Under the pieces are notes generated by a model. It was not told the DNA's origin. It did no database searches and saw only the letters and a list, made by a program, of their open reading frames with translations. From a virus, in IMG/VR virus record IMGVR_UViG_3300045922_000732, positions 1 through 26,119 of that record: a DNA stretch of 26,119 nt, one strand, 5' to 3'. The translations under genes were made by a program, and so were the position numbers. This document shows positions 1-26,119 of this stretch, piece by piece (the first letter of the stretch is position 1; each line of letters starts with the position of its first letter).

Positions 1-1886
1 AGGTCGCCGTAAGTGGGGATCATCCCCTCCAACTCGGTGCGGAAGCTGATGAGCCTGCGCCGGTAGCGGTTGGCGGCGGCCATGTACAGGCCCTCGCGTT
101 CGGCCTGTGCCTTGGTGGTGCAGCCGAACAGGGCCACTTTGGCGGGCTGTTCTGCGCCGCTGTCCGGCAGCGCAACGGTCACCTCGTCCGGCTTCCAGGT
201 GCGGCTGTTGAAAAACTCCACTGTTACTGCGTCCGCCGTGTCCTCGCCGGGCATGACGTATTCGATGCGAAAGCTGCCCCTCACAATATTGCGTGGGCTG
301 AACAGCGCCACCGGCATTGTGCGCGGTTCGTCGCGCACCACCCGCACGATGCCACCCTGCAGGAACGGCACTGCCCGTCCGCAACGGGCGATGCGGGACA
401 GTGCTTCCCACACGGTGAGCTTCTGGTCGAACACGCCATCAAAGGTGTCACCCCGGTCGGCCCAGGTTTGCTCCAGGTCATACAGGCCTTGCAGGTCAAT
501 ACGGCTGGCGGCGAGCTTTGCGCCATAGTTAGTCCGCAGCACATCGGCCAGCGCCCAGGCAATGGAGCGGGTCGGCTGCGGGGCCGTCCAGCCCCCACCC
601 GGACTCCAGATAGGTAATTTGCGGGTAACGATGCAATTCACCAGGCGGGATGAGCGTTGCGACAAGTTGTCGGTGGCCCGCATTTTTAAGGCCAGCAGGG
701 TGACGCCCTCAAACAGCGTGGTGCCTACCAGGCGGGCTTTCAGGCCGCTCCAGCGGATTTCATGGGCGGCACGGGCACTGGTGTCTTTGGCGTTGGTGCG
801 TAGCAATTGCACCTCATATCGGCCGGTGGCCACGGTGTACTTTTTCGTCAGGCGGATGGGCGTGTTGGTGGCGGCGGAATGGCTTTCGCTGGCGAGTGTG
901 CTCCAGCTTCCCAGCGGGCCGCCTTCATCGTCAATCAGCCGGGCCTGCACCTGCCAAGTGATGGTTTTGCTGGAAAGCGAGCCATCATTTTCGGCAAAGT
1001 ACAGCCCCCGTGGCATTTCCACATCCACCGCCAGTTGGTCGGTTGCGGTTTCCGGTGGGTTGGCCACGAACGGCCCCACCCAGTCGCCGCCGTCACCGGT
1101 GGAAAGAAGCTCCTGCACGGCCACCTCTGGCGCGGTCACCACATCCGGGTCAAACAGGCTTACCGCGCCACCCGGCGGGATGAGTTCATAGGTAATTTCT
1201 TCAAATGAGCTGATGGGCGTGTCTTCAATTCGAATCTGCGCTACGTCGTGCTCACCCTGGCCAATAGCGTGGAGCTGGAACAAAAATTGGTCGTTGCCCA
1301 CAAACTCCGCATAGGGGGTGGAGGCAAAATCCGGGTAGATGATATGCCGGCCATAAACCACCGGGATGGGTTCACCCAGGCGGGCCTGGTTGCCCTGGGC
1401 TTGCAGCGAGTATGTGGGGCTGGGTTGGCTGCCGCCAAACCCGCCCAAAGTGGGCAGCGTGGGTGATGGTGGAGGAATCAGCACGTTGACCAGGGCCGAT
1501 CCGGCCAGGGCCACGCCAGCCGTGAGCAACGAGGCACCGATGGTGCTGGTAACGCCCAGAGTACCGGCCAGAGTGGCCCCCAGCTGGGGCGAGGCAATCA
1601 GCACCGCGATGGTCAGCACCGTGCGCAGCGGGTTTTTGCCGCCACCGCCGCCACCCTGGGGTAACGCCACAAACACGACTGTCATGCCGGTGGCAATAAG
1701 GGTCACGGCCCAGTCGGCCCGCAGCACCGGCTGGCCATCCACCAGGCAGAGAGTGGGCAGCGGGAACTCAGCAATGCCGCGTCCGTCCAACCAGGCCCGG
1801 ATGGTGACGGGTGCCGCCACCCGGTGGCGTTCCCGGTTACGCTCCGGCTGGAAGGGATTGTGCAGGATGGCGACGGTCGCCGTCAT
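1..1886 (-). CDS. Phage tail tip / host specificity protein J-like (C-terminal part beyond the window)
   Basis: The minus-strand frame stays open from an ATG at 1886 to the window edge, about 628 residues, so the protein is cut on its C-terminal side. It begins MTATVAILHNPF. At about residues 70-140 there is a Gly-rich turn (GGGGGG), then hydrophobic Ala/Leu/Val segments and a Pro-rich linker, followed by a LGEPIPVVYGRHIIYPDFA segment typical of J-like tail-tip proteins. In lambda-like phages this protein forms the central tip that contacts the host receptor and starts DNA injection. Its ATG overlaps the TGA of the NlpC/P60 gene (ATGA at 1883-1886), implying coupled translation, and the order K-like then J-like is that of lambda. 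The family assignment rests on the visible motifs and on position; the receptor-binding end is outside the window. Confidence 0.85.
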   Translation of the reverse strand, partial: MTATVAILHNPFQPERNRERHRVAAPVTIRAWLDGRGIAEFPLPTLCLVDGQPVLRADWAVTLIATGMTVVFVALPQGGGGGGKNPLRTVLTIAVLIASPQLGATLAGTLGVTSTIGASLLTAGVALAGSALVNVLIPPPSPTLPTLGGFGGSQPSPTYSLQAQGNQARLGEPIPVVYGRHIIYPDFASTPYAEFVGNDQFLFQLHAIGQGEHDVAQIRIEDTPISSFEEITYELIPPGGAVSLFDPDVVTAPEVAVQELLSTGDGGDWVGPFVANPPETATDQLAVDVEMPRGLYFAENDGSLSSKTITWQVQARLIDDEGGPLGSWSTLASESHSAATNTPIRLTKKYTVATGRYEVQLLRTNAKDTSARAAHEIRWSGLKARLVGTTLFEGVTLLALKMRATDNLSQRSSRLVNCIVTRKLPIWSPGGGWTAPQPTRSIAWALADVLRTNYGAKLAASRIDLQGLYDLEQTWADRGDTFDGVFDQKLTVWEALSRIARCGRAVPFLQGGIVRVVRDEPRTMPVALFSPRNIVRGSFRIEYVMPGEDTADAVTVEFFNSRTWKPDEVTVALPDSGAEQPAKVALFGCTTKAQAEREGLYMAAANRYRRRLISFRTELEGMIPTYGD

Positions 1887-2281
1887 GGTTTCAGGTCTCC
1901 GCTGTACTGGTAAAAACTCTCGATGTGCCAGCCACACAGGCGCAAGCTGTGCAGGTTCTGGAACACCACGCCGCAGGCCTGGGCGCAGTGCAGGATGCCG
2001 CCGCCGTCCACCTCCAGCCACACACCCACATGCAAGGGGTGGCGGGACTGGCGCATCAACGCAATATCCCCCTCCCTTGGCACGGCCACAGGTTGCCACT
2101 GCCGGCGGATGGGGTGGTCGCGGATGGTGCGGATCAGGTGGCGGAGGTTGTCGGGGTCAACAGGTATGGGTTCAAGGTTGATGTGGAACTGTTCCCGGTA
2201 CACTGTGCGTACCAACCCCCAGCAATCAAAAAGGCCAGCCTGGTATGGCTGGCCAATGTATTGGGTTGCCCAAGGTGGCAT
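1883..2281 (-). CDS. NlpC/P60-type tail assembly peptidase (lambda K-like)
   Basis: A 132-residue protein with the NlpC/P60 cysteine peptidase layout: the nucleophile lies in GLFDCWGLVRTVYRE (Cys20), the catalytic His in HPLHVGVWLE (His84), and a third polar residue is probably His98 in GGGILHCAQ. Phage proteins of this family sit at the tail tip and cut cell-wall peptides or process tail components. It is short for the family and lacks the Mov34/JAB metalloprotease half that lambda K carries. The start ATG at 2281 follows a GAGGAG ribosome site about 10 bases upstream. The stop overlaps the start of the J-like gene. Just upstream lies the plus-strand NPYG moron, which separates it from the DUF1833 gene. 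Confidence 0.88.
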   Translation of the reverse strand: MPPWATQYIGQPYQAGLFDCWGLVRTVYREQFHINLEPIPVDPDNLRHLIRTIRDHPIRRQWQPVAVPREGDIALMRQSRHPLHVGVWLEVDGGGILHCAQACGVVFQNLHSLRLCGWHIESFYQYSGDLKP

Positions 2282-2321
2282 AAGATGTTATCTCCTCTTG
2301 TGGGAAATTAATCAGAGTACG

Positions 2322-2602
2322 ATGAAGAAATAAGAACTGTATTCCTAGCTGTAGCATTACTCACGGCTGTCCTATGCAATGCTGCCAATGCCCAAAATTA
2401 TTTGGGCAATTTGTCCGCAAATAAATTTGCGCCCAACTCACTTTCAAATCCCTACGGTGCAGGCAGCCGGTACAAACCTTCGTCCCCCAATAACCCTTAC
2501 GGTCCCAATAGTTTTGATAATCCTTACGGCGCTGGTAGTAGATATAAGGCGGACTCACCCAACAATCCTTACGGACAAGGTATGCGGGTGTACGGTCGCT
2601 AG
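2322..2602 (+). pseudogene. Secreted NPYG-repeat small protein, moron, frameshifted in its signal peptide
   Basis: On the plus strand, against the late operon, a frame encodes RTVFLAVALLTAVLCNAANA, a signal-peptide core with a likely cut after ANA. It is followed by QNYLGNLSANKFAPNS and repeats of the type NPYGAGSRYK...SPNNPYG, to a TAG at 2600-2602. That frame has no ATG after its preceding stop at 2309. ATG AAG AAA at 2322 lies exactly where the signal peptide should begin but in another frame, meeting TAA at once. Adding one A to the AAA run would give MKKIRTVFLAVALL and join the two. So this is a normally exported small protein with a one-base deletion, or a sequencing error. It fills the gap between the NlpC and DUF1833 genes and ends 3 bases from the latter's stop. 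NPYG-repeat proteins of this kind are widespread in bacterial genomes; I know of no assigned function. Confidence 0.7.
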
Positions 2603-2605
2603 TGT

Positions 2606-3148
2606 TTAGCGCGTTAACCCCGGGAAATTAACCGCGCTGTAGGTCTGGCCGGGGAAGGCTTTGTTGCCCACGTCCAGCATCCGCGCCCGTCCCGTCACCC
2701 GGAACACATCGGCCGTTACCTCAGTCAACACCAGGGTGATAGGTGGTTCCATCTGCGGGCCTTCCAGGTCGGTGGACAGGTACGGGCGGTAGGTGACCTC
2801 GATTTTGTCCTGGCTTTCGGCCGCGCCATCCAGGTGCTTCACAATCTCCCGGCTGACGTTATCCAGCGTGATAGAGATTTCCGGCACCGGGGCGGTATCA
2901 ACCGGTGGAAGTTCCAGGTCAAACCCCATGGCGATAAACGTTACCATCTCACCGGGGTTAAACGGCGCTGTAGCCTCCAGCCTGGCCACCAGGTCTTTAT
3001 TATCCCGCACCACCCGAATGGCTGTGGGCTGGCCCAGGTCATCCAAAAACGAAGGATGCCGCAGTTCCAGAGTGTGGAGAATCACCACATCAGCGGGTGC
3101 TGCGGCATAGGCCTCGCGCAGGGCTTCGGAAAGGGTTGCATTGGGCAT
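2606..3148 (-). CDS. DUF1833-family phage tail protein
   Basis: A 180-residue protein recognised as DUF1833-like from its opening (SEALREAYAAAPADVVILHTLELRHPSF), its central EISITLDNVSREIVKHL and the terminal FPGQTYSAVNFPGLTR. Such proteins occur next to NlpC/P60 and J-like genes in siphophages and take the place of lambda L (minor tail tip). The chemical role is unknown. It lies between the small gene downstream of the tail fibre and the plus-strand moron at 2322-2602. The residues are mostly acidic beta-type segments with no membrane helix. The family call is confident; the tail-tip role is inferred from position. Confidence 0.8.
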   Translation of the reverse strand: MPNATLSEALREAYAAAPADVVILHTLELRHPSFLDDLGQPTAIRVVRDNKDLVARLEATAPFNPGEMVTFIAMGFDLELPPVDTAPVPEISITLDNVSREIVKHLDGAAESQDKIEVTYRPYLSTDLEGPQMEPPITLVLTEVTADVFRVTGRARMLDVGNKAFPGQTYSAVNFPGLTR

Positions 3149-3178
3149 GGGTCAGGCCTTAAACATTTTTGGTCTTTT

Positions 3179-3505
3179 TTATTCTGCGCTCAAACGAAGG
3201 TCTTTAGCCGCCAGAATGGCCGCCAGTGCGCCAATGCAGTCCGCATACTGCTGGTGTGCGGCCGCCTGGGCTGCGTTCATCGGGTAGTGCCAGCCGTTTT
3301 CCAGAATGAATTCCCGCTTGAGGGCTGACACCTCAAAACCCGCAACGGTCACAGCACCGCTCACGGCTTCCAGGTCGGGTGCGGTCACGGTCAGTTCGGC
3401 TGCGGCAATATCGGCCAGGGCGTTTCCCAGCGTGTCGGTGTAAGACAGCGTGCCGTCATCAATATGCACGGTGCCATCGGCGGTGAGTTTAAAGCGTGGG
3501 TCCAT
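3179..3505 (-). CDS. Small protein encoded directly downstream of the tail fibre; possible fibre chaperone
   Basis: A 108-residue protein starting MDPRFKLTADGTVHIDDG. I chose the ATG at 3505 because GAGGAG lies 6-10 bases upstream; a TTG at 3520 in the same frame would fall in that ribosome site. The N-terminal half looks beta-rich (GTVHIDDGTLSYTDT) and the C-terminal third is helical and Ala-rich (NAAQAAAHQQYADCIGALAAILAAKD). I do not recognise a family. Many phage fibres are followed by a small assembly chaperone or a fibre-bound cap, and the position 12 bases after the fibre stop makes that the leading guess, without motif support. Confidence 0.7.
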   Translation of the reverse strand: MDPRFKLTADGTVHIDDGTLSYTDTLGNALADIAAAELTVTAPDLEAVSGAVTVAGFEVSALKREFILENGWHYPMNAAQAAAHQQYADCIGALAAILAAKDLRLSAE

Positions 3506-3516
3506 GGGGGTTCTCC

Positions 3517-5349
3517 TCAAGTTTTGATGATGTAATTCATCACCAGCCAGGGCTGGGTGATGTTCAAGCTGCTGCCGAAAAATGAGCCAGAGCCGCTGAA
3601 ACTGTGGTTGTGAGAGCCGCCACCGCCCGTGGTCCCGGAGGTGTAATCGTTACCGCCGCTACGGTCAAAAGCGCTGACCGGCCGCTGCTGTGTGCCGGAA
3701 AAGTTGGTGGCCTGGTAGGTATGCGTGTGGCTGGGAATTTGCGTGGTCGCCAGCGTGGTGCTGCCCACCGTGCCGCTGACGCTGATGGAGCCAGCGGGTG
3801 TTTGGCTCTCTGCCCCACCTGCACCACCCAAGCTATCCGCCTGGCTGGCGGTGATGCGGTTGGCGGAACTGCCGCCCATGTTATCCAGGCCTGCCACCAC
3901 CCGGCCGCGCAGGTCGGGCATGTTAAACGTTGTGCTGCCATCGCCAGCCCCGTAACTGGTGCCAATAACGGCAAACAGCCCGGCATAGGTGGTGCGGCTG
4001 ACAGCACTTCCATTACACAACAGCCACCCGCCGGGGGCGGCGCTACCGGCAAAGGGCATCACCATGCCGGCGGCAAAGGGTTGCGGCGCATCCACCTCTG
4101 CAGGGTTGCCACCGCCATCAAACCCCAGCAGCTTGTTTGGGGTGCCGATAGCCAGCTTGGGCAGGGTAACCGCGCCGTTTTTAAGATGGGCGGTGTCGAC
4201 GGTATCTTCGGATGGTACGCCGATGGGTGCCTGCGCCCCGAACACCACCTCGATGTTATCCGTGCCAGTTGGTGGCGGGCTGGAGAACACAAGGTCATTG
4301 CCGCTGAGGTCATAAGTATCCTTCTGCTGGTAAACGCCGGAGATGTAAATGTTGGTGTTATTCTCCGACCCCGGTGCGCCGGAGAGGGTGAATTCTGTTT
4401 CCACCCCATCACCGCTGAAGCGCTGCACAGTCACGTTCACCGCCCCCAGCCCGCCGCCCGAGGCGTACCAGACTTCGTTGTCCTTATCGCCGATGAAGGT
4501 ATCTACGTTGTATTGCGCGGCAAGGGTGCGGCTGGGCAGGCCGTTGATGGTGTCTGCCCCCTGGCGATTAACCACCACCACGTTTACGTCCCCTGTGGCT
4601 TTGGCCACCCCCAGGCGAAAATCCGCCGCCAGAGTTGCCAGCGCCGGCAATAAAATCTGCACTTCGCCACCCGTGGTATCCACCCGGTAGAGGTGACCAT
4701 TAGCGGTATCCGGCACGGTAAAGTGGCTGTCGGCATAGGCCAGGTCAATCACGTCCGAGAACAACTGCCCCGCTGCGCTGGCCGCTGCCGCTGCGGCACT
4801 GGCAGCCGCACTGGTGGCGCTGGCGGCGGCGTTGGTTTCAGAAGATGCTGCGTTGCTGGCAGAGGTAGCAGCGGCGTAAGCACTGGTAGCGGCATTGCTT
4901 TCTGACGTGGCGGCAGCGGTGGCAGAATCTGCTGCATCATTTGCGCTACCGGCGGCGGCAGTGGCGCTGCTGGCCGCAGCGGCTTCGTAACTGTCGGCGT
5001 TGGTTTCACTCTGGGCGGCGGCAAGCTCACTGGCAGCTGCGGCGGTTTCCGAAGCCAAGGCAGCGGCAGCAGAACCAGCGGCAGCGGTTTCGCTGGCGGC
5101 AGCATTGGTTTCAGAAGTTGCAGCAGCAGCGGCGCTGGCCACGGCTTCATCCCGCATGGTAGTCAGCGTGGTCAGGCTGCTGGTGAGCAGCGCCTGATTT
5201 TCGCCGATGACTTTCGCCACGCTTTTCACCGGGCCGTTTTCGGTGGTCACGGTAGTGGCGGCATCGCCATGGACAATGTCGTGCAGCAGGCCGCTATCCG
5301 TTGTGGTTTGCACAACAGCGGCCTGCAGTTGTTCCTGCAGGGTGGGCAT
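3517..5349 (-). CDS. Tail fibre with Ala-rich shaft and phage tail collar domain
   Basis: A 610-residue fibre. Residues 1-65 (MPTLQEQLQAAVVQTTTDSG) look like an attachment region. Residues about 66-200 are a low-complexity shaft of Ala/Ser/Glu repeats such as SETNAAASETAAAGS, of the kind that forms trimeric coiled coils in lambda Stf-like fibres. Next comes a beta-rich region with QRFSGDGVETEFTLSG. A tail collar domain (PF07484 type) follows at about 425-490, with GGWLLCNGSAVSRTTYAGLF and FNMPDLRGRVV. The C-terminus is Gly/Ser/His rich (GGGGSHNHSFSGSG) and ends TQPWLVMNYIIKT, a typical collar-type tip. It binds the cell surface. The ATG is at 5349. The small gene at 3505-3179 follows. Confidence 0.9.
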   Translation of the reverse strand: MPTLQEQLQAAVVQTTTDSGLLHDIVHGDAATTVTTENGPVKSVAKVIGENQALLTSSLTTLTTMRDEAVASAAAAATSETNAAASETAAAGSAAAALASETAAAASELAAAQSETNADSYEAAAASSATAAAGSANDAADSATAAATSESNAATSAYAAATSASNAASSETNAAASATSAAASAAAAAASAAGQLFSDVIDLAYADSHFTVPDTANGHLYRVDTTGGEVQILLPALATLAADFRLGVAKATGDVNVVVVNRQGADTINGLPSRTLAAQYNVDTFIGDKDNEVWYASGGGLGAVNVTVQRFSGDGVETEFTLSGAPGSENNTNIYISGVYQQKDTYDLSGNDLVFSSPPPTGTDNIEVVFGAQAPIGVPSEDTVDTAHLKNGAVTLPKLAIGTPNKLLGFDGGGNPAEVDAPQPFAAGMVMPFAGSAAPGGWLLCNGSAVSRTTYAGLFAVIGTSYGAGDGSTTFNMPDLRGRVVAGLDNMGGSSANRITASQADSLGGAGGAESQTPAGSISVSGTVGSTTLATTQIPSHTHTYQATNFSGTQQRPVSAFDRSGGNDYTSGTTGGGGSHNHSFSGSGSFFGSSLNITQPWLVMNYIIKT

Positions 5350-5388
5350 GGGTGTTTATCCTTGGTTTAAGCGGTTACCAGGCCCCGG

Positions 5389-5868
5389 TTACCAACTCAG
5401 GGGGCCGGGCATTTTTTCGTGAATCAGGCGGTGCAGGTCATCTACCGTTGCCAGCAGGGCTTCCGGCGGGTTTTCCAGCAGAATTTCGGTAGCTTCCAGG
5501 TCCAGCGTGGGCCGTTCGCGGATTTCCAGCTGACTGGTAACCTCCCACAGGTTGCCGTTGAACAGTCGGGCGTCAAATTGCCGGGTGAACCGGGCGCTGT
5601 GGGTGGTGATGCCGATGCCACCCAGCAGGTCGATATCAAAAAACTCCGCACCCTCTTTGGCGTAGAGCTTGAACCAGGCCTCAAACACGGCAAACTGGTT
5701 GCGGGTCATCACCCAGCGCACGGCAATCACGCTCGGCACATCGGTAAATCGCCGCCGCTGACGCGCAAGGCCCGCCTCCATCTCCGTGCGCAGAATCGCA
5801 TCGCCCGGCTGGACGGCGTAGCCTTCGACGGTGGGGAGAGGTAATGTTTGTGGCCAGAAAACGGGCAT
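5389..5868 (-). CDS. Phage minor tail protein, uncharacterised (position of lambda M)
   Basis: A 159-residue protein, MPVFWPQTLPLPTVEGYAVQ at the start and with a central VMTRNQFAVFEAWFKLYAKE. The FxxWFK/GAEFFDIDLLGG part resembles structural tail proteins seen beside fibre genes in many GC-rich siphophages, but I cannot name a Pfam family. It has no membrane segment or enzyme motif. In lambda the gene in this place (after the tape measure) is M, a tail-tip component, and that is the likely job here by position only. Its ATG at 5868 lies about 14 bases downstream of an intrinsic terminator (5882-5903). Confidence 0.75.
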   Translation of the reverse strand: MPVFWPQTLPLPTVEGYAVQPGDAILRTEMEAGLARQRRRFTDVPSVIAVRWVMTRNQFAVFEAWFKLYAKEGAEFFDIDLLGGIGITTHSARFTRQFDARLFNGNLWEVTSQLEIRERPTLDLEATEILLENPPEALLATVDDLHRLIHEKMPGPLSW

Positions 5869-5881
5869 TGTTTATCCCAAT

Positions 5882-5903
5882 AAAAAAGCCACCCATAGGT
5901 GGC
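5882..5903 (-). terminator. Intrinsic terminator after the small membrane-protein gene
   Basis: On the minus strand GCCACC-TATG-GGTGGC forms a 6-bp GC-rich stem with a 4-base loop, directly followed by six T. It sits 17 bases after the stop of the 80-residue gene and just upstream of the next tail gene. A terminator right behind a short AT-rich gene is the usual mark of a moron that has its own transcription. If it works in late transcription it would cut off the fibre, NlpC and J genes unless bypassed. Confidence 0.75.
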
Positions 5904-5919
5904 AGGTAAATTTACGCTC

Positions 5920-6162
5920 TCACTTAAAGAACACCTGATAAATCAACACCCCAATGTTGAGCACGGCAACAATGGTGTTTATCAGGGTTAACCTGCTATT
6001 GCTTTTCTCCACTTCCAGAAGCTGTTTATGTTTCAATAATTCTATTTTTCTTTCGTGAGATTTCTCGGCTTCTGGCGCACCAAATCCGACGCCATTTTCT
6101 CCAAAATGAACAAGATCTTCGAGTTCTTTCTGGAGCAATTTTTTCTTTTTAGTCAGAAACAT
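5920..6162 (-). CDS. Small tail-anchored membrane protein, moron-like
   Basis: An 80-residue protein. Residues 1-55 are charged and Lys/Glu rich (MFLTKKKKLLQKELEDL; ERKIELLKHKQLLEVEKSN), likely one amphipathic or coiled-coil helix. Residues about 58-77 (LTLINTIVAVLNIGVLIYQV) form a single membrane helix at the C-terminus. Base use is clearly more AT-rich than the flanking tail genes, and the gene lies between tape measure and minor tail protein, where lambda has none. It ends at an intrinsic terminator. Together these suggest an accessory lysogenic gene, perhaps acting on the host envelope (for example superinfection exclusion), which is inference. The ATG at 6162 is preceded by AAGGAT. Confidence 0.75.
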   Translation of the reverse strand: MFLTKKKKLLQKELEDLVHFGENGVGFGAPEAEKSHERKIELLKHKQLLEVEKSNSRLTLINTIVAVLNIGVLIYQVFFK

Positions 6163-6177
6163 TATCCTTACGCCTCA

Positions 6178-8502
6178 CTATCTATAACTTCCTGCTGCTG
6201 GGTTTAAACCATACCTTCTTTCCAACGTAGGAGCCAGTCCTTCGCCGCGCCCGACGTTGCGTGCCAAGCGGTTTTCCACCTCTTCGATGATCACATTCAG
6301 GCTCAGGTTGCCGTTGCTGTCGCGGGTTGTTTCGGTGCGGACTTCGGCTTTGGCGGCGCGGTTTTCGATGTTCACCGCCACGTTGACCTGCGGGCTGGCA
6401 GTCATCGCTCCACCCAGGGCCGCCATCTGCCCCGGTGTGAACACCACCTCGCCACGTTGGGCGATGATGGGGACTTCGTTACCTACCACGCCACCGCCGT
6501 GAAAACGCGGGGCATTGGCAAACACAGCGGGGTCAACCGTGCGGGTGCGGAGTGAATCGGTGCCAATCACGCCGCCCGTGTGGGCGGTGGGGGCTGGGGT
6601 TGGGGCGGCCGCACTGCCAAAGAACCCGCCGATAGCGCTTTCAAAGATACCGCTGAGGGGCCGCACCACCGCCATGCGATAGGCGGCGCGCAGGGCTTCT
6701 TCTGCCACGCTGTTGAACAGGTCGCGGGCCTGGAGCTTGCCGGTGGTGGCCCAGCGCACAAAAGTATCCTCACTGCCTTTGAGCACACTGGCCATCACCT
6801 GCTCGGCATTGCGGGCGGCATCGGTGGCCGCGTCCACATAGTCCTTCAAGGCGCGGACGGCACCATCGCGCCAATCATGGCTAGCTTTGAGTTTACGCTC
6901 CTCCGCCTGCTGCACCGCCAGGGCGTGGGTGGCGGCGTTGATGGCTCCCTCCGCCAGCAGTTGATCCAGCTTGGCAACTTCAGCCTCATAGGCTTGCAGG
7001 GCGGTAAAGTGCCCCTCGGTCACACGCTTGCCTTCCTCCAGCAGGCGGTTGCGGGTTTCCTGCGCTTTGTTGGCAGCTTCCAGCGCCTGTTGCTGGTCGT
7101 ACATCTCGGCGGAAAGCCGGGCCACATCGCGCCGTTGGTCCTCTGTGGACCCATCAGAAAGCCGCCCCAGCGCCTGGTTGATAAACGCCTGGCGCTTGTC
7201 GGCCTGGGCCAGCATACGGTTAGCTAGGTCGTCGATGACTTTGCGGTTTTGTTCCAGCTCGCGCTCGCGGGCTTCACGCAGAGGTTTCTCCACCGCGTCA
7301 ATGCGTCGGCGGGCCAATTCCTCGGCCTGGTTGATGGCGGCATCCACATCGGCAGCATTGCTGCCATCGTTCCAACGCAGGGCATTCAGGCGCTGGCGGG
7401 TTGTTTCCAGTTCCTTGTTAATCTGGGCCACCCGCTCGGCGGGGCTGTCCATGGCCTTGGCCAGCATTTCCTCAATGCCTTTGCGTTGCTCGGCCAGCAC
7501 TTCGGCGCGTCGCTCGCGCTCAGCCGCCCGCTGGCCTTCCAAGGCGCGGGCCTGCTCCTGCAGACGCTGCTCCAACGGGGTGTTGTCTTCCCCCTCAAGC
7601 AGGTTCACGGCAGCTCGCAGGGCCTTGCCGATGCCGCTGAGGGCGGACTCGGTTGTTTTGGCCAACACCGGTGTGCGGCCAATGGCCTTGAGCAAATCTC
7701 CCCAAGCGTCGCTCAGGCGGTTGGCGGCCCCAGTCACGCCCGTAGCTTCCGCCATGCCCGCGCCACCGACCTGTTGTTCCAATGCGTCCAGAATCACCTT
7801 TTGCGCAGCAGCGGTCTGGCCGGTTTCCACCAGGGTGCGAATCAACTCCCGTTGGCTCTGGCTGAACGACACCCCCACCCGGCGCAAGGCGCTGATGCCT
7901 TCCACTGGTTCCTCCAGCGCCTTACCCAACTGAATGGCGGAGGCCTTCAGATCCTGCCCGAACACGGCGGCCATGTCCTGCGCCAGCACCAGCGTGCGCT
8001 TGAAGGTATCGCCAGAGATGGAGCGGAACGTAGCCAGAATACCCGCCGCACCCATCACCGCTTCACTGCTGGTGAGGGTGCTTTCTTCGATGCCCTGGGC
8101 AAAGTCGGAAAGCTGTTTTGCGGTGAGGCCAGATGCATAGCCGGTGGCGTTCAACACCGCTTCTAAGCGGCGGTAGGTGCCGGCGGCTTCCTCTGCCACC
8201 TGAATGCTGGAGCGCAGCCCCAGGGTGATGCCGCCCAGAGCAGCTCCGGCGGCAATGCCCACCGGCCCCAGACGCACCAGCGCCGCCCCCAGAGGGCCAA
8301 GGCGACTGCCCATGCCCTCCAGCGACCCGCGCACATCACCAGCGGTAGCATCCAGCGCTTGCAGGCCTTTGGAAGCCGGTTTGCTGGCACGCTCGATGCG
8401 GCGCAGAGCTTCCTCACCCCGGTCGGCCACCCGTTTGAAAGCTTCCTCCGTCCGGTTGCCATCCACCACAGCCAGACGTACGGAGAGGCGTTTTTCAGTC
8501 AT
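6178..8502 (-). CDS. Tail tape measure protein (lambda H-like)
   Basis: A 774-residue protein that sets tail length and is ejected during infection. It starts MTEKRLSVRLAVVDGNRTEE. Residues about 75-110 are Gly/Ala/Leu-rich and hydrophobic (PVGIAAGAALGGITLGL). A long Arg/Glu/Ala helical, coiled-coil-like stretch covers about 290-560. The C-terminal part has the lambda-H-like signature FVRWATTGKLQARDLFNSV, then the MAVVRPLSGIFESAIGGFFG segment and EVPIIAQRGEVVFTPGQMAA, all typical of tape measures. Length scales with tail length, so the tail should be shorter than that of lambda. The ATG at 8502 overlaps the TGA of the frameshifted GT product (8499-8501). Confidence 0.93.
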   Translation of the reverse strand: MTEKRLSVRLAVVDGNRTEEAFKRVADRGEEALRRIERASKPASKGLQALDATAGDVRGSLEGMGSRLGPLGAALVRLGPVGIAAGAALGGITLGLRSSIQVAEEAAGTYRRLEAVLNATGYASGLTAKQLSDFAQGIEESTLTSSEAVMGAAGILATFRSISGDTFKRTLVLAQDMAAVFGQDLKASAIQLGKALEEPVEGISALRRVGVSFSQSQRELIRTLVETGQTAAAQKVILDALEQQVGGAGMAEATGVTGAANRLSDAWGDLLKAIGRTPVLAKTTESALSGIGKALRAAVNLLEGEDNTPLEQRLQEQARALEGQRAAERERRAEVLAEQRKGIEEMLAKAMDSPAERVAQINKELETTRQRLNALRWNDGSNAADVDAAINQAEELARRRIDAVEKPLREARERELEQNRKVIDDLANRMLAQADKRQAFINQALGRLSDGSTEDQRRDVARLSAEMYDQQQALEAANKAQETRNRLLEEGKRVTEGHFTALQAYEAEVAKLDQLLAEGAINAATHALAVQQAEERKLKASHDWRDGAVRALKDYVDAATDAARNAEQVMASVLKGSEDTFVRWATTGKLQARDLFNSVAEEALRAAYRMAVVRPLSGIFESAIGGFFGSAAAPTPAPTAHTGGVIGTDSLRTRTVDPAVFANAPRFHGGGVVGNEVPIIAQRGEVVFTPGQMAALGGAMTASPQVNVAVNIENRAAKAEVRTETTRDSNGNLSLNVIIEEVENRLARNVGRGEGLAPTLERRYGLNPAAGSYR

Positions 8503-9166
8503 AGTTCATTTCTCAATTTCAGGAAAATGGTTGTTATGGCAGCAGCCACCGCAGGCATCAACTCAGCCATAGCAGCCACGTTAAAGCCGGAGGCCCGCCC
8601 CAGCGCCAGCGCATCCCTCACCGGGAACACACCCTCGCGCACCTGGGGCAGCAGCGCGGTAAACAGCTGCCACGCCTGCCAGCCTTCAAGGGTTTGAAAA
8701 TCGGCCTGCCGGTATGGGCATTCCGGGCACGGGTTCAGGCAGTTTTTGCAGTATTCCGCGCCGCCGCCGAGATGCCACTCGACGCGACGCTGGAGGCGTT
8801 TTTTTCCTGCTCCAGCAGCGTATGTTTCTGGGTGTATTTCTCGCCGAAGGCCGTGGCGATGTGCCAGAAGTTGGCCATCACCTCGTCAATGCGTTCGGGC
8901 GTGGGGTCGGCGGGGCTGTCGCTGTCAGCCTCCAGCACACCTTCCCAGGCTTCAATGGCAAAACGGGCCAGGCCACGGATGAGGTAATCCTCCGCCAGAG
9001 CCTGCCGCTGGTGCGGATCATCCACCGCGCCATGGGCAGCCAATTGGCTTGTCATATATGCACGGGCGGCGTTGAAAATGGCTGAGGTGAGCGGGCGCAC
9101 CTTCACCCGCACTTCGCTTGGTAAATCAAGCCAATATGGTTCACGGTTCAGATTCAGCTTAAGCAT
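8499..9166 (-). CDS. Tail assembly chaperone GT fusion made by -1 frameshift
   Basis: The G frame has the heptamer A AAA AAC at 8804-8798. From there the -1 frame is open for 99 codons and ends in TGA at 8499-8501, overlapping the tape-measure ATG as in lambda. The product would be about 222 residues: 123 from G and 99 from T (RLQRRVEWHLGGGAEYCKNC onward). The T part holds a Cys cluster, CKNCLNPCPEC, of form C-x2-C-x3-C-x2-C, which may bind zinc, then a helical region (GWQAWQLFTALLPQVREGVF). In lambda, G and GT bind the tape measure and recruit tail tube subunits in a set ratio. Evidence is the slippery site, the open frame and its exact end; the zinc role is inference. Confidence 0.85.
8735..9166 (-). 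CDS. Tail assembly chaperone G-like (unshifted product)
   Basis: A 143-residue protein starting MLKLNLNREPYWLDLPSEVR and ending in TGA at 8735-8737. It is the normal read-through of the zero frame past the slippery site. Composition is helical with no catalytic motif, and a gene of this size between tail tube and tape measure is the standard place for lambda G. The ATG is at 9166, two bases after the stop of the tail tube gene (9169). The last 20 residues, after the slip site, are Ser/Ala rich and probably disordered. Confidence 0.85.
   Translation of the reverse strand: MLKLNLNREPYWLDLPSEVRVKVRPLTSAIFNAARAYMTSQLAAHGAVDDPHQRQALAEDYLIRGLARFAIEAWEGVLEADSDSPADPTPERIDEVMANFWHIATAFGEKYTQKHTLLEQEKNASSVASSGISAAARNTAKTA
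8798..8804 (-). promoter_or_regulatory. Programmed -1 frameshift slippery heptamer (A AAA AAC)
   Basis: On the minus strand the zero frame reads GAA AAA AAC, giving the heptamer A AAA AAC, one of the most efficient -1 slip sequences in bacteria. A run of seven A precedes the C. Slipping joins G to T, whose frame then runs 99 codons to the tape-measure start. I see no strong downstream stem. Confidence 0.85.
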
Positions 9167-9168
9167 GT

Positions 9169-10110
9169 TCAGTACCCCGCTACATCGTTGATAAGGGTGA
9201 TTTCCACCATGTTGCCCACCAGGGCATCCTTGGCTCCTTGGAAGTCGTACCCGGCCTCCACACCACCCGGTCCGCTGACCGAGCGTTTGGGTTTGGGCAG
9301 GTACACTTCGTGGCAGTCGATGACCAGTTGGTTGTCGGCATCAATCACGTAGGAGAGTTCCAGGTCAATGGGTGTGCCGGCACGGGCGGCGGTCATCAGG
9401 GCGGTATCGGCATAGCGCACGGTGAGCGACCCGGAGAGCGACGCCACGCCGGGGTCCACGCCATCCACCTTGCCATCGCTGCGGATGGTTTCCACCCGCT
9501 CCAGGTTGTTGCTGTAAGTGAGCGCGGCAGCGGTGACATTCCCCAGCAGGGTGCCGCCTTGTTTTACCGCGCCTTGAAATTGCGAAAAGCGCGTGTAGGT
9601 GGCTTCTTCCGGGTCAGCGTCTTTGGTGCTGGCCTGAGCGGTTTCTCCCTGACCAATGAGGTTGATGGTGGCCTGCGCCTCGCCAGAGCGCTGGAAGTTA
9701 AACGCAATGGAATTCGCCCGCACGCCGGTGAACAGGGGGAAGTCGGGAATCTCCGGCAACCCCAATTCCACCGCCAGGCTGGGCAAGGTGGCCGCACCCG
9801 ATTTAAACACGTGGGTGTAGGGGCCAGTGCCGGTGGTGGTAGGTGCGCCGAACACTGCCTTCAGCCAGCGGCCAATGTTGCGCAGGTCCACCGGCACCAC
9901 GATGTTGCCGTCCACGTTGATGACGTCCTGATAGGGCTGGGTGGGGTCGCGTCCCAGGCCCAGCACGTTGGAAGCGATCAGCCCCTGGGCCGAGTCCAAA
10001 TCGGACGACACAAAGGGTGTTAAATGATAGGCCCCCGCTGCGGGGGCCGTGCCGTAAGTTGATTCAAACGCCGTGAGAAGCCGAGCGTTCCAGCCGTATG
10101 CACGTGCCAT
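9169..10110 (-). CDS. Major tail tube protein
   Basis: A 313-residue protein starting MARAYGWNARLLTAFESTYG. It fits the Phage_tube_2-type tail tube family (lambda V analogue): an N-terminal stretch with GTAPAAGAYHLTPFVSSDLD, an EIPDFPLFTGVRANSIAFNF repeat-like domain in the middle, and beta-strand-rich Ig-like C-terminal sequence. It polymerises into the tail tube through which DNA passes. It lies between the tail terminator gene and G, as V does in lambda. The start at 10110 follows a GGAGA site. Codons 21-27 contain the strong GC hairpin at 10030-10048. Confidence 0.88.
   Translation of the reverse strand: MARAYGWNARLLTAFESTYGTAPAAGAYHLTPFVSSDLDSAQGLIASNVLGLGRDPTQPYQDVINVDGNIVVPVDLRNIGRWLKAVFGAPTTTGTGPYTHVFKSGAATLPSLAVELGLPEIPDFPLFTGVRANSIAFNFQRSGEAQATINLIGQGETAQASTKDADPEEATYTRFSQFQGAVKQGGTLLGNVTAAALTYSNNLERVETIRSDGKVDGVDPGVASLSGSLTVRYADTALMTAARAGTPIDLELSYVIDADNQLVIDCHEVYLPKPKRSVSGPGGVEAGYDFQGAKDALVGNMVEITLINDVAGY
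10030..10048. repeat. Strong GC hairpin inside the 5' end of the tail tube gene
   Basis: GGCCCCC-GCTGC-GGGGGCC, a perfect 7-bp stem with a 5-base loop, lies at codons 21-27 of the tail tube gene. There is no T run on either strand, so it is not an intrinsic terminator. It might affect translation or mRNA life. The loop GCTGC is also found in the hairpin at 15211-15232. Confidence 0.6.
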
Positions 10111-10122
10111 GTGGGTCTCCTT

Positions 10123-10557
10123 TTATTGAAGTGGGTTGGTTGTTACGTATTCCAAAATCACCGGCACCACCGCCGCTTTGATGGTGGGTGCGCCTTCGAT
10201 GGTTTCCTGCAGAATCTCCGGCGCACCGGCGCGGGCATAATCCACCGTACCGCCCAGGGTGGTATCCGCCGCCAGCACCGTGCCAATGCCCATCAGCAGC
10301 GCGTCCAGCGCCGCATCCCGCTGGGCCTGATCAGCCTGCTGTACCAACACCTCAACCTCCGCCTGGTGCTGGTAGAGGTAGCGGGTTGGCGACAGCACCA
10401 CCTCCGGCTCGCCGGGGTCGCCATCTCGCAGAATAACCAGCCCCTCAGCCGGCACCTTGGCAGGCAGCGGCTCGTTACGTTTCACCTGTGGGCCATCCAG
10501 CCCTTGCAGGCATAAAAAAAGGCCCGTTAGGGCCTGTTCTCGTGTACTGTTACTCAT
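10123..10557 (-). CDS. Tail terminator / completion protein (lambda U-like, by position)
   Basis: A 144-residue protein starting MSNSTREQALTGLFLCLQGL. It has the alpha/beta make-up of tail terminators: an N-terminal helix, LSPTRYLYQHQAEVEVLVQQ (an edge strand and helix), and the end IEGAPTIKAAVVPVILEYVT. Homologous-looking phage genes just upstream of tail tube genes are tail completion proteins that cap the tube; some databases call such proteins 'acyl-CoA transferase', an evident mislabel. The start ATG at 10557 has GGAG seven bases upstream, supplied by a palindrome shared with the divergent moron start at 10569. A terminator-like hairpin lies in codons 8-15. Confidence 0.72.
   Translation of the reverse strand: MSNSTREQALTGLFLCLQGLDGPQVKRNEPLPAKVPAEGLVILRDGDPGEPEVVLSPTRYLYQHQAEVEVLVQQADQAQRDAALDALLMGIGTVLAADTTLGGTVDYARAGAPEILQETIEGAPTIKAAVVPVILEYVTTNPLQ
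10514..10535 (-). terminator. Intrinsic-terminator-like hairpin inside the tail terminator gene
   Basis: On the minus strand AGGCCC-TAAC-GGGCCT forms a 6-bp stem with a 4-base loop, followed by a T run (seven T counting the last stem base). It lies in codons 8-15 of the 10123-10557 gene. It would stop leftward transcription just after the moron cassette, before all tail genes, unless late transcripts are antiterminated or ribosomes mask it. Confidence 0.6.
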
Positions 10558-10560
10558 TGG
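10548..10560. repeat. Direct repeat flanking the HEPN-like cassette, left copy
   Basis: TGTTACTCATTGG. The right copy TGTTACTCAGTGG is at 11121-11133; they match at 12 of 13 positions. This copy contains the start codon of the tail terminator gene (minus strand CCAATGAGTAACA). Confidence 0.7.
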
Positions 10561-10569
10561 AGGACTCCA
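10558..10569. promoter_or_regulatory. Palindromic ribosome site serving two divergent starts
   Basis: TGGAG-GA-CTCCA is its own near-complement, so each strand reads GGAG. On the plus strand GGAG is 4-7 bases before the moron ATG (10569); on the minus strand GGAG is 7 bases before the tail terminator ATG (10557). The two starts are only 11 bases apart. Confidence 0.6.
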
Positions 10570-10844
10570 TGGCTTACCATTATATTTTTTCTGAACTACA
10601 GGACCAAATCAGAGGAATTCTTATTCGCTCAGATAAACTGATGCATTTGCACGATGACAACTGGTGGAATCTTGTAAGTTCACTAGACTTGCTGCATGAT
10701 ACGGATTTAGCCATTTCTCACTTTCTGGAAACTAAATGGAAAGAGGGTGATCATGGTGAGATGTATTTAAAAATCTACGGCTTCTTCACCTCGTTGTATC
10801 TGCAACACGAAGCTGTGGATGCGCTTTATCTAACGTCTTTGTGA
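10569..10844 (+). CDS. HEPN-like moron protein, N-terminal fragment of a frameshifted gene
   Basis: A 91-residue frame starting MAYHYIFSELQDQIRGILIR, with strong GGAGG just upstream of the ATG at 10569 (an earlier start at 10488 would run through the opposing gene). It contains DDNWWNLVSSLDLLHDTDLA and MYLKIYGFFTSLYLQHEAVD, features I know from a family of bacterial small proteins of unknown function in which the helix YGFxxxLxxQxxAV is followed by an RNDxxxH motif. Here the frame stops at 10844 (TGA) and the rest of the family continues in the next frame (10834-11199). It is AT-rich compared with the neighbouring phage genes, consistent with transfer. On its own it lacks the RNxxxxH motif. 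Confidence 0.7.
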   Translation: MAYHYIFSELQDQIRGILIRSDKLMHLHDDNWWNLVSSLDLLHDTDLAISHFLETKWKEGDHGEMYLKIYGFFTSLYLQHEAVDALYLTSL

Positions 10845-11199
10845 CCCCAGCTGCAGCCACATTTGTCAAAAAATAACAGATGGGGGCTTTCAACAGCTCC
10901 GCAAGTTGAGAAACGGGTTAGCAGCCCATACACCCAGAGCAAATGGAGGGCACGCTTATTTTATCAACCGGCCACTGACTTTCCCTGACTTCATCGATTT
11001 TACTAAATATTCTTCGAATATGGACGAAGCTGATGAAGTACTCGTGCGTGCCCGCTTCGATAAAATCGTAGAGATTCAGCAAAGTGCTCTGCAACCCATC
11101 CTTCAGAAAATTCTGGGACATGTTACTCAGTGGGCCAGTTCCTCAGAATCAGGTTCGGTAACCGCTCCTGCCACTTCCGAGCCTCAGCAACAAATGTAA
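10834..11199 (+). pseudogene. HEPN-like moron protein, C-terminal fragment with RNGLAAH motif
   Basis: Frame +1 relative to the previous fragment opens after a stop at 10831-10833 and runs CDPSCSHICQKITDGGFQQL and LRKLRNGLAAHTPRANGGHA to TAA at 11197-11199; the first usable start inside it is TTG at 10906. Removing one T from the TTT at about 10838-10840 fuses the two frames into one protein of about 210 residues. The motif RNGLAAH is R-x5-H with Asn after Arg, as in HEPN ribonucleases (R-x4-6-H); a HEPN fold is inference. The last 20-odd residues run antisense into the end of the 11123-11779 gene, beyond the 13-bp repeat that marks the cassette edge. The fragment could also be read as a separate 97-residue ORF. 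Confidence 0.6.
11121..11133. repeat. Direct repeat flanking the HEPN-like cassette, right copy
   Basis: TGTTACTCAGTGG, 12 of 13 identical to the copy at 10548-10560. On the minus strand it reads CCACTGAGTAACA and contains the stop codon of the 11123-11779 gene. The interval between the copies is the plus-strand cassette. Confidence 0.7.
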
Positions 11200-11779
11200 T
11201 CTTCCTTGGCAGTTTCACCTGCGGGACCAGCCAGAACATCACCACGGTGGTGAGGCCGCGACCGCTTTGGCGGGCGCTGTCGCTGGCTTTGCGGAAGCCG
11301 CGCAGTTGGGCGCTCTGCCTGCTGTAGGAAGCCCGCACATTGTCTACCACCAGCAAGGACGGTCCGCCCCGGCGGTAGACAAACCGTAACGGCCCGAAGC
11401 GGTGTTCGGGGAAATTGCTGGGGTTGATGCGCTTGCCGCCCACGCCGCGCTTGGGCGCGTTGGGGGTGGGAATGGCTAGCCACCAGCCATCTTTTGAGCG
11501 GATGACGGTGCCATCCTCAAACACCGCCATCACCTTGCTGGCCCTGGTGAACACTAGGCCGGCGGCGCGGAGGCTGTCCTGCCCTTTTGGATAAACATTC
11601 CCGCGCCAGGTATTGGCCATGCGCTGACCCAGACCGGCGGAGGTGACCTGCTGGCGCATGCTCAGCTTCAGGCCATCGGTGGCTTCGCGCACGCCCTGGG
11701 TAACGGCCCGTTCGGCGGTTTTGAGTTCCTCCCGGATAAAGCGTTGCAGGTTGCCCTCCAAAGCCACCCGCAGGCGCAT
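11123..11779 (-). CDS. DUF6441-like head-tail connection protein
   Basis: A 218-residue protein starting MRLRVALEGNLQRFIREELK. The ATG at 11779 overlaps the previous stop (TGATG) and follows GGGAGG; an upstream start at 11794 would overlap more. Features include GLGQRMANTWRGNVYPKG, a PTPNAPKRGVGG region, and LPRKITFVAEARKWQERLP near the end, which I recognise from phage proteins placed between head-tail connectors and tail terminators (DUF6441 group). Its role is probably tail completion or neck formation (lambda Z-like), by position. Its stop lies in the 13-bp repeat at the edge of the HEPN-like cassette. Confidence 0.7.
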   Translation of the reverse strand: MRLRVALEGNLQRFIREELKTAERAVTQGVREATDGLKLSMRQQVTSAGLGQRMANTWRGNVYPKGQDSLRAAGLVFTRASKVMAVFEDGTVIRSKDGWWLAIPTPNAPKRGVGGKRINPSNFPEHRFGPLRFVYRRGGPSLLVVDNVRASYSRQSAQLRGFRKASDSARQSGRGLTTVVMFWLVPQVKLPRKITFVAEARKWQERLPNLILRNWPTE

Positions 11780-12087
11780 CAGGCATCCTCCCAATCCACC
11801 GCATCTACGGCTTCGTTGGTGGTGGCGGCCTCTACGGTGGCCTTGCGGTCATGATAAAGCTGCCGGGCGGTTTCCACCGTTGTACGGACATACACCATGC
11901 GTTCCTCCTCCAGAATACCCAGGCCGGTGTTGATCTGGTCAAACTCGTCCACGCCCGCTTCAGCAATCTGCTGCGAGCAGCGCTGCCGTAAGTAAAGCAG
12001 GCGTTGGGCCTGGGCTTCATCCAGGGTACGGGCATCCTCAAGGAGGTAACCGCCCTGGCCATCGTGAATCACTTTGCGCACACTCAT
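11779..12087 (-). CDS. Conserved phage protein, uncharacterised
   Basis: A 102-residue, acidic, mostly helical protein starting MSVRKVIHDGQGGYLLEDAR; the helix LLYLRQRCSQQIAEAGVDEF and the C-terminal VEAATTNEAVDAVDWEDA are the main visible features. It has no membrane segment and no known motif. It is translationally linked at both ends: its ATG overlaps the stop of the 12084-12728 gene (ATGA) and its TGA overlaps the next ATG. It may be a neck or assembly protein; the role is unknown. Confidence 0.75.
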   Translation of the reverse strand: MSVRKVIHDGQGGYLLEDARTLDEAQAQRLLYLRQRCSQQIAEAGVDEFDQINTGLGILEEERMVYVRTTVETARQLYHDRKATVEAATTNEAVDAVDWEDA

Positions 12088-12728
12088 GCTGCAAGCTCCT
12101 TAACGTAAATAACGGGAATGTTGGTTTCCACCACGTTCACCACATCTGGCGCGGTTTGCGGCAGCGGGTCAGTGGGTGGGTGCTGGCTGAGGGTGGCGGC
12201 CCGCAGGGCATAGCCACGCCCATTTTCAGGGTTTTCCACCCCCAGATACGTCACCCCAAAGGCTGAGGAACTGAGCATCTGAAGCGTGGAAGAAATGCTG
12301 TAGCACACCCAAACACCGGGTGCGGCTACCGCCTGATTACAGGTAACGATCTGCGCCCCCACACCCACAAAGTTGAATTTGCCCCCATCCCACAGCAGGT
12401 CACCGGGGTTGCCATTGCCGGCGTCGGCATAGAGGCCGAAGCGGAAGCTCTGGGTGCTGGCCGTCTGGTTGGAGGAAATCATCAACTGCGAAAGCGCCGT
12501 ATCTTCCAGCAGAGGTAGCCAGAAAAACACCAGTGTGTTGATGTTGGTGCCCACCCCACCCGTTTGGGAGGTGATAGCCGAATATACCCCCGCCGGATAC
12601 CAGCGCCCCGTGCGCCGGGGCGTCAGCCAGGCTCCCGGTAGAGTCAGCACTGGCCCACCACTTTCCACCTGTTCAACGGCGGCCTTGGTTTCGTTAATGG
12701 TGCGCAATCGTTTTTTGGTAAAAAGCAT
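12084..12728 (-). CDS. Phage structural protein, uncharacterised (beta-rich)
   Basis: A 214-residue protein starting MLFTKKRLRTINETKAAVEQ, with AAGAGGAAA just before the ATG. After a short helical N-terminus the sequence is beta-rich and low in charge: GRWYPAGVYSAITSQTGGVG, SFRFGLYADAGNGNPGDLLW, APGVWVCYSISSTLQML. This resembles a jelly-roll or Ig-like surface domain, of the kind that decorates heads or necks or binds carbohydrate. I cannot name a family. Its place between the head-tail joining gene and the neck genes makes a virion decoration or neck-fibre role likely. Confidence 0.7.
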   Translation of the reverse strand: MLFTKKRLRTINETKAAVEQVESGGPVLTLPGAWLTPRRTGRWYPAGVYSAITSQTGGVGTNINTLVFFWLPLLEDTALSQLMISSNQTASTQSFRFGLYADAGNGNPGDLLWDGGKFNFVGVGAQIVTCNQAVAAPGVWVCYSISSTLQMLSSSAFGVTYLGVENPENGRGYALRAATLSQHPPTDPLPQTAPDVVNVVETNIPVIYVKELAA

Positions 12729-12740
12729 GATGGTTTCCTC

Positions 12741-13055
12741 TTATTGCGGATAGGCCTCCAGCCGCCAGACCAGCCCGTGCTGGTCGCGCACGGGTTCGCC
12801 CTGAATGGTGAAAGTATCGCCCCCCACCTGCAGGCTGTCACCCGCCTGGGGGTTGGGCACTTCTGCCACCCGCAGCTGGAAGATTTCCGTGGCGGTGTGG
12901 ACGCGGCTGGCGACCACGTCCACAATCTCATCCGGCTGGCTGCGGGTGATGGTGACCGCCACCGGCGCACCGCCAGCTGGCGTGTAGATAGCCGGGATTC
13001 CCAGGCGGATAAAGAGACTATCCACCGCCCGCCCGGCAGCTTGCTGAAAGCCCAT
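12741..13055 (-). CDS. Head-tail joining protein (lambda FII-like)
   Basis: A 104-residue protein starting MGFQQAAGRAVDSLFIRLGI. The frame is open further upstream but that part overlaps the previous gene and has no phage-like sequence, so I use the ATG at 13055, five bases past the preceding stop. The layout matches FII: a short N-terminal helix, then a compact beta barrel with FQLRVAEVPNPQAGDSLQVG and a terminal LVWRLEAYPQ. FII binds the connector and provides the tail attachment site. The next gene starts 12 bases on. Confidence 0.75.
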   Translation of the reverse strand: MGFQQAAGRAVDSLFIRLGIPAIYTPAGGAPVAVTITRSQPDEIVDVVASRVHTATEIFQLRVAEVPNPQAGDSLQVGGDTFTIQGEPVRDQHGLVWRLEAYPQ

Positions 13056-13059
13056 ATGG

Positions 13060-13395
13060 CTATTCCGTCGGGGCCTGCAGTCGCGCCCAGGCCTCATCCC
13101 GTTGGGCGGCGTTGATGTTGGCTTTGAGCGCCCGCTCAATGGCTTTGACATTGGGGATGCCATCCTTGCCGAAGTCTTTGTCCTCCAGTTCCAGAATCGC
13201 CTCAGCAATATCGTCAATGCTGGGGGCCAGGCCATGATCAGCAAGTTTGGAGTCCACCACCGGTAGGCGCACCTGGCCCCGACCAAGCAGTACCTCCGCA
13301 TCCAGCTTGTTCAACTCCACCTCCGACCCCGGCGGGGCATAGGTCAGCCCATTTGCACTGTTCATACGTAGGGTGATGTTTGTAATGACTTTCAT
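13060..13395 (-). CDS. HI1506-like / FI-position head completion protein
   Basis: A 111-residue protein starting MKVITNITLRMNSANGLTYA. The ATG at 13395 has a full AAGGAGGT-type site; the longer frame start at 13428 would overlap the capsid gene. The N-terminal half is beta-type (LTYAPPGSEVELNKLDAEVL) and the C-terminal half has a winged-helix-like signature common in Mu- and lambda-type phages, KDFGKDGIPNVKAIERALK followed by AAQRDEAWARL. It sits directly after the capsid gene, where lambda has FI. The exact function is not established. Confidence 0.75.
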   Translation of the reverse strand: MKVITNITLRMNSANGLTYAPPGSEVELNKLDAEVLLGRGQVRLPVVDSKLADHGLAPSIDDIAEAILELEDKDFGKDGIPNVKAIERALKANINAAQRDEAWARLQAPTE

Positions 13396-13409
13396 GATGT
13401 ACCTCCTTT

Positions 13410-14450
13410 TTAAGCCACTGTGGCGCAAAACGACGCATTGGGGCGATAAGGCACCACCAGCGGCGCGGATTGCAGCAGCAGCCAGCGCAGGGCGGGGTCT
13501 TCCTCCAGCCAGGACTTGGCAAAATACCGCTGGGCGCGGTAGTTGGCTTTTTCATCCTGAATGGCCCCGTAGCAGCGCGTGCCTTCCAACTGCACGGTGC
13601 TGCCAAGTAGCACCGTGTTATCGGGAAGCAACTTCTGGCTCACGCCGGCATCATCCACATACACGTCGTTGTAGACGAAGATATTGAAATCACCGATGGA
13701 GCCAACATAGCGGGCCTTCTCGTTGGCCTGGCCGAACACAACGGGGCCGAGCGCCAAGCTGCTTTCACCGGTGATGCGGCGGATGTCGAGCAGGCGCTCC
13801 ACCTCGTCATTGGCTTTGAACAACTTCCAGGCTTTGGTATCCAGCACCACGGTGCGGCCGGCGGCACCGGATTTATCCTGCACCAGGGCGGCCCAGTCCT
13901 CTAGGTCGTTCACCACATTCACGCCAGCTTCTCCCCACTTGTTGCCGGTGGTCAGCGTGACACTCAGCGCCGCATCGCGCTGAAAGTCCACCACCACGGT
14001 GGGATAGTCTTCGCCGGCCACGGTCACCTTGCCGGTGCGCAGGGCTTCAGACGCCATGACCTCCTCCCGACGGGTGAGGTTATCCAGCTGGTTGCGTAGT
14101 GCCCGGTTGAGCGCCGCGTCACGGCGCTGCTGGGCGGTGAGGGAACCGCCGATACGCTCTCCCAGCGTGCGTTTGAGGGGCGCGTTGGGGTCAAAGCGGC
14201 GCTTGTCCTTCACGTAGGCGGGCTTGAAGCTTTTGGTTTCAAACCCCTCGTTGGCGACAACCTTGCCCGCCACCAGCGGCGACACAAACGGGGCCAGGCG
14301 CGGTTTGGATTTATCGATGTCGAAGTGAATTTCCTCGGCGTCTTCCGTCTGCACCTGCCCGAAAAAGGTGTCGAGCAGGAACGAGGCCGGCCGGTCGAGG
14401 TACTCCACCGTGCGGTTAAGCACGTGGGTGCTGAAGATATCAATACTCAT
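13410..14450 (-). CDS. Major capsid protein (lambda E-like)
   Basis: A 346-residue protein of the Phage_cap_E family (HK97 fold), close in length to lambda E (341). It starts MSIDIFSTHVLNRTVEYLDR and shows family features: FLLDTFFGQVQTEDAEEIHF, a DKSKPRLAPFVSPLVAGKVV segment, KSFKPAYVKDKRRFDPNAPL, the RREEVMASEALRTGKVTV helix, and VLLGSTVQLEGTRCYGAIQD towards the C-terminus. It forms the shell of the head. It follows the decoration protein gene with a 3-base gap, as D and E in lambda. Confidence 0.95.
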   Translation of the reverse strand: MSIDIFSTHVLNRTVEYLDRPASFLLDTFFGQVQTEDAEEIHFDIDKSKPRLAPFVSPLVAGKVVANEGFETKSFKPAYVKDKRRFDPNAPLKRTLGERIGGSLTAQQRRDAALNRALRNQLDNLTRREEVMASEALRTGKVTVAGEDYPTVVVDFQRDAALSVTLTTGNKWGEAGVNVVNDLEDWAALVQDKSGAAGRTVVLDTKAWKLFKANDEVERLLDIRRITGESSLALGPVVFGQANEKARYVGSIGDFNIFVYNDVYVDDAGVSQKLLPDNTVLLGSTVQLEGTRCYGAIQDEKANYRAQRYFAKSWLEEDPALRWLLLQSAPLVVPYRPNASFCATVA

Positions 14451-14453
14451 GGT

Positions 14454-14828
14454 TTAGGCTCCCTGATTTTTGCGAAGGTAGATGTTTTTGTCCCGCAGGC
14501 CCGCACGGATGCCGGCCACAGTGTGGCCAGCGCCGAGGGTCAGCGCGTCCTCGTTGAACTCGCCGGCGAAATAGGCGACGGCTTGTACGTCGGCGTCGGT
14601 CGCGTCGGCGTCTTCCGCCAGAATGGCGTCGGGCACCTCGGACCCGTCGCTGGCGGCAGAGGCGCTGAGCGTATATTTCCCGCTGGCGGTAATTTTCCCC
14701 AGCACGGCCCCTTTGGTGAGGGCCGCCGGGGTGGCGATGGTGACCACCCGCTGGATGCGGGGATACTCCCCCGCGATAAGGTTGTCGGGCGCATAGGCAC
14801 CCTGGTCGGTGAAACCGTTGGCTGTCAT
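14454..14828 (-). CDS. Head decoration protein (lambda D-like)
   Basis: A 124-residue protein close to the length of lambda D (110). It starts MTANGFTDQGAYAPDNLIAG and holds the family core TIATPAALTKGAVLGKITAS plus ILAEDADATDADVQAVAYFA and the strand FNEDALTLGAG. It binds as trimers to expanded capsids and stabilises them after packaging. Its ATG follows AAGGAAA. It lies between protease/scaffold and capsid genes as in lambda. Confidence 0.93.
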   Translation of the reverse strand: MTANGFTDQGAYAPDNLIAGEYPRIQRVVTIATPAALTKGAVLGKITASGKYTLSASAASDGSEVPDAILAEDADATDADVQAVAYFAGEFNEDALTLGAGHTVAGIRAGLRDKNIYLRKNQGA

Positions 14829-14842
14829 GGCTGTTTCCTTTC

Positions 14843-15178
14843 TTAACTTGCTGCTGCGAGGCGTTTGGCGGTGGCGTCCACATCGTCCATGCCCTCATGA
14901 GTGCCAGGCATAATGTCCGGGTTGGGGATGGTGGCCATGACACGTTCAAACGAGGTGGCAGGCTGCGCCTGCGCCATGGGGGCGTGGGCCAGAAGTTGAT
15001 GGGCTTCCATGGCGCTCATGTCGGTCAGGAAGCACATCTCGCGGGCCAGGTCCTCCCGGCCTTTGGCTTCCTCGCTGCTGAGGATGCTTTTGATTCGGTC
15101 GCGCTCGGCCATTGCGCCTTCCTGGCGCAGTTGCGCCGCCAGGTCGGGGTGGTCGGTCATCAAAGTCTTCATGTCCAT
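14843..15178 (-). CDS. Internal-start scaffold protein (lambda Nu3-like)
   Basis: Within the protease gene an ATG at 15178 (residue 287, MDMKTLMTDHPDLAAQLRQE) has AAGGAG nine bases upstream, an unusually good ribosome site for the middle of a gene. It would give a 111-residue, helical, charged protein identical to the C-terminal part of the protease, exactly as Nu3 relates to C in lambda. Nu3 guides shell assembly and is degraded. The internal site is seen; that the product is made is inference from the lambda parallel. Confidence 0.7.
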   Translation of the reverse strand: MDMKTLMTDHPDLAAQLRQEGAMAERDRIKSILSSEEAKGREDLAREMCFLTDMSAMEAHQLLAHAPMAQAQPATSFERVMATIPNPDIMPGTHEGMDDVDATAKRLAAAS

Positions 15179-16036
15179 ACGTTTCTTCTCCTTGGGTTTG
15201 GGGATTAAAAAACCCTCCGCTGCGGGAGGGTTCTGAGTGTTCGCCAGCTCGGCAATCAGCCGTTCCAGCGAACCAATACGGTCGGCCATGCCCACCGCTA
15301 CGGCAGCAGCGCCGATGAGCACGTCGCCTCTGCCGAAACTGTCCAGCACCACCAGCGGGTCCACACTGCGGTTGCGGGCGATGGTGCTGATAAAAATATG
15401 GGCCATGGCATCGATGCGCGCCTGCAGCCGGGCTTTGCCATCGTCGGTAGCCGGGTCCAGACGTTTGTGGGGGCTTTGGGAGGACACAATTTCCACCGCG
15501 CCAGCGCTGTCCTTACCATCCTTACGGCGATAGACCCCCACCACGCCGATGGAGCCAACGGCAGAGGTTTCCGACACCACAATGCGGTCGGCGGCACTGG
15601 CAATCCAGTACGCGCCGGAAGCCGCATCGCCAGAAGCATAGGCCACAACTGGTTTGCGGCCTCGGGCTTCGTAAATCATGCCGGCCAGCTCGGCCACGCC
15701 GTTGACTTCGCCACCCGGCGAGTCGATATCCAGCACGATGGCCTTGATGGCCGGGTCCTCCAGCGCGGCGGTAAAATCTTTCGCCAGAATTTCGTAGCTG
15801 GATGCACCGCTGATCTGGGTGAACAGGTTGGCGTAGCGGAACAGCGGCCCCACTACGGGGATGATGGCTACGTCATCGCGCTCGGTCACTGTGTGGGTGT
15901 TGCGCAGCTCGCGCCCCAGCCGGGCGGCCACAGCCTCCGGCTTTTCATTCTCACGGGCGGCAATTTCCAAAATGGTCTGCAGGGCGTTTTCCGTCACGGC
16001 CCAGGGTTCATCGGTGATGCGGTTCCAGATTCTCAT
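14843..16036 (-). CDS. Head maturation protease with fused scaffold (lambda C-like, S49 family)
   Basis: A 397-residue protein starting MRIWNRITDEPWAVTENALQ. Residues about 56-260 are an S49/SppA-type serine protease: VLDIDSPGGEVNGVAELAGM at 101-120, the nucleophile Ser140 in GDAASGAYWIAS, and a candidate general base Lys191 in SQSPHKRLDP. Residues about 262-290 are a Pro/Lys linker, and the rest is helical scaffold (GAMAERDRIKSILSSEEAKG). The protease trims scaffold and portal during head assembly. The upstream open frame to 16423 overlaps the portal and is not phage-like; the ATG at 16036 overlaps the portal end by 29 bases. Confidence 0.92.
   Translation of the reverse strand: MRIWNRITDEPWAVTENALQTILEIAARENEKPEAVAARLGRELRNTHTVTERDDVAIIPVVGPLFRYANLFTQISGASSYEILAKDFTAALEDPAIKAIVLDIDSPGGEVNGVAELAGMIYEARGRKPVVAYASGDAASGAYWIASAADRIVVSETSAVGSIGVVGVYRRKDGKDSAGAVEIVSSQSPHKRLDPATDDGKARLQARIDAMAHIFISTIARNRSVDPLVVLDSFGRGDVLIGAAAVAVGMADRIGSLERLIAELANTQNPPAAEGFLIPKPKEKKRMDMKTLMTDHPDLAAQLRQEGAMAERDRIKSILSSEEAKGREDLAREMCFLTDMSAMEAHQLLAHAPMAQAQPATSFERVMATIPNPDIMPGTHEGMDDVDATAKRLAAAS
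15207..15232 (-). terminator. Terminator-like hairpin between protease and scaffold parts
   Basis: On the minus strand AACCCTCC-CGCAGC-GGAGGGTT (8-bp stem, 6-base loop), followed by further T (six T in all with the last stem bases). It lies inside the coding sequence of the protease/scaffold gene, 14 bases before the internal ribosome site. It has the form of an intrinsic terminator, but in a translated region and thus may only be partly active. Confidence 0.55.
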
Positions 16037-17540
16037 CGGTTTCCTCGTTATCGGGTTGTTGGGGTTTTGTCGGCGGTACCAGGCCAAGCTCTTCCAGCCG
16101 GGCCTTTTCTTTCGCCCGCTGCTCCAGCACTTCCTCCCAGTCCAGGCCCTGGGCGGCGCATTCGTCCTCCAGGGTGGAAAGGCCGGCTTCCATGCGCAGT
16201 TGCGCGGCCTGCGCTTCCTTGACCGGGTCCACCCAGCCACGGCCGGGGCCGATCCACTTGCAGCGGGACCATGCGGGCTTGCGCTCGTAGAAGTCAGGTG
16301 CTTCTGCCAGGCCACGGTTGACCGCTTCCTCCAGCCACAGTTCATACACAGGCCTGGCCCAGCAGGTGGCCAGCCAAGCGCGGCGGCCGTTGAAGTAGCG
16401 CCAGGCTTCCAGCAGCGCTGCACGGGCGCTGGAATAGTTGGTTTTGGAAAAGTCCTTCATCAGCAGTTCAAATGGCATGTTCAAGCCGGTGCCGATATGC
16501 CGCAGCACGTTTTCCACAAACGCCCCGTAGCCGCTGTTGGGGCGGCTGGGGGTGAACGGCGCGACCTTGTCGCCGGGGAACACCGGAATGATGGAGCCGC
16601 CCTGCAGCTTCACCTCCCAGGCGTTGCGGGCGGCGATGTAATCCTCCGTGGAGCCTCCGAACATCTCGCCGATGCTTTCGCCATCCAGTGGGGTTTCAAT
16701 AAAGGCGGCAATCATGGCGTTCACAATGGCGGCCTGCAATTCACTGCGTTCGTAATGGTCCAGCATTTTGAACATGGGCATGATGCTGGTCAGCAACGGC
16801 TTGCCCCGGTTCTGGCCAGTGCGCTCCTTATCATGCACATGAATAACCTGCCGGCGGCCAAAGGCGGTGAAGGCCGGTATCCGTTGCCAGGTGTCGTCCT
16901 CGCTGGCCAGACCAAGGTGTCCGTCACCGGGGTGGCCCTGGCGAATCCAGTAAGCCGTGGGTGCGCCGTAACGATCAATCTCAATGCCGCCACGCAGAGT
17001 GCGGCTGTCCGGCTCGCCGTTGGGGTTGGACAGCCGGTCAGGCTCCACCAGTTGCAAGGCGGTGGCAAAGGTGTTGCCGCACTCCGGCAGCCACAGCGGC
17101 AGGGCCAGCGCCTCACCGTTGATGATGGTAGAACGGAACACCTGTACCGTCAGCCCTGCAAAGGTAAGTGAGCGGGCGGCATCGCAATCCGTCCCATCCG
17201 CCCAGGCCCGCCAGTGGGATTCCACCTGTTGGCTCCACCCCTCAGACCAGGTTTTATCGCGGCCCAGAGTTTTGTAGTCCGGTAGCGCGGCTAGCCGCAG
17301 GCCGGTGCCCACCACGTTATCCACCAGGGTTTGAATGGCCCCAGCGGCAATGCCGTGGTTGCGCGATAAATCCCGCGACCGGGCCACCAGAGTGGGAAGC
17401 TCGCCGAGCAGGTCAGCGTCCGCCGATCCCAGCCCCGGCGTCCAGCTGGAAAGCTCGCGGGCGGCCAGTGAGGCCGCCCGGTGCGAGGTATCCAACTGCG
17501 CCTTGAGTGGCTTGCCGTGAGTGTCGAGAAGAACAGGCAT
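16008..17540 (-). CDS. Portal protein (lambda B-like)
   Basis: A 510-residue portal of the lambda/Phage_portal_2 family, near the length of lambda B (533). It starts MPVLLDTHGKPLKAQLDTSH. Visible family features: RSRDLSRNHGIAAGAIQTLV with NVVGTGLRLAALPD, HVHDKERTGQNRGKPLLTSI in the middle, and NMPFELLMKDFSKTNYSSAR followed by ALLEAWRYFNGRRAW. It forms the twelve-membered ring through which DNA enters and leaves the head. The C-terminal end is Gln/Asp/Glu rich. It overlaps the protease gene by 29 bases and follows the gpW-like gene by 9. Confidence 0.93.
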   Translation of the reverse strand: MPVLLDTHGKPLKAQLDTSHRAASLAARELSSWTPGLGSADADLLGELPTLVARSRDLSRNHGIAAGAIQTLVDNVVGTGLRLAALPDYKTLGRDKTWSEGWSQQVESHWRAWADGTDCDAARSLTFAGLTVQVFRSTIINGEALALPLWLPECGNTFATALQLVEPDRLSNPNGEPDSRTLRGGIEIDRYGAPTAYWIRQGHPGDGHLGLASEDDTWQRIPAFTAFGRRQVIHVHDKERTGQNRGKPLLTSIMPMFKMLDHYERSELQAAIVNAMIAAFIETPLDGESIGEMFGGSTEDYIAARNAWEVKLQGGSIIPVFPGDKVAPFTPSRPNSGYGAFVENVLRHIGTGLNMPFELLMKDFSKTNYSSARAALLEAWRYFNGRRAWLATCWARPVYELWLEEAVNRGLAEAPDFYERKPAWSRCKWIGPGRGWVDPVKEAQAAQLRMEAGLSTLEDECAAQGLDWEEVLEQRAKEKARLEELGLVPPTKPQQPDNEETDENLEPHHR

Positions 17541-17549
17541 GGGTACCCT

Positions 17550-17777
17550 CTAAAACTTCGCCAATATCGGCCCGCGCCGTGGGCCGCCGTTCAGCCGGGC
17601 AATCTGCCCGCGCAACTCGGCAATGTACCGCTCAAGAGCCTCAATGTTGGCCTGGCTGTAGGTGGCCGTGCCCAACCCCTGCAGGCTGACCGTCACCTCC
17701 TGGGTGCCGGTGAGCAGCCGGTGGCGGGCTTGTTCGGCTTCGGTCAGGCAAGTTTGTAGAGTGAATAAATCTGTCAT
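17550..17777 (-). CDS. gpW-like head-tail joining protein
   Basis: A 75-residue protein starting MTDLFTLQTCLTEAEQARHR, near the 68 of lambda W. It has the W pattern: a first helix with LTEAEQARHRLLTG, a beta hairpin EVTVSLQGLGTATYS, and a second helix IEALERYIAELRGQIARL, ending with a basic tail (NGGPRRGPILAKF). The protein closes the portal after packaging. I use the ATG at 17777 with GAGGTG four bases upstream; an in-frame TTG at 17792 falls inside the palindrome 17784-17802 and has no good site. Confidence 0.85.
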   Translation of the reverse strand: MTDLFTLQTCLTEAEQARHRLLTGTQEVTVSLQGLGTATYSQANIEALERYIAELRGQIARLNGGPRRGPILAKF

Positions 17778-17783
17778 TTCACC

Positions 17784-17802
17784 TCGTGACAAATTGTCAC
17801 GA
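17784..17802. promoter_or_regulatory. 19-bp perfect palindrome before the gpW-like gene
   Basis: TCGTGACAAATTGTCACGA has 8-bp arms and a 3-base centre. It lies in the 33-base gap between the large terminase stop and the gpW-like ATG, and its left end touches the ribosome site. It could be an operator, or an RNA hairpin that hides the ribosome site. There is no T run, so it is not a terminator. Confidence 0.6.
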
Positions 17803-17810
17803 CCTCATTT

Positions 17811-19811
17811 TTATAAGTATGGATCACCCGTAGTGGTGATTTTACGTTGCTGCAGCACCTGCCGCAGGGTGGGTTTTTCCGTCGGGCGATCCTCTTCACC
17901 AGTCGGCTGTGGGCGGCTGTCGCCGAGGGCCTGCTCCAGCGAGCGCCACTTGAACTCGCTCATCCGATCCAGCCCGTAGATGGCGGCGGCGGCGCGGGCG
18001 TACACCCGGCAGTCCAGCGCCTCGTTGTTGCGGGTTGGGTCTTTCTCCCAGGTTGCCCTGGGGAAACCCTTGTGGATGCGGATCACGCACCGCTCGGCGG
18101 TGAGCTGCTTGAAAAACTCCTCGCCATACTGCGGGAAGTGGCAGGCACCGGGTGGGAACATTGCGCCTTCGGCCAGCGCCTCCTGCGTTGGCCAGTCCAG
18201 TTTCAGCCAGCGGTAAAGCTCCAGTTTGGCCACCGGGCCGGAAACATTCCACACCCGCAGGCCGCGACGCTTGCCCCCCGTATCAGCTTTGGAAACCCCC
18301 AGGATGAGAGCCGTATTCCGGTCCTGACCTTTCACCGCCACCACCGTGCGCGGCTGCGCGGCGCGGGCACCGGCACCGCCCCACACCGCCTGCGGATGCT
18401 GGCGCACCCAGGTGTAAACGTCCTGCGTGGCATAGCCGCTATCCACCGCCATGACGCGGATGGGCAGGCTGCCGCCACTGGCATGGGGCCAATCTTTTTG
18501 CACCACCTCGCTCAGTCGTCGCCAGACCTCAGGACGTGCCGTATCGCCGCCCAGCACCAGGTAATCCACAGACCAGCTTTCCTTGCCGCGTCCCCAAGCC
18601 ACCACTTCGCACTCCAGGCGATCCTTCTGCACGTCCACACCGGCCGTAAGAAAAAGGCCCTGCGGCGGTACCGTGCCAACCGGATAAGCCTCGCGCCGCT
18701 CGTAGAGGCGTTGCCATTCGGGGGCTTCTGCCGTTTCTTCATAGGGTTCTCCCAGTACGGTGTTGACGAACCCCTTCATCAGGTCGGGGTTCTTTTTGGC
18801 CTCTTCAAACAGCGCGGCGGCATCGGCCCAGCTGAACCACCCCACCGGGCTATAGAGCGACGAAAGGTGGTAGCCGATGGTGCCGTTACCATCACCCATG
18901 GCATGCCAGCGGCCTTTGGCCAGCATGGCGGTTTTGTGGTGTTCGGCAATCAAACAGCCGCAGGCCTCGCACACATACTGCGCTTCCTGGGGGTTGCCCT
19001 CCGGCCAGCGTAGTTGAGTAAATCTCAGCGGTTGATAATGGCCGCATTCCGGGCAGGGCACGTGGAAAAACCGCTGGTCGCTGCCCTCAAACTCCCGCTG
19101 GATGCGCGACAAACCCTTCACCGTGGGGGTGCTGACCATAAAAACCTTGCGCCTCCGCCTGAATGTTGCCGAGCGGCGCTCCGCCAGCAGGATGGGATCA
19201 CCTTCACCGTCCACGTCACCGGGGTAGGCGTCGATCTCATCCATGAACAGATAACGGGCAGGCATGGAGCGCAGCCCCACTGCAGAGTTGGCCCCGGTCA
19301 TGATCAGCAGGCCGCCTAAAAACTCCTTGCTCAGCATTGTGTTGCCCGAATCGCGGGAGCGGGCCGGCCGCACGCGGTCGCGCAGTTCCGGCACATCGTC
19401 AATCAGCGGCTCCACACGCTGCTTGGAATGGCGCTTGGCCATTTCCACCGTGGGTGACACCGCCATGGTCGGCCCCGGTGCCATGTGGATGATGTAGCCC
19501 AGCCAGTTGTTGCCGCACTCGGTGCCGCCAATCTGCGAACCCTTCATGAACACCACCCGCTGGGCGGGAGAAGCCGGTGAAAGCTGGTCCATGATTTCCT
19601 GCAGATACGGCGTGCGCTCGGTGCGCCAGCGGCCGGGTTCAGCCGCTGACTTTGGTGAAAGCATCCGGTAACGGTCCGCCCAGTCGGACACCTTCAGAAA
19701 GGGGTCCGGCTTGAGACCCTGGCACCAGATGGTGTCAATCTCCGGGTAGCCGAAAAAATCAGTCAAACTTGGGTCGGACTTCTCCCAGCTCTGTGAGGTG
19801 GTCTCGGACAT
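17811..19811 (-). CDS. Terminase large subunit (lambda A / GpA family)
   Basis: A 666-residue DNA-packaging motor and nuclease. Residues 89-97 (MKGSQIGGTE region) hold the divergent Walker A of this family, 187-193 (YLFMDEI) Walker B. A zinc-type cluster lies at Cys253, Cys256, Cys281 and Cys284 (CPECGHY and CEACGC). The C-terminal nuclease has GVDVQKDRLECEVVAWGRG and VMAVDSGYATQDVYTWV with its acidic residues. The length is close to lambda A (641). It overlaps the small subunit gene by 53 bases. The C-terminal end (about 630-666) is rich in Arg/Gln/Pro. Confidence 0.95.
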   Translation of the reverse strand: MSETTSQSWEKSDPSLTDFFGYPEIDTIWCQGLKPDPFLKVSDWADRYRMLSPKSAAEPGRWRTERTPYLQEIMDQLSPASPAQRVVFMKGSQIGGTECGNNWLGYIIHMAPGPTMAVSPTVEMAKRHSKQRVEPLIDDVPELRDRVRPARSRDSGNTMLSKEFLGGLLIMTGANSAVGLRSMPARYLFMDEIDAYPGDVDGEGDPILLAERRSATFRRRRKVFMVSTPTVKGLSRIQREFEGSDQRFFHVPCPECGHYQPLRFTQLRWPEGNPQEAQYVCEACGCLIAEHHKTAMLAKGRWHAMGDGNGTIGYHLSSLYSPVGWFSWADAAALFEEAKKNPDLMKGFVNTVLGEPYEETAEAPEWQRLYERREAYPVGTVPPQGLFLTAGVDVQKDRLECEVVAWGRGKESWSVDYLVLGGDTARPEVWRRLSEVVQKDWPHASGGSLPIRVMAVDSGYATQDVYTWVRQHPQAVWGGAGARAAQPRTVVAVKGQDRNTALILGVSKADTGGKRRGLRVWNVSGPVAKLELYRWLKLDWPTQEALAEGAMFPPGACHFPQYGEEFFKQLTAERCVIRIHKGFPRATWEKDPTRNNEALDCRVYARAAAAIYGLDRMSEFKWRSLEQALGDSRPQPTGEEDRPTEKPTLRQVLQQRKITTTGDPYL

Positions 19812-20292
19812 AGCGCTCCAGCAGCGTGTGCATCAGGTGTTCGTCCACGCCCGCCTCGGCCGCCAACTGGGCAGAGATACGGGCGGGCCAGTTGAGCCAG
19901 GCATCGCGCAGCTGGCGCGACAGGCGGAACACCTGCGCCGTTACCTTGGCTTTGTCGATAAGGGACCCGCGCTTCTCCTGCAGATGCAGCCGCGCCAGGT
20001 GGACCTTGGTAATTTCCAGTGCGGTGCGGGCCTGTTCAAAGCTGGCCATACCGGAAGCACTTTGCCCGCTCTCTTTAAGGGCAGCCTGCACGGAGCGCAT
20101 GGCCGCAGGAGAAGGTTTTTCCACTGGTTCACCATGCTTCTGGGCGGGATTGGTGTTGGCATCCCACTCACGGTCGGCTCTGGCGGCATGAATGGTACCG
20201 TCCTGTTCCTTGCGGATGCGGCCCTCGCGGATAGCCTTGCGTACAGCACCGTCACTCACGCCGCGATGCCGCGCATAAGCGCGTATGGACAT
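19759..20292 (-). CDS. Terminase small subunit (Nu1-like)
   Basis: A protein of 177 residues starting MSIRAYARHRGVSDGAVRKA, a winged helix-turn-helix of Nu1 type that binds the cos site, followed by a linker (about 45-75) and a helical part with TALEITKVHLARLHLQEKRG and WLNWPARISAQLAAEAGVDE. It is the first late gene, before the large subunit. A TTG at 20298 in frame is an alternative start with AAGGG 10 bases upstream. The 120 bases upstream should contain the late promoter and perhaps cos, but I see no clear sigma-70 boxes there. Confidence 0.87.
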   Translation of the reverse strand: MSIRAYARHRGVSDGAVRKAIREGRIRKEQDGTIHAARADREWDANTNPAQKHGEPVEKPSPAAMRSVQAALKESGQSASGMASFEQARTALEITKVHLARLHLQEKRGSLIDKAKVTAQVFRLSRQLRDAWLNWPARISAQLAAEAGVDEHLMHTLLERYVRDHLTELGEVRPKFD

Positions 20293-20412
20293 ACCCAAGG
20301 CAGCACATCCCTTCTATTCCAACGGATTAATGCTTCATTCAACTTTACTTCGTCGTTTTTGGAAGCGTTCATTAAGCCATTAAGGAAACCAACCTAATAA
20401 AGGAGTACCCAA

Positions 20413-20640
20413 ATGGCGCAACTCAACACCACTCAGCAAGCCATGCTAGCCAATTTACAGGCCCTGCACGGCATTGCCCAGGACTTGGCCCGCATCACGG
20501 GCGACAGTCTGCAATACGCCCAGGAAGGCGAACAAAACACCATGGTCGGCGGCCTGGTGGAGGCCGCACAGCCGCTGATAGCCGCGCAAGGACTGTATGA
20601 TGCCATCCTGGCCCTGCACCGCCTGAACCCCCAACGCTAA
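20413..20640 (+). CDS. Small phage accessory protein, uncharacterised
   Basis: A 75-residue, helical protein: MAQLNTTQQAMLANLQALHG, then DLARITGDSLQYAQEGEQNT. The ATG is preceded by AAAGGAG (7-9 bases). It reads opposite to the late operon and diverges from the small terminase gene, whose ATG is 121 bases away. It forms a two-gene unit with the DUF3489 gene, 16 bases further on. No motif found; longer antisense frames over it lack ribosome sites and family features. Confidence 0.7.
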   Translation: MAQLNTTQQAMLANLQALHGIAQDLARITGDSLQYAQEGEQNTMVGGLVEAAQPLIAAQGLYDAILALHRLNPQR

Positions 20641-20656
20641 CCGAAAGGAAACCCAC

Positions 20657-20932
20657 ATGAGCAAGAAAGCCAAAACCACCCCGAAACCACAACCCGCGCC
20701 AAAGGCACAGCCGGTTGCCGAGACCGCTCTGAAAACCAGTAAAAAGCAGGTCGTGCTTGACCTGCTGAAACAACCCGGCGGCGGCACCATCGCCGCCCTG
20801 GAAAAGGCCACTGGCTGGCAACAGCACAGCGTTCGCGGGGCGCTGGTCAACCTCAAAAACCGTGATAAACAACCCATTGAAAGTGAGAAGCGTGATGGGG
20901 TGCGGTACTACTTTCTGACCGCGATGGTCTGA
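20657..20932 (+). CDS. DUF3489 family protein
   Basis: A 91-residue protein. Residues 1-30 are a Lys/Pro/Ala tail (KKAKTTPKPQPAPKAQPVAE) of low complexity. Residues about 31-90 are the DUF3489 core: a winged helix-like domain with QVVLDLLKQPGGGTIAALEK, ATGWQQHSVRGALVNLKNR and the wing IESEKRDGVRYYFL. Family members often sit beside recombinases or phage genes; function unknown, probably DNA binding. The ATG follows GAAAGGAAA. The last 25 bases overlap the end of the opposing methyltransferase gene. Confidence 0.82.
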   Translation: MSKKAKTTPKPQPAPKAQPVAETALKTSKKQVVLDLLKQPGGGTIAALEKATGWQQHSVRGALVNLKNRDKQPIESEKRDGVRYYFLTAMV

Positions 20933-22191
20933 TCGCGGCTCGCCGCAATTTCGTTGTAACCCTGGTCCGTTGAGGCCAGGGTTGCTTCTTTCCCGGTAAA
21001 CTCTTGCCAACGCCGCACAATCACGTCCACATATTTGGGGTCTAATTCAATCATCCGACAACGGCGTTTCGTTTTCTCACACGCAATCATGGTGGTGCCA
21101 GAGCCGCCGAAGGCATCCAGCACAATGTCCCGCGTTTTACTGGAATTGTGAATGGCCCGTTCCACCAGTTCCACCGGCTTCATGGTGGGGTGCAGGTCAT
21201 TCACGCGGGGTTTGTTAATGAACCACACATCGCCCTGGTCGCGGGCACCGCACCAGAAATGCTCGCTGCCGTCCTTCCACCCGTACAGGATGGGTTCGTA
21301 CTGGCGCTGGTAGTCGGCCCGGCCTATGGTGAACTGGTTTTTCGCCCAGATAATGAAGGTGGACCACTTGCCGCCCGCCCGCACAAATGCGCTGTGCAGT
21401 GTGTGCAGCTCGGATGAACTCATGCAGATGTACATGGCCCCCTTGCACACTATCAGCATGTTCAGGCAGCTGTCGTAAAGGAACTGGTCAAACCCGCCGC
21501 CGAGGTTGTCGTTGAGGATGGGGCGGTTTTTGCCGCGCACCTTGTCTTTAGCGCTGTTGGCGTAATTCACATTGTAGGGCGGGTCGGTAAACACCATGTC
21601 GGCCAGGTCCTGGCCCATCACCTTTTCCACGCTGGCAAGCAGGGTTGAATCGCCGCACAGCACCCGGTGCTCGCCGCAAATCCACAGGTCACCCTCCACG
21701 CTGACGGGGTTGACAGGGGCTTCCGGGACGGCATCCTCATCCGTCTTACCTTCAGCAGCATCCGGGTCATCTGCCAGCAACGCATCCAGTTGTTCGTCGC
21801 TGAAACCAAGGATATCCAGATCAAACATTTCATCCTGCAGGGAGGACAATTCCAGCCGCAGCAGGTCCTCATCCCAGCCGGCGTTTTCGGCGATTTTGTT
21901 ATCGGCGATAATCAGCGCCCGGCGCTGAGTTTCGCTCAGGTGCCCCAGGCGGATAACGGGTACGGTGTCCAGACCCAGCATCCGTGCCGCCAGCAGCCGG
22001 CCATGGCCGGCGATGATGCCGTTATCATCTCCCACCAGGATAGGATTTACAAAACCGAACTCGGCAATAGAGGAGGCAATCTGGGCAATCTGGGTCTCTC
22101 CGTGCGTGCGGGCATTGCGGGCATAAGGCACCAATTGTTCTACCGGCAACCGTTCCACCTTCAGGTCTTGTCCTTTAAGAAAATCCGTCAT
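20908..22191 (-). CDS. ParB-domain / DNA methyltransferase fusion
   Basis: A 427-residue protein starting MTDFLKGQDLKVERLPVEQL with GGAG before the ATG at 22191. Residues 10-100 are a ParB/Srx-like domain (EFGFVNPILVG, then GHGRLLAAR at 62-70). Residues about 165-420 are a beta-class N6/N4 methyltransferase: DPPY at 203-206 (target side), HPTMKP at 334-339, and FGGSG at 361-365 (AdoMet pocket). Such fusions are common in phages and probably methylate adenines. No restriction gene is nearby, so it looks like an orphan enzyme that protects or marks phage DNA. A longer open frame to 22554 is untranslated leader. It is isolated by a terminator upstream and has the GTACGCA repeats in its leader. 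Confidence 0.9.
   Translation of the reverse strand: MTDFLKGQDLKVERLPVEQLVPYARNARTHGETQIAQIASSIAEFGFVNPILVGDDNGIIAGHGRLLAARMLGLDTVPVIRLGHLSETQRRALIIADNKIAENAGWDEDLLRLELSSLQDEMFDLDILGFSDEQLDALLADDPDAAEGKTDEDAVPEAPVNPVSVEGDLWICGEHRVLCGDSTLLASVEKVMGQDLADMVFTDPPYNVNYANSAKDKVRGKNRPILNDNLGGGFDQFLYDSCLNMLIVCKGAMYICMSSSELHTLHSAFVRAGGKWSTFIIWAKNQFTIGRADYQRQYEPILYGWKDGSEHFWCGARDQGDVWFINKPRVNDLHPTMKPVELVERAIHNSSKTRDIVLDAFGGSGTTMIACEKTKRRCRMIELDPKYVDVIVRRWQEFTGKEATLASTDQGYNEIAASRDQTIAVRK
20958..20983 (+). terminator. Possible plus-strand terminator after the DUF3489 gene
   Basis: AACCCTGG, ten bases, CCAGGGTT, then GCTTCTTTCC. The stem is 8 bp, the loop long and the T tract poor. It lies 25 bases past the DUF3489 stop, inside the end of the opposing methyltransferase gene. 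It is a plausible stop for the two-gene plus-strand unit, but weak. Confidence 0.35.
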
Positions 22192-22213
22192 GTGTTCTCC
22201 ATGTGTTAAGGAG

Positions 22214-22309
22214 TGCGTACCCAGTACGCAGGTACGCACCCAGGTACGCACCTTAAAAGGCTTGGTTTTACTTGATTTTGTGAATGAGGCAGGGGTGCGT
22301 ACTGCGTAC
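22214..22309. repeat. Six GTACGCA/TGCGTAC heptamers upstream of the methyltransferase
   Basis: TGCGTAC at 22214-22220; GTACGCA at 22224-22230, 22232-22238 and 22244-22250; TGCGTAC at 22296-22302 and 22303-22309. Three copies lie on each strand. They start 23 bases before the methyltransferase ATG. They look like binding sites for a regulator (perhaps the methylase's own ParB domain) or secondary iterons. Confidence 0.75.
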
Positions 22310-22403
22310 CAAAAATTTCCCCCTATCGCTAGCAAAATGCCGGGCCTTAGCCCGCCGCATACGTTCCATGGCCAGGGAGGACCCGTGGCATGGCTCACAC
22401 AAC

Positions 22404-22426
22404 AAAAAGCCGCCGAAACCGGCGGC
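22404..22426 (-). terminator. Intrinsic terminator after the replication operon
   Basis: On the minus strand GCCGCCG-GTTT-CGGCGGC (7-bp stem, 4-base loop) followed by TTTTT. It is 110 bases past the stop of the HTH replication gene and separates it from the methyltransferase. Confidence 0.8.
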
Positions 22427-22488
22427 GCTTGGCATAACTCTGGCGAGTATGCATTCAAAATAGCTGGATTTTGTTCGTCTTGTCCGCA

Positions 22489-22515
22489 GCAAAAATGTTC
22501 GCGAACAGTTTTTGC
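22489..22515. promoter_or_regulatory. Palindrome TGTTCGCGAACA with A/T arms
   Basis: The core TGTTCGCGAACA (22496-22507) is a perfect 12-bp palindrome; GCAAAAA on the left and GTTTTTGC on the right extend it with one odd base. It sits between the replication gene stop and its terminator, 40 bases from a DnaA box. Candidate operator or part of the origin. Confidence 0.55.
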
Positions 22516-22535
22516 AGAGAGATGCTCAGGAGTCT

Positions 22536-22979
22536 TTATCGTCGCACTCGCCACTTATCCACAAGGGCTGCGGTTCTTTCTTCTATTTCTTTTTTTAAAT
22601 TATCTTTTCCATTATATGGATACGCCAGTTTTGGCACATCCGGATGCGCCAGTTTTGGCGTGTCTAGATGTGCCACTTTCGGCGTATCAAAGTATTGTCT
22701 GTGGATAAGTATGGATTTATCCAACACGTAGGCATTTGATTGGCCCCGTCCACGGCGCTGCGTCTGGATAAGGCCATGGCTTTCCAGCTCGGTGAGGAAC
22801 CGCTGCACGGCGCGGACCGACATGCCCAGCTCTTCCGCCAGGGTGGGTAGCTTCGGGAAGGCCTGGTTGTTTTTGCCCGCGTACTGGATTAGCCGTGCGC
22901 AGCACAGTTTTGCGCCGTGACTCAAGTCTGTCCGGCGCAGAATGGTGTTGGGGATGGGGGCGAATGTCCCCGCAATCAT
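22536..22979 (-). CDS. HTH replication initiation protein (lambda O-like) with origin repeats
   Basis: A 147-residue protein starting MIAGTFAPIPNTILRRTDLS. Residues about 10-75 form the helix-turn-helix of phage replication proteins (AKLCCARLIQYAGKNNQAFP, then LAEELGMSVRAVQRFLTELE). A wing (LIQTQRRGRGQSNAYVL) follows. Residues 97-119 repeat the unit DTPKxAHL three times, encoded by the 24-bp DNA iterons. The rest is Lys/Glu rich. In lambda O the origin iterons likewise lie in the gene. No partner helicase loader is seen. The ATG overlaps the stop of the DUF6362 gene (ATGA). Confidence 0.82.
   Translation of the reverse strand: MIAGTFAPIPNTILRRTDLSHGAKLCCARLIQYAGKNNQAFPKLPTLAEELGMSVRAVQRFLTELESHGLIQTQRRGRGQSNAYVLDKSILIHRQYFDTPKVAHLDTPKLAHPDVPKLAYPYNGKDNLKKEIEERTAALVDKWRVRR
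22555..22708. other. Putative replication origin inside the HTH replication gene
   Basis: Within 154 bases: a perfect DnaA box TTATCCACA at 22555-22563, an AT-rich stretch 22570-22616, three 24-bp direct repeats 22617-22688, and a second perfect, inverted DnaA box TGTGGATAA at 22700-22708. Iterons next to an AT-rich melting element inside the initiator gene is the lambda origin plan; DnaA boxes suggest use of host DnaA. Confidence 0.75.
22617..22688 (-). repeat. Three 24-bp tandem repeats (iterons) in the replication gene
   Basis: Units at 22665-22688, 22641-22664 and 22617-22640. All share ACGCC or GTGCC, AAAACTGGCG (or GAAAGTGGCA) and CAT/TAT. Each contains an inverted repeat of type CGCCA-N4-TGGCG. 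In protein they give DTPKVAHL, DTPKLAHP, DVPKLAYP. Confidence 0.85.
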
Positions 22980-23359
22980 AGCCGGGCCGCAAGTTTAGTC
23001 AGTGCGCCTTTGTACAGCTCCCACGCTTTGGTGCGTCCAACCCCGAATTTGGTGCAGATAACCTTCCACCGCACCCGTTCAGCCCGCAGCCATAGCAGCT
23101 TGCGTTCTTCCGGGGTCAGGTTGGGGAGCCACACAAACAGCACCTCCTCCATGCGGTCAATCTGGTCGCCCGTAGGTTTCAGCCTAACCGGGGGTTTTTC
23201 CATCTGCAGGAGTTCCAGCGGTTCCCGCATCAGGGGCGGCCAGAGATTAAAATACCCCTGAGGTTTATGGGTATCCAGCAGGCGGCGGAGTGTTCTCGCA
23301 GCCTCTTGCAGCCGTTCCTCAACATATTGTTCACGCGGCGTGGTGGCTGGTTTGTTCAT
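22976..23359 (-). CDS. DUF6362-like HTH protein
   Basis: A 127-residue protein starting MNKPATTPREQYVEERLQEA. The C-terminal half has the DUF6362-type pattern: GDQIDRMEEVLFVWLPNLTP, ERKLLWLRAERVRWKVICTK and a recognition-helix-like FGVGRTKAWELYKGALTKLA. That end resembles a sigma region-4-type HTH. It is probably DNA binding in early phage functions; the exact role is unknown. It overlaps both neighbours by four bases. Confidence 0.8.
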   Translation of the reverse strand: MNKPATTPREQYVEERLQEAARTLRRLLDTHKPQGYFNLWPPLMREPLELLQMEKPPVRLKPTGDQIDRMEEVLFVWLPNLTPEERKLLWLRAERVRWKVICTKFGVGRTKAWELYKGALTKLAARL

Positions 23360-23571
23360 GATTGCTGCCGCCCGTTATCGTTATTGTTGATGGCATCCTG
23401 GCGTTTTTTACGAATAGCTCCTTCTATCCAACATTTGGCCATCCGGGCACGGCGTAACTCCTCGATGATCTGCTGTTGCAGGTTTTGCAGTTCGGCAAAA
23501 CGTAACTTCACCAATTCTCCAATGGTTGTACGGTAAACCCGCTCAAAAGCGGCTTCGACTTTGTCATTCAT
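23356..23571 (-). CDS. Small helical phage protein, uncharacterised
   Basis: A 71-residue protein starting MNDKVEAAFERVYRTTIGEL, one long amphipathic, coiled-coil-like helix (LRFAELQNLQQQIIEELRRA) with a hydrophilic Asn/Gln/Ser end. I use the ATG at 23571, 10 bases after AGGAG; a TTG at 23589 overlaps that site. Stop and the next ATG overlap (ATGA). Function unknown. Confidence 0.7.
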   Translation of the reverse strand: MNDKVEAAFERVYRTTIGELVKLRFAELQNLQQQIIEELRRARMAKCWIEGAIRKKRQDAINNNDNGRQQS

Positions 23572-23643
23572 GGTCTTCTTGCTCCTCAAAGTTGCCTGTT
23601 ACTGGTTGGCTTTGAGAACGCAGCAAAAAATGACGGACTTTCT

Positions 23644-24228
23644 TTACAAATAAATTCGCAGCCCCCGTTTCCCTAATATTTCCCTGAGTTTCTTGATGGT
23701 GTCGTTGATGGTAGTGCGAGGGATGCCTGTCTCTCGCGCCACATCGGTGATGGTGCTGGTCTTCAGTCGTTCGCAGATATCTGCCAGCGGCGGGGGTAAT
23801 TGCGAAATGGCGCGGTCAATGTCCAGGCGCAGGTCGGCACTCAGGTGGTTCCAGCCCAGGTAGGCATCACCCCACAGGCCGGCATCACTGGCGATGGTGT
23901 CCAACCATTCCACCTCATTTCCATCGTCGTCAAAGATGGAACGGTTGATGGAGTCTGGCCGTCTGCGACCGCCGCGCTTTTGGGCCTCAGCTTCCTTCAT
24001 CAGATAAATCACCCGCATTTTGATAATCATAGAAATATGTAGCCGCTCGCTCGATCTGGTGGGATCAAACTTGGGCCACTCAAGCAGGAAGTGAATGACA
24101 AGGTCCTGCTCAATATCCTCGTAGTCATCAGGGGTGAAGCAGGGATGGTTAATTAACCGTCTGGCATGGTAGCGGACACAGGCCAGAGCATAGGGGTTGA
24201 TTCCCGCATAGCGGTTTCTTGATTTCAT
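23644..24228 (-). CDS. Sigma-70-like RNA polymerase sigma factor, phage encoded
   Basis: A 194-residue protein starting MKSRNRYAGINPYALACVRY. Residues about 31-80 resemble sigma region 2 (FTPDDYEDIEQDLVIHFLLE, then SMIIKMRVIYLMKEAEAQKR). Residues about 141-186 resemble region 4, including the HTH STITDVARETGIPRTTINDT followed by IKKLREILG. The middle (SINRSIFDDDGNEVEWLDTI) is like the linker of ECF-type factors. It is the first early gene, so it may redirect host polymerase to phage promoters. Upstream are the GGGATTG repeats and the hairpin at 24247-24264. Confidence 0.82.
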   Translation of the reverse strand: MKSRNRYAGINPYALACVRYHARRLINHPCFTPDDYEDIEQDLVIHFLLEWPKFDPTRSSERLHISMIIKMRVIYLMKEAEAQKRGGRRRPDSINRSIFDDDGNEVEWLDTIASDAGLWGDAYLGWNHLSADLRLDIDRAISQLPPPLADICERLKTSTITDVARETGIPRTTINDTIKKLREILGKRGLRIYL

Positions 24229-24246
24229 TAGTTTGCTCCCGTTTCT

Positions 24247-24289
24247 GGGCGCGGGATTGCGCCCGTGGCGGGATTGCAGCTAGGGATTG
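24247..24289. repeat. GCGGGATTGC direct repeats and hairpin before the sigma gene
   Basis: GCGGGATTGC occurs at 24251-24260 and 24268-24277, and GGGATTG again at 24283-24289. The first copy forms the loop of a hairpin, GGGCGC-GGGATT-GCGCCC (24247-24264). It is 19 bases upstream of the sigma ATG, so may be a regulatory site. Confidence 0.6.
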
Positions 24290-24301
24290 AGTTAATGCAG
24301 C

Positions 24302-24325
24302 AAAAAAAAGCCCCCGGCGGGGGCT
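24302..24325 (-). terminator. Strong intrinsic terminator after the recombinase/HTH pair
   Basis: On the minus strand AGCCCCC-GCC-GGGGGCT (7-bp stem, 3-base loop), followed by T8. It is 265 bases past the stop of the small HTH gene and before the sigma gene. Confidence 0.88.
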
Positions 24326-24590
24326 GGCAAGCCATTGGACTTGCAGAGAGATAACGCAGAACGCCTTTATTTCAGACAGTTTTGGAAGAATTATGAAAAA
24401 ACGCCGGAATGGCTAAGATATTACAATTTTCGTATGACAAAGAAGCCAGATTGAATTGCATTCCCCACCCACTACCCCGCTTACACCGCAAGCGTTCGGC
24501 GGCAGGATGATGGGTACCCGCAAGTCGTGTCATACAAATCACGAACGGAAAAGGCTTGGCGGCACTGTTTTTCTACGCAGTACTGAAAGG

Positions 24591-25004
24591 TTAATCAAAA
24601 CCGAAAACTTTACGCTGCTCCTCCCACGATAGCGGCAGACCCGTCATCACCTGAGTGATAGAAAAGCCGGAAGGCTGCTGCCCCTGCAGCAGCGCCTTAA
24701 TGATGGACGGGTCCAGATAGATCAGTCGTAATACCCGCCAAACATAAGAGTGGTGAAAACCCTTGGCTTCCGCCAGCTCACGGTGACTGTTATATTTGCC
24801 AACCTCCAACTCCGCCTGCCAGCTCAGGGCGGTGGCAACTGCTTTCAGGGCTTTGTGGTCCAAAGGGTCTCCTTCAACTTGTTTTTGCCCTTCGGTCGAT
24901 ACAGGCGGGATCACCATCACCCGGCTACGGCCACCCAACCGCTTCATGTTGAGCGGCACATGCGCCACCAGTGAATCGGTAGTTGGGTCAAGCGTGAGCT
25001 TCAT
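24591..25004 (-). CDS. HTH partner protein of the serine recombinase
   Basis: A 137-residue protein starting MKLTLDPTTDSLVAHVPLNM. The N-terminal third is beta-type (RSRVMVIPPVSTEGQKQVE); residues about 70-105 are an HTH (YNSHRELAEAKGFHHSYVWR). Small genes of this kind often overlap the end of phage serine recombinase genes. It may modulate recombination or bind the att sites; this is inferred from context. The ATG lies inside the recombinase stop region (17-base overlap). Confidence 0.8.
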   Translation of the reverse strand: MKLTLDPTTDSLVAHVPLNMKRLGGRSRVMVIPPVSTEGQKQVEGDPLDHKALKAVATALSWQAELEVGKYNSHRELAEAKGFHHSYVWRVLRLIYLDPSIIKALLQGQQPSGFSITQVMTGLPLSWEEQRKVFGFD

Positions 25005-26119
25005 GGGCAGCCTCCGGTTGTTGGGTCATATGCCCGATCAGGTCCTCCACCCCTTCGCGGTGGAAATGCAGATGGGCACCACCCGGCGACAACTCCACTT
25101 TGTTGAGCAGCAAGTCCACCAGCCGGTTCTGTTCGGCCGGAAACAACTCCGCCCACAGGTCATCCAGACTGCGCAGGCGTTGGCGGATTTCGTTTTCGTC
25201 TACTTCCTGCCCTTGTTTGCGAATCTGTTTCCAGACCTCAAACACCATCTCCGGCTGCTTGACCAACTCCCGGATATGCTGCAACACCAGGTTTTCCAAC
25301 TCACCAGCGGAGATGCTCCCCACCGGGCAGTTGTGGCAGGTTTGTCGTCGCTTGGCCGAAGGTGTGTAATACCGATAGAGCTTGCCTTTGCGGCGGGTAA
25401 AAGTATGCGTCATGGCACAGTTGCAACCCGAACAGGTTACCTTACCGTTCAGAATGCTTCGGGTGTCGGTACGCTCATCCAGTTTGCGGGCACGTCGGCG
25501 CATCGGCTCGGCGAAGATGGCCTGCACGTCTTCCCACAACTCCTCACTGATCAGGGCCTCGTGCTGCCCCTGGTAGAGATTCTCCTTGTGGCGGATTTTG
25601 CCCACGTAAATCGGGTTGCGCAGGATGTGATGCAGCACGGTGGGAGTAACCAGCTTACCTTCATGTACCCTTCCATTTCTGGCCTTATAAGATTTGCTGC
25701 GGTAGCCTTCTGCGCGCAGTTGGCGGGTCAGTGTTGTTAATGATCGCAGCAAGATAAACCGCTGGAAGATTTCTTGGATCATTTCTGCCTCTTTGGCATT
25801 CACCACCAGCTTGCGATCCACAATATTGTACCCCAGCGGGGGCACGCCCCCCATCCACATGCCTTTCCGTTTAGATGCAGCCACCTTATCGCGGATGCGT
25901 TCCCCCGCCAGCTCTCGTTCAAACTGAGCAAAGCTGAGGATGATGTTAAGGTGCAACCGACCGATGGCGCTGGCGGTGCTAAACTGCTCGGTGACAGAGG
26001 AGAAGCTCACCCCATACTGCTCGAACATGCTGGCCAGCTTGGCAAAGTCCATCAGAGAGCGGGACAGGCGGTCAATTTTGTAAACCACCACCATGTTGAT
26101 TTTTCCAGCCCGGATGTCC
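24988..26119 (-). CDS. Large serine recombinase / integrase (N-terminus beyond the window)
   Basis: The frame is open from the right edge to TGA at 24988-24990, about 376 residues visible. The part before MVVVYKIDRLSRSLMDFAKL is missing its start and the catalytic Ser near the N-terminus. The family features follow: KIDRLSRSL (resolvase active region), SFAQFERELAGERIRDKVAA with GGVPPLGYNIVDRKLVVN (linker), and the Recombinase domain, GRVHEGKLVTPTVLHHILRN. A zinc ribbon then follows: CSGCNCAMTHTF...CHNCP. A coiled-coil end follows (ENEIRQRLRSLDDLWAELF). It likely integrates and, with a factor, excises the prophage. The element end (att site) lies beyond the window or near. Confidence 0.93.
   Translation of the reverse strand, partial: DIRAGKINMVVVYKIDRLSRSLMDFAKLASMFEQYGVSFSSVTEQFSTASAIGRLHLNIILSFAQFERELAGERIRDKVAASKRKGMWMGGVPPLGYNIVDRKLVVNAKEAEMIQEIFQRFILLRSLTTLTRQLRAEGYRSKSYKARNGRVHEGKLVTPTVLHHILRNPIYVGKIRHKENLYQGQHEALISEELWEDVQAIFAEPMRRRARKLDERTDTRSILNGKVTCSGCNCAMTHTFTRRKGKLYRYYTPSAKRRQTCHNCPVGSISAGELENLVLQHIRELVKQPEMVFEVWKQIRKQGQEVDENEIRQRLRSLDDLWAELFPAEQNRLVDLLLNKVELSPGGAHLHFHREGVEDLIGHMTQQPEAAHEAHA

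Follow-up and report, generated by a model that had tools for sequence, protein, structure and literature searches.

In the window, i.e. the whole stretch of 26,119 nucleotides analysed here (IMG/VR record IMGVR_UViG_3300045922_000732), the DNA between a DUF6441 gene and the tail terminator gene is very probably a moron acquired at a hotspot in the tail operon of a temperate siphovirus, with the frames of both flanking genes kept by selection. By definition (PMC4378225), a moron is additional DNA separating two genes that lie next to each other in related phages, and this is the arrangement that was found at the window site. An earlier note on this DNA had proposed a foreign cassette between two formerly overlapping genes, and the proposal was strongly supported, as uninterrupted junctions occur commonly among relatives. 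Variable spots that lie between conserved genes of phages have so far yielded many new anti-phage systems, and the present one is easy to recognise, since any acquired DNA is flanked by two conserved tail genes.

Repeat and gene junction in the window

The minus strand of the window carries a late operon in the order DUF6441, tail terminator, tail tube. The upstream gene (11123..11779, minus strand) was identified as the DUF6441 phage tail gene by Pfam PF20039 (E=3.2e-43) and also by phrog_6367, and its relatives are annotated as 'minor tail protein' in Rhodobacter phages. It is followed at a distance of 565 bp by the tail terminator gene (10123..10557, minus strand; phrog_4204, E=6.1e-33), for which the alignment with homologs gave 50-68% identity, and then by the tail tube gene (9169-10110, minus strand; PF18906). 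Judged by eye, a large ORF at 24988-26094 is serine recombinase-like, and the phage looks temperate.

The 13-bp direct repeat described in the earlier note is present, with a left copy TGTTACTCATTGG (10548-10560) and a right copy TGTTACTCAGTGG (11121-11133), which are 573 bp apart and identical at 12 of 13 positions. On the minus strand the left copy, CCAATGAGTAACA, includes the start codon ATG of the tail terminator gene, which opens with ATGAGTAAC at 10557, and the right copy, CCACTGAGTAACA, in which the ATG reads CTG, holds the TAA of the DUF6441 gene, whose 3' end is ...ACTGAGTAA at 11123; the reading of the two copies as a gene start and a gene stop was thus borne out. The 9-mer common to both copies has no further occurrence in the window (0.04 expected). 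In a control in which gene ends were exchanged among 101 occupied junctions and the DUF6441 stop region was compared with the terminator start region, a 13-bp match with at most one mismatch was found in none of 1541 swapped pairs and a match of 12 or more in one of the 1541, which places the repeat above chance. Between the divergent ATGs of the terminator gene and the inserted gene lies an 11-bp spacer (10558..10568), TGGAGGACTCC, which offers a Shine-Dalgarno-like GGAGG on the plus strand for the cargo and GGAG on the minus strand for the tail terminator. An overlap of the type supposed by the earlier note, as in several other genes of the window, was seen only in part: other late genes do overlap, but as ATGA or TGATG, and ATGAGTAA occurs once in the window.

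Empty and occupied junctions in relatives

The comparison comprised 71 viral loci with DUF6441 relatives, 80 genome loci (Micavibrio and other Alphaproteobacteria) and 80 loci obtained via the terminator alignment; the tail terminator as a single-sequence query returned no loci, whereas the alignment query did. Loci are numbered with the prefix L. In most of the nearest 71 loci the DUF6441 and terminator genes abut or overlap, and the abutting state is present across many lineages. Uninterrupted overlapping copies, for which the earlier note had suggested a search, do exist, in a lineage other than that of the window: in L135, a locus of an alphaproteobacterium from roe-deer reticulum, the empty junction reads GAGAACTGGAAAGATGAGTAAACGAGAACAAG, exactly the predicted ATGAGTAA overlap. 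Its sister L141, with flanks 87.5% and 88.3% identical to those of L135, possesses a 378-bp insert with ATGAGTAA once on either side, and this insert comprises a promoter-like sequence, a small gene resembling an exported protein and a terminal hairpin with T7. The junction is GTGAGTAA in L133 and ATGACTAG in L065 and L067, and further pairs of empty and occupied junctions with flanks 81-97% identical are L021/L023, L085/L023, L015/L014, L009/L004, L003/L005 and L022/L024. Pairs such as L135/L141, L021/L023 and L015/L014 document how foreign DNA enters a packed, overlapping operon with neither gene broken. An exact search for ATGAGTAAYAGYAC retrieved no closely related phage with an empty ATGAGTAACAGT junction, and we infer the window's own state before insertion from the other lineages. 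In the L031 contig an internal deletion (4600-4780) took out most of the tail terminator gene.

Accessory-gene hotspot

If a junction with 140 bp or more between the genes is regarded as occupied, this holds for 100 of 199 loci at the DUF6441-terminator junction, as compared with 42/200 at the first junction downstream and 15/162 at the second, proportions that are indicative, as the loci form a non-random sample with near-duplicates. The junction is therefore the hottest of the three tested and not the sole site. Inserts at the occupied junctions, about half of the 199, range from 0.14 to 2.9 kb. The 97 loci with an ORF-bearing insert fell into 61 cargo clusters, in all of which (61/61) the GC content of the insert was lower than that of its flanks. 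Cargo was oriented in sense in 32 clusters and in antisense in 29; selection for antisense cargo was accordingly rejected. Profile matches assigned cargo to AbiEi/AbiEii, HipA, Fic, ParE, HigB-like Gp49, TacA and RES/Xre, as well as to viperin, Schlafen-type helicase, DUF4143, metal efflux and acetyltransferases. Terminator-like ends were found in 4 of the 61 clusters (0.1 expected). The product of one insert (cargo set A4) is a prokaryotic viperin (NF038283, E=3e-91), and metal-efflux families are matched by two, so that the cargo is not confined to toxin-antitoxin genes.

In seven loci (L004, L005, L006, L007, L010, L011 and L012) an element of ~45 bp lies just past the DUF6441 stop, on the left of the insert; it has an inverted repeat, CTAAACTGTGAGTTTAG / CAAACTCTGAGTTTG, and accompanies unrelated cargo (AbiE, AAA-DUF4143, HipBA). 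Its common presence in L004-L007 and L010-L012 suggests that cargo was swapped within an older insert.

The 100 occupied loci among 199 and the 61 clusters show that cargo turnover between the two conserved genes is high, as expected of a prophage defence hotspot. It is somewhat more likely than not that the DUF6441/terminator junction is an unreported and very broad accessory-gene hotspot in an essential late operon, spread over prophages of Micavibrio, Magnetospirillum, Rhodobacterales and other Alphaproteobacteria, which would hold a large stock of new genes for defence and toxin-antitoxin systems, accept cargo in either orientation and have its overlaps restored via duplication. In the literature searched, neither papers naming DUF6441 nor a comparable hotspot in Alphaproteobacteria were encountered.

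Cargo gene of the window

The inserted DNA (10561..11120), whose junction is absent in relatives, has a GC content of 43%, as against about 60-63% in the surroundings, and its gene runs opposite to the late genes, in agreement with the earlier description of an AT-rich, antisense cassette. For the plus-strand gene, no single intact ORF was recovered. A 5' part of 91 aa (10569..10844, plus strand, antisense to the late genes) begins 11 bp from the ATG of the terminator gene and ends at a stop, and the remainder (10845..11199, plus strand) is open in another frame. Nor does the repeat bracket this gene cleanly, as had been supposed: the 3' frame passes through the right copy and ends 66 nt inside the DUF6441 gene, its last ~22 codons lying antisense within the latter. 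Going by the sequence, the two parts belong to a single gene whose frame changes near 10830, due either to mutation or to sequence error, and they were counted as one because the read-through product matches proteins of plasmids and chromosomes along its length.

The read-through product matches a hypothetical protein of a Shewanella plasmid over residues 24-208 (E=3e-6), a hypothetical protein of an Acinetobacter plasmid and a few chromosomal proteins. Over all searches the homologs were confined to these two plasmids and a few chromosomes; no relatives were found in viral contigs, annotated phages, or the related phages whose genomes and records were searched, and the family had no Pfam, PADLOC or PHROG match. 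A single-sequence structure prediction was uninformative (pLDDT 39) and left unused. Ten positions are invariant among six homologs, including R114 and H120 of the motif RNGLAAH, located in the 3' part. HEPN proteins are characterised by the spacing R-x(4-6)-H, and R114/H120, invariant in the six sequences, have this spacing. RNGLAAH would thus represent the R-x5-H pattern of HEPN-type RNases, and the designation HEPN-like is drawn from one motif in six sequences.

The weakly conserved region of the cargo ends near the right repeat, close to the start of which the Shewanella homolog stops. As that homolog ends there and the further codons are antisense in DUF6441, the cargo most likely lost its own stop upon insertion. 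For both phage genes the frames were 'cleanly restored', in the words of the earlier note; this does not hold for the cargo, which has a frameshift and apparently lacks its stop. The cargo appears to be a rare HEPN-like protein, whose intact form was probably an RNase-type defence or toxin protein, and of which the window copy looks decayed. No sigma-70 promoter match was found for the plus-strand cargo in this region, the sigma-70 consensus being possibly not that of the host, and no transcription terminator for it on the plus strand of the window; frameshifted and without a recognised promoter or terminator, the gene may be non-functional.

Origin of the insert and meaning of the repeat

In the ancestor of the window the DUF6441 and terminator genes would have overlapped as ATGAGTAA, a state seen directly in other lineages, and the empty junction would have read ...CCAATGAGTAACAGTACACGAGAACAG. 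Cargo presumably entered by rare illegitimate or short-homology recombination, and the insertion would have left one copy of the overlap plus a few flanking bases at each side, so that the stop of the upstream gene is preserved, as is the start of the downstream gene, which also gains a new Shine-Dalgarno sequence. As both tail genes are presumably essential, only products that restore the frames should survive selection. Afterwards, cargo probably spreads and is swapped among related phages via homologous recombination in the conserved flanking genes. The cargo of the window would be transcribed against the late operon.

The earlier note had linked the repeat to entry of the cassette with a short duplication or by homology-driven exchange, and had suggested a search for further cassettes within the same repeat. 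Other cassettes do occur at the site, but different cargoes do not have this repeat in common, and the repeat was not supported as an entry signature of cassettes. At the other 100 occupied junctions the similarity between the ends is no higher than in the swapped controls, which makes the window an outlier of 101, whereby the 8-bp copy of L141 lay partly outside the stretch compared; likewise, terminal inverted repeats at the inserts were no longer than expected (mean 5.10, against 4.94 after swapping). On these two tests, a transposon mark or a target-site duplication of general occurrence was rejected, and since excess end similarity and terminal inverted repeats are absent from the other occupied junctions, the repeat is a product of restoring two frames needed by the phage and not the signature of a recombinase; it is more aptly taken for the duplicated overlap on which the survival of both genes depends. 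Between genes separated by a few bases, DNA can be inserted with no duplication, whereas duplication of the overlap is required if two overlapping genes are both to survive. The duplication may form by template switching or short-homology recombination, which are candidate routes.

Insertion of a transposon or integrase type, with the 13 bp as target-site duplication by a site-constant recombinase, could appeal to the duplicated ATGAGTAA around the insert in both the window and L141 and to the high occupation of the junction. It is nonetheless very unlikely in view of the two tests, and furthermore lengths and ends of the inserts vary and transposases or recombinases are missing among the most frequent cargo families. 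Somewhat less remote, yet still unlikely, is an insertion without duplication, in which the DUF6441 3' end and the terminator 5' end evolved TGAGTAACA independently: most occupied junctions have no repeat, and both gene ends are constrained (NWPxE-stop and M-S/T-K/N-), which raises chance similarity. However, the match extends past the constrained positions (CCA before, CA after), none of the 1541 swapped pairs matches over such a length, and the same arrangement occurs with a known empty state in L135/L141.

That the gene order of the window is ancestral and the abutting state of relatives arose by deletion of cargo seems highly implausible; perfect excision between the 13-bp repeats could yield the empty state and half of all junctions are occupied, but the 61 cargo families at this site are unrelated to one another and uniformly lower in GC than their flanks, so that they cannot all be ancestral, and the abutting state is present in many lineages. 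Loss of particular cargoes surely happens as well. A different question is whether the antisense placement might be functional as in Staphylococcus Tha/Ith, where Tha, a HEPN protein acting against phages, is activated by tail proteins and kept under control by an antisense gene that overlaps it (PMC11087260), such that late transcription would silence a tail-sensing HEPN defence protein upon prophage induction. The window cargo is HEPN-like, antisense and located between tail genes, but it is frameshifted, and the 32 sense and 29 antisense clusters reveal no general selection for antisense placement; control of this kind is improbable here.

Comparison with known systems

As in the morons of lambdoid and Mu-like phages (PMC4378225), foreign DNA of atypical composition, with a single gene or a pair, lies between genes adjacent in relatives, and the insert of L141 likewise has a promoter-like sequence, a gene and a terminator. 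In contrast to these, the target genes here overlap and the overlap is duplicated, and the cargo gene of the window is broken, and neither a promoter, as judged by a sigma-70 consensus that may not be the host's, nor a terminator was recognised for it. Hotspots of antiviral systems are known from P2/P4-type phages (Rousset et al. 2022, PMC9122126) and share with the present site small loci of high turnover between two conserved phage genes and cargo rich in defence and toxin-antitoxin families, the cargo of the present site being assigned from family matches such as AbiE, Fic, viperin and HipA. They concern other phages, however, and are located next to cos or by cI/integrase, whereas the present site is inside the tail operon. 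The DUF6441-terminator site is thus a further hotspot of a known type, in other phages and inside the tail operon. Tha-1 and Tha-2 of Staphylococcus aureus prophages (PMC11087260) are likewise prophage-borne, with an R-x(n)-H motif, and antisense to neighbouring phage transcription, and their HEPN type may be shared by the window cargo; Tha (301 aa) has R-x4-H, as opposed to R-x5-H in the window protein, its location differs, and the window copy is frameshifted. These parallels may serve as a lead.

Hairpin in the tail terminator gene and further moron-like patches

Codons 8-15 of the tail terminator gene contain an intrinsic-terminator-like hairpin with T7 (10513..10535, minus strand; AGGCCCTAACGGGCCT TTTTTTAT; fold z=-3.6), which also occurs at the homologous position in L002-L025, L036, L073-L087, L160 and L161. 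A perfect stem is retained in relatives, in either of two registers (AGGCCC...GGGCCT or AAGCCC...GGGGCTT), and the codons CTT, TTT and TTA are fixed in 24/24, 24/24 and 22/23 of them, while most other conserved leucine codons vary freely. As a cause of the hotspot the hairpin was rejected, 14 of 33 junctions with it being occupied as against 87 of 169 without. T TTT TTA is in phase for -1 slippage, and L024 and L025 have T8 and a shifted frame. The hairpin may end transcripts from upstream cargo or be a slippage site, and its conservation raises a separate question on transcription of the tail operon.

Two lower-GC ORFs at 20413-20932 (plus strand), flanked by the terminase region on one side and a DNA methyltransferase gene on the other, are possibly another moron of the window; the second ORF matches DUF3489 (E=4e-17). 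A third moron-like patch, with a GC content of about 47%, surrounds a small AT-rich gene at 5920-6162 (minus strand), situated between 5868 and 6178, for a putative membrane protein of 80 aa.
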